NCBI GenBank assembly: GCA_002897115.2 | Contig: BCIH01000010.1 | Coordinates: 20,545 to 84,544, forward strand | Origin: Prototheca cutis | Lineage: Eukaryota > Chlorophyta > Trebouxiophyceae > Chlorellales > Chlorellaceae | Length of the DNA stretch: 64,000 bases | Direction: 5' to 3' | Shown here: positions 1-64,000 of the stretch, one piece after another | How positions within the stretch are numbered: position 1 is the stretch's first letter | Layout of the letters: each line of letters opens with the position of its first letter | Translations under genes and position numbers: made by a program | Notes under the pieces: model-generated | Seen by the model: only the letters and a program-made list of their open reading frames with translations | What the model was told of the DNA's origin: nothing | Databases searched by the model: none

Positions 1-68
1 CACACACACACCCCACCACCACACACACACTCTCTTAAATCGGCCCAGTACCATCAGACAGCTGTCAC

Positions 69-1615
<1,547 letters not shown>

Positions 1616-1621
1616 TTACAA

Positions 1622-2090
1622 TCATCCCCTCCTTAAAAAGGACAACACCCAGCCCACGCCCCAGAACAGCAACGCACTCCGCCTGCGCTTGGCGTGCTTC
1701 TCCAGCAGGCGTGAGATCCAGCCCGTAAATGTGCCGGGACGGTACTGGTACTGCATGTGTTGGGAGGGAGTGGAAAGTCGANNAGGAATATCGGTCAGTG
1801 GGCTTTGCATTGGTGGGCCCCGCCTCTGGGCACCCAGACCCAGTGCTGGTCCCAAAACAGCAGCAGTATCCAGATCGGCGCCCCAAAACGCCCCGCCACG
1901 TCCGCCCGCGCACTTGGAGTGGGACATAGCTGTAGTAACTCTCCCTGGTGAGCCACCAGAAGGCGGTGGTTGCCAGGCCCGCCCCAGCTGCGGCGCAAGC
2001 CCACCAGGCTAGTCGGTCGTGAGAGGTGAAGTCTCGGAGAACGCTTCCGAGCGCCCCACCGCCGACGCTGACACTGCCGCCACCCTCCAT
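1622..2090 (-). CDS. Two-exon small membrane protein, or N-terminal anchor of PECT
   Basis: Exons 1914-2090 and 1622-1750 join in phase 0 to give about 101 residues with a Gly-rich start, one hydrophobic helix (LAWWACAAAGAGLATTAFWW), a basic stretch (LLEKHAKRRR) and a second hydrophobic segment ending FLRRG-stop. I do not recognise the family. The stop lies only 57 bases before the PECT ATG. A donor inside the second exon (after ...GVGW) could instead splice in frame to the acceptor at 1555 and add this segment to PECT as a membrane anchor, as in plant homologues. Exon 2 is followed by no other gene on this strand, so either reading is possible. Confidence 0.45.
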
Positions 2091-2616
2091 AGGCAGAAAA
2101 GTTTTCAGCGCGGCCAAGTCTACCCTCCAGTCCTAATGGGCGGCTTCGGGGTCGCAGGGCCGGGTCAAGCAGCCGCGAACAAGGGAGCCGACGGAGCCCC
2201 GCCGCTCAAGTCACGTTGCGGCTCCCACGCTGGGTCCACATGCAGTCGTCAACACGAGGGCTGTGTGAGTATACAGAAATGCAGATGCATAAAGAGTATC
2301 CTCTGTAGCCATGTCAGTATATGGGTTTCAATGCATGATGCGACTAAGGCGGATTCGAATCTGACTGCCATGCAGGGCAAAAATAATGCAACCAGCTCAG
2401 CCAGCAACAGCATCACATCACCCGGGGGTTAACTGGGCATCACGGATGGCTGTGAATTGTCACCCCCCACATGGCAATAGGAAGGTGGATGACCTCAGTG
2501 ATGGACCACCTCCGGGGCTGTTTTCCCTTCCCAGGGGAGGGAAGGAGCCCTGGGGGTTCCCACTCCCAGTTGGGAAGGCCATAACCCCCCAGGATGGATG
2601 GATGGATGGATGTTCA
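2091..2616. other. Intergenic, no gene seen
   Basis: No supported coding exon on either strand. It contains a short GGAT-type tetranucleotide run at about 2594-2610. It separates the PECT anchor element from the Fanzor-like relic. Confidence 0.5.
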
Positions 2617-3090
2617 TCAGCATTGCGGCGCTGGGCGCTGGAAGCACTGAGGTCGCTTGCCGGTCTTGCGCAGGGGTACTGCACGATGTGCCTCATGTTC
2701 AGACACGCCATCAAGTCTCTGTTCCAGAGACGATGCTTGCCCTTCGAGGGGTGGCACTCCTTGTTTGTGCAGCACCAGCTGATGGCATGGCACCGTGGGT
2801 GTCTGCTCCCTGCACGACCTGTCCTGCTGCCAGGAAGGAACCCAGCCCATCCTCTGATCGATGTGGCCAGGGAATGCGGTCCAACAGGCATCTTGTTTGA
2901 AAAACATGCCCTTGCTGTGCAGGTGGGAGTCGACGAATCTCGAGAAGGTTTCATCATTTTCTGCCGTTGCTGTAGTTTTTCGGTGCCGAGGGCCCCAGGC
3001 CCGTTCCGCATGCTCACGGGGCCTTGGCCTTGACTGGCGCACCGGGACCCCACGCAACGCAGCGCTGGTGACATGAGTACGAGAATACCA
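2617..3090 (-). pseudogene. Fanzor/TnpB-like nuclease relic A
   Basis: Read on the minus strand, three frames carry pieces of the C-terminal half of a Fanzor-type (eukaryotic TnpB relative) nuclease. The clearest piece is a CTNKEC knuckle followed by LWNRDLMACLNMRHIV, the zinc-ribbon plus RuvC-III region with its conserved Asp. After a frame change comes LRKTGKRPQCFQRPAP, matching the usual tail of such proteins. Upstream in another frame is VAWGPGAPVKAKAP, resembling the substrate-strand motif that precedes the ribbon. At least two frameshifts and no intact N-terminal RuvC region mean this is decayed. The family call rests on motif memory, without a database search. Confidence 0.6.
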
Positions 3091-3195
3091 AGTTCCTGAA
3101 CCTTGGCGGCTGCTCAGGTCCGGCACCCTTCCATGCAGTTCGCGTGAGCAACCGGTGATCAGGAGGGTCCTGCACGTAAGCGAGGAGCGTCTGCC

Positions 3196-4165
3196 ATGAT
3201 CCTCGCGGTGGCAGTCGTCGGGTCCAGGGTACGATCCCAGATCTCTGCCATATTGCATGTTTGGGATTTGGGAAGGCGTGCAACGTTCGATATCTGCTTG
3301 GTTGGAGGTGCGTGGACCNGGCTAGGACGTGTTAACCGCCAGGTCCCCCGGGTCTGCCCCCTGCAGAACCAGCCCCTGTATTTCGTGGATGTGGGGACAA
3401 ACTCGAAGGAGTCTCACAGGCTGCAGACCCTGGCCTACTGCGCTCTGGATGGGGTAGAAGAGAAAGGTGGGGCACATTGGAGTGCTGCTGTGGGTGTGCA
3501 GGGGGGCCGGGGTCTGCTGCTGACATTGCGTTGTCAGGACGAGGTCTGCACAGGTGGCTCCNTTCGGTCTTATTTCCTTGCAGTGCCACCCCCCGGCGAG
3601 CCCGCTCGGGATTGGAAGGAGAGCTTCCTGGGAGTCGTGCATTCGACCCTGGACAACCATGTCTATGCGTACGTATGGGCCAGGGCATGGGCTCCGCTTT
3701 GCAATTGTCTGCGGTGACTGTACTGCATGCCATCCCACCCCACTCACCCCCACCCACAACCACATGACAGGTATGTGACCAACACGAGGCACGTGCTGCT
3801 GCTGGTGTGCGACAGCGGGCCGGCCAAGGAGACGGAGCTGCGGCAGGCGCTGGCCGGACTGCATGCCGCGCTCGTCGGCGCTGTGGCCAACCCCTTCTAC
3901 ACGGCGCAGCAGGTTTGTGCTGTTGTGAAGCTGGCTAGGGGGACCTTTGGTTTGCATGATGGGGGATTTAGGGGGGGGTGCATCGCAATAATCTGGGTGT
4001 GGTCAGGAGGAGAAGCGCAGCTGTCGCAGGCAGTGGGGACGTCTCTTCTCGACAGACGAGCACACAAGTACCAGTTCCCACTCCTCCATGCAGCCCATCG
4101 AGTCTCAGCGCTTCGACGCCCAGGCGCGGTCGCTGCTGCGCACGCAAGGCGTGGCCGTGGCATGA
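3196..4165 (+). CDS. TRAPPC2L: TRAPP complex subunit 2-like protein
   Basis: Longin-fold subunit of the TRAPP tethering complex in ER-Golgi traffic. Five exons: 3196-3228, 3367-3466, 3584-3668, 3771-3912 and 4094-4165, total 143 residues, close to the family length of about 140. The start MILAVAVVGSR leads into QPLYFVDVGTNSK. Later hallmarks are HSTLDNHVYAYVTNTRH, a match to the family's YGYVTNSK segment, then VANPFYTAQQ and the conserved end PIESQRFDAQARSLL. All phases are consistent and each intron is GT-AG. The start is divergent from the Fanzor-like relic by about 100 bases. Confidence 0.93.
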
Positions 4166-4259
4166 CAGAGTCTCCTGGCTCCCGGGAGACACGTGCTGCC
4201 CTGGGAAAACACTGGCGTGAGCACTGAGCAATGACAGCTGCTCAGGCGCAGAGCCTTTC

Positions 4260-6156
4260 TCAGGCTGCACCAGAGCTCTTGGCTCGCCAGTCCAACGGGC
4301 CGCCAGCGGCCAGGGCGTCATCGCCCTCGTCACCACCATCGTCGCTTGATGCCCAGTCGAGCCCCGCCAGCTCCCTGGCCATCGGGACCTGCGTGGGAGA
4401 AAGGGGGGGTCATGTGGTTGACATCAGAGTGGCAACTGCGCATGTGTGCATGCTGAGCTGATGATTGACAAAGGAAACTGCTGCCGGCGAAGCGGTTCAT
4501 GGAGTGGAAGCGGAGCAACCAGCATCCGTCCCGCCATTCCACTGCTTGAATCCGCCACGACTCAGAATGACTCCCGCACACGCTGCCCAGGGGTCCCTCA
4601 CCTTGCGTCGCTTTCTTGGCGGCGGCGCGGGCGGGAGGGCGACGTCCTCCGTGTCCACCACTGCTGACACCGCAGCGTCCAGCGCTGGATCGGTCGCCAC
4701 GCCGGCGTCGCCCCTCGCCGCCGCAATGGCCCGCAGCTGCTCCAGCCGCTGCGCCCTCACGCTGCAGGCGTGGGGAGGGGTTCGGCGGTGTTTCTTGCTT
4801 TAGAAAGGATTTTGCAGACGATTTTGTGAAGCAACGAAGATAACGGTTTGGGTGCCCCGGTGACAGGCACACCAATGAGGTCATCCTGTCTCCTGAGCCA
4901 TGCTGTAACACAAGCATCGCAAGCCCCTGGGGCCCCAGAGCATGCACGCACGAGTGAGCTGACCTCCATGTCGCCCCCGCGAGGAAGAAACAACCAAAAC
5001 ATACAAGTTTTCAAATTCTTCTCGTCGCTCGCGATCCCCGGCTTCGTCCTCTTCCTCTGCAGCTTGGACCGTGGCCGCTTGGGCCGTGCCCGTCTCCACC
5101 TCACTCATGAACTCTGCATACTCCTGTTGATTGAGGTGAATGGAGCTGGTTCAGAGGGTCAGTCGAGGGTCATGGTGAAGAAAGGTTGGGGAGGAAGAGG
5201 GGGTGACACCGCTGCTAATGTCCAGGGCATAGTGGTGGCTTCTTGCAGTGACTGACAGCCTGCTTCTCGGGGCGCGCCAACAGGGAATCAATCGACCCAG
5301 GATCACCCCACCCCTAACCAATAGACTCACGGCCGCCAGCTCCGCCTGGGTCTTGGGCTTCTCACCCTTGGCCTTGGCCTCTGCCGCCTTGTCCTCGAAA
5401 AACCCTACCNAGTGGGATCGTTGTTCGAGGGTCAGTGAAGGGCCACCACCGTTCCGTCCTCAAAACACAGTGCTTCCACCACTAGGCTCCCTCACACCGA
5501 ACCCACAAAGGAAACAAACTACCTACCTTTGGGGATGGCATTCTCTCCCTCTCCTTCCTCGCGTATGGTGTTTGTGGCGCTCTGCGATCCCCCGAAAAAG
5601 TCCCGCGGCAGCGTGCTGGTCTCCACCACGACACTGGCCGTGGTCGACCGCGGGCCCGGCGCCGCCACGGCGTGGTACGGGGACGTCGCCGACTGATCCC
5701 GTGGGCTCACGCTGGGCTGGCGCATGGACACGGATGGCTGGCCGGGCCCAGGGCGATCGGGGTTGCCTATGATGGTGGCCTGGGAATCTGGGTGGAAGGA
5801 CGTGGCCGTCGCCGGATCTGCGGCAGGCTGCAGCCCTGCTGCTGCCATGGGCTCAGCGTCGCTCTGTTGAGTTTCATGGCGCTGTCGCTCCTTGAGAGCC
5901 TGCAACTGTGCTCTGGTCTGCGCGGGTAAGGAAGCCCAGTGGCAACAAGTGGCAGGGGGGTGAGTGGGTCGGAAGCACAGACCTGCTGGCCCTTTGGACG
6001 GTTCCCATCGAAGGGCCCCTCCTCCCGCAAGTGCCAGAAGCGCCATCAGCACAACATCACAGCATGCTTTCACCGCCATCGCACCGGTTTTGGGGCCTGT
6101 GCCCTGGCGCTCTTGGCCGCCCGAAACTGGGCCTTGAAGTCTGCGGACTTGTCCAT
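4260..6156 (-). CDS. ZNF830-like nuclear protein lacking an obvious zinc finger
   Basis: Six exons join in frame: 6085-6156, 5527-5917, 5331-5404, 5005-5123, 4602-4761 and 4260-4388, giving 314 residues. The order matches the ZNF830/CCDC16 family: a basic N-terminus, a long disordered middle, TLPRDFF and AIPKGFFEDKA motifs, an acidic coiled stretch (EYAEFMSEVE..., FVRAQRLEQLR), a basic patch PRKRRK and a C-terminal LDWASSDD...GPLDWRAK. The single C2H2 finger that normally follows the first 25 or so residues is not visible in exon 1, exon 2 or the 167-base intron between them. The family acts in pre-mRNA splicing and genome stability. A missed 5' exon is the main alternative. Confidence 0.75.
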
Positions 6157-6518
6157 GGCAAGTGCCGGCCCCGTTGACCCTTGCTTGCTGCAAAGGAATT
6201 TCACCACGTCATCTTCGAATATGCAGGGTGTTTTTTCTAGGAATTCCAAGGCCACGATGGAGTGGGAGGCATGCCAGGAATTGACTGGCGCCACACATCG
6301 CCCAGGTGGCAGGAAAGTGATCTGGAGTTGTTTACTCGCCCCGCGCAAGGGGCATGTCGCACAGATCGCATGAGTTTGATCCTCGCATTCTCGATTGAAG
6401 ACAAGTTCTTTTGTTGTTCCTTCCGCCCTATAATGATGTAGTTTTTGGCGACGATAGGTACCCAGGGGCCCGGCGAGCGGTGTACTGGCGGCCAGCTGCC
6501 CCCACCGTTGTGGGTCTT

Positions 6519-6885
6519 ATGGGTCTTCCCAGCTCTGCCTCAGTGGGCCTCATCGTCCTGACGGGCATCGCAGCGGCTTTGTATGTGGATGTGAACAGGC
6601 TTGTCACGGAGCCATACATGGTAATGTTTGTGTAGAGTGCTGCCGTGCCACACGTGCGTGCATCTGGCAGTGCCTGTGCTTGGGCACCAACAAATGTCCT
6701 GGGAGCATGTCCCAACCTGCTGATGCAGGACGAAATCTTCCACGTGCGACAGACGCAGCAGTACTGCCGCGGGGACTTTGTGCACTGGGACCCTAAGATT
6801 ACGACGTTCCCGGGGCTCTATGTGCTGGGCAGCGCCTTTGGCAGGTTGGCCTGGGCCCTGGGCCTGGATGCAGAGGTGTGCGCGC

Positions 6886-6945
<60 letters not shown>

Positions 6946-8489
6946 TGCTGTGTTTCTCTTGTCGGGGACCTGTGTATGTGTGTGTCATCGTGGTCTGGCA
7001 GATGATGCATTTGCATCGTGAGACTCCCAAACGGGGTTCTATCTCTTGTGCATTTGGTGGGCGTGCTCTCCCGCGTCAGACTGATCTGCAAACACTTGGC
7101 CACTACCTCATCTGCAGAGCGGACTGTGCAGTCTGGCGGTCCTAAGGGCGCTCAATCTGCTGCTCACGGCCGCCTGTGTGCCGGTTGTATATGCGGCAGC
7201 TCGCTCCATGGCTTTGGGTGGGGAGCAGACACCCTCCTCCGAGCTGTGGTTCAAGGTGCGACACTAGCCAACTGCTGTTTTGTCTAATGACTGAATAAGT
7301 TGGTCCTTTTTTAATTGGAATGTCGCTCTACTTTTTGCTATCGCTGTGCACGAGTGTGGAGTTGATCGACCCGATACTCATACATGCCCACCAACGCCCC
7401 TTACTACCAAACAAACAACAGACACTTCTGTGCTGTCTGCTGCCCACCCATGCCTTTTTCGGGCTGCTGTACTACACCGATGTGCTGAGCGTGCTGGTCA
7501 CGCTGGCAACATACGTGGCAGCACGAAAAGAGCGACACACTCTCTCGCTGCTCTGTGCTGTGGCCGCTGTCGTGACGCGCCAAACCAACGCGGTGTGGGT
7601 GGCATTTGTGCTGGGTGAGACCCTTTTACGGGAGGCTGGGCTCGAGCGAGGCGCTGCTTCGATCATGAAGCACGGCGGTGTGTTGCCTGCAGAAACTGAT
7701 ACAAAGTCCACCTCGGGATCAAGCGACTTCAAGCCCACCGAAACGACAAGCAGCAGCAGGACGACCTCGCTGGGCGTTGAACTGGGGCAGCTGGTCAACT
7801 GGGCCTGCGAGAGACACACAGTGGCGCGATTTGTCATGCACTGGGCAGGCCACGTGCTACTCTTGCTTGCCTTTGCGGCGTTCGTGACGTGGAATGGCGG
7901 CGTGGCCATTGGCGACCAGGCACATCATGTGCCCTCGCTGCATGCTGCACAGCTCTGCTACCTGGCAGTGTTTGCTGCTCTAGCCTGCATGCCCATGCTG
8001 GCCGGAGCGTGCTGGTGTTCGAAGAGGACTGAGATCCGATCCTGGCCCACACTTGCAGCGCTGACGGCGGGCTGCGCTGTGATTGTTGGGATGACGGCAC
8101 GTGCACACCCGTTTCTGCTGGCCGACAACCGGCACTACACGTTTTATCTCTGGCGCCGGGTGCTGGGCCCGGTGCCATGGGCCTGGGCGCCAGTGTACGC
8201 CGCGGCCTGCACGGCACTGTGGGCGGGCGTGGCGCCGCGGGCCGGGGTGCTCTGGCGCGTGGGGCTGGTGCTGGCCTGCGCCCTAGTCCTTGTTCCCAGT
8301 CCCCTGCTGGAGCTGAGATATTTCACGGTGCCCACGGTTCTGATCATGCTCCGGATGCCGGGGCCCAGACCGGGCTGGGGCCTGGCAGGCATCATGGCCT
8401 TCCTGGCCATCAACCTCCTGACGCTGCACGTCTTCTTGCACCGGCCCTTTGTCTGGCCAGATGGCACAGTCGCGAGATTCATGTGGTAA
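6519..8489 (+). CDS. ALG10: Dolichyl-phosphoglucose alpha-1,2-glucosyltransferase
   Basis: Adds the terminal glucose to the dolichol-linked oligosaccharide in the ER lumen. Exons 6519-6620, 6729-6875, 7118-7255 and 7422-8489 give 484 residues, typical for ALG10/DIE2. The diagnostic [17 protein letters not shown] spans the first splice junction, followed by [24 protein letters not shown] and [12 protein letters not shown] are further family motifs, and multiple hydrophobic segments fit a polytopic ER enzyme. The last exon holds a hydrophilic Ser/Thr-rich insert near residues 235-265. Intron 2 starts directly with a long (GT)n tract. Confidence 0.95.
6876..6944 (+). repeat. (GT)n microsatellite at an intron donor
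   Basis: The ALG10 intron begins GTGTGCGCGCG and continues as an almost pure GT run of about 50 bases, so the repeat forms the 5' splice site itself. Confidence 0.95.
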
Positions 8490-8590
8490 CAGAAAAGAAA
8501 CATACTTGAGCTGTTAGATCAGATCTCGGCCTGATCCGCGAGGGTAATCCTCACAGCACGTGTTCAATGGTGCTGTTCCGCTGGCCCTGG

Positions 8591-9367
8591 TCAGCGGAAT
8601 ATCTTGGTGATGAAATCATACCAGGTGGAGCGCCTGGGAGGCAGGGGGCATGCAGGGGGGGCGAGCTTGGTTTTGCAATCAAAAGGCGGCGGCCTGTTGC
8701 CGGTCAGGACCAGTCTCTCCCCCAGGTGGCGGATGTTCCGCGCGGCGTTGACGTCGCGGTTCCACACCACGCCACGCCTCTGGCATTTGAGGATGACGTA
8801 CTGGTTCCGGGCGGTGCTGCTGTTTGGATTGTGTGCAGTGCTGCCGCTGGATGGGCCANGTTGCTCAACTTGAACCTGATCCCTAGATAGATTGACCTGT
8901 CTTTGTCTGCACAGTACTCCCCTTGATTTGACAAAATAGTGGACAATTGAATCATGATATGGAGGTGTAAGACGAGATTTTCTTCTGAAATCAGCCCACA
9001 CAGCACCTGCTCTGGGGCCCAAACAGGTGTAGGACTCTTTGGTTCTTGCCGACCCTAAGGATGCTTGCTGGCGGCGCGTTTGAAGAATGCCAAGGGCCGC
9101 CAAGCGAGAAACCGACATAATCACAACTCCCATCTGCACCCTCAATCCTTTCATCATCTCGATTTCTGGGGTAACAGGCGTTGCGAGGGCCTGCACACGC
9201 GGCTTGGTGGCCCCGTCCTCCACAGCTGCGCAGCCCTCGAAGGTCGAAGGGCGGTTGCCCACGAGCGCGCTCCTTCCTGGCCCCGCCCTGTTATCAAACC
9301 GTGCTTTGGGTGCGGAATAAATATTTCCGCGCAGTCGCACAAGAGGGGTGCCGCACGGGTGCTGCAC
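8591..9367 (-). pseudogene. Fanzor/TnpB-like nuclease relic B
   Basis: The minus strand has a long open frame ending at 8591 with the signature KCQRRGVVWNRDVNAARNI, the zinc-ribbon and RuvC-III region shared by TnpB and Fanzor nucleases, followed by HLGERLVLTGNRPPPF. The upstream part of the frame is only weakly similar, the paired N-terminal cysteines of the ribbon are not in the same frame, and no start or RuvC-I/II segment can be found in the window. I read it as a truncated, decayed copy. It differs in sequence from relic A (WNRDVNAARNI against WNRDLMACLNM), so the two are from different lineages or old. Confidence 0.6.
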
Positions 9368-9717
9368 GGGAGGGCCTGGAAGGGATTGTCAAAAATTGTG
9401 CCATTCACCGATCACTCGACCCGGGAAAACCGTTGGGGGTGTTCGAACTGCAACGGTTTTCTGTTAACGGCCTTCGACATAAAGTTGGGCACAGGAATCT
9501 AACGCAACACAAAGTTTACCCCTCATTTCTGCTAACCGTAACGATAAAGGTGCGAACATGTTTTATTGATCCACTCGTGCCGTGCTTGACGATCTGCATT
9601 GGAAGCTCACGACCTTCACCGACTTATCACCCGCAACCCCGCGTGCACCCCGACAACCAACCGTACAGCCTGTTCCACGGGCACTAACCAGCTCTACATT
9701 TCTTTATTGCAGGCATC

Positions 9718-10990
9718 ATGAAGTACTTTGCGCTCGCAGCTCTGCTGCTGGGCGCGGCCTGCGGAGCCGCAGCTGTCTCCCGTGAGTGGTGTAACAACCG
9801 TCCCCCTGCTCGATCGAGTCGGTGCACTGCATCGCATTCCGATGGCCTTGGCAGCTCACCCCTGGCTCAATGTCCATGATTTTGCAGCTGGAGACTGGTA
9901 CCTGTACCCCATGCTGTCCACGAACGTGGGCTCTAATTACGAGCTGCTCCAGTTCGAGGGTGACGGAAAGGCAGTTGCCGATGCCTTCTGCGTGTCCCGT
10001 GGCTACGTCCTGGCTGGCGACTTCAGCGAGTTCCAGGGCGCTGGCAACGTCTGGGCCGTTGGCACCACCAACCTGGCCAACAACCAGTCGTGGACCGGTC
10101 TGGCCGCCAACGGCTACCTGTACATCACCTGCCTGACCCTGACAACTCAGAACGCCAGCATTGCCACCGGCCTCAACGGCAACATTGGTGCCAACAACGT
10201 AGGTTTTTGGACATGGGCTGAATGTGTGCACTGCCTTTGTTTGTCAATCGCAGCAATCTTATAATACGTCAACATGCATTCACTTATGTCCACATCTGCA
10301 TTGCCTTCCCACAGACCGGCTCCAACAACATTGGCAACAACAATGCTGGTGACGGAAATGTCGGCAACCTGAACGCTGGCAGCTGGAACCTGGGTGATGG
10401 CCACGCGAACGGCTCCGACAGCAATGTCGGCTTCTACAACATCGGTGTTGGCAATGTTGGCACCCTGAACAACGGTACCGGCAACATCGGCTACGGTAAC
10501 ATCGGCACTGGCAACACAGATGCGTATACCTGGTGCTGGGTGGGTGNGTGGTATTTTTACATGTCTTTTGGCAACTTTTATTCGAGCCCACCACATGGAC
10601 ACGGCACTCACCATGCTTTCCGTATCCCTCTTGACCTCTGCACGCAACCTGAACGACGGCACCAACAACAACGGCAACAAGAACAACGGTCTGGGAAACC
10701 TGGGTGACGGCAACGTCGGCACCAACAACACCGGCTACAACAACACTGGCACCAACAACATTGGCGCCCGCAACCTGGGCACCAACAACATTGGCCGCTC
10801 CAACAACGGCCAGAACAACACTGGCTCGTACAACTTTGGCTGGAACAACAAGGGCTGGAGGAACAGCGGCCTGAACAACACCGGCATGCGCAACAGCGGC
10901 ACCAACAACATTGGCGCCTACAACAACGGCTGGGGCAACGTCGGCAGCTGGCTGTCTGGCAGCAACCACACTGGCTTTGAGTCCCTCTGA
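9718..10990 (+). CDS. Secreted protein with N-x-G-x-x pentapeptide repeats (copy A)
   Basis: Four exons: 9718-9781, 9888-10198, 10315-10519 and 10644-10990, 308 residues. A signal peptide (MKYFALAALLLGAACGAAA) is followed by a domain of about 100 residues beginning DWYLYPMLSTNVG with conserved Cys, and then 36 or so Asn/Gly pentapeptides (NIGTG, NVGNL, NNGQN) to the end. The repeats resemble mycobacterial MPTR repeats, but nothing suggests recent transfer: there are introns in three places and alga-like codon use. The third intron is AT-AC: the 5-residue periodicity and frame hold only if it runs 10520-10643. The ATG follows an acceptor-like TTTATTGCAG, suggesting a 5'-UTR intron. Function unknown; a wall or matrix protein is plausible. 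Confidence 0.85.
10520..10643 (+). other. AT-AC intron in pentapeptide-repeat gene A
   Basis: Exon 3 ends GGCAACACAG and the intron opens ATGCGT, i.e. the common local donor GTGCGT with G1 changed to A. It closes CTCTGCAC, i.e. CTGCAG with the last G changed to C. Only this excision reads NIGTG-NTGNL-NDGTN without breaking the pentad register. Confidence 0.7.
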
Positions 10991-11720
10991 GTGGTGAAGA
11001 GGTTTTGAATCCCGATCTTTCCTCTCAGAACTCATGTCTTGCTTGAGTAGTTTTTCATTTCATATGCCTGACGTACCACAAACGGGTTGACGTGCGCTCC
11101 AATGATTTCATTGAAACATCATGGAAATCAAGCCGTCTCCTGAATGTGGTTGTAAGAAGTGTGGCAAATGTACTTGGGGGGCCTCAGGGACTAGTGTTCA
11201 AAGCAACTCTCCTACCAGCGGTCAATACTGGGGCAAGTGCGATCAATGTGCACGGACTTGATTGATCACACTTACTCGAGTCGGCGTTACCCGCTGTGGT
11301 GATTGGTCTCGACATGAAGCTGGGAGGCTGTACGGATTAGTCCATGTGACCTGCTGGAGTGGCTGGTCGGCATCTGTGGGAACCAGAGGTCTCCCCTGTC
11401 CACAAACAAGTGCATGCATTGTCATGTCGAGCGACATCTTGTAGCGAGATCTCTTTGTATTTTTCGTTTTCATGCATTTAATTGAAATAAACGGGATCAG
11501 CGTCAGGGCTTTGATTCCCACACGGGGTGCAAGCTGGGATCCCGAGATCACCTCGTGCTGACGGGGCTGTGAACAGGTTCGTTTCCACATGCATGTTCTA
11601 TTGAGATACCATTATGAACATGCTACAATGAATTGTTTGCCCGAATCGCGCTGTGGCCCCCGCGTCGGCCTGGCCAGTCTCAGCATCCCGGCTGCATCTC
11701 CTACACTGCCTCCTCGCAGG
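10991..11720. other. Intergenic between the tandem repeat-protein genes
   Basis: No coding exon recognised. It should hold the 3' end of copy A and the promoter and possible 5'-UTR intron of copy B; an acceptor-like TCCTCGCAG sits one base before the copy B ATG. Confidence 0.5.
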
Positions 11721-12915
11721 ATGGCGCTTGGCACAACCAGGGCTCTCGTAGTGACAATTCTTGCCTGCGCGTGCAGCCTGGCATCCAGCAAAAGTAGGCG
11801 CCGTGGCTTGGGCTTGCCGCATCTTGCCGTCGGGAGGGCCTGCGGCTGGATATGGGGGCAAGCGTGTTGGGTGGCTGCATGCCTTCGGTCATGGAGGTGC
11901 CTCAGTCCACATAAACTCCTTTTCCGACAAGGTATCGAAGCCCGTCTTCCCTGCAGAGCCAGACTGGTGGGTGTACCCCATGCTGAGCACCATCATCGGG
12001 GGCAAGGGTGAGCTGCTCCACTACGGCGGCCCCGCAGCTGCCGACGAATTCTGTGTGAAGCAGGGTTACCGGGGCTGTGCCAACCACATCGAGCAGGTGT
12101 TTGCCGGCTACATCTGGCCTGCGGGCACCATGACTTTAGATGGAAAGAAGCGATACCATTGGGATCAAGCCACCGGCTACCTCTACATCCTCTGCATCGG
12201 TGATGGGCCCTTTGACCCCATGGTTGCCTATGATGACCACGGCAACATCGGCTTTAACAACGTAGGTTGGTGGCGGAGTAATGGGCTCTGTTTGCGTGCG
12301 TGCGTGTGTGCGTGCGTGTGTGTGTGTGTGTGTGTTGCAGCGGATGCCTTGGGAGTTCACCGGCAACTCCCCGGAGGCTGAACACCAGTCAGGACACTTC
12401 CTGCTCAAACATCATGAACACAGACGGGCACCGGGAACATTGGGAACCACAACTCGGGCAAGGGCAACGTTGGCAACGCGAACGCCGGAGATGACAACAC
12501 AGGCGACGACCAGTGCGTGATGCTGGGGCGGTTATGCTTGGGCCATGCACAGTGGCAGTCCGGAACATGATTTCCTCCCAGTGCCATGTCTCATGCACCT
12601 CTTCCCTCACACACATCCACGCCACATGCAGCCCCGTTGGATCCGATGGAAAGAATGGGTGAGTTTGCTGCTGGTGGGGGTTTTGTGGGCCTTACGTGTC
12701 CACAGGAGGGCGGCTTCCAGAGGAGGACCGGCTGTGCTGCAGGCGCTGCCATCTGTGGCAACCACGCATCCTTTGCCGCCTCTGGTCCTTGCATGCTGAC
12801 ACAACTCCCCAAGATCGCACCTCTCATTATGGCCTATCCATACCCCGAATACTCCAGGTTTTATAACAAGGAGACAAAGGAGACGGAACTTTCCAGGCTG
12901 CACGCAGAGGATTGA
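11721..12915 (+). CDS. Secreted protein with short N-x-G pentapeptide region (copy B)
   Basis: Paralogue of the gene just upstream. Exon 1 (11721-11793) encodes a signal peptide, MALGTTRALVVTILACACS. Exon 2 (11957-12261) encodes the shared domain (DWWVYPMLSTIIG, ADEFCVKQGY, ATGYLYILCI). Exon 3 (12424 to about 12515) has six pentads (NIGNH, NSGKG, NVGNA, NAGDD). Phases of the first two introns are identical to copy A. The C-terminus differs: an exon from 12710 to 12915 encodes a Cys-rich and then charged tail ending KETKETELSRLHAED. A small extra exon at about 12630-12657 is possible, so the 3' structure is tentative. Intron 2 contains a GTGCGTGTG-type repeat. Confidence 0.72.
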
Positions 12916-13479
12916 CNGGGGGCCGTTCCAGCTCCGAGGAGCAGCTGACTCATTCTTTTCACAAAAAGTGTGCTTACTTCTGAGTTTTGGTTGTGCATGA
13001 CACGGCACTTTCTGTCGCTGCCGAGAAGGAAGCAGGCTGTCGGGGTCCTTGCGTGACCGGTCAGCCCCCCAGAGGGCACAGCGGCTGGACCCGCCATTGT
13101 GACAGGTGTGTCTTGCATTCATTCATTCATTCATTCATGGATTGTCCATTCATTCTTTCCAGATCACCCACATGGACTCAGTTTCCTACGGATTTCATTT
13201 GTACAGCGATTGATTTGATGACGAGCCCGAGGTTGTTGGGCTAACCGTTTTGGGGGAGCCCCGAAGTTGGGCCCGCGCGCACGCACGCACATGGCTCACC
13301 CCAGATCAGTTCTTGCTCCATCGGCTCTCATCCGGGCTCGGGCCTCTGATGGCGGTCTATCTTTCACCAGCATGATAATGGTGGAATTTGTGGAAACCAT
13401 TGTGAAGCAGTGAAACCTCTGCTGGGAGCAGAGTGTTGCAGGACTGGCGACCGCGGGGGGCATCCCCGGAGCCTCGAGG
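12916..13479. other. Intergenic, with CATT tetranucleotide repeat
   Basis: No gene supported. A (CATT)n run lies near 13116-13157. The right part must contain the GGPPS promoter. Confidence 0.5.
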
Positions 13480-15116
<1,637 letters not shown>

Positions 15117-15169
15117 ACCGGGATTTTCGTTTCGTGTTTGGACTTGGTTGGCTTGACTGTTGCCTCCTG

Positions 15170-15281
15170 TTGTCGCCTCGCAAGCCAGGGCACGGCAGCA
15201 GCCCAGACCGTCCCTCGCACTTGTCGCCTCGCAAGCCAGGGCACGGCAGCAGCCCAGACCGTCCCTCGCACTTGTCGCCTC
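15170..15281 (+). repeat. 51-bp tandem direct repeat, two full copies plus 10 bases
   Basis: Copies at 15170-15220 and 15221-15271 look identical (beginning TTGTCGCCTCGCAAGCC), followed by a 10-base partial third copy. They lie 50 bases after the GGPPS stop. The rest of 15117-15552, between the converging GGPPS and RAD54B ends, has no supported gene. Confidence 0.95.
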
Positions 15282-15552
15282 CAGGAATTCTGAGTGGATC
15301 TCTGTCAACCCCGCCCTCCCCCCCCTTGCATCCATACATACACAAACATGTGTGACACCAGCTCTGTGTATTGTTTTCCCGACATGTACCCAATGCTCGA
15401 GCACTTGTGTGATGGCCCCAACCCACATCCAGACGAGGAGGGAATGCAGATTGCGTTTGCCAAGAAGGTAACGAACCGTGCAGTGTACATGCATTGTACA
15501 GCTATTATTCCGCTGCCTGGCCATCCTGGGCACCGCAACGACAAGAACACCT

Positions 15553-18500
15553 CTACTCCCCGGCACAGTTCTGGCGCGACTCCAGGTGCACAAACGTCAG
15601 CAGCCCAGCTGCCGCTGCAGCACGCAGTGGATCGTCCTCGCAGTCGACCAGGCAGTTGTCGTACCGCTTGCCCGAGGCCTGCATGTTGATTGATTTATTT
15701 TTTGCTTGTTTGTTCATGACAGGTGTGTGCTGATGAAGTGTTGGCACCGTCAACAGGTTGCAGGCGGCCAGGCTTGTTCTGGGAGGGTTTGCGTGCAGGG
15801 ACGTAGACTGAAGAAACCAAGCCTCCCCGATGTCACACTGCCAGCCATGACAAGCACCTGGAGCAAGTCGCAGGTCTCGCAGTCGGTGCTTGTGGTCAGG
15901 GTGAACAGCCGACGCAGCTCCTCCCTTGAAAATTGCGGGCCTGCCTTGGGTCCCTGCTGGCCTGCCGAGCCCAGGGGATTCCCGCTTTCCAGCCCGGCGG
16001 CCATGTCACCTTTCATCCGCTGCCGCTGATACATTTTTTCATCCAGTGTTCCTGGGAGTGGGGATTTTTGGTGGGATTAATTTTGTCCCCACCACCAGAG
16101 GTGGCTGGAATAGGGCTGTTCTGGGGACGTGCTGCATGGTGCAACCAGACGACATGTGCGCGTTTGGGTCATCATCATCACAGATACCCCACCCACCCAT
16201 CCGTCCCGCTCACCGGTGGTCAGCAGGCGGTACACCGTGCACGCTTTCTTCTGGCCGTCGCGCCAGATGCGGGCCATGGCCTGCTGGTCCATGGCCGGAT
16301 TCCTGCAAGGTTGCATGGAGTGGTGAGATTTAGGGCTTTTTTCTTCCTTTCTTTTTTCTTGTGTATGGGTGTTTGTGTGTTGGGGGCAGGGGATGGCCAT
16401 GTGTCTGGATGCAGCGTCCAGACCCGACAGCAGCGGCGGGTGCTTGTCCTTCACAGGACAGGGGGCACATGGGGAAGCGTGATCCCTCTCCACATAAAAA
16501 AGCACACCCAAAACACCACTGCACAGAGCAACAAGCCAGTCCACCAGTGCGAGTCGAACAGTAAAAGGCGCGCGGCGCCGGTCAGGTTGAGCCCCGCGCC
16601 GCCGGCGGTGGTGGAAAGCAGGAACACGCGGCCGACGCCGTGGGAGTTGAAGGCAGACACGATGTCGGCCCGGCGTGCGGCGTCAGTGCCGCCGTCCAGG
16701 CGCGCCGTCGGCCAGCCGCGCAGTGTGCACAGCGCACCCAGCAGGTCAAGCGTGGCCGTGGACTGCGACACCACCACTGCTCGCTCCGAACTATCCGCCA
16801 GCGCCGCCGACAGAATGGCGTCCGCCGTAGCCAGTTTGCCTGGGGATTGGGGTTGTAGTTGGGGGGGGGGGGGGGGGTAGGCGATGTGTGGAGATGTATG
16901 TTCGAAGAGGGAACCTGCACAGGTAGAATAAGGAAATGCCGGCAGGCAACAGCCTTCATTCCAATCAACAACACACGTACCTGAGAGGGAGATGTCTTGA
17001 CCCTCGCAGTCCAGCCTCCCACCCTCTTCCAGGAGGCATGGGTGGTTGCACAGCTTCCTGAGCATCGACAGCATCGCCAGCGCCTGTCGTTGATTGATTG
17101 CTTGTCTTTCTTTTGCGGCCAAGGGGCGATGGGGTGCTTTTTTATTCAGGCATGCGGGGCAGCAACCCTGCATGGCCATACAGCAGCAAAACCCTGCCCA
17201 CCTGGTCTCCTACACCAGCACTCCCGCCGCCTCCTCGAAATATGCTGGTGACACCTGCGGAGCCCAGTAACTCGCGGTAGCCTTGGACTTGGGCTTCGCT
17301 GGGCCGACAAAACACGACATAGACACTGAGCGGAGGCAAGAACTTTGCGATGACATCGCTCGTCCGCCGCAGCATGAACGACGCCACACGGGCCAGCAGT
17401 TCCCTGAGTTTGTGGTGGGATTGTCTGGGTGAAGACCTTTTTCTGCGCATTGCCACCCTGAACCCTGCCTTCACCCCTTCCCCCAAACACACACATCTAC
17501 CTGGACCGGTCTTCGCCCAGCTCGCGCTCCTGGGGGGAGCAGGCGCGGTCCTGGGCTCGGGCGATGGGCCCTCCAAACACACGCTCAAATGTGGCCAGTT
17601 CGCCCAGCACCCCCGGCCGCACGAAATCCGCCATCGCAAAAAACTCCTGCCCGGGATGTAGGAGCAGGAGGAGGGTTTGGGCTTGTCGGTTGGTGGTTGG
17701 GTGGGTGTAATTCTGAGTGGGGTTGGTCCCTGCTCCTCGCCCACACTTTCAACCACCCCCAACCGACACCTACACCTGAACCCAAACCAGCAAGCTGCGG
17801 ACCTGGGGCACGTTTTGCACGGGGGTCCCTGTCAGCAACACCCGTGCTGGGCAGCGCAGCGCGCACAGCGCGGAGATGGTCTTGTTCCCGGCCGCGGCCT
17901 TGAGCCGGTGGCCTTCGTCACAGACCAGGAGCCCGGCGGCGCCGGCCATCGCCGCAGCGTGGCGCCGCGCCAGGTCGTAGCTTGCTAGCATCAGCGGGCG
18001 TGCCGCACCGTGGGCCCAGCCGCGGACCACGTCCTCCTGCCCGGCGCCGGGCCCCAAGACCACGGGGTCAATCCGCTCGCTGCCGAGCCACCGCTTCACC
18101 TCGGACGCCCAGTTGCCCACCAGCGTCGTCGGGGCCACGATCAACGCCCGCCGCAGCATGGGACGGCCCTGGGAATCGTGGTGATGGGTCCAGATGGCAT
18201 AGCGTGAATTCCCCGGAACCCGACATCGCAAAAGTCCCAGGATCACGCCAACCCGCCAGCCAACCTGTGTTCCCTGGCGGAGGAGTGTCCATAGGAGGGC
18301 GATGACCTGGAGGGTCTTGCCGAGTCCCATGGCGTCGGCCAGGATGGCCCCTCGCTCAGCAGCGGGGCGGGGCTCGCCGCGGGGTCCCGTGCCGACGCAG
18401 CAGGTGTACAGGAAGCGCACGCCTTCCACCTGGTGTGGGCGCAGGTGTCGGCCGACGTGTGGGTCCACCACCACAGGGGCCACCGACGGGTCGGCCTCCC

Positions 18501-19499
18501 ACTCCTCCCTGGACCGTTGTTCGTATTATGTAGTGGATCCATGAATGGGAGCCAAGGGAGAGCGACAGTCACCCAAGTATCTAGGCAGACCAACAACGTG
18601 CCCCTTTTTGCAAAAAGGAACAAACCCACCACCAGTGACCTGTTGAGGACGATGGCCCCAGGGGCGTGGGGGTCGTGCGTCCACAGAACTGGGTGCTGGG
18701 CGGGCGTCTGCCTTTGGCGGTCTGCGCTCGCAACCAGGGGTTTGAACGCAGCCTTGACGGCCGTTGCGGCAGGCCGGAGTTCGGCGGCGGGGCCCAGACG
18801 CGTTGCGGCCACCGTGGCTGCCGTGCCTCCCAGAAACGCGGCGCCACTCCTGATGCATGGCGGCTGGGAGTGGCAGCATGAGGGGCAGTCCAGAGAGGCA
18901 TGGACGGCACAACGCAAAGAACACCACCTTAGCAGCAGCAGCAGACCTGAATTCGGCGGTGGGCATGCGTGCCTCCACCTCGATACTCCAGCTGCCCAGC
19001 AGCACGGAAGAGCCCTCGCCCATGGAACCCGGATCGTAGCCCCGCAGGGCCGATTTGGCCACCGTCTTGCCCGTAACGTCGTACAGCGTGGCAGAGCCCC
19101 CCACCCGCATCTCCAGCACGCCATCCTCGAATTTCTTGTTCTTACGCAGCTTGCTCTGATTGTACTTGGTGTACAGTCTACAGGCAATGTGTGTGTATGT
19201 ATTGGATGATGACTCGGAGCCGTCTGCCACGAGGACTTGGGACCGCAGGCCCGTTTCCAGTCCACCGCACCCCGCCCCAACAATCATGGAACAGCCACGC
19301 ACATGGTAAAGTAGAAGACATCCTCATCCTTGTCATCATGGGAATGTGCGGTTAACGGCGATGGCTTGGGCTGTTGAGGGGCGGGCGGGGTGTTCAGAGC
19401 CTTGTTTGCAAAGGGCACGGTGAAGGCCTTGCGCTTGAGGCCCAGGCTCGGGAGGCCCACCCTCCGAGGAGCCTCGGCAGCATTCTCCCGATCGGACAT
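15553..19499 (-). CDS. RAD54B: RAD54B-type SNF2 DNA translocase
   Basis: SWI2/SNF2 ATPase that assists RAD51/DMC1 in homologous recombination. Twelve exons (19303-19499, 18947-19177, 18640-18849, 18265-18508, 17803-18168, 17501-17646, 17202-17403, 16981-17083, 16545-16839, 16214-16302, 15858-16051, 15553-15678) join in frame for 800 residues. The N-terminal half has the RAD54B-specific [18 protein letters not shown]...GVLEM domain. Helicase motifs: [48 protein letters not shown] and [11 protein letters not shown]. The C-terminus keeps the [17 protein letters not shown] segment typical of RAD54/RAD54B. It converges on GGPPS. Confidence 0.95.
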
Positions 19500-20137
19500 C
19501 ACCTATTGCGGAGCCTGGCTGGCCTGAACAGCACGGTGGATTTGGATTCACGACATGGCGTGCCCGTGGCATGACGATTCCGTGTGAGTCCCCTCTGTCC
19601 CTGGCCGAGTTTGGATCCGTCATGCTGCGGTGCGCACGTGGCACCTTGTGGACCACAGCAGACAAGGACGTCATCAATGCAACTCCTGCAGACGCCCAGG
19701 AAGACAACTGCATGACCGAATCTCATGTATTCCGTCATGAGTCCTGTACGCCATTGCCAACTGCGCTGGAACCTTTAAACCTCGGGCGAGCACACCGTGG
19801 GCGACGCGCATGGCTGAATGGTCAAGCGTCGTGGGTTTCGCCGGGCTTTTCTCCGAACGCCCGCACGCACGCGGCCTTGCAGGAGTCAATCCGACCTTTC
19901 AAACGACAGCTCATCGGTACCACTGCCCCGCTGATTTCACCCCAGCCAGATGGGCTTATGGGTTGAAAAGGCGAGACGGGGGGATCGAGATCGTGATCGC
20001 GATCGTACCAAAGGCCGGGTGACCGGAGGGTTGCTGGATGCCTGATGGGTAGACATGGTTAGCATACACGTGTGTGCCTGACCTTGTTAGGCCCTTTGAC
20101 ACTGCAATACCCGGAAAAACAACCAACACGTGTGCAG
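19500..20137. other. Intergenic / 5' region of the MFS gene
   Basis: Lies between the RAD54B start and the first recognisable MFS exon. The MFS initiator exon should be here. One candidate starts at ATG 19810 and could splice in phase 0 after six codons, but nothing decides it. Confidence 0.4.
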
Positions 20138-21607
20138 GCATGGTATTTTTTGTTCTTTAGCGCTGGTGGGGTTCTGAACCCGTTTCTCACACTACTGTAC
20201 CGTCGGGTGGGTCTGAGTCCCCATGCCATTGGCGTGCTGACGGCGCTGCGGCCGTGGGTGTCAATGCCGGCGGGAGCCGCCTGGGCGGCCCTAGCAGACC
20301 GCACGGGCCGCCACCGCACCGTTCTGCTGTGCACACTGTGTGGGGGTTTGGTCGCGAAACTGTCCCAGTCACAGCTAAGGGCGTTCTGGTCGTTGGCGCT
20401 GGCGGTGGGGGGGGGCCAGGCGCTGGATGCGCCGGCCACGGCCATGGTAGACGCCGCGACCGCCGCGCGATGCGCGGCACCAGAAGCACGGTCGGCCGGG
20501 GACGATTACGGCGGCGCCCGTCTGTATGGCGCGGTGGCCTGGGGTCTCTGGGCAGCGGTCGGCGGCTGGGCTCTGGGCCGTCTTGGTTGGGAGATCCTCT
20601 TTGCCGCGCACACGGCGCTCACGGCGCTGCTGCTGTTGCCCACGCTTCGTCTGGACCTCAGCATCTTGAGGGCAGAGCCACTCGATGGGGGAGTGGAGAG
20701 TGCAGGTGGCAAGGGCCAGTCGGGTGACGCCAAATCTCACGCCGTCATCGACCAAGAAAGCGTGGCGCTGCTCGGAGACACTGCTGCTGTTGCTGTTGGG
20801 TCTGTGGTTGAACCTGCTCCGGAGGCAAGCCGTGCGGCTGCTGCGATGGAGGAGAGCGAACCAAACGCTGCTACCAATGACAACACCAAGCTCGACTCTG
20901 AGAACTGGCACGGCGTATCCAGGCATCCAACCCTCGGGGCACTGCTCCGCGACCCTCGCGCGTTGTTATTTCTGGGCAGCATGATCGTCATGGGCTACTG
21001 CATGGGCACGATCGAGAGCTTTCTTTTCCTGGCGCTGGAGGACCTGGGAGGCCCGCCCGCGCTGGCGGGCTTGACGCTGACTTTTACGTGCATCGCTGAG
21101 CCCGTCGTGTTCTACTATGCCGAAAGCATCCAACGGTATTTCGGCCTTTCAGGCTGCGTGCACGCCGTGTTTGCCGCGTTTGCCGTGCGCCTGGCGTCCT
21201 ACGCCACGCTTTCCAGCTGGCCGACGCCGTGGCTGGTCCTGCCTGTGGAGCTGCTGCACGGCGTTACCTTTGGACTGACATGGTCCTGTGCCACGGCGTG
21301 GGCCGCCGCTGCCGCGCCCCCGGGGCGTCGGGCCTCGGTGCAAAGCATCGCCCAGGGGGCCTACCTGGGGCTGGGCTATGGAATTGGGGCGCTGGCAAGC
21401 GGTGCACTGTATGCGAGCGGAGGCGCGTCGATGCCTTTTTACGCCGCGCTGATCGTCGTGGTCACCGGGTGGGGAGTCACCACGCTGTTGCACGCCTGCG
21501 TCCATCACCGTTCCCAGCAGGGGTTGGGGGATGTATCCGAAGGGCATCCGTATAGTGCCGTGGAGATGGCGGCCGTCGCCAGTGACACTGCTGTGGAAGC
21601 ATCGTGA
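20138..21607 (+). CDS. Major facilitator superfamily transporter (MFSD6/MFS_1-like)
   Basis: The main exon begins after an acceptor TGTGCAG at 20137 with AWYFLFFSAGGVLNPF and is open to the stop at 21607. It encodes about 490 residues with roughly 12 hydrophobic segments, a central hydrophilic loop (about residues 195-280) and the DRTGRH loop between helices 2 and 3. PYLxLYxR-like FLTLLYRRVGLSP at the start is characteristic of the MFS_1_like (MFSD6) group. The first exon with the ATG is not identified, because an in-frame stop lies just upstream of the acceptor. Substrate unknown. Confidence 0.82.
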   Translation, partial: AWYFLFFSAGGVLNPFLTLLYRRVGLSPHAIGVLTALRPWVSMPAGAAWAALADRTGRHRTVLLCTLCGGLVAKLSQSQLRAFWSLALAVGGGQALDAPATAMVDAATAARCAAPEARSAGDDYGGARLYGAVAWGLWAAVGGWALGRLGWEILFAAHTALTALLLLPTLRLDLSILRAEPLDGGVESAGGKGQSGDAKSHAVIDQESVALLGDTAAVAVGSVVEPAPEASRAAAAMEESEPNAATNDNTKLDSENWHGVSRHPTLGALLRDPRALLFLGSMIVMGYCMGTIESFLFLALEDLGGPPALAGLTLTFTCIAEPVVFYYAESIQRYFGLSGCVHAVFAAFAVRLASYATLSSWPTPWLVLPVELLHGVTFGLTWSCATAWAAAAAPPGRRASVQSIAQGAYLGLGYGIGALASGALYASGGASMPFYAALIVVVTGWGVTTLLHACVHHRSQQGLGDVSEGHPYSAVEMAAVASDTAVEAS

Positions 21608-21955
21608 CACCGAATGCGCGGCTGTTCTGTTCTCGGGGTCGGCCGCGTGCATGTGCGCGTTTGCCCCGGTTTGCTGGCATCGTTTCACAGTCCAAACCAT
21701 TCGCGGACGAGCGACCCAACGCAGTACATATGAATCCACTCTCGTACGTCATATTCTACACAATTTTCCATTGGCACATTGAAAGGCATGATGCCTTCTT
21801 TATTGTTGTATTGAACGAGGAATCCAGAGGGAGTAGGTGATCATTCTGATGTGAAGGCCCAAGGGGACGACCATGCTTTTTCAACGCAATCCCCGCGAGG
21901 ACGGAACCACCCTGCGAAGAAATTACAGGCAGTACAACTCCAATGGCTGAAGCTC
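21608..21955. other. Intergenic
   Basis: No gene seen between the MFS stop and the permuted tRNA-Gln gene. Confidence 0.5.
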
Positions 21956-22066
21956 ATCTGCAAACGCCAGTTCGAATCTGGCCGGGGCCTTTCAATGAAA
22001 ACGTCGATTCGGATCAAACCGTTTCTCCCGGCTCCGTAGTGTAGGGGTTATCACTGCAGACTCTGA
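21956..22066 (+). tRNA. Permuted tRNA-Gln(CTG) gene, 3' half before 5' half
   Basis: The 3' half (positions 38-73) is at 21956-21990: anticodon-stem strand TCTGC, variable AAAC, T-arm GCCAG-TTCGAAT-CTGGC, acceptor strand CGGGGCC, discriminator T, no CCA. After 39 bases the 5' half (positions 1-37) is at 22030-22066: acceptor GGCTCCG, D-arm GTG...CAC, anticodon strand GCAGA, loop with CTG at 22063-22065. GGCTCCG pairs with CGGGGCC over 7 bp (one G-T) and GCAGA with TCTGC over 5 bp. Flanks GCTGA (21946-21950) and TCAGC (22070-22074) can pair beside the junction, as in a bulge-helix-bulge. The halves total 72 nt with the join at 37/38. U73 suits eukaryotic tRNA-Gln. Confidence 0.92.
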
Positions 22067-22074
22067 AAATCAGC

Positions 22075-22086
22075 TTTTGCTTTTTT
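22075..22086 (+). terminator. Pol III poly-T terminator of the permuted tRNA-Gln gene
   Basis: TTTT then GC then TTTTTT begin 8 bases after the 5' half ends, which marks the 5' half as the transcript's downstream end. Confidence 0.8.
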
Positions 22087-22102
22087 GGTCTCAAACCCCC
22101 AG

Positions 22103-22126
22103 CCCGACTTTCGATCACCGAAGTCG
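22103..22126. other. Short hairpin between the two permuted tRNA genes
   Basis: CCGACTT and AAGTCGG form a 7-bp stem with a 10-base loop. It is not a T-arm (loop size and sequence differ), and its role is unknown. Confidence 0.5.
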
Positions 22127-22199
22127 GCCGCGGGCGACCTGAGTGCCCGCACTGTGCTGATTGGCCTGACCAAACAAACTTCACAGTCGACCAAGAAAC

Positions 22200-22206
22200 A
22201 AAAAAA
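22200..22206 (-). terminator. Pol III poly-T terminator of the permuted tRNA-Thr gene
   Basis: Seven T's on the minus strand, 8 bases after the 5' half of the tRNA-Thr gene. Confidence 0.8.
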
Positions 22207-22214
22207 GGTTTGAA

Positions 22215-22301
22215 TACTAAAGTCACGCTCTGCCAACTGAGCTATAGGAGCGAGTAGGTAGGTTGTGCTCCCACCGTGATTTGAACACGGGACCTTGACC
22301 T
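22215..22301 (-). tRNA. Permuted tRNA-Thr(AGT) gene, 3' half before 5' half
   Basis: On the minus strand the 3' half comes first, 22301 down to 22266: A38, anticodon strand GGTCA, variable AGGTC, T-arm CCGTG-TTCAAAT-CACGG, acceptor TGGGAGC, discriminator A, no CCA. After 14 bases the 5' half runs 22251 down to 22215: acceptor GCTCCTA, D-arm GCTC-AGTTGGCA-GAGC, anticodon strand TGACT, then loop bases TTAGTA with anticodon AGT at 22218-22216. GCTCCTA pairs with TGGGAGC (7 bp, one T-G) and TGACT with GGTCA (5 bp, one T-G). Joining at 37/38 gives the normal loop TTAGTAA and a 73-nt tRNA. No 3' half exists downstream of the 5' half, where a poly-T terminator follows. Confidence 0.92.
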
Positions 22302-22762
22302 ATGTAGTTGCTTGTGACGGGACGATTTTCTTACCCCTATATGCTCGTTTGACCGATCCCAGCCTGGCGACTCGCATATCGATGAACGGCGTGATCTGAC
22401 CAGCTTTCAAGCGTCAGGGAGGCGTGGCATCCATCCCAGCTGATCGGTAGAAAAGGACTGTCAAACAAGCTCATGGGAGTGGCCTTTGGCGGGGGCTGAC
22501 CAACGCGACAGCTGTGCACCACCCTGTGGACGGCCCGGCCTCGCTCATCGCCCAGTCCCCGCATTGTCCTCGCCTGCTCGCGTCATTTTGTGCCTAGAGA
22601 GCTTCATGCAGCCGTGTCTGTACATTTTGTAGTGGTCTGGCGCCCACTCGCCGAGGGCAGCAGGGATCTTGCCTGGCGCGGTTGGGCATGGTGGTAACAG
22701 GACCTGCCTTGATCAGGTGACCCTCCCCAGCCAGCAGTGGGCCCTTCCCTTCTCGCGGCGCC
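22302..22762. other. Intergenic
   Basis: No gene seen. It carries the upstream region of the permuted tRNA-Thr gene (-) and the promoter of the NIPA-like gene (+). Confidence 0.5.
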
Positions 22763-24007
22763 ATGCTGTGGCTGGCCATCTTTCTCACGGCCCTGGCCTC
22801 CACCTCCAGCTCTGTGGGCAAGGTGCTGCAGAAGCAGGGTACGACCCACCTGCCCCGCCTCACCGCCGACCGGCGGGTCCTGAGGCAGTACCTGACCTCG
22901 CGCACTTGGCTCGTGGGCGTGGCAGCCGACGTGCTGGGCGGCGTCATCCAGGTGGCAGCATTTGCCATGGCACCAGTGAGTGGCTGGGGGGTCGGTTGAG
23001 CTTGTGTTCTATCTTGGAAAGGATGCTTACTGCCACTGACCTGGCCAATTCTATTGCCCCCTGCCCATCTCACCCACGCCCATGCACAGGTGTCGGTGGT
23101 GCAGCCCGTGAGCGGACTGGGACTGGTGGGTCTGAGCCTGTACTCGCACATCGCCACACACGAGCGGATGACGGCGTGGGACTGGGGCGCTGTTGCGTTG
23201 GCTGGCGGCGGGACCCTGGCCCTGGGCGCCAGCAGCGGAGGCGGTGGAGGAGCAGCACCGCCCTCGCCCGCACGTGCCGTCGCGGTGCTGGGCTTGCTTA
23301 TTTTGACCCTGGCTGTGTCGCTCCATCCAGGGCTGCGGCAACGGCCAAAGGCGGCAACAGGTGCGGCGCCGCACCACCACCACCACCAGAGTGCTCCCAC
23401 CGCCGCCGCCGGTGGCCGGGGTACCGTCGCGGCGCTGCGGCGCATCCCACCGCCGGGCGGCGCGGCACGACTGGGTCTCCAGGCCGGCGCGTGCTTTGGC
23501 CTGTCGGGCGCCTCTTGCCGCGCGGGCTTCACGTATGCGGCCGCCGGCTGGCCCCNTGCGGCGGCGCTGGGCCTGGGCTGCAGCGTGGCACTGTCGTCCA
23601 CGGGGTTTGCCCTGCAGGCGCGCGGCCTCCGCGACGGCGCCACCGTCGTCGTCTGCACGGCCGCGGCCGTGACGGCCATGGCCTCAGGGGTCGTGGTGGG
23701 ACTGGCCGCGCTGGGCGAGGAATTGCCAGAGGGCCGCGGGGCACGGGCCCTGTGCCTCACCGCCTGGCTCGCTGTCGCCTCGGGCGTGGCCGCGCTGTCG
23801 GCCGGGGAGCGCGGNGCCGCGGTCGCAGTCGTTCGCTTCGGGGCGCAATGGCCGGCGGCCGTGCCCGCCGCCACCCGGCGGTGGGCGCTGCGCCGCTGCG
23901 CGGCCCTGCCGGAGACTTCTTCGTCCCCGGCGCTCGCGGGCCCCGTGGGGGGTAGTGCCCATGCCGTCACCACTCCGGCGCTGCCACCGCACCCGCGCCC
24001 CGAATAA
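22763..24007 (+). CDS. NIPA-like / drug-metabolite-transporter-fold membrane protein
   Basis: Exons 22763-22975 and 23090-24007 join in phase 0 for 376 residues. Hydrophobic helices follow the NIPA (DUF803) pattern: LAIFLTALASTSSSVGKVLQ at the start, WLVGVAADVLGGVIQVAAFA, then APVSVVQPVSGLGLV, the segment where family members have a Pro in a membrane half-helix. NIPA proteins are proposed Mg2+ transporters, but EamA-type transporters share the fold, so substrate is not claimed. The second half is Gly/Ala-rich with a His-rich loop (HHHHHQSAP). Two single N's fall in the exon. Confidence 0.75.
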
Positions 24008-24343
24008 ATCAATGTGAATCTCGACAATGGTGATGTCGACCCTTGTGACCTCTCTCTTTCTGCACGCACGGAAGCCACAACTAGAAGATACAACATGTAA
24101 TAATTACGCGCCCCTCCCTGTGTGAAAATGACTCAAAACTGTCACCGTGTTCTTCGTTGCTGCTGCATTACACGGGGACCGGGGGTGGGACACCGACACA
24201 CACACACAGCAAATGCGGAATGGGCCGGGCTGGATCGTGCGGTCGGCTTTTTCGAGCCCGCTGAGGCGCCAGCCTTCAGGCTGTGAGCTGCAGACAAACT
24301 CAGGGCCACTCCCGACGACATCAGCCTCGAGTCAACATTGAGC

Positions 24344-25648
24344 TCACTCGGACGAGGGCGCGGCATTGGGGTTGATCAGCTTCTTGATCTCGTCGTACAG
24401 GACCAGCACAAAGGCACCGCCGGCGCCACGCAGGACGTTGGACCAGGCACCCTTGAAGAAGGCACGGGGACCCTCCTGCTGCGCAATCTTGGCCCAGCAG
24501 TCGAGGGTGCCGTTGTACAGGCGCTCGCCACCAGCCTGCATCATCAGGCGCCGACGGACAGTGTCGAAGGGGTAGGACAGCACGCCAGCGGCGGCAGTGA
24601 CAGTCTGGGCGATCGCCCACTTGGCCACGAACGAGGCCTTGCGCTCGTCCTCAAAGACGGCACCCTTGGCCGTGTCGTACAGGCCAAAGTANGCGCCGCG
24701 GTAGACGATGATGCCCTGCACGGACACGCCAAAGCCCTGGTACAGACCCAGGGGACCGGCGCGGGCGGCGGTCTTGGAGAGGCAGTCGACGAGGCCGGTG
24801 AACTCGCGGGTCTTGCCGGAGCCGACATCGGCGGCCAGGCGCGTACGGGCAAAGTCCAGGGGGTAGACAATCAGCAGGGAGCCGGCGCCGGCCAGACCGC
24901 CGGAGGCCAGGTTGGTGGCGAAGAACTTCCAGAAGTCCTGCTTGGGGGAGTACTTGGGGAACAGGCCCTTGATCGTGTCCTTGAACGCAAAGTTGAAGGC
25001 CTGGGTGGGGAAGTACCGCACAACGTTGGCCAGGTTGCCGCGCCAGAAGGAGGCGATGCCCTGCTCGGCCGACACGCGGGTGAAGCAGTTCACGATGCCC
25101 GTGTAGCGGGGGATCTCGCCAGACTTGATGCGGGGGTTGGAGTCCTGGGTCTGCAGCAGCAGCTTCACACGCTCAATGGGGGCCACGATCGTCTTGGACA
25201 CGGCGCCGGCAGTGCCGCCCGCAGCCAGATCGGCAACGAAGGCCCATGCGTTGCTCTCAGCCTCCCTGTCGTCAAGAGTGGTGGTGGTGGGGGGGGGGGG
25301 GGGGGGGCTTGTTCATTCGTCGTGCGGTGAGGGCGTGGTGTGATGGTGCATGGGGGTCATGAAATGGGTGCTGGGTGTGAATCTCTGCTGTGCAGGCTTG
25401 TCCCACGAGGAAATCGAACAGATCCTCTTGCTCCAGACGGAACAAGACGTGCCCGCTCAAGAGCAAGTATGCAGAGCAAGAATACAACTGCCCAGCAACC
25501 CCAAGGCTCCTAACCACCCCCCCCCCCACCACAAAGCAACTCTTGCATCTCACTTGGCGGCAGGGATGAAGGTGCCGTTGACGGGAGCGCGCTTGGTGTT
25601 CATCAGACCGGCAATGCCGGCCTGCTGGTAGGCCTGGGAAGACAGCAT
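24344..25648 (-). CDS. AAC: Mitochondrial ADP/ATP carrier
   Basis: Exchanges ADP and ATP across the mitochondrial inner membrane. Exons 25554-25648 and 24344-25265 join in phase 2 for 338 residues. Three mitochondrial-carrier repeats have the Px[DE]xx[KR] signatures PIERVK, PLDFAR and PFDTVR. The nucleotide-carrier signature appears as RRRLMM; canonical AACs read RRRMMM, and Leu for Met is a mild variant. The N-terminal exon ([17 protein letters not shown]...) is a short extension as in plant AACs. The intron contains a poly-G run at about 25291-25307. Single N at 24692. Confidence 0.96.
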
Positions 25649-26685
25649 TGTGCCTGCGAGAACCGGGGGCGCGATGTCGCAGTCGTGAGCGGGCGGAGCT
25701 CGCGAAGGGCAACCGGAAACAAAAACGCCGCGAAACGGCACCAAAATGTTCAGCATGAACAAAAACCCAGGGGGCCATGACAGAGGCGTGGAGAACCTGA
25801 GGGCAATCGGGGGTCTGGTGTGACCAGCGATGAGGGCAGATGCCCTCAGCCAGCCCAAACCCCGGCCCGATCAGGCCCCTCCGCCCGGCGCAGCCCCATG
25901 CATGCGCCTTCATAATCAGCACACAGCGCAGGCGTCAATTCTTCTGGGCCAAGCACCGTTCCCGTGTCCAGCTCGGCGCAAGGTATGCTCGGGCCCAAGG
26001 GTCCAACCCCCAAGGCGAGGCAGGATTCTAGCCACAGCCCCTCCCTCCTTCACACCTTGTCTACGGGGAAATGCGGCCCCTGCTGAAGCAACCTACTGGA
26101 GGGAAATTCCTGAGCGAAAGGGAGAGATTCAGCGCGGGTCAGCACAGAAAATCGGGGCGCCTGTGCTGGCCGGCACTGACCCCGGGGTCAAAGTGGGGGC
26201 GGAGGTGGGTGACCGATTACTGATCGCGTGACCAACGACCTCCTGGCTGGCATGTCAAATCGGGCGCGCCAAAAGTGTTCGCGCCCGCATGTCACCGCGC
26301 GGACTGCTGCGCTTCACAGTCGCTCTTTCTGGTGGACACGAATTTTGGCGCACTGTATGCCGGTGCAGTGGCCCTGGATCTCTGTTGTTGTGGGGGGGAG
26401 CGGTGGCCGCGCAGGCGGCGCTAGCCGTGCCTTCTTTGAAATGTTCCCACGCAATCTGGCACACAGAAGGCAGTGTGTTTACAAAAGGCTACTAGGAAAT
26501 ACTACTACTGCAGGGACTGAGATACCATGCACAACAACGCATGCCAAAATGGTCGCACCCAGCAAGTTTTTTTTGGGGGGGGGGAGGGGGGATATGAGCA
26601 GCAACGGGCCGGTTAGGGGCTTGTCCAAGCGCTGCAGTCAGTCAGCCAATCGGCCATTCCAGCAACTGCAGCCCCAAGCCGGTAT
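25649..26685. other. Intergenic, about 1 kb
   Basis: Contains the AAC promoter (-) and the end of the ABC1 kinase transcript. I see no gene; a G-rich run lies at 26573-26590. Confidence 0.5.
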
Positions 26686-27275
26686 TCACGGTTTCCAGGC
26701 CAGGACACGCGCGACGTCCCAAGGGTTTGTGGTCAGAGGGTCGTCAAACGTGGGTACGCGCTGCAGCATCTCCACGTCAGCGACGGTGGTCAGGAGCGCG
26801 GCAAGCCCCCCTTTCTTTGCGGCCAGCAGGCGCTTGACTTCCTGGAGCGTGGAGTGCTTGGGGTCGAGGTCGTGGCTCCAGCCTTCCAGCACCAGCGTGG
26901 TCACCACGGTCGCGCAGATGTGGCCTGGTAAGCAGACGGCATGCTGGCGGCAGAGATCCAGCACCGCACCCAGTTCTTCGGCCCCGTTGGCATCAGACCC
27001 GGGGACAAGGGCTGCCGAGGCGCGCAGCACGTCCATGCGCGCGGCGAGGTCGGCCCGGAACCCGTCCGGGTCGGGACACGTCTGTTCGTCCCCCGAGAAA
27101 GCCAAGACCCAGCGCGCCATGGCGTCGCCGTCCAGGCGTGTGAAAGCATCAAACAGCCCGCACATGTTGTCCTGGTCCTCGGGCGACAGGCGCATGGCCA
27201 TGCCCGCGTCCAGCAGGACCATGCGGGGGCGCCGCAGCCAGTCCACGGGCGGCGTCAGGTCCACGCCCAAGAAAG

Positions 27276-27306
<31 letters not shown>

Positions 27307-29127
27307 TGTTGATTGGGGAGGGATGCTGCTTTCGTCCTTTGAATCATGGGTGCAGGCACATGCACACCCTGAAGAAGAACACCCCACCAAGACGCACCCC
27401 GGTCTTTGTTAACAGCAAGCGGGCAGCGTCGGCGAGGCGGGCGGCGTGGACGCCTCCCGGGGTTTCCAGCCGAACTAAAATATTCCCCGGGTGCAGGTCG
27501 GCGTGAATAAACGCGTCCAGGAGCATCATGTGCAACATGGTCCGGGCGCCAATGACTGCCAGGGCCGAGTTGAAGGGTGCGCCCGGCCCGCGCGCGACGT
27601 ATTCGCTGATGTGGCGGCCGTCCTCGTACGTCTCCACCAGCACCCCCGGGTGCACCAGCGGGTAGAGGGGGATGGGGAAGCTGACGTCCCCCATGCCCCG
27701 GAAATTGTAGTTGAACGCATGTAGGTGCATGGCCTCGCGCCCCAGGTCCACCTGCTCCCTCAACGGCGCAGCAAACTGCTTCAGCGACTCCTCCAGCCGC
27801 AGGTGCGCGAGCCAGGGAAGCTTGCTCAGCACGTATGCCGCCGCCGACATCAGCGCAAAGTCCCGCTCGATGGCCTCACACACCCCCGGGTGCCGCACCT
27901 TGACCGCCACCACTGTCCCTGTGGGAGTATGGCGTTTTCCGGGTTTTTTTTACCGAATTATTCATTGGGTTTTCATCGAATGCTGCGTTCTGTGCTGCTG
28001 GGCTGGCGGCGCAATAGGGTTGCTTGCGGGGGCTTCAGGTCCTCCATGAACCTCCCAGCCCTCCCCATTCTCCCACTCCTGGCGGGCCCCCCACTGCCGA
28101 CTCCCAGCCTACCACCAAACNCCCCGCCAGCAACCCCAACCCGGATACCTTCGTCCATGCCGGTGAGGCGGGCGCCTGTTTCAGACAGCTGCGCACGGTG
28201 GATTTGGCCGATGGAGCCCGAGGCCACGGGCTGCTGCTCGAACGAGTAAAACAGGTCAGCCGCGGCAAAGCCAAACGCTTCCGTGACCGCGGCCTCGGTG
28301 ACGGCTGGCGCGTGGGCCGGGGCCTGGGTGTGCAGCTTTTCCAGCTCGACGGCAAGGTCGGGGGGGAACAGGTCGCGCCGCGTGGCCGCCCACTGGCCCC
28401 ACTTGATGAACGCGGGCCCGCCCCGTTCCAGCGACCGCCGCAGCAGTCGCAGCCAGGCGGGGCGCCACGTGCTGGAGCGCCGCGCCGCCAGCGGTGCCAG
28501 CACACCCACGGGTGCAAACACAACCAGCAGCCAGAGCAAACGCATGACCATGGCCAGCCGGCGGAGCAGGCGCCTCCACAGGCTCGCGGTCGCGGCGACG
28601 CTGGCCTCCGCGTCGGCGCGCTCCGCTGCTGCCAAATAAGCAGCTTCGCCCCTTGTAACAGGGGAGGAAAAGCACCACGCGATGCGCGGGTCGCCCCGAC
28701 TCAACCGCTCGGCGAACAACAAGCTCAGCGCGCGGCCCCATCGAGGCTGCGTCGCGTACATTGCGTTGATCAGTGCCAGGCGCGCGCTGTATCCGCTGCC
28801 CAGCAGCCGGTCCACCGAGGGGCCCAGCCGCGCGCGCGCCCAGTCGGATGCCGCGTCCTGCAGCCGCCCCGTCCAGGGGGTGGTGGCGGTTGCCGGCGGT
28901 CCAGACGCGCCGCCGGCCCGCCCCACAGCGCGCAGCACTCTCAGCGTGCCGCCTTCAAACGCGAGGGAGCTGCTGTACGCGGCCACACGTGTCGCGCGCC
29001 ATGCCGCAGGGGCCAGGTCCGACGCTGTGGCGGCGATGCCTGTGGCACCCGCCACCGCCCCCCCTGCCCTGCTGCTGCCATGATGGGACAGCAGGAGCCT
29101 GGCAGCGCGGGATGCAGTCCGCTGCAT
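26686..29127 (-). CDS. ABC1/UbiB-family atypical kinase, ADCK2-like
   Basis: Exons 28149-29127, 27398-27918 and 26686-27276 join in frame for 696 residues. An Ala/Arg/Ser-rich N-terminus (MQRTASRAARLLL) suggests mitochondrial or plastid import. After a hydrophobic segment (LLWLLVVFAPVGVLAPL) comes the KxGQ motif FIKWGQWAATRRDLFP, then ASGSIGQIH (Ala/Gly-rich loop), VAVKVRHPG, FIHADLHPGNI with the catalytic Asp, and LLDAGMA in place of DFG. The spacing and GQWAxTRxDLFP wording are those of ADCK2 rather than ADCK3/COQ8. These kinase-like proteins support coenzyme Q or lipid metabolism. A (CA)n tract runs into the last acceptor. Confidence 0.9.
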
Positions 29128-29877
29128 TCCAGCTCACAGGCGCCCCCGTGTCAAGGGGCCCTGCGAAGCAGCGGGGGGGTTTCACGGATGGGCCAGGGGT
29201 TCCTGACCACGGCCACACAAGTTTTGTTGCCCCCGAATCTCCCCTGCCACCGCGCACCTGTCCACGCTCCAGCGCGCCCGTTCAAGGCCAGAAACCCCAA
29301 TCTATCGTGCGGTGCCACCTGCACCCTTGCAGGGGGCCTGCCCGCGAATGGCTCTGGCCAACTCTCCCGGCGGAACGATCAGGATCCTGGTGCATGACGA
29401 GGCTCGAACGGCATGGCCCAGGCAACCAGCGCCTATCCCAATCCGAATGGCAATATCTCAGATTCACATGGGCATAAACGGATTTTTTTCAAGGCCATGA
29501 ACGCCGCTTTGGCGCATGACCGAGGCGGCGGTGCCGTGGCATGCCGGGCCCGACACCAAGGTGAGGACAAGCCTGGGGAAACCGAGGCGAATGGAGTGGG
29601 CGGGACCCATTCGACCCGGGGGAATTACTCCACCGAACCGCCCGTGGCTCCGTGATAACCTACGGTGGGCACCGTGACGAACCCTGTCAATCGTAGCTAT
29701 TATGCTGTTCCGCTTCCGTACGCCTGGCCACGGCCCAGAGACGCCTTTGTAACAGTGATTTCGCTGTTTTACTCCCTTCTTCGACCAGCCCTCCCAGGCA
29801 GTCCGGCTTCCGTCGAGACTGTTCCAGAACTTACGTGCCGCGTCGCAACCTCGTTGTTGACCTCCTGTATTTGAACA
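29128..29877. other. Divergent intergenic region
   Basis: Separates the ABC1 kinase (-) and the PNRC-like gene (+), so it should hold both promoters. No exon seen. Confidence 0.5.
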
Positions 29878-30796
29878 ATGGCGACAGTGGCCATCCTGCA
29901 GTCGCCTGCGGCGGTTGCCAAGCACATGCCCCGGACGGTCCGTTCGGTGCGGGCGTTGGATTCTGGTTTCCGCGCGGCCGGGCGGTTCTGGCTGGGGAAA
30001 GGCCGCTGCCTCAGGATCCCCCAATCTGTGCTTGTGTGTGACCTGAAACATCTGAGCGATGTGCAGGGACGTTTCATGGGCGATGCGGAGGGTCTCGTGG
30101 ATGCTCTGACGGCGGCCTGCGAACGCCCCGCTGTGACCCAGCCCGAGCTCAAGGTGAGCGCCTGGGTCTCGGATCTTCGAGATGGTGGGAGTGTCCGTGA
30201 CTCGTCTTATCTTGTTTCTGCAAGGATCTGCACCTTGTGATGCGTTTTGTGACCCGTCTGTGCTGAAATCCATTCATCAACCTGGTCGTGTGCAGGAGCG
30301 CAAGCTGGTCCCTTACTTTGGTGCCGAGGAGAACACTGGTGGCCAGTTTGCCACACTGGAGAACAGGCGGTGCGTTATTTCATGGTGGCTATCGCTGCTG
30401 TCGTTCGTGTGCTGGCTGGTCGTGGCAGGCGAGTATTGCTTTCCGGTGAAGCGTCCTTGTCGCTCAACTCTACCCCCTCTTGGCGATGCTCTCTGCAGGC
30501 AAACTAACGGCACACCCAAGCCCAAGGCCGGCAAGACCGCCCGTCGGCGCGAGCAGGCCAAGCCCGAGGCCGTGGCCCCGACCCTGGCCCGCACCCCGAC
30601 GCCCAAGTCCGCGCCACTGAGTCCCGGACAGAACCCCAACCGCGCCCCTCGGTCGCCGCAGCGCAAGCGCCAGGAGACCCCCGTGCGCACGCCGCAGGCC
30701 ATGCGGTCGGTCATGTATGCCGGCCCGGGTTTCACCAACAGCCCCGTCCCCGAGTCGCTGCCCCTGCCACCCGCCAGCCTGCTGCTGGCGGCCTGA
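29878..30796 (+). CDS. Disordered protein with C-terminal PNRC/EDC1-like motif
   Basis: Exons 29878-30153, 30296-30369 and 30499-30796 give 215 residues. The first 90 residues are weakly conserved looking (AAVAKHMPRTVRSVRALD). The third exon is basic and Pro-rich (PKPKAGKTARRREQ, APRSPQRKRQ). Near the end is MYAGPGFTNSPVPESLPLPP, which fits the PNRC/EDC1 short motif (YAGxxF...SPxPxxLPxPP) that binds the EVH1 domain of the decapping activator DCP1. A role in mRNA decapping is inferred from the motif alone. Confidence 0.75.
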
Positions 30797-33113
30797 GGTA
30801 GTCGGTGTGGGGGTGGAGGGCCCACTCAAGGGCCCGCCACCTCACCGTCGGAGGGGTGAAGAGGGGTGCGCGAGAGCGCATTCCCCTCCCTCCCAATGCT
30901 TGGCCCTCCGCTCGCCCTTGTTCATGTAGCAGGGAGGCAGGGNNGGCCTCCGGACCTCCGGACTTCATCGTATAGATTCAATGCGGCCTCAACCGCTCCC
31001 TTCATGCCTGCCGGCCTGTTGACCGTCGACGGCCATATTTCGCTCGTCGTGGCCACGTGCCGACTGGTCCGATTCGGCGCGCCTTGTTCTCTAGCCGGAC
31101 CCGTGACGCGGCGGCGCCACCGGGCGCCCTGTCGTGTGCCGGGATTACGTCCGGCCAACACCCGCACGGGTGCCGGCCGTCGGGTCGCCTGTCTCTCCGC
31201 TTTTCGTCCCCGAGGGCGTGGGACAGGCCCGTCGATGGCGCCGTCTGGTCTTGTTTGATCCAGGACAGACGGATGCCCTTTACTCCTTCCCTTCTTTTCG
31301 TTGAGCGTTTCCCGCTGGAGTGTGAATCTCGTTGGCAGCATCGTGGGCCACGTGACCTTGTTCGCGTTCTGAAAGCGATGATGTTGGGTGCTGGCGTTGT
31401 CGCCCGGCGGCTGCTTACGCCTGGCAATGAGTTGTCTCGATGGACGACTTGGCAAGGCACCCAACTTGTGATTGTGACGGTGGATTGGGTTTTGAGATTG
31501 GGCTCGGCGCTGCCGTGCCCGCGCCCCGCCGGGCCCCCCCTTCCCTTTACTCCTATCCCTCTCCCACGCACACGCAAACAAACACTCTGATTTATCCCCG
31601 ATGCTACCCCCTTCATATCACCGTTGTCTACGGTTGAACTTGGCGCTGTCGGCGAGTCGTCACGACCATCGAGTGAGTGACTTTTTGTTTGACCCCNGTC
31701 CGTCCCTCCGACTCGCCGCAGCAGCGCGAGCTCTTGACTGCGGCCGTCGTGTTTATGCCGCCGTCTCCGGGACCCGTCCGCCAGCCACACAGGCGTGTTT
31801 AAAGAGCCTGGCCGGTTTCGGGCGGCCCGAGGACCCTCCGGCACGTGCGCCGCCGCTTCCTTTGTTTATAAAGCGCACACGGCCTTGCTGTGCCGTCTGA
31901 TGCATGCATGCTTGTTTCACCTCGACGCGAGCATTCATTCCCTCCCTGATGATGTATGTACCATACAAGGCCCACGGCGGTCTTATACTTTGCATTTGGG
32001 TGAGGGTTGGTATGGGAGGGGGGGATCCCCCCCCCTTCCACCGCACTTTCCAGTCCCTTATGGACACCGCTCCTTGCCAGGTCATGTTTGCAAGGCCCCC
32101 TATCCATCATGCCCGAGTCATGCCCCAGTTTTTTTGAGGTGGGGGGGTGGGTTGGCACCGTGCCATGCACCCCCCCCCAACAAAAAAGAAAGAGGAAAAT
32201 GGAGCATGCTCGCTTGTTGGTATTTGTGCTGTGTTTTGGCTGCGGCGTCTTCTGGCGTTGTTGTACTGACGGAAAAGCCGTCCTTGTTTTTTCACAGGGA
32301 TGGTGCCGTGCTCACCTCAAAACTGCAGACACCCTTGGAGATCGCCTGTCATTTGTGTGCCTAAAGGGCCCCAGCACCCCTCTTTGTCGTGGGTTGTGCG
32401 GCCAGGAGCCCTTTGGCCTGGCGCTGACTTGGTTGATGGGGCACGCCCAGCAGCCGGTCGTTCCTATGCCGTCGGGGCCCCTAGGGGCACACCCCACCCA
32501 GCGTTCTGTCATTTGTCCATTATTTGAAAAACCCCCTTTGCTTTTGATCTCATATGACCCCGCCGCCGCTGTTCCTGGCTTTTGCCAGGGCAGTCGCGGT
32601 CTTGGGCATGATTGGAAAGGGAGGCCACCACATCCGTTGTGGAGGCCTTTCCAATTTTGGCGCTCAAGCCCATGGCGCCTGCCCATGACGCTCCCGCCTC
32701 GCTGGGTTTTTTCCCTGGCATTGCCGGTACGGATGCATGGGGAGTCTTGATGCTGGTTGGTCCAGCGCAGCGGCCCCCCCCCCGGTCCCCACTGGCATCG
32801 CCAGTTTTTCCCAGCAGATGCTGGAGGCNCTGAGACTGCATGCAGATGTAACGCCATGATACACTTGAGAGGGGCCTGCATCGGGGCACGGAGGAGGGGG
32901 CAGGCCTGCATCTGGGCACGGATGGGGGGCGCGCTACCCGATGGGTGTTTTGACAGCTCTTGCCGGCATACAAAAAGGAGGTGGTTCGCGGACCGTTGGA
33001 GGGCCCAGTGCTAACAACGGCGACATGTCGACATGGCGTCGAGTTTTCCAGTGTCCAGAGTCGTTCAAAGTTTATTGAAGACAATTGCCGTTCTCTGCGC
33101 ACACCGTGAGACG
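30797..33113. other. Gene-poor interval, 2.3 kb
   Basis: No coding exon on either strand can be supported; open frames are short and without family features. The first part may be a long 3' UTR. An inverted repeat lies at 32611-32655. Noncoding RNA cannot be excluded. Confidence 0.5.
32611..32655. repeat. Imperfect inverted repeat (hairpin)
   Basis: ATTGGAAAGG...CCACA at left is complementary to TGTGG...CCTTTCCAAT at right, about 17-20 paired bases around a 4-6 base loop with a small internal loop. Confidence 0.75.
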
Positions 33114-34268
33114 ATGTCTCGCATGCAGGCCGGCCAGCAGGTCCCGGACAGGTCGGGCCTGCAGTTCGACAAGGAGAACGTCGACCCGAATACAAAGGTT
33201 TGTTGGCTTGATTGACAGATGCAACGTACGAGGACGGAAAGTTTTAATAATGCCATCTCATTGTGTCCCTGCGATCCCTGTTGCAGTGGAGACGGTTGTG
33301 GCACGCCAAGACCCCAGCTGCCAAGGGAGGCGAGCTCCTACGGTCGGCAGCCAGCCAACCCTCGCAGCCCTGCGCGATCCTGGATTCCTTCAACGCGGCG
33401 CTGGACGGCACGAGCGAGGCGGATGCCAACTGGCTTGGAACCCCCGACCCCTGGCTGGACACCAGGGCCCCAAGGACCCCGCGGGGTCAGGACGCCGACC
33501 TCCCGAGCCCCCGGCTGCTGAACGTGCTGGAGAGCCATGTGGCAGACTGGCCAGAGGACACCCTGGATAGCCTTGCTGTGGAGCTGCCTGAGCTCCACTA
33601 TGCAGACAACGTGTTGAGTGACGGCGCAGGACGGGCAGCGTGCGAACCCTGCACGCCGGCACGACCGGGACTCGAGCCGACGACACCTGAGCAGGCGCAG
33701 ACAGCTGGTGCCTGTGATCCTCGCGCTGCCGCCAGCACCCCCTNGCCTACCGGAAACCAACTGGGTCTCCTGGAGGCCGCGGTGCATGCGGCAATGCAGC
33801 AGCTACAGCCCACGCCCGGCGGCATGCTGGCTGCAGAGGCGCTAGGACTGCTGGAATGGCTTAGTCTGTCCAAGGAACGTGCCAGGGCCGGCGGCCGGAC
33901 GCCAGCAGACGTCACCGAGCAGTATTTCACACCCGTTGCCAGCAGTGACTTTGGAGGGTCTCCCACTCCCAGTTCCTATGGCACCCCCGTGTGCCACCTC
34001 GAGGTTCGTTTGGGTTCGGTGGTTTTGTCATGTCACTTTTGCGGACCTTGCAGCGTGGATGACGTGACTATCGGCCCTTGTTAACCGTCGAGTGCATGCT
34101 CATCTGCCCCTCCGTCCCTGCTTCTCTGGCATTGTACAGGCACTAGAGACCCCCCAGCCGGTGGCGAACAAGACAGAGGATGACGTCGCCATCACGCCGC
34201 TCATGCAGGCCATCGAGCTCTGTGATGAGTCGGATTTTCTGACTGCCCACGTCGAGATTGACTGGTGA
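33114..34268 (+). CDS. KEN-box protein of unknown family
   Basis: Exons 33114-33197, 33287-34003 and 34140-34268 give 309 residues. The N-terminus carries GLQFDKENVDPNTK, a classic KEN degron with the usual following Pro. The rest is acidic and Ser/Thr/Pro-rich with many TP/SP sites (NWLGTPDPW, RAPRTPRG, CTPARPG, YFTPVASSDFGGSPTP), suggesting CDK phosphorylation, plus one Leu-rich helical stretch (LLEAAVHAAMQQLQ). No catalytic domain is visible. A securin-like or other APC/C substrate is possible, but no family was recognised. An upstream ATG at 33033 is an alternative start. Single N at 33744. Confidence 0.72.
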
Positions 34269-34558
34269 ACGTCTCGTCGTTCTGATTGGCTGCCCCGCAG
34301 GTGTATGAGCGTGAGACTGCTGGGTTGCAACACTGCCGGGACCTCTCTTGGGCGNGCCTTGGCTGCTGCAATGGACATCTGCCTGGTTTGTGTACATGAG
34401 ATTGCTTGCACAGCGCAGCCAGGAGGTTCCTTCTGCTTGTGATGGCATTGCCAATGAGAGCACGAAAGAATATCCCAACAGAGACCCGGTCAGGAGAAGC
34501 AGGGTTTTTAGGGGGAGCACATGCATTGCTCGTGCTCTTATTTGATGGCCACCATCAT

Positions 34559-36003
34559 TCACGGGGACAGCTGGCTCCAGGGGACTTCGATGGTATCGCC
34601 CGGCTGGCGGGGCTGGAGTTTGAGCACTTGCACCTCGACGGCCGGGGCCCCGCCAGACTGGACGCTGGTCCGTCGGAGCTCCTTGACCGCAAGGTTGCCG
34701 GCGGCTGGGTCTGTGAGGGCCTGGAGCAGGGCCTGTCGATTGCCGGGCGTCCGCTTGGCGGGGTCCGCCAGCCACAGCGTACTGGGCACGTCTGATGCCT
34801 GGCTCACACCAGACAACAGGCGTGGCATGAGGTTTCCCAGGGGCTGCATGCATGGGGGTTTAGTGTGGGTAGTGGCTGTTTTCAACAGAGTGACTCAAGC
34901 GCACGCTCCATCACTGCATACACCCCACCACCACAGCACAAGACACCTCAACAAATGCGGCCTCGTAGAGGACATCGCAGGCGAGCACGGCGTCGGCCGG
35001 CTCAGGCGGGGGATCCCTGCGCCAGTCAAACACGCAGCTGGCAAGAGCTGTGGGTCGCGGGGCAGACGGCTCTGATTTGATACTGTCACGCTCGCCCAGC
35101 GCCGTTTCCCAGAGATCCGTAGAGGGCTTGCCTATGGCGTGCCACACGCGGTTCGGAACCTCCAGACCCTGGAGTATCGCACTCAGCATCGCACACTGCA
35201 GTGCTAGGGGCTCTTGGTCCAGAAAACGCACTGAAGCAGCGCCTGTTAGGGAGAGTGCGGGTGGGTGGGGGGCATCGCCGGAGCGAATCCGTGCTTTGCG
35301 TAAAACTGATGCCTGACCGTGCATGGGCTAGGTTTCCCAGTCGTAAGACCCAATGCCATGCAAGCAACTACTTTGGACAAACAACAGTTGCAGGTCCCAG
35401 CCGTCGAGCCAACACTGCATGACCAGCAACTCTTCCTGCCAAAGGCAGACCCCAGGAAAGAAGGAAAGCCGGCATCAGGACCTTGCAATGCTGCTGCGAT
35501 GCCGGGAAGGCCCAGGCCGCACCCCAGGTCGATCACGTGCTTGTCCTGGATGCCTGCAGTCTCCAGCCTCTCGGCCATGGCGACCGCCGCCGGCCATACG
35601 TCACACCAGTACGGATCGCGGTCCCCCTGGCCCGTGGCTATGTAATGCTCCATCACTGCCAGGGAATTAGTGTTTGGTGATCGAATATACTACCAGACGT
35701 CTCGCGATGGATGCATCGGTGCATTGAGGAGACAGCAGACATTCGAAAGCAGTCCACAGTGCGCGAAACCGGCCACCAGCAATCCGGCGTCCCACCACTG
35801 GAGGACTTGCCATGATCGATACTGGGCACGACGATGCGGTACGAGCGCGTCATCGTCTCAATGGCTTTGACTTCCACAGGAACGTCCCGTCCCAGGATGG
35901 GCGTGGAGCCAGTGGAACTCGCCGTTCCCCTGCAGATCAGGGGTCCCCTCTTCACCGGACGGGGAGCGACCCTGCATCCCGCCGCTCTGAACGCCCTCAG
36001 CAT
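34559..36003 (-). CDS. Seven-beta-strand protein methyltransferase (METTL20/FAM86-like group)
   Basis: Exons 35799-36003, 35482-35655, a 12-base microexon 35424-35435, 34947-35230 and 34559-34843 keep frame for 319 residues. The SAM-binding motif I is HVIDLGCGLGLPGIAAAL, preceded by DPYWCDVWPAAVAMAERL, the motif that in this group reads WPxxxxLA. Later come VRFLDQEPLALQCA (motif II acidic residue) and DAVLACDVLYEAAFVE, the usual D-x-x-x-x-D-V-x-Y of lysine and nicotinamide-type methyltransferases. The N-terminus (MLRAFRAAGCRVAPRP) looks like an organelle-targeting sequence. The substrate cannot be told from sequence. With or without the microexon the frame holds; with it the residues GRVA fill a family-conserved turn. 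Confidence 0.82.
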
Positions 36004-36358
36004 CGCGCACTGATCACCCCATTTGGAGACGGAGACGGAGACGTAATAAACACGTACTGAGTGTGTCGCATTGGTTCAGTAGTTGTTAGCAGAAGCTCAC
36101 ATGCTGTTTGTTCGGCGACATCTCGGTGCTGGAACATTTTCACGGTCGTTGGTCAACCTTGAAGGCGTCCTGCAACTTTACCCCCTGGAACTTTTCATAT
36201 CCCAGAGACAACAGCGAATTCCATTCAAGCCCTGTACCACTACATCTCAGCAATTCCTATGGATGCCCTTGCTGCAAGCCCATACGGCTATAACAATTTG
36301 CCCAGGATGCGATTTCTAAGAAAAACTGGGAGTCAAGGGCTGCCATGTGGTGGGACGG
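36004..36358. other. Intergenic
   Basis: Between the methyltransferase start (-) and the tRNase Z stop (-). No gene seen. Confidence 0.5.
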
Positions 36359-38170
36359 CTATGCGTCTTGGCCACTGGCATTGCGCAGCACGAATGACAT
36401 GCCACGCGCCGTGGCCTGTTTCACTTTTTGCTTCTTTCGTGCCGCCTCTTGGGTTGTCCCAGCCTTGTTCTGGGACGGTTTACCTTGTCTGCCCGGCACC
36501 GTCCCACGACCTCGTGGTTTCGGTGGCCAGAACCTCTCCTGCCGGGCCTTGGTCTCTTCCCACGCTGCCTCATCCCACAGTGGAGGGGATTGACCATACC
36601 TGTCGGTCGTCCACACTGAATTCACCGGGTCTTCCCCACTGCCAGCGATGGCAGCACCTGTTGCCTCTGCTACCGAGGTCAATTCCTGCCATGCCCGGGG
36701 GGGCACGGCCACGTTCAGGCCATCGTGTGCCAAGCGGACGGCGATGCCAGCGGCGCCCGTCCCCTGATACGCCTCGGCCAGCAGACTCCGCAGCTGAGCA
36801 GCCGGCGCCGCCTCTCGAGGAGGGATGGCCGTCGATGAGGCCGGTGGAGGTGACAACGGCTGTGCCGCTGCACCGCCCCGTGGCTTGCGTGCCGGGAGCA
36901 CGTCATAACGTGCGGAGAAGTGGGTGAGGACGAGGCGTGCAGCGCCGATGGATGCGGCAAATGCGCCGGCCTCATGCGCGGTGGAGTGCGTTGCCAGGCG
37001 CGCCCGGGGTCGCATGGCGCCGCTAAACGTCGCCTCGTGCGAGACCAAGTCGGCGTCGGTGGCAATGCCGNTCATGGCAGTGCTTTCCGCCGTGTCTCCC
37101 AGGATCACAATCCTGCGACCTTGGCGGCGGAAGAGGAGTGGTGGATGTTGACGCTGGGATGACGTTGCTGGTGAGGAGGAGCAGGGGTCAAGCGCAGCTG
37201 TCGTCGTCGTCGTGACCTTGTCATCACCATCATGATCCCCGCTCCTGCCATCTGTCCTCCAAGATGCGCTGCTCTCCTCAAAGACGTAGCCCCAGCAAGG
37301 CACTCGGTGGACCAGCTGGGCGGCACGGAGTGTGACCCCGGATCCTAGAGCCAGGCTCCAGGTCAGACCCGGCTGCACGACACGTTCGTCCCCGGCATCG
37401 TAGGCCCGTTGCCAGCCAGCCGCCCTGGTGTCTCCTATCACTGAGAGTTGGTCTGGGAGGAGGCACTGGTACGACAAGAGGTGGTGGTGGGGACTGGGTT
37501 GTGCCACGGTGTCGGTAGGCTCACCAGCACCAGTGCCAGCCTTGTCTGGCCCTGGCCTCCGACGACCAGAGGGTCCTAGCTGGAGCCCCACAAAGTCGAG
37601 TGGCACGGCCGCCAGGTCTTCGGGGCCAAGCACACCCAGATCGACCGAGTGCTCCAGGATCTGATAAATCTCGGGGGGACCACAGATTGTCAACGGAATG
37701 CCCTCGTTTCGACTGGTGCTCCGCCGGGCCTGCAGGCATGGGGTTCGTTGTGGGGAGGACTTTCAAGAATTGGGATACACTGCTGGTGTTGGGGTAGCAT
37801 GGTCAGCCAGACTGTTCTTTCCCACCGCACATGCCGACCCAGAGTATGCAACCCTACTGTCATCCAGAAAATGAATGCACCACCTCCCGCCTCTGCTTGC
37901 CTCTGCGATTCCAGCGATGACACCGGGGAGGCCAAAGCAGTGGTCTCCATGCGCGTGGGTGATCACCAGGGCCTTGAGGCCTGCGACGTCCCAGCCATGT
38001 GCCGCCAGCTGGGCCACAGTGCCTTCGCCGCAGTCCACAAGAAAGGAGGAATGGGGCCCCCAACGCAGGCCCACCGCGCTCACGTTCCGCTGCAGGGTCG
38101 GACTGCCGCTGCTGGTGCCCAGCCACGTCACCCGCACCCGGGGAGCGGGGGGGAGGCCGGGGTGTGGCTG
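36359..38170 (-). CDS. tRNase Z (short form) with long C-terminal extension
   Basis: Metallo-beta-lactamase endonuclease that removes tRNA 3' trailers. The exon ending at 37901 has VTWLGTSSGSPTLQRNVS, LVDCGEGTVAQL and the zinc motif ITHAHGDHCFGLPG. The next exon, 36359-37729, continues with PLTICGPPEIYQIL, IVILGDTAES, LVSHEATF, HSTAHEAGAFA and LTHFSARY, completing the metal ligands. The intron between them (37730-37900) starts GAG|GCAAGC and ends in CAG, a GC-AG intron that keeps phase 0. Unlike ELAC1 (about 360 residues), there is a low-complexity insert before IVILGDT and a basic tail of about 150 residues ending KQKVKQATARGMSF. The 5' exons are not settled; MLSVRLFASTLP (near 38515) is a possible targeting start. 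Confidence 0.88.
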
Positions 38171-39132
38171 TCGAGTGGTATTCTGAGGCTGATTTGTCGG
38201 GGGGTGGGGCCAATGTGTAGTGGCTTCCACCCGATGCCTCGTTGGTTTCGTGTCCCTGAAGCCCCTACTGCTGCTGCCCGTGCGACGCTGGCGGTGACTC
38301 GGCCGAGAATCAGGGAGCTGGCCGGTTCCCGAGGAAGGGGTGGGCTTGCCACTGGCCCAGCGCAGCCCGAGAGAGGCAGATGAGACCCATCCTCCATGCA
38401 GCGTCTCGTTGACCGGCTCCAACGTGCGAAAGCATCGCCCCCACGGTGATGGACCACCAGTCTTGTGGGCCCAGGCACTGCATGGGCAAAGTGGAGGCGA
38501 AGAGCCGGACACTCAGCATGCATGCCCTCCAGCCACACACATTCTTCTTGACATGCCACCTCACACGCAGACGCACCGGTAACAGAAGGCTGCAATGCCG
38601 GCCTGCATTCNAGGTGCGCTCCCACCCCCCCTTGACCGACTGCGGGTGGCGCAGGCGGTGGGGGGGGTTCCCACTGCTCGCTCAGCAGGTGCTCACCGCG
38701 AGGTATCGGATTTATATGCTAAATCGCATAACACTTGATTTTAATGGACCGTTTGTGACAGTGGGACAGCATGCGAGCTGCAATGATGATTCCCCAAGGT
38801 GCGCGGATGGGACAAAGCAGACAAATTGCCCCATGCAACGCACTTGCAAAAGCCTGGCCACCAACTTGGCCAGTTTTTTGGCCGTGCCAGGCAGGAGCGT
38901 TCGAATACCAGCCACCACGCCGGCACAACCGCATTGTGTTCATGAAAATCTCGACCTGTACAGAGTGACCATCTACCTCCTGCCTTCCTAGGCCACGCTT
39001 CAAGGCACCGGCAGCAGACGACGTGACACCTGGCGCGGTCGCTGCCAAGCCTCTGGTGCCAGGGCCTCGGGCAGAGGGCCCAGAAGGGCTTGTCCAATTT
39101 GATATTTGTTTTCCAAAGGCTTGAGTGCGAGC
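38171..39132. other. 5' region of tRNase Z and divergent intergenic
   Basis: Should contain the first exon(s) of tRNase Z (-) and the promoters of both tRNase Z and RER1. No exon assigned with confidence. Confidence 0.4.
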
Positions 39133-40407
39133 ATGGCTTTTGTGGTGCCCCCAGAGGGCTCGAATGGGCAGTCGGCCCAAGAGGCAGGGCCCGTTGAGAC
39201 GGTCCGGCAGTTCCAGCGGCGATTCCAGGTGAGCTCGCCTGTCCCGTCCATTCCCATCTCCAATCTCCCCTTTTGGATGCTTGTTAAATCAAGCAATGCT
39301 CGCTGCTCACCCCGACCACGCTACCCTGCCGGCAGGCGATCTTGGACCGAAGCACGCCATTTGTGCTTTACCGGTGGCTGGTGTGGGCCTTCCTCCTGCT
39401 TCTGTACATTGTTCGTGTGTTCACATTAGAAGGGTGCGCCTTGCTATCGTAGTGTGGGCCTTGGAGGTTGAGCCTGTGTGGTGTATGTGTGTGGGGGCGT
39501 GGGGCGGCTGCAGGGGGGGGAGATGCGTTGTGAGGCAGCGTGGTGCAACAGCAAGATCCGTGATCTGCTGGCTTGGCCTCTCAAGGCCCCTCCCGTCAAC
39601 GACCCCTGTGCTGCAGCTTCTACATCGTGACATATGCCCTGGGCATCTACAACCTGAACCTGTTGCTGGGGTTCCTCACCCCTCAAGTGGACCCCGAGTT
39701 GGAAGGGCCCACGTTGCCGTCCAAATCTGACGAGGAGTTTCGGCCATTTGTGCGGAAGCTGCCAGAGTTTAAAGCGTGGTATGTGTGGAAATCGCGCATA
39801 GTATGCCGGTGCCTGAGAGTGTGCTGTTGTCTTGATGAAAAAGGGGGGATTTTCACCTTTATGACCTTGGCTTTGTATCGGCACGGACCCCCTCCCACGC
39901 CCACGTAGTTAGCCCACCAACTGATCACCACCGCCGCCATTCATCCTCTGCAGGTATGCGAGCATCCGGTCCCTGCTGCTTGGCTTTGGCGCGACATTCT
40001 TTGCGGCGTTTGACATCCCCGTCTTCTGGCCAATCCTTGTGCTGTATTTCTTTGTCCTCTTCTTCGTGACTATGAAGAAGCAGATCATGCACATGCTCAA
40101 GTACCGCTACGTCCCTTTCTCTTGGGGGAAGAAGGTGCGTGTGGCCTTTTGGAGGGGGGTGGGTTGGGGGGCCGTGTTGATGATGTCATGGAGTCTGACT
40201 GCCTGCTTGCTTGTTGATCGGCTGGCTGGTAGCCGATGAATCCTGGCAGCTGCCAGTGGCTTAGACCGCATTGCCGTTGTGATGGGGCCCAGATGACGAT
40301 TGGCGAAGACAACTGCCTGCTGCCCATCAGCACTCTCACACTCTGTCCATGCAATCTCCTCCCGGCAGACGTACAACGGCAAGGGCGGCAAGCCGGTGGC
40401 AAAGTGA
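39133..40407 (+). CDS. RER1: RER1 cargo-retrieval receptor
   Basis: Golgi membrane protein that returns ER proteins in COPI vesicles. Exons 39133-39228, 39336-39433, 39617-39778, 39954-40134 and 40369-40407 give 191 residues, the family length. Motifs in order: [96 protein letters not shown]. Four membrane helices. All joins are in frame and GT-AG. Confidence 0.97.
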
Positions 40408-41042
40408 GAAGGGATAGCCGCCGGGTCTGATGTGCCCGAGATGCAGGAGCACGTTCCCCCCAATCCCACGAGCGGCTGGGAGCCCTTTGAATGCACATGT
40501 CCTGGTGACTGCAGGCCATCGATCCGGCAGCTAGTGCGTCAGCCCGGAAAACATGGCAGCACTTGCTGCATCTGGTCATGGGCCTCCATTGCTGGTGGAC
40601 TCTGTCTCCCCTGGGGGCGAGAGGCCCTTTGTAAGTTGCCTCCAATGGAACTGAGCGTTTCAATCCTGTGCACAGAAGCAGGCAGGCGCTGTGCCCTCTT
40701 CTCAAGGCCCAGCACCAATCTCTCAATGGAGGGGGAAAGGAGCTCGCATCACACAAACAAAAACAAAAGGCTAACCTGCACGTCTTCTTCTTCATCATCA
40801 TGCCTTGGGTGGCAGGCATGCTGGGGTAATGAGGGCTGCTGCTATTGCGCGACCATGGAATAGCATCAGTGAGTCTCTTCAAGGCCCCGGCCATGCCCAT
40901 TGGAACCGTGCGCATATCGGATGTCCGGTGCCAGGGGTCGGGTCACAGATGCCCTCGGGTGATGAACGGGCGCCGTCACCCCGGATGCGGGTGTGCCGCG
41001 GCTAAGCACTCACTCACGGCCGTGATGCATGGGCCCCGCCGG
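40408..41042. other. Convergent intergenic region
   Basis: Between the RER1 stop (+) and the FAX-like stop (-). No gene seen. Confidence 0.5.
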
Positions 41043-41715
41043 TCAGTAGCCGCCATCCTCTGGCCGCCGCTTGGGCGGGTTCCCTCCGGCGATCAAGTTG
41101 TAGATCAGGAACAGGAGCAGGGCCCCCGTGATGCCCAGCAGCACGCCGTGCACGATGCGGGCGGGGAGCTTGGTGGAAGCTGCCAGCACGCGGTACAGTT
41201 TCAGGCACAGGAACGCAGCCACACCTGTTGGTGTTCGTGTTTGAATTGGTGTATAAGGAAACTGGTGTGTGGGAAGATGGGTACATGGTCTGGGATATCC
41301 ATCGGTTCAGAGGCACGAACAGCAAAGCGGGCCCTGGTGCCACTGCACCAGCCGACTGCAGGACCGCACGCAGCAATCATCCAGCCACTCCAATCCCACA
41401 GCGACCATACACCCGCACACCCGATTCCAGGGCAGTGATGAGGCCGGCAAGGCCGCGCTTGCAAGATCTCCACGCCCTCAGCGCCGACACGGCCAGGATC
41501 AGTTCGGCCGCCCCCGCCCACGCGACGATGGCGGCGCCGCGGCCTGCGCCTGCGGCCAGGCCCCCCAGCCCCGCCACCAGCAGCAGGGCGCCGGCCGGGA
41601 TGACCAGGCAAAAGTCATGCAAGAAAGCGTGGCCGGCATGGGGGTCGGCGGACGGCGGCTCGGCGACCGCACGGACCCTGTGGGGACCCGCAGTCCGTGG
41701 CGCCTGTGACATCAT
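41043..41715 (-). CDS. TMEM14/FAX-family membrane protein
   Basis: Exons 41421-41715 and 41043-41224 join in phase 1 for 158 residues. Four hydrophobic segments: FCLVIPAGALLLVAGLGGL, AIVAWAGAAELILAVSAL, a helix starting ITALESGVAAFLC, and GVLLGITGALLLFLIYNLI, with the basic loop RAWRSCKRG and the RYxxTGKxxPA-like LYRVLAASTKLPARIV. This is the Tmemb_14 arrangement. Plant FAX proteins of this family export fatty acids from plastids. The first 35 residues are hydrophilic and could include targeting information. Confidence 0.75.
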
Positions 41716-42816
41716 TGTGGGGATGTGGATCAGCACTTTAAATGTGAATTGAAATACAGATGTCATCGTGGGTGCTCATGAGTGATGCACGGCAGCCATG
41801 CAGCCAGGAAGGAAAGCAGGGGGTGAGTTTAGAGCTGTCAAGCCCATGCAGTGCAAGGCCATGGGTCCTTGCTCACGCGCACCAGGGGGTGACTCGCGCC
41901 AATCGGCATCCGTTGTAGGAGATACGTCAACCTCAGGGACGCGGGGCAACGATGCGACGCGGCGCTCGTCCTGGTGATTGCCCCACGGCTGAGCCCGGCA
42001 GGGCAGGCCGGGCATGGCCTCCTCGCCACCAGGCCCACGCAGGGCGTGCCGAGCAGCGACGCCATGGCTCCGCAGCCCGATCAACTCCTCGAAAACAATA
42101 TCACAGATCTAATGAACACTGCTGCAGGGCCCTCCAGCTGCAGAGGTTTGTCGCGGGGCCAGCGAGTCGCCGTGTCTGGGGATCCAGTCTGGTCATCGGG
42201 TGCCTGCGGGGCGCATCCTTTGGGAGGCTTGCATGTTGCTTGTGTCCGTCGAAAGAATCAGCGTTCACGCAGAGTATGCTCATGCACCATGCCCTGAAAC
42301 CAAACCAAACCATATTTATCAGCAATTGCCTGGACAATCGTCCAGACTGCTGCCTGCTCGGCCTTGTCAGAATGCTTGGCCTGGGTACCATGGCTCCAGG
42401 CACTCATGCTCGTGTCGGGCTGCCATCCTGCGGCTTCGGCGCGCGACCCTTTGGCATTCAGGCTTTGCCACAAAGACATGCGCATCGTCCTAGAGCACGA
42501 TCGTCTTTCGCTTCGGGACAGCCACCACTGGAGCCGTGGTGGTCGGTCAGGAGAGCAGCGGCAGCGGCACCGAGGCTCTTGCTTCATGCCTGGCGAGCGC
42601 GAGTGGAGCAGGCCCGTGCCGCATCACCAGAGGTGCGTGGAGGGATGGAGCACGAACGCGCTCTGCGTGCTTCTCCCCGTGGTGTGCAGGAGAATGCATT
42701 GTCAAGGAGCGGGGATCCCGCGGTCGCTGCTGCGATGCACTCCGCAAGCCAGCCAGCCAGCCAACGAACCGCAAGACAGCACCTGGGGCTCACCTCGCCT
42801 CCTCCCACAACTGCAG
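41716..42816. other. Promoter of FAX-like gene and unresolved 5' part of the YggT gene
   Basis: Divergent region of 1.1 kb. The initiator and transit-peptide exon(s) of the YggT gene must lie here, but no candidate ATG exon is decisive. Confidence 0.4.
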
Positions 42817-43314
42817 GAAATCAATGCCCAGATTCAGGCTTCGGTGAAACAGATGAAGATGCTCGGGCTCGTGCTCCCCTTTGCCGCCATCGGCGACACC
42901 AGCGAAGTGTTTTCCGTGCTTACAAATGCCGTTGCCAGCTTCATCAAGGCAAGGGATTGGGTTGGCTGCCTGCCTGCCTCGTGTTGGGATGAAGGTTTTC
43001 AGCGTGTGTGAATGAGATGTCTGGTAAAGCCCCCACACACCTGTGCTTTCAGCGCCAGTCTGAGCAACACAGCACCCATCCCACCGGGCATCGTCACACA
43101 GGTCTACCTGCTGCTGCTGTTCATCCGCGTGCTTCTGAGCTGGTTCCCCACTTTCACCTGGTGGGACCAGCAGCCATGGCTGGCTCTGCGGCAAGTGACA
43201 GACCCCTACCTCAAGCTCTTCAGCGGGCTCGTGCCCCCGCTGCTGGGCACCATCGACCTCACCCCACTCGTCGGATTTTTCATCCTCCAGGTGCTTGATT
43301 ATTGGTGGGGGTGG

Positions 43315-43356
<42 letters not shown>

Positions 43357-43514
43357 GGAACTTTCAGAAGTGGCGGTAACACTTGAGTAGCAATGGGGGC
43401 ACGGGCCCGGCCTTCCAATCACTGGCTCATCCTACACACCACCTAACAACCCCACTCCAACAGTTTCTGGCCGGCTTCCTGCTGAATGTCAATGAGGGCG
43501 ATCGGTACTGGTGA
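42817..43514 (+). CDS. YggT/YLMG-family plastid membrane protein (5' end unresolved)
   Basis: The exon at 42817-42948 encodes EINAQIQASVKQMKML...VLTNAVASFIK. The next, ending at 43290, has the YggT core: VYLLLLFIRVLLSWFPTFTW, VTDPYLKLFSGLVPP and DLTPLVGFFILQ. A last exon (43464-43514) ends NVNEGDRYW. Two hydrophobic hairpins fit YggT. Plant YLMG1/CCB3 members act in plastid nucleoid organisation or cytochrome b6f assembly. The first intron has competing boundaries: a GC donor AAG|GCAAGG at 42949, or GT at about 42983 with the CTTTCAG acceptor at 43053. The intron before the last exon holds a poly-G run. Confidence 0.85.
43318..43355 (+). repeat. Poly-G tract in YggT-gene intron
   Basis: About 38 bases of almost uninterrupted G on the + strand; the exact length is doubtful because such runs are hard to sequence. 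Confidence 0.9.
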
Positions 43515-43908
43515 AGAAGCAGGTCAATGGCAAGGGAGGCCAGGCGGCTGGATGGCACCGGGCATGCCGCGGTCGTCCTGGCACGCATTGCATGTGCTGC
43601 TCCGATACATGTGGCTGGGCATCATGCCTGCCCTGCTGGTTAACATGGCATGCCGTGCATTTCTCTTCTCCTTTGTCCACCAACCCCCTGTCCTGAACCC
43701 TTGTGAAAACAGTGCTTGAGTTTTCAAGTTGGGAGCCCACTTGGGCCAAAAGCAGTCTTCGGACTGGCTGGCTGGTGTGGGGCAGGCAAAGGGAGGAAGC
43801 CGCGCAATGAGAAGCAGGAAATTATTTTGCAGGGAGAGGACTGACAAACATTCTCTTGGTGTCACTACTGCCCAGCCCGACAACCCACCTCCGCAGCAGC
43901 AACAGCAT
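43515..43908. other. Convergent intergenic region
   Basis: Between the YggT stop (+) and the SAMHD1-like stop (-). No gene seen. Confidence 0.5.
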
Positions 43909-45942
43909 TCATGATGCCTCAAACTCACTACGCAGCCTCTTCGACAGCGGCTGCAGCTCCTCGACGGCGATGGCTCGGCCGTTGGCCGGTCTTGGGGCCT
44001 TTGATGGCGTTGGCGTCAGAACTTTCCCACCAAACCGCGTCGAGAGCCAGCAGTCAAAGGCCTGCTGCACCGCTGCCACCGCCTGTGGCCTGCTGTCCCT
44101 CGAGTACACCCGCAGCGTGCACTCCTGTGCGGTGGTGGCGTCGAGAGTGTCGGTATTGTGAACCTCTGGTTGCTGTTCTGCGTGTATATATTATTCAGGT
44201 GCGCTAAAGAAAGAAAGAATTTCCCCCAAGCCAGCATGCCAAGTCCCAGTTCCCAAAAAGACACCTGGAACACGGGGGAGACCATGGCACTGATCTGGGA
44301 TGTGCGCAGTGGCCGTTTCTCGGTGGACTCGAGGTAGTCGTAGAAATGCACGCGGTCCAGTGGGTTTTGGTGTCGCATGCTAAAGTTAATGTTGTTCTCC
44401 TGTCAGGATACGATTGGTGGGGGTGGAGGTGAAGGGGACAAGGTGTGTCGATGTCTCACCAGAACCCACTCAGGCACGCGCTCAACCCAACAAATGGACA
44501 GCTGTCCATGCCCACCTGGACGATGATGTCATCNGGCCGGAGACGGGGCCCCGTGCCTCGGTAAGAGTTGACGATGTCTGCTGCTGTGGGTGCCTTCCAT
44601 TGACCCCGATCCAGCTCCTCCTGTATGCGTGTTTGGGTTTGAAGCATGGACGGGCGGCGTACCGGTTGCCTGTGGATGGTCTTCCTCGCAGGCCAGGCCG
44701 CACGGGGTCATCCCCGCTGCACGATGCCACACAAAACCCCTAAGACCTGCCCAGACCCCATCCAACAAACCAGGCACTCATGACTGCCCACCGGTGGAAT
44801 GAGGGCTTCGCTGCAAAACCGGTAGAGATCGCGACGCCGCAGGCGATCAATGATGGTCTGAGCCTTCTCCAAGCTCTTGACATTCTCGCTTTCCGCCGAA
44901 AACAGATTGCCAAACAGGCGATAGTTCTCGACCCACTGTGGGTAGGTGGGTGGGTGGCAGTCAAGTCGAGGTGGATGGAGCTCTTGGTGAGCGTGTGTGA
45001 GGTTTGTACCGCTGACTGGGCCAAGAACGTGCGTTTTGGGACCTCGGGAGATGCCATGCAACAACCCCCGTCAGGAATTCGGCACCAAACATTCTAAAAA
45101 TTCCTCCCAATTTTGTTAAAAAGATCCCCCCAAAACCCCACCCCAATAAAACTGACATCTAGAATGGAGTCATCCAGGAGGCAAAACTCTGCAGGGTCCC
45201 AAATCCGTTCGGTCAGTTTGAGCGCCGGATCGCTCTCCAGCAAAGCGTCCACCACCATGAACTCGATGGCCTTGGCCTTCCTGCAAATGAGTTGCATGTC
45301 CTTGGACAGAGGATTATGTAATCGGCCGATGATTGATGATACAACCTCCAGAACAATGGCAGCAGCACAACAACACTCGCCTGTGGGTGTAGACCTTGCG
45401 GTGCATGATTGCCCGGGAATGGAACAGTTCGTGCAAGTTCATGTACTCTGAATGCTTGTAACAGATTTCATCGTCGATAACCTGATGTATCATGGCATGT
45501 GGGTGGCAATTATTTTTTTGAGGGTGGGGGTGGGGGTGGGGGGTGGGGGGTGGGGGGGTCTCCCCCCAAAAGCAATTCCCCAGCCTAACCTTGCTAAACT
45601 GCATGATGCGGCCCCAGTCGCAGGCCAGCTTGACCCCGCAGTAGAGGCTGTCCCGAGCCAGGTAATCAAACTTGTCGACGTCGATGCCATTGCGGCCATT
45701 AGCCACGATCTCGTGCAGCCAGCGCTTGCCTGGCGGAAGCTGCGAGGAAGCCACGCCGTCGCCGCCGTGTGCTGCGGTGATCATGCCCTGCACGCTGCGA
45801 ACGTCCTCAGCGGGGATGGTGTCCAGATGCTTGCTGTCGATGATGTGGTCCAGCAGCTGTGCTGACATGGCTTCATGGTCCCTGTGTGTGTGTGTGTGTG
45901 TGTGTNNNNNNNNNNNNNNNNNNNNNNNNNNNNNNNCTTTTT

Positions 45943-45989
<47 letters not shown>

Positions 45990-46903
45990 GATGTTGGCAT
46001 CAGGGAAGGGCAGTTTGACTGGAATGCAATGTCCTCAAGAAAAAACCCCCCTCACACAACCGCACCAGTTTGTAATGCCCTTGGCTTGGAGGAAACCGCG
46101 GTCAAAGACATGGCTAAAGGGCCCATGGCCAAGGTCATGACACAGACCTGATTTCGTTTTCGATGGACAGGGACAGGTGTGTGTTCTTGTGTGTGAACCT
46201 CGTATGGCCGAATCATGCCCTCCAACAGAAAACCTTATTCTGCCCTCATCTTTCCTGACCTAGCTCTTCTGTCCAGAATGATAAATAGAACAACAACCAA
46301 ATCAAACCCACGCCAACACACCTGCGAGCTCCACGACGCGGAGGTCCCGCTGCTCGAGTTCCAGTTCCTCCCCCTGGATGCTCTGGATGTGGCGCCCGAG
46401 GCGGTACGCCAGGTGCGCCACGCCCAAGCTGTGCTCGAACCGGTTATGACACGCCCTGCAGTCGGGTTGTTTTGGGAAATGGGGTGTTTGGACCCGAGGC
46501 CTGCATGGGAAACTCCATTGTTGGATGCTGGCCCAGTGCACCCTGGCAGAACCCCTGGAGCATACCCCCCTCCTTCAGCTACCGAACATCCCACCCACCC
46601 AGGGAAGACGTGGTATGTCAGGCCGAGTTGTTTGAGCCTGCGCAGTCTTTGGAACTGTCGAGAGTCCAGGACGTCGATGCAGACGGGGTCCAGGCGGAAG
46701 GCGGTGTGCACCGGGTCGTTGAACAGCTTGCCATGGCGAGGTCGAACCAACGGGGCCGGTGGGGAGCCACCAGTGACCGGTTCTCGCATCAACCCAGAAA
46801 AGCTGATAGGACCCACATTGCGCGGCGCCGTGGCATCAAAGTAATCGTTGGCAATCTGGGACAGGGGAACCCCATTCCCGTCCGGCAGGCAACGACCCTG
46901 CAT
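43909..46903 (-). CDS. SAMHD1: SAMHD1-like dNTP triphosphohydrolase
   Basis: HD-domain enzyme family that cleaves dNTPs to nucleoside and triphosphate. Ten exons (46599-46903, 46322-46455, 46066-46147, 45590-45881, 45381-45481, 45157-45280, 44792-44935, 44516-44620, 44265-44399, 43909-44124) give 545 residues in frame. The catalytic set is present: HGKLFNDPVH, FPGACHNRFEHSLGV, GLCHDLGHGPFSH (HD), NGIDVDKFDYLARD. Also LHELFHSRAIMHRKVYTHR, DIVNSY, and the C-terminal NPLDRVHFYDYL and LRVYSRDS, so the fold is complete. There is no SAM domain at the N-terminus. The intron after 45381 begins AG|GCGAGT, a GC-AG intron required by phase. The third intron contains the assembly gap and a (CA)n acceptor. 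Confidence 0.95.
45906..45936. other. Assembly gap (31 N) inside an intron
   Basis: 31 consecutive N's flanked by GT repeat on the left and GT repeat plus about 31 G's (45958-45988) on the right, within the SAMHD1-like intron. Confidence 0.99.
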
Positions 46904-47287
46904 TCGGCCCAGCTCGGTCAACGCATGTGGCGAAGCTCAGCTAGGACGAATGTTTTATAAACACATGTTTATCGTCGTGGATCGGAATTGCTGGTTGGAA
47001 CTGCATGCATTGAGATTATCGACAGGGCAAGCGCCCACCCAGATCGATCGGTTAACGAGGGGAAGGGCCCTCGCGCCCCACNGGACGGAGTGCGATCCCC
47101 GTGGACATTTCATTCCGGGTTTTGGGTGATTCGTCGAAATGATCCGACGTGGGACCGATATTGCAATAGTGTCGCCATGATATAACACCTCTACACCATC
47201 AAAAGTAATGTACTGAACTTTGTTTNATTATTTGGATCCCAGTAGATAGCCCGTAGCGCTCCGATCTTCTCGGATTCCCGTGCAACA
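46904..47287. other. Divergent intergenic region
   Basis: Between the SAMHD1-like start (-) and the IBR3-like start (+); presumed promoters, no gene. Confidence 0.5.
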
Positions 47288-50083
47288 ATGGCCATCGACA
47301 CGGGCAGTGCCCTGCGCACCGTGAGCAATGCGATGCGGCTCGACGAGGTGAGGTGGGGCGTGCTCGTACTGTTGACATGCAAGAAAACGGCACATGGCAT
47401 TGTCTTCGACATATGAATTGATGCTGCAGTGGCCAACTGATGCCAGTGCGCGACGGGTCCCGACTGCACGTTCCTGCAGGCCGCTCTGTCCGCCTACCTG
47501 AAGCGGACCCTGGGTCCCAATGCGCCCTCCGGCCCCCTGGAGATTTCCCAGTTTTCCCATGGCCAGAGCAACCCCACCTACTTTATCAAGGTAGACTGCT
47601 GCTTGATTTTAGGTTGGTTGCTTGCTTGCGGGTTTGTTGGCCAGGACTGCGGGACTCGGTGATAGGAACAACCCGAGCACACCCACCTGCCCACCACACA
47701 ACACCCAGGCTGGCGGGCGGTCGCTGGTGCTGCGCAAACAGCCTCCCGGCAAGGTGCTGCAGTCGGCACATGCCGTGGACCGCGAGTTTCGGGCCATGAG
47801 CGCGATGGCCCGCGCCGGCGTGCCCGTGCCGCGCATGGTGGCGCTGTGCACCGACACCTCCGTCCTGGGCACACCTTTTTACATCATGGAGTTTGTCAAA
47901 GGCCAGATCTTTGTCAACCCAAGCATGCCCGAGGCCACGTCCCAGCGCCGGGCGGTCGCCTATGAGGTGTGGATTCTTTTTGGCATTTGGGTGNATTTTC
48001 GAGGGAATTTTCTGTGTGTGGAGTGGGGGGAATTTTGCATTTGAAAAGCACCAGTTTTTATCCTTGAAAACCCAATGACAGCAAACGCCCCGGTCAACAA
48101 AACCGTAATAATCGTGATGAGCAGAACATGGCCAAGACGCTGGCTGCGATCCATGCTGTCGACCCTGACAGTGCGGGTCTGGGCGACTACGGTCGTCGAG
48201 GCGGGTACTGCACACGCCAGGTCAAGCGCTGGACGCAGCAGTACCATGCGGGCCTGACCNCCGGCGAGAAGCCGATGTCGGAGATGGTGGCTCTGAGCCA
48301 GTGGCTGGAGCGCAACATTCCGGCGCATGATTCGGACGCAAAGTTGACGACGGTCTCGCACGGCGATTTTCGGCTGGACAACCTGGTGCTGTGCCCCCAG
48401 ACCGGAGACGTCCTGGCGGTGTTGGACTGGGAGCTGTCGACGCTGGGTGACCCGCTGTCCGACCTGGCNTACTGCTGCCTGCCGTACCACCTGCCCCAGG
48501 GTNCCTCCGCGGGCCTGGTGGCTCTGCCCCGCGAGCTCCCCCCCGGCATCCCCAGCGAGGAAGAGTTTGTCGCCTCGTACTGCGCTGCCCGGGGGATTTC
48601 AACGCCCTCCAAGCCCGTCTGGCACTTTTACTTGGCGCTGTCCATGTTCCGCGCGGCGTCCATCATGGCGGGCATCGGCGCCCGCGCCGCAGCGGGCAAC
48701 GCGTCTTCCCTGCAGGCCGCCCGCGTGGGCGACGTCCGCGTCGTCCAGCGCCTGGCCGCTGCGGGCCTTCGGCTGGCTGGCACAGCCGCCGCGCCCGTCC
48801 AGGCGGGGCTGGAGCCTTCGGCGCGCGTGGCGCCCATCCTGGCGGGCATTCACGCGATGATGGAGTCGCACATCGTGCCCGCCGAGGAGGAGATGGAGGA
48901 GCGCGCGCTGACGGACCGGCGCTGGGAGGTGCACCCGCGCATGGACGCGCTCAAGGCCGAAGCCAAGCGCCGCGGGCTCTGGAACCTCTGGATTCCCTCG
49001 GACATGCGCGTCAAGCTGGCGCCGTTGATGCGTGAGGCCGGGGTGCCTGAGGACGAGGCCGAGCTCTTGCTGGGCCCCGGGCTGACGAATCTCGAATACG
49101 CGCACTGCGCCGAGGCCATGGCCCGGCGCCTGTACGGCCCCGAGGTGTTCAACTGTTCCGCGCCCGACACGGGCAACATGGAGGTGCTGTCGCGCTACGG
49201 CACGCCCGACCAGCAAAAGCGCTGGCTGCTGCCCCTCCTGCGCGGTGACATCCGNTCGGGCTTTGCCATGACGGAGCCCGACGTCGCCAGCAGCGACGCC
49301 ACCAACATAACGGCATCTATCAAGCGGGATGGTGACTCGTACCTCCTCAACGGGAGCAAGTGGTGGACCAGCGGCGCTCCCGACCTGCGCTGCAAGATCC
49401 TTGTGTTCATGGGCAAGACCGATCCGTCCGCCCCCACGCACCTGCAGCAGTCGATGATCTTGGTCCCCATGGACGCGGCTGGCGTGAAAATGGTCCGGGC
49501 GTTGCCTGTCTACGGCTACGACGATGCCCCCCACGGCCACGCGCTCATGGAATTCACGAACGTTCGGGTTCCTGCCAGCAACCTCCTCCTGGGCGAGGGC
49601 CGCGGCTTTGAAATCGCCCAAGGTCGGCTGGGCCCGGGCCGCCTGCACCACTGCATGCGCACCATCGGCGTCGGCGAGCGCGCCATCGCGCACATGGTCA
49701 AGCGTGCCAACGAACGCACCGCCTTTAAGAAGCGGTTCGCCGAGCACCAAGTGGTCCGCATGGACATTGCGCGGTCGCGGGTGGAGTTGGACGCCGCGCG
49801 GCTCCTCGTTCTCGAGGCCGCTCGGGCACTGGATCGGGACGGCAACGTGGACGCTCGGTCCAAGATTGCCGCCGCCAAGGTCTCCGCGCCCTCCACGGTG
49901 CTCACCATCCTGGACCGCGCGGTGCAGATGCACGGTGGCGGCGGCGTCTCGGACGTCACCCCCCTGGCCTACCTCTGGGCCCAGATCCGCACGCTGCGTC
50001 TGGCAGACGGGCCGGACGTCGTCCACCTCGAGACCATCGCCAAGGATGAACTGGCGCTCAAGTCGCGCGTGTCCAGGCTGTGA
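47288..50083 (+). CDS. IBR3: IBR3/ACAD11-like phosphotransferase-acyl-CoA dehydrogenase fusion
   Basis: Exons 47288-47347, 47480-47590, 47709-47966 and 48125-50083 (last start within a base) give about 795 residues. The N-terminal 330 residues are an aminoglycoside-phosphotransferase-like kinase domain ([52 protein letters not shown]). The C-terminal 400 form an acyl-CoA dehydrogenase ([47 protein letters not shown]). This fusion is ACAD10/11 in animals and IBR3 in plants, acting in peroxisomal beta-oxidation. The protein ends SRL, a peroxisomal PTS1. Three single N's fall in the last exon. Confidence 0.95.
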
Positions 50084-50946
50084 AAGGGGTGGTGCCCGGT
50101 GAGATTGATCGCCGGAGGTGGGCCACCTTTTCCGCCTGCTAGCGGTGGTGGGGTTGGGCTGGCGTTGTGGTGCTGAAGCAACGGGAGTTGCTGGTTGCCA
50201 TCCCTCCCTGCTGGCGCGAGGCAGCTATGGTTGGCGTCCGTTTTGGAGCAGTGTGTCTGTCCTCACATGAATGTATCAGAGCAATGTGCACCACCACATA
50301 CACGGTGCTGTGTGGTGTTGTTGTGGCACTACCCACTGTGTGATTTTGAATGGAGGAATGGGACCCGTGCCTGGGAGCGGCACGCTCCCGGCACAGACTC
50401 CTAAGCTTTTTCTCAATGAATGGCCTTTTTGTGCGTAACCCATCCGTGCATGGGAACCCTTTGTTTTGTCCTCGCTGTGCAGAGGCCCCATGGTAGGAGC
50501 AATATCTCAGCACACGAAAGAATTCGGGTGGGAGAGGAAATGGACTGGAATTCTGCNGAGGACAAATTTTTCGCACTCCAGGTTTGAGTGCAAACAGCAT
50601 ATGGGGATGGGAGTGTGAGTGATGGAGGTGTTCCAGTCAGGGTGATCCGGTTCCAGGGATTCCATGGAGACCGTCATTCGTCCCAAACCTCCCGCCTCCT
50701 GGTCAGGGAAATAAAGGGGAAGGGACCCATCACAACACAAAATGGGTGCGTGGTTAAAAATCCTGAAGTTCCAGTCCGCAAGGAGCTCTATCCGTGTAGG
50801 GCTACTGCATTTTATCGTTGCTCGTTTTACCAATTTTGTTGGGTAAAGCCATCGCAGTCTCGATGTGATCGTCTGCCCCGGCAGGAAGAGTCCTGCTCTC
50901 CGGCATCCAAATGGGTACCCCAGGGAATGCTCCGGGAGCTGCAATC
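50084..50946. other. Intergenic
   Basis: Between the IBR3-like stop and the polymerase start, both +. No exon supported on either strand. Confidence 0.5.
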
Positions 50947-53900
50947 ATGCAGCCGCCTGCCCCGGACACCGACCGCGTCATCATCCACCTTGATGCCGAT
51001 GGCTTCTATGCCCAATGCGAGGAGCTGCGGAATCCCGGCCTGCGTGGTCGCCCGGTCGGTGCGTTGCCTGATGGATAGGAGCCTGCTGTGCCTGCTGGGG
51101 TGGCTCGACAACACTCGCACTGGCCGCGGCACTGGATGACATGCATCATCATCGTGCGGCCATGGAGCACATGATTGCATCCATGCACATGCTCTCGTTG
51201 GATGCATGGCTCGGGGAGACTAGGCATCACTCTGTAAACCGAGCACGACCTTCCCTGCAACTTGACAACACCCACTATCACAGGCGTGNCTCAAAAGTAT
51301 CTGATCGTGACCTGCAACTACGTGGCGCGCAGCTTTGGGGTGCGCAAGCTCATGGGCTCTGCGGAGGCATTGCGCCTGTGCCCGGGGCTGCAGCTGGTCA
51401 GCGGGGAGGACCTGACTCCGTATCGGCAAATCAGTCGCGCGATGCTTGCCGTGGCCGCGCCCTTTGGCCCCACGGAGGCGTTGGGCTTGGACGAGCTCTT
51501 TGTGGACGTGACCGACGCTGTCTCTTTTCGGCTGGGACAGCTGTCTCGGGCGGGGTGCAGCTCGGCGGATGTGCCCAGGCCGATGGGTCACTTGATCCGG
51601 GGGTCCCAGGCGGTGTTCCAGGACTCCAAGTACCGCGCGAGTGATCTCCGCGTCGCCGGGGGCAGTGACGGTGATGGCACAGGGACATCCAGTGCCGGCA
51701 GTGGTCATGGCGGTGGTGTTGGTGGATGTCAGGCAGTGCGTGGTATAGATCCTACACCAGAACCCAGTCAGACGACCGGCAGTCCGGTGCTTGCCAAAGG
51801 CAGCGAAAAATCTGTAGTCCCAGATGGAGCCCTGCGCCGGGCGAGCGCTGCCCTTGCCCTGGGTTCCCATATTGCCCAGGAAATCCGGAACGCGCTCAAG
51901 GTCTGTGCCTGTGATACAATTGATCGCGCTTTCTAGCCCCGCTTGCCCAACTCTTGCACAATAATATATATATATATACAGTGTCATTCCATGCATTTGT
52001 GATTCAGGCGGCACCAGGCATCCGGACGTCTGCGGGCATTGCATGCAACAAGGTGCTGGCCAAGCTGGCGGCGGGATTACGTAAACCCGATGACCAGACC
52101 ATCCTGCCTCCAGACAGGGCGCTGGCGTTTATTTCGCCCCTGCCGCACCGAGCGCTGTCTGGCATCGGTGCGTTGAGATGGCAGCAGTGTTCTGGGTGTT
52201 GCATGGTTTCAATGTTTTTCAAGAACAACGGGTAGGCGCAGGTGACCCAAAACCAATACCAGCTCAACCCCCACACATCACGTGTGCTGATGCAGGTCAC
52301 AAGATTGGTGCACGGCTTGAAGCCATGGGCATCCGGACGGCTGGGGACTTGCAAAGGGTGACANCCGCGCATTTGGAATTCGAATTTGGGCCTCGAGTGG
52401 CTTCCATGCTGTGCACGCTGTGCTGGGCAAAGGTCTGTCGTGTTTGTTGCGGAGGGGGGAGATTTTGAGTTGGTTTTCTGATAGTTTCCCTGGCCCCAAC
52501 ACACAACGTCGCCCCGTCGTCCACCCCCTCACCCCACATCGACCCCCTCAACAAGGACCCGACCCCGGTGGTGCCCAAGCCACCCCCCAAGGCAGTGAGT
52601 GTGGAGGACTCTTTCCGGCCCTGCCGCAGCTGGGCCGGCTTAGAGCGTGTGGCGGCAGTGCTGGCCCCAGACCTCGTCGCCCGACTGGACGAGGAGTGGG
52701 AGCTGACGCGGCGGCGGCCGCGGGTGCTGACCGTGCGGTGGCGGGACCGCGGGAATGGCGGTTACATGGGAGGAAAGCGCGCGGCGGCTTCGGGACCCAT
52801 GCCGGGGGAAGCAACCGACGGGACGCTGACCGTACCCACCCGGGCCGCAGCAGTCTGTCGGGCCGCGCTGCGCACACTGCGCCGCGCTCTGGCTGGGGGA
52901 ACAACTGCTGGAAAGCGTGGCGTGATCGGCGGGGCCAGGGCAGAACCCATCCCCCAGCCAGTCGGTGGCCCTGGTCTCCTGGGCATCGACATAACGCTGC
53001 TCAACCTTTGTGCCGCGGGGTTTGATACTGGTAATAGAACGGTCCCCATCATCCGGCTGCTGGAGGGTCAAAGTATGGAGCATTCTGCTGGTGCGCGGGA
53101 GAACGGGGCCGCGGGGGTGGAGACTGTGCAGGACCCACTTGTTGTGCTGCCACCACCATCGACAGCATCAACCCAGTGCCAGCGACCGGTCATGGAGTTG
53201 CGGCAACTTCCATCCCGGAGCGACGCTGTGGCGGCCACGGCGGCACGGCGGGATTACAGCGTAGCGCGCCCGGCGTGGCAGGCAATGAGCAAACGTGAGG
53301 AGCGGGCTGCCAAGGAAAGACGGCATGATGGATGCGAGACAACTGCTGCTATGGAGGGACGACCACTGCCAGTGGGCGAGGATGCGGCATCTCATGGTGG
53401 TATGCTCAAGTCGCCGGTGCCAGCACTGCCATTGAGTATGAAGACCTCTGCACTAGGCGGCGACACCGGCGTTGAGGAGGAGGATCCGCTCTGGCAAGAC
53501 CTGTCCTGTCTTTCCAGGGATGGAGCCTCTGGTCAGGGACGGCTTTCTAAGAAAATCGCTAGCACAGCGGCGGTGTTGGGTGCCGGGTCGGGTGGCGACC
53601 AGTCTGAAGTTTGTGGGGACATGGCAGTTGGCGCAGGAGCTTCTGCCCGGTCCCGCACTGCATCAGCGCCGAGGTCTGCCAGTCCAAGCAAGTCCATGCA
53701 CGCTGGGAGCAAGGTGCGCAACACCACGCAAAGGCACACCGCCGTTCCTGTTGTGGTCGAGGCCAGCTTCCCAGCGACTTTGCTCGGCGACGTCAAGCCT
53801 GAGCTCGCGGCCCTGGCAACGAAGCTGTGCGCGCGGCTGCAGGGCGGTGATCCGGGCCCACCTGGCGCGCTGTTTGTCGCCTGGCGAAGCACTGATGGCA

Positions 53901-54589
53901 GGGCCACACGGCGGCGGCTGGTCGTGCTGCGGAGCACGTGGGACGAGGCCAGCGTGATCCCAGGCCCTACCGAGCTCATCACGGAGCGCGCGTGGCGAGC
54001 CGTGCAAGCTGCAGCACAAAGTCATTGCGAGCTAGGCTATGACCCCAAGGGACCCAGGATCATACGCCTGGCCCTCGGTGCAGAGACCTGTGGTGCCGAG
54101 TCCTCGAGTGATGGTTCTCGTAGTGACAATGACAGCAGGGCAGTTGATGGTTCCATCATGATGGCAATGGATGATCTGTCGGCAACTGCCGCCAATAATG
54201 GCAGTCGGGCAGTCGAGAGTGATGCTGCTCGACAACACGCGTCACCTACCGAGATGCATTCCCGTGAGGAAACGCCGAACTGTGGCATCAGGCAGCAGCA
54301 GACTTTGCCGGCTGTCAGAGAGTCATTGATCAGCCAAGCTGGACCCTTGTCTCCCGACGAGGCTGCCAGAATTTTGGAGCGGACACCACCCGAGGAACTG
54401 GCCAGCGTGCGTCTCGCACTTGCTCTGCAACAGGAGGAACTCCGGGGGACAAGGGAGGCCCGCGGGTCTTTGGCTGAAGCATCACGCAGTCGTCCTGCTT
54501 CGTCGCGGCTGACGGTGCCGAAAAGGAAGCGGCCTGCATCAGGCATGCCCACGCTTGATGCATTTTTCCCTAGACAGGCTGCCCACTGA
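50947..54589 (+). CDS. POLI: Y-family DNA polymerase iota
   Basis: Translesion polymerase. Exons 50947-51058, 51284-51900, 52008-52167, 52296 to about 52432, and about 52485-54589. Palm residues: VIIHLDADGFYAQCEE and ALGLDELFVDVTD carry the metal-binding Asp/Asp-Glu. The wording GVSQKYLIVTCNYVARSFGVRKLM is that of Pol iota rather than eta or kappa. The thumb has GIRTSAGIACNKVLAKL, and the little finger starts at VSVEDSFRPC. After about residue 480 follows a long disordered region with a UBM-like helix (ARILERTPPEELASVRLAL) and a C-terminal PIP-like MPTLDAFFPR. A Ser/Gly insert (about residues 150-195) splits the palm. The exon 4/5 join is uncertain in phase. Confidence 0.9.
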
Positions 54590-54836
54590 ACTTCCCATGA
54601 AGTGCTCGCTAGGGCGAGGAGTGCTTCTTTCTTTCTCTATTTCATTCATTCATTGGTATGTGAAATTGACATAGTAACAGGAATGAACTGGTGCAGCCAG
54701 CGGGCAAGGGGTTCAGCCTGGGCTCAGCGCGTTGCATGATAGACAACTCGGCGACGCTGGCGCGTCCTCCCTGCCTCCAGGTCTTCCACCACCGCTGCCC
54801 GCGCCGGCTCCCAGCACGATCTATTATTTCAATCCA

Positions 54837-56002
54837 TCAGAGCCGCCTCCTCTGGAAACCCAGCTCGGCGCCGTTGCCATCCAGCCAATCCAAGAGGGAT
54901 GGGACGACACGCCTGGTCCACCAGGGAAGCAGCGCTGCTACACAGGCAACCAGCCCAACGGCCGTCAGGACCAGGGGCACCGCCGATGCCGGAACACCTC
55001 CCATGCTCCGCTCCAGGACTGAGTGGGTGATTGTTATTTATTTGCTTGTTTGTCCCCGGAATGTTGTTTTCTTAGGGGACGAAATTTCTGGGCAACATGG
55101 CCCTGGCCCCCCACCCAATCCACCCAATCCACCCAATCCACCGGCCCGACAAGAAATTTCCTGCTTACTCATATCGTATTCCAAGACTTTGGGGGCACCG
55201 GCCTCGCCCTCACGATGCATTGCCCATCGATCAGCACGAAGAAAAATCAGTCCCGGGCCTTGTACACCCGGGTGCGAGATGCCGCCCGCTGGGTCGGTCG
55301 AAAAGGCGATGCGCTCGGCATCCAGCAGCCGGCGGCTGGCTGACCGCCGGGCGGCCGCACTGGGGCCCAGCCACAGGTTTATCAACACGGGATTCTGCAC
55401 GACAGGGTTGGAGGTGCGGGTTGATCGGTAGGGTTGCGGGTCGACGAGCTGGCAGGGCTGCGGCTTTGTCGTGACCTCTGACTACACAGATGCCTCAGTG
55501 GTCTTTCTACATGCAGGTTCAAGCATCTCCCTCTCACTCGAGACACTGCCACTGAGCAGAACCCAAACATGCCCCCGATTTCACCACCCCTCCCAAACAC
55601 CATACAGTGGAAGGGAAGGAGATCCGAGCCTGGTACACGGTGTTGGGTTCGAGGCCTCTGGGCTCATACCTGCCGGCAATGAGATCAGCTGGCATGCCGT
55701 GTGAAGGCGGCACTTTGTTGTCAGACAGACAAGCCACGGACACGACCCATTGGCATGCATTCACAATACACAGTGCAGTGTCTATTCCAATCACGAAGAA
55801 TCTGGGCAGCAACCCTCCCCCTCCCAATTCTGCCCTGCACCCACCGGACAGTCTGCTGGCCAATTCGGATCCTGTCCCCCTGTCTGATCACATTCACAGC
55901 GAGCTCTCGTGGAGGCTCTTCCTCGTCCACTGCGGCATTTACCAGCCCGCAGCACAAAATGTACAGGACCAGGATCCATGCCAGGGCAGGGCGGTGGTGC
56001 AT
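54837..56002 (-). CDS. Type I membrane protein of unknown function
   Basis: Exons 55845-56002, 55606-55669, 55169-55394 and 54837-55018 join in frame for 209 residues. A signal peptide (HHRPALAWILVLYILCCGLVNA) precedes a lumenal domain with RYEPRGLEPNTVYQARISFP and RRLLDAERIAFSTD, then one membrane helix (AVPLVLTAVGLVACVAALLPWW) and a short basic tail ending QRRRL. The RISxPxS...RRLLxxEK pattern resembles an uncharacterised conserved eukaryotic ER protein family, but I cannot name it. The Arg-rich end could act in ER retrieval. An upstream in-frame ATG at 56068 is possible. Confidence 0.68.
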
Positions 56003-56380
56003 GCCGATGTCCTTGACGGGCTCGGGGGTCCAACGCCACCTAGCCGCCCAGCAGCTAAATCTCCGCACACATTGCCTCTTCTGTCGTCAACAGGGAAGGG
56101 TGCAGGGGCAACGCAAACATCTGATCGGGGCAAACGTTATACTGCCAGACAGACATGGTGCATGAAGCCATGCAGTCGGCAGCATGGACATCGAACCGGC
56201 CTCCTCCCGGCAGTGGCGACGTCAGCCAGCCACGATCGACGATCGTCACGACATTCACGCCCCGTCCTGCTGTGCATGTGCGCATCGTGAGTCTAGCCAG
56301 AGGTGGCAAATTGCATTTGCATTGCGTACGTGTGCATATGCAGGTAAAAAATACATCCCATTGCATTGCATCTGTTAGCC

Positions 56381-58180
<1,800 letters not shown>

Positions 58181-58516
58181 TCGCGCCTCGCCTCGTACAA
58201 CAATGTACGAGGGATCCCCCTACGAGCTCTCGTGCTGTGCAGCTTTCAACAAACCATGTTGGATTACATGATGATGAATGGGGTGCTGTGTCGCTCATAT
58301 CACGCACAAACAGGGCCAGACTTCTCGTCGCCCCTGGGGATCGGATCGGCTCGGATGCAGGGTTGGGCAAGGGGCGAATGTCCACACTCCTAGGCCCGGA
58401 AAAAAGTAGGCTACCAAGCTGGGGTACATTCCCCCGTATCAAATCTTCCAAGGATCAATCGTGGATAGCAGGAAATCGGAACCAATGATCGAAAGTCGGT
58501 TTCCAATGAATCACAC
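58181..58516. other. Convergent intergenic region
   Basis: Between the isopropylmalate dehydrogenase stop (+) and the His-rich protein stop (-). No gene seen. Confidence 0.5.
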
Positions 58517-59258
58517 TCAATGGCCACCGCCCATCGTAGGCCGCGCGTCGTCGTCGTCATGGTCATCATGACCGTCGCCGCGGCTACCCTCAGGCTTGTC
58601 GTCACCGCCGCGGCCATCAGGGCCCCACTCGTCGTCGAAGCGGNCACCAGGGCCCCACTCGTCGTCGAAGCGACCGCCGGGACCCCACTCGTCGTGCTCA
58701 CCGGGGAAACGGTCCCAGGGCATGGGCATGCACGGGCCCTGGTCGTCGTGGAACTCGGGCATAGGGCCCTCGCCAGGCTTGCCCCAGGGGAAAGGACCGT
58801 CATGGGGCTCGGGCATGGGTCCCTTCGCGGGACCGTGGCCGTGGTGGTGGTGGTGGTCGTCGTCCTCGGGATGCCCATGCGGACCGTGGCCGTGGTGGTG
58901 CGGTCGGGGGAACTCGGGCTCGGGGCCGGGACCTGGGGCCCACATGTGAGGAGGCCGGCAGGGACGCATCCTCTCAGGCTCGGGCCCAGGTCCCATGGCA
59001 TGGGGATGGTGCGGGCCGTGGTCGTCGCCATCCGGGTGGGGGAAGGGGTTCCTCGCCGTGCTCACTGAGTCATGAGGTGTCCGGGGAAGGGTGTTGTTTG
59101 CAACGGTTCGATCATGAGCAATACGCAATGGTACTGTTACGCATGTGCGAGATCAGACTGAAGCGCGCCAAGCTCAACACCTCGCTCGCGAATGCCCGTC
59201 TCCCACCTGCGACGCAAGCGCACAGCGCCAGGAGGACGGCGATCTTGCCTGCCGCCAT
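58517..59258 (-). CDS. Secreted His/Pro/Gly/Asp-rich low-complexity protein
   Basis: Exon 1 (59207-59258) encodes a signal peptide, MAAGKIAVLLALCACVA; exon 2 (58517-59064) joins in phase 1, total 199 residues. The mature part is low complexity: HHHGHGPHGHPEDDDHHHHH near residue 75, several PGPEPE and DEWGPG repeats (three RFDDEWGPG-like units near the C-terminus) and an acidic-His end (GDGHDDHDDDDARP). Such His/Asp clusters bind divalent metals in other proteins; secretion and metal binding here are inference. No family was recognised. A single N falls in one of the repeats. Confidence 0.78.
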
Positions 59259-59971
59259 GGTGGTAATCGCGCTTGCCTCAATCAGAGCAAGCCAGGCGAA
59301 AGGCGAAGAAAAATGCAATGTGAGACACAACGGGCTCGATGGACGCGTTTTATGCTCTTCTCCCGGACACGCGNGTGTTTGTTCACGAACAAACAACACC
59401 AGCTTCCTTTGCCAGCTTCAGGGTTTGTGTTCTCGAACGTGCACCGATCCTCTCGGGGATTGCGGGCGCCACACTTGCTCGCAGGGTTCGATGCGCAATG
59501 GCAATCGCGCATCGTATTATTGTACTGAATTGCATGAACAGTAGACATGCTGGGCAAGGGCGTTGCTCTTTCGGCTTGCAAGGGCCGGACCGGTTGTGCT
59601 CGAGTAATCCGGCGCTTGTTCGCGTCCTGGTCCGGTTTCAGAGCTGACGCCCGCGTTCAACCGTTTTGCGGAATCGTCCAGGTTCAGAATGCGTTCGATC
59701 CATCAAGGAACACCGTTTGTGCGACGTTTGCCGGCACGCATCGACCGCCGCGAGCATGTGGGATCCGACCTGGGCACGACGGGGCTGTGTCTGATGGGAC
59801 CGGGCACGCCGCGGCCCATCCCCTCGTGCGCGCAGCCCGCGTCCCTCCCGAGCGCCATGTCTATCGTCATGTACATATAGTATGTTCATCACTCGATTGC
59901 CTGAATCATTTGTCACGGGGGGATCTCTCTGCACGCTTACATTGACTACACGGAGCACATCCTTGGCATCA
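59259..59971. other. Intergenic
   Basis: Between the His-rich gene start (-) and the FKBP53 stop (-). No exon supported. Confidence 0.5.
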
Positions 59972-62193
59972 TTACTTGACGTTCACCAGCTCGACATCAA
60001 AGTCCAGCCAGGCGTTTGGCGGGATGGCCTTGCCCGCGCCCGAGGAGCCATAGCCCATTGCCGGAGGAATAATAAGGCGGCGCTTGTCACCCACGCGCAT
60101 GCCCTCCACGCCGCGGTCCCAGCCCTTGATCACCTCGCCGACACCCAGCCGGAAGCTGAACGTCTTGTTGCCCCGCGTTGCATCAAACACCTTGCCGTTT
60201 GATTTCAGCCGACCCACGTACTTGACCACCACGGTCCGCCCGGGCTTGGCGTACTTGGCATCGGCCAGACCCTGTGATTATTGTGTGGGGTGTTGTGGAG
60301 GGAAAGGGGGGGCCCCATTGGGGGATGGGGGTTGGCAGCTGCATCCGACACTCCATTGAGACACAACTGCAAGCCCAGGACAGCCCAACCAAGGCAACCC
60401 AACAAGCTCATATGCACCTGCTTGAGGGTCTCAATCTCAAAGCCGTTGGGAAAGGTGCGCTTCTTGGGCGTCTTGGCCTCGGGCTTGGCCTCGGGCTTCT
60501 TTGCCGGGACCGTTGCCGGGGTCTTGGCCTCGGCCTTGGGCTCAGCCTTCTTCACTGGGGCCGTCGAAGGGGTCTTGGGCTGCTTGGCCGCAGGTTTGGC
60601 TGCGGGTGTCTCAGGCTTGCGCTTGGCGCCAACCTCTGCCGCTGCCTTCTTGGCTGGCTGGGGCTCCTCATCCGAGCTCTCCTCCTCGTCCATCGAATCC
60701 TCGCTCCCCAGATCATCGTCATCATCGTCCTCACTTTCTTCCTCGGCAGCCTTGCCGTAGCCCAGCTGCTTCACCGCTGCACCAGCCAGGGGGTTTCAGG
60801 TGACGGGGATGAGCTCGGTAAGTACGGGCACCTCCCACCCAGGGGGAATTCACCACGTTCACAAAAGAAGAGAAGAAAGTACGACAACAAATAGAAACTC
60901 ATTCAAAATCCTTTTTTTTCTCTCACCGGGCTTGCCAGCGAGCTTGGCACTGCCGTTGGCCTTGGTCGGCTCCTCCGAGTCCTGGGAGGGGTTGGGGTGC
61001 CGAAGCAGTTCAGACGGGACAGTCTCGTCCCCTTTCTGAGGTGAAATTGTCCGCCCTCCAATCCCTCCAGCAGTGCAGTGCAGTGCAGCACGCTGTCTTC
61101 CCCACAAAAGAAACCCATGAGACGCACAGTGATGTCTTTGATCTCTACATCGGGCCGACCCATCGGTGCCTCCTCATCATACTCCTCGCTGTCGAACCCA
61201 TCCTCGCTTTCTTCCTCATCACTCTCTACGGAATGGAGAGTGCAGGCGGGTGGATGGACCATCAGCTGTGTTTGCATATGGGATCTTTGGCGGGAAGTAC
61301 TGATTTCTGCCCCAGAATGGTCCGACACATCCCTTGTGTCCCATTCCCCTGGCCAACCCCCCCTCCCCCACAACTCCTGGTCCCCCCAGCAGTACCTTCG
61401 GAGTCAGAGTCATCCTCGTCGTGGAGGCCGTACATGTGGTCATGCCCCTCCTCATCCGAATCCTCCTCGTGGTCGTGTTCATCCTCTTCCAGTGGGCGGG
61501 TGGGTTGTGCTCATTGGGTGGATGGTTTGTGGGTGTGGGTGTGGTACATGCAGAAGAGCTGACTCGTCGGGGAGTAAAGCTATCCTGCCCCAGAATGCAG
61601 ACCCCTCAAGTCAAACGAGAAACGGCCCCATCAACTGACCTTCAAACTCGGGCATCAGGTAGCCCGTCACGTGCACGGGGGCACTACCGGTCACGCTGAA
61701 CTCGGCGTACTCGTCAAACACCAGATCCAGGTTGGCATTCTCGGTGGCGGCCTCACGCAGTGCGCACAGCGCCAGTGGCTTTTCAAGCTCGCCAGTCTTC
61801 ACCAGCAGCCGCGCGACGTCGCCCTTCTTGCCGGCGAGGCANNCCTGAGGGCAGTAAGGATAGTATTAACGTTTGTGTGTTCGGGGGGTGTCCCTTCATT
61901 CTTCTGCTGTTTTTGATTGCCAAAAAGTGATTGTGGAGAGTACACCAGTGAAGGAAGGAGAGAAAGGAAAGCGTTACGCCCACCCCCACCACCCACACCC
62001 TGTTGCCCAACTGCGCTTGGAACATCCCCACCGCCCCACCTTACCAGTGCAGTCCAATCGCCATCCATTCAACATAATCAATCGAACACATCGAACAACC
62101 TCGCACCTGGGACACATGAAGTTTGACGGCTTCTGGGGGCGGCACAAAGGCCACGGGCTTGCCGGGCTTCACCTCCACACCCCAGAACGACAT
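59972..62193 (-). CDS. FKBP53: Nucleoplasmin-like FKBP histone chaperone (FKBP53/FPR4-like)
   Basis: Seven exons (62107-62193, 61640-61844, 61396-61485, 61128-61225, 60927-61035, 60418-60776, 59972-60271) give 415 residues. The N-terminal nucleoplasmin-like fold starts MSFWGVEVKPGKPVAF, with LDLVFDEYAEFSVTG and VHVTGYL. A long acidic middle (EDEHDHEEDSDEEG, ESDEEESEDGFDSEE) and a Lys/Pro/Ala-rich linker follow. The C-terminal FKBP domain has VKYVGRLKSNGKVFDAT, FRLGVGEVIKGWDRGVEGM and IIPPAMGYG, with the prolyl-isomerase pocket residues intact. The order equals plant FKBP53 and fungal Fpr3/4, nuclear histone chaperones. Two N's sit at the start of exon 2. Confidence 0.95.
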
Positions 62194-62748
62194 TCTCCCC
62201 CCTGCCGTCTTGGCCCTGTTCTATCCAAGTAAAACCCTGCAAGGCATCACGATTATGGTGTTTGCTTTCCTTCCGTCGACTCAATGCGCCACCACAACCT
62301 GTGCCAGACAGTTCGATGTGGGCCGTCCCCTCCACAGCAGAGCCGCCACCACAGTGCATTGGGCCAGTCACGATGCAATTCTCGTCGCGTATCCAGCGCA
62401 TCACCGTACCTTTTCTGGGTGTTGAAATTCCTGAACAAACTTTAACGCCTCAGGTGGGCCAGAGGGCGTCGTCATGAAGGCTGCCCGATCCTGTTTTGTC
62501 GGGGGACGAAATTGTTGCGCTGCGCGATTCCGGAGGCGCCGGAACATCCAACACAAGAATGATTCAGTCGGGCAGCCTGTCTTTACAGTTTTTATTTGGG
62601 GGAGATGACGATACAGGGCTTCTGTCACCAATTACAGAGACAGACATGCGTGGGGCTTGAGCTTGCTTGCTGGCTACAGCACAGCATGCGGCCTCCCATC
62701 AGCCCTGCCTACACTCCTGTGCTCGCTGCGCGACGCACTGGTGCACTC
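62194..62748. other. Intergenic with a possible small minus-strand exon
   Basis: Mostly promoter/3' region between FKBP53 and THOC7, both on -. One ATG frame near 62411-62479 (-) reads MTTPSGPPEALKFVQEFQ and ends at a donor-like AAG|GTACGG; it could be a short gene or an untranslated exon and is not called as a gene. Confidence 0.3.
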
Positions 62749-63078
62749 TCAGTTCCCTGCCCCTCGCTCGGCGGCGTCTGGTAGCGCCCCTTCTTCTTCG
62801 GGGGCCTCAGCTTCGATCTCGGCGCAGATGGATCCCATGTGGGCCAGCAGGGCCGTCAACGCTGCACGCCGTCGGCCCGCCGTGCTTTCCAGTTCGGCAG
62901 CCGTGGCCCGAAGGTCATCGACTTCGCGTGCCACACCCTCCATTTCCTTTCGTGTCGTCGACCGGCGGGGCGCGGCCGTGACGCCCCGCTTCATCGCCTC
63001 GTACTCTTGCAGCCGCGCGAGCGCCAGTCGCGCCGCTGCCAGCTCCTCTTTTTGCTCCTCAATCGCACGGTGCAGCTG

Positions 63079-63160
<82 letters not shown>

Positions 63161-63840
63161 CTTTGTTTGTTTTGTTTGTTTGTTGCTGCTGTGTGAGTGT
63201 ATTATGTTGCTGTTTGTGCTGTTTGGGTGTGCTCCCCCCGTACGGATATCTTGGCATGACCACAGGGCAAGTTGGATGTATGTCTGAGGACCGGCCTCGC
63301 CAGATCAGAGCCGGTCTTCCCAGCCCCAGCCCCCAGCCCAACCTCCCCACACCCCCAAACCGCACCCCACCTGGTCAATGGACGACTCCAGCTCGTGGTG
63401 GGCGGCCGTGTAGTCATCGGCTTCGCGGCGGGCGACACGAGCGCCAGAGGCAAGACGGTCCAGGATGGCCTGGAGCCCATACAAATCCACCGCAAGCTCA
63501 GCAAACACAGACCGTGCCTCGGCCGTGCGCCCGGCGCGCAGGTGGTCCCGAAACTGGAAAAACCTTCGAGTCATAAGGGGCGGATTGCGTAGTGCTGTGC
63601 ATTGCCTGTGGGACTACATGCATCAGGCTGTGCAATGTTGGAACATGCCGCAGCCCCTCCCACACTCTGACACCCACCTATGCATCCCCAGAGTTCCCCA
63701 CCACTAGCGACAACAATAAAAGCAAGCTCTCACTTGACGGTGATGGCTTTCAAGGGAGGAAGGGCATTGGCTGCTGTGGTCACGGTATGGGTCATGTACC
63801 GGTACTTGATGATGGCCTCCTCTTCCGAAGTGGCCGCCAT
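62749..63840 (-). CDS. THOC7: THO complex subunit 7
   Basis: Coiled-coil subunit of the THO/TREX complex for mRNP assembly and export. Exons 63734-63840, 63371-63563 and 62749-63075 give 208 residues, the family length. EEEAIIKYRYMTHT and PPLKAI match the N-terminal signature. FFQFRDHL...AEARSVFAELAVDLYG and EQKEELAAARLALARLQEYEAM form the coiled coils, followed by PPRSxT-like APRRSTTRKEMEGVAREV. The second intron is filled by a (CA)n repeat that runs into the acceptor. Confidence 0.9.
63080..63157 (+). repeat. (GT)n microsatellite, about 78 bases
   Basis: Nearly pure GT on +, i.e. (CA)n in the THOC7 intron immediately before its CAACAG acceptor. Confidence 0.97.
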
Positions 63841-63869
63841 CCTGGCCGAATGGTTGTTGCTCACCCGCG

Positions 63870-64000
63870 ATGAACCGCTCTCACAAGCTCAGCATCCGCC
63901 ACCTGGTGCCGGGAGGCAGCCCCAGCACAGGGGCTCTGGGCCCTGCAGACCGGCAGGTTCGAGCTCGAAAGCCCTGGACGCCCTCGCTGTCAATGCGCCA
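63870..64000 (+). CDS. Possible start of a rightward gene (partial)
   Basis: An ATG at 63870 opens a frame that is uninterrupted to the window end (MNRSHKLSIRHLVPGG...). It begins only 30 bases from the THOC7 start on the opposite strand. There is no recognisable domain, so it may be a 5' UTR or chance. Confidence 0.25.
   Translation, partial: MNRSHKLSIRHLVPGGSPSTGALGPADRQVRARKPWTPSLSMR

Follow-up and report, generated by a model that had tools for sequence, protein, structure and literature searches.

The locus at positions 22215-22301 of the window, the whole 64,000-nucleotide stretch of Prototheca cutis contig BCIH01000010.1 that was analysed, is very probably a type II (37/38) circularly permuted tRNA-Thr(AGT) gene, a functional nuclear gene whose product would mature through a circular intermediate. 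As a single gene it belongs to a known class; the unusual part is the scale on which genes of this kind occur in the genome. The features of the locus, all on the minus strand and given in their order of reading, are as follows:

22338-22341, minus strand: TATA some 40 nt ahead of the 3′ half, a possible upstream promoter element (weak, and spotted post hoc)
22305-22308, minus strand: leader bases ACTA (-7 to -4), able to pair with anticodon-loop positions 33-36 and lying in the predicted splice-site helix (pairing analysis)
22266-22301, minus strand: 3′ half of tRNA-Thr(AGT), positions 38-73, encoded first, with discriminator A (sequence, ARAGORN and covariance model; the same in the second copy)
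22277-22287, minus strand: box B, T-arm positions 52-62, located upstream of box A (read from the sequence)
22252-22265, minus strand: 14-nt spacer without a T-run, which in the precursor connects the acceptor stem's 3′ and 5′ ends (the second copy has another spacer, of 9 nt)
22215-22251, minus strand: 5′ half of tRNA-Thr(AGT), positions 1-37, encoded second (sequence, ARAGORN and covariance model; the same in the second copy)
22233-22244, minus strand: box A (D-arm), TAGCTCAGTTGG (read from the sequence and by pattern match)
22216-22219, minus strand: anticodon-loop positions 33-36 (TAGT), the pairing partner of the leader (pairing analysis)
22200-22206, minus strand: T7, a likely RNA polymerase III terminator eight bases beyond the 5′ half (sequence, and the TTTT trend in the whole set)

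The 3′ half thus comes ahead of the 5′ half, both on the minus strand and a short spacer apart, which is the layout of a type II permuted gene and the reverse of an ordinary intron-containing tRNA gene, where the 5′ half comes first. When the halves were rejoined in silico, ARAGORN identified the resulting 73-mer as tRNA-Thr(agt) with all stems formed in a complete cloverleaf. The T7 after the 5′ half, together with a spacer free of TTTT, suggests that the locus is laid out as a single transcription unit. An earlier note on this DNA, made from the letters alone, had placed the gene at exactly these coordinates on the opposite strand and had described the 3′ half, the 14-base spacer, the 5′ half ending in the anticodon loop and the seven T's just as they read on the minus strand; the 37/38 junction, giving the loop TTAGTAA, was likewise borne out. 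Its statement that the acceptor and anticodon stems pair fully stands in that every stem forms, and has to be amended for one U.G pair in each (6-67 in the acceptor stem and 31-39 in the anticodon stem).

ARAGORN called no tRNA in the raw 64-kb window or in the raw Thr segment, and nothing in the raw window exceeded the Rfam cut-offs, as is expected for a permuted gene. For a covariance model (R1), eight ordinary tRNAs from this genome, none of them Thr or Gln, were permuted in silico, given random spacers and used as the training set; R1 models the 37/38 junction only. Searched with R1, the window returned the Thr gene at 60.6 bits (E 2.4e-14), followed by a tRNA-Gln gene at 42.3 bits (E 2.4e-9) and a third-ranked match at 15.5 bits. 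Since R1 had not been trained on the Thr gene, a score of this size excludes chance.

The Gln gene is also permuted, and was read from the sequence, by ARAGORN and by R1:

21956-22066, plus strand: permuted tRNA-Gln(CTG), with the 3′ half at 21956-21990, a 39-nt spacer, the 5′ half at 22030-22066 and T-runs from 22075

The Thr and Gln genes are convergent, with 148 nt between them. A second permuted Gln(CTG) copy (R1 23 bits) was read directly from the sequence of contig C12. Two proteins of the window suggest a green alga close to the Auxenochlorella lineage but distinct from Auxenochlorella: the MFS protein adjoining the tRNA pair shares 49% identity with a protein of Auxenochlorella protothecoides and 46% with a Prototheca wickerhamii protein, and the closest relative of the ALG10 homologue at 7320-8489 is an Auxenochlorella protein (45% identity).

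A DNA search with the Thr locus found one additional Thr locus in the assembly (19.9 Mb, 23 contigs), on contig C5. The mature sequences of the two copies are identical at 73 of 73 bases and both have a T-run after the 5′ half. Their spacers differ (14 nt and 9 nt), and flanks of about 1.5 kb per side gave nothing alignable except short chance matches. The earlier note had named a standard, expressed tRNA-Thr(AGT) gene of the same sequence, along with no spliced product from this locus, as the refuting finding. No such gene was found: the rejoined 73-mer matches the assembly at these two places only, each time as separate halves in permuted order, and no ordinary-order tRNA-Thr was present among the 17 Rfam tRNA genes over the cut-off (identities by ARAGORN; 63 scored of 246 candidates). 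Extending the Rfam tRNA search to E values of up to 10 added only four weak matches, all below the cut-off. As the genome search scores the best candidates only, a divergent ordinary tRNA-Thr could have escaped it, and the absence of an ordinary source for this tRNA is well supported without being absolute. Neither a permuted nor an ordinary Thr(TGT) or Thr(CGT) came up in the partial census described below.

To count permuted genes, the genome was sampled by short box patterns, and ordinary genes were sought genome-wide with the Rfam model. The box B pattern GGTTCRANTCC occurred at 80 places, against 64 for the reversed control pattern. Eight of these were known ordinary genes, and the other 72, examined in 70 regions, yielded 24 genes in permuted order and one more that is ordinary, Leu(TAG) in L074. 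A second box B pattern, GGTTCRANCCC, occurred at 105 places (100 listed; control 87); among the matches listed were five known ordinary genes (two Lys, two Arg ACG and one Leu CAA) and 92 further regions, which gave seven permuted genes and no ordinary one. Box A, searched as TAGCTCAGNYGG, gave 21 places against 13 for the control. Ten were already found (seven permuted, three ordinary), and the eleven new regions comprised four clear permuted genes, one doubtful case (L190) and six without a recognisable tRNA. A further box A pattern, TGGYGYAGTGG, occurred at 108 places (100 listed); the first 30 examined contained no tRNA by R1 (E up to 0.01) or ARAGORN, and at least three other listed places fall in genes already counted. 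The two Thr and two Gln genes complete the permuted list. In total, this partial census yielded at least 39 permuted genes, which represent 26 species and lie on 14 contigs, against 18 ordinary genes of 11 species:

Permuted, Ala: AGC (three), CGC (two), TGC
Permuted, Arg: TCG, CCG, TCT
Permuted, Asn: GTT (two); Cys: GCA; His: GTG; Tyr: GTA; Val: TAC
Permuted, Gln: CTG (two), TTG; Glu: CTC (four)
Permuted, Gly: GCC (four), CCC, TCC
Permuted, Ile: AAT (two), TAT; Leu: AAG, TAA
Permuted, Met: CAT (taken as elongator); Pro: TGG; Ser: CGA, TGA; Thr: AGT (two)
Ordinary, Arg: ACG (two), CCT; Asp: GTC (three); Lys: CTT (two); Phe: GAA
Ordinary, Leu: CAG (three), CAA, TAG; Pro: AGG (two), CGG; Met: CAT (taken as initiator)

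None of the 37 species found in this partial census occurs in both forms, the two Met genes being presumed to represent different species, an ordinary initiator and a permuted elongator. Examples found in neither form, again in the partial census, are Trp, Val AAC, Val CAC, Lys TTT, Glu TTC, Ser AGA and Ser GCT. The permuted genes are expected to be under- rather than over-counted, because they were reached through a few box sequences and the ordinary genes were sought genome-wide. All 39 are of the 37/38 type, for which R1 and the patterns were built. Seven of seven acceptor pairs form in every one of them and five of five anticodon-stem pairs in 38, the exception (L158) having four. The halves of L041 (Ser) and L178 (Leu), which gave weak or partial R1 matches of 21.7 and 25.3 bits, were read by eye and checked with ARAGORN; in the Leu(AAG) gene of L048, R1 omits the variable arm, and the junction was placed accordingly for the statistics below.

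With 26 of the 37 species found only in permuted form, we consider it likely that nuclear tRNA genes in this alga are permuted by default. If so, most translation would depend on the splicing endonuclease, on a ligase and on tRNA intermediates in circular form, and RNA polymerase III would have to work routinely on templates in which box B comes ahead of box A.

The sequences around the permuted genes are consistent with single transcription units. TTTT follows the 5′ half within 45 nt in 39/39 permuted genes, compared with 7.2% of 765 background 45-mers, and lies inside the spacer in 1/39; the same run is found within 45 nt downstream of all 18 ordinary genes. The one spacer with TTTT belongs to the permuted Arg(TCG) gene of L092, where the run occupies the loop of a GGCGG/CCGCC hairpin that may form there. 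Spacer lengths range from 9 to 80 nt with a median of 13, and are exactly 9 in 11 of the 39 genes; that they are never below 9 nt suggests a minimum size for the acceptor loop. AT-rich motifs of the TATA kind, which were picked after viewing the sequences, occur at -60 to -15 in 15/39 permuted genes and in 29/765 background sequences. One point against our explanation, besides the incomplete splice-site pairing of single genes described below, concerns transcription. According to the text available of a 2014 review on permuted tRNA genes (PMC3978253), a reversed order of boxes A and B should be ill suited to TFIIIC, yet TFIIIC appears to be present, as suggested by a partial Tau95-like exon match in the genome (31.1 bits, over the cut-off). 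The single partial match to PF04182 (25 bits) says little, because the same model also matches 8 of 14 bacterial and archaeal controls.

At eukaryotic 37/38 tRNA introns, position 32 of the anticodon loop forms a pair with the base three places before the 3′ splice site. A permuted precursor has its leader where an intron would have its 3′ end, and leader pairing was compared with this intron register (32:-3). Anticodon-intron pairs and the hBH motif are both mentioned in the part of the review at hand (PMC3978253). Taking one gene per species (n=26), we scored pairing between bases 32-36 of the loop and bases -3 to -7 of the leader, and swapped leaders 10,000 times. Leaders paired with their own loops in 80 of 130 cells, compared with 64.2 (s.d. 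4.2) after swapping, a result equalled in 1 of 10,000 swaps; seven other registers showed no enrichment. Duplex energies of the leader with loop plus trailer agreed, own leaders averaging -6.17 kcal/mol and swapped ones -4.30 (s.d. 0.39), with none of 10,000 swaps as good, and the pairing enrichment was also present with smaller gene sets. In ordinary genes, the three introns compared, those of Asp and two Pro genes, form 4, 3 and 4 of the 5 pairs in the same register. The splice-site (BHB/hBH) pairing thus holds for the 26-species set and is partial in the Thr gene alone, in which 33-36 pair with -4 to -7 and the A-I pair (32:-3), here U.C, is unformed. In the second Thr copy 32-34 pair and 35-36 do not; the neighbouring Gln gene has 2 of 5 pairs in register. 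The genome also contains two PF01974 matches, whose nearest solved relatives are the endonuclease subunits Sen2 (E 2.5e-13) and Sen34 (E 9.2e-11).

By these features, RNA polymerase III would produce one linear precursor consisting of leader, 3′ half, 14-nt spacer, 5′ half and a trailer ending in T7. In its predicted fold the acceptor stem would close over the spacer and the anticodon stem at the outer ends, and the leader, paired with the anticodon loop, would recreate the splice-site motif of a 37/38 intron. Leader and trailer may then be cut off by the tRNA splicing endonuclease (Sen2/Sen34), a ligase would join 37 to 38 to give a circle, and RNase P and tRNase Z would excise the spacer before CCA is added. 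Once deaminated to inosine, A34 would read ACU, ACC and ACA. The text available of the review describes how algal permuted precursors are cleaved at the junction and closed by ligation into a circle still containing the spacer; RNase P and tRNase Z probably then remove that spacer, and CCA is added afterwards (PMC3978253). We infer that this algal pathway carries over to the Thr gene; its transcription, circular intermediate, ligation and end processing, and the charging and modification of the tRNA, are proposed by analogy with other algae.

Three other readings of the locus were weighed. The first takes the halves to be no working gene but a defunct piece of a tRNA, or a tRNA-derived repeat that a rearrangement left behind; the presence of two copies on different contigs would be in keeping with it. 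Conservation of the whole mature sequence between copies whose spacers and flanks have no alignable likeness argues against decay, as do the T-run that each copy retains after its 5′ half, the failure to find an ordinary copy as a replacement when the assembly was searched with the 73-mer, and the recurrence of the arrangement in 39 genes spanning 26 tRNA species; we regard this reading as highly improbable.

More improbable still is a split tRNA, with halves transcribed separately and joined in trans. The halves are physically apart and an isolated tRNA-Phe 3′ half does exist elsewhere (L070), but split genes occupy separate loci or have their own transcription signals, and the Thr halves lie 14 nt apart with no T-run between them. 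In the set as a whole the halves are 9-80 nt apart on the same strand, with TTTT after the 5′ half throughout and in the spacer only once. An assembly artefact, in which an ordinary gene was broken and rejoined in the wrong order, is scarcely credible: the analysis covered a single assembly, but the error would have had to arise in 39 cases on 14 contigs, leaving a spacer of at least 9 nt each time and flanks that mostly differ between copies of one species. The earlier note had argued against chance or misassembly from the two neighbouring genes; with 39 found on 14 contigs, and the Thr score from R1, the argument is stronger. A permuted gene in use thus remains our reading of the Thr locus.

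Permuted tRNA genes are already in print, so the suggestion that the Thr/Gln pair is new in kind finds no support. In the accessible text of the 2014 review, six algae and one archaeon together account for 34 permuted genes, and 11 of 43 tRNA genes are given as permuted, with four junction types, in Cyanidioschyzon merolae (PMC3978253). As far as that text goes, the genes of C. merolae resemble the Thr gene in the order 3′ half, spacer, 5′ half, in the 37/38 junction, in a T-run after the 5′ half and in a TATA-like element upstream, and its table includes permuted Thr(AGT) and Gln(CTG), both species of our window (PMC3978253). Differences are that the 39 genes found here are all of the 37/38 type (for which the search was built) and outnumber the 18 ordinary ones, and that no TFC1 or TFC3 homologue is reported for C. 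merolae in the text available, in contrast to the partial Tau95 match here (PMC3978253). Prasinophytes and the Bigelowiella nucleomorph share with this alga the green lineage and junctions that are nearly all 37/38 (Maruyama 2010, as cited in the available text of PMC3978253). Leu(TAA), Ser(CGA), Ser(TGA), Cys(GCA) and Arg(TCT) are permuted in that set as well as here, an overlap that might hint at a common origin but that by a rough estimate we judge not significant, since 26 of the 37 species found here are permuted. As listed in the same text, that set has 2-6 permuted genes per genome, lacks Thr(AGT) and Gln(CTG), and includes a permuted initiator Met, which by our own assignment is ordinary in P. 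cutis (PMC3978253). Later work, as far as its accessible text goes, reports two permuted genes in the Amorphochlora nucleomorph and none in two Lotharella species.

The nearest relative reported is the trebouxiophyte Auxenochlorella UTEX 250-A, although the best Auxenochlorella matches of the two window proteins noted above, at 49% and 45% identity, indicate a different organism; there, according to the available parts of the report (Plant Cell 2025, PMC12636532; preprint PMC12633428), the tRNAscan-SE set was incomplete and permuted genes were then found. Among the titles and abstracts listed in literature searches, none reports a genome with mostly permuted tRNA genes, although a figure in the Auxenochlorella report may show a similar scale.

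Permuted tRNA genes have hitherto been treated as rarities, with 34 in the 2014 review against 39 in the partial census of this one genome. If confirmed, the finding would mean that permutation, far from a marginal oddity, can turn into the principal arrangement of an essential set of genes. Such a genome would allow tests of RNA polymerase III initiation with reversed internal boxes, of whether the splicing machinery limits translation, and of how ordinary genes become permuted and then duplicate as permuted genes. On the practical side, standard tRNA finders can return badly incomplete sets in such algae.

Several candidates were rejected or reassigned during the census. L074, which ARAGORN called Phe(aaa), is read here instead as the ordinary Leu(TAG) gene with a 37/38 intron, as ARAGORN itself calls the joined exons. 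Left uncounted were a doubtful permuted tRNA resembling Ala(GGC) at L190:198-281 (32.3 bits, poor T-stem); an ARAGORN Ala with a 68-nt intron in L058, whose acceptor stem is mispaired and which vanishes when introns are disallowed; an unusual tRNA-like cloverleaf at L080:204-272, whose anticodon loop has six bases and to which ARAGORN assigns no amino acid; and an ARAGORN Ser call at 172-259 of L200, which overlaps the counted permuted Met gene. In L083 (G000:C13:121951-122776) two permuted Gly(GCC) genes stand in tandem, and ARAGORN joined the 5′ half of one to the 3′ half of the next as an ordinary Gly gene with a 235-nt intron. This call is false, as it spans two permuted genes, and is the mirror of the tandem-duplication origin that has been proposed for permuted genes. 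The tRNA-Phe 3′ half in L070 (positions 38-73, minus strand) lies 107 nt upstream of the 3′ half of a Glu gene and differs from the ordinary Phe gene by one mismatch; T-runs follow it, no recognisable 5′ half lies nearby, and it was not counted as a gene. Finally, the Ala(AGC) genes of L039 and L069 have an identical 13-nt spacer and different leaders, as if the gene had moved as a small unit.
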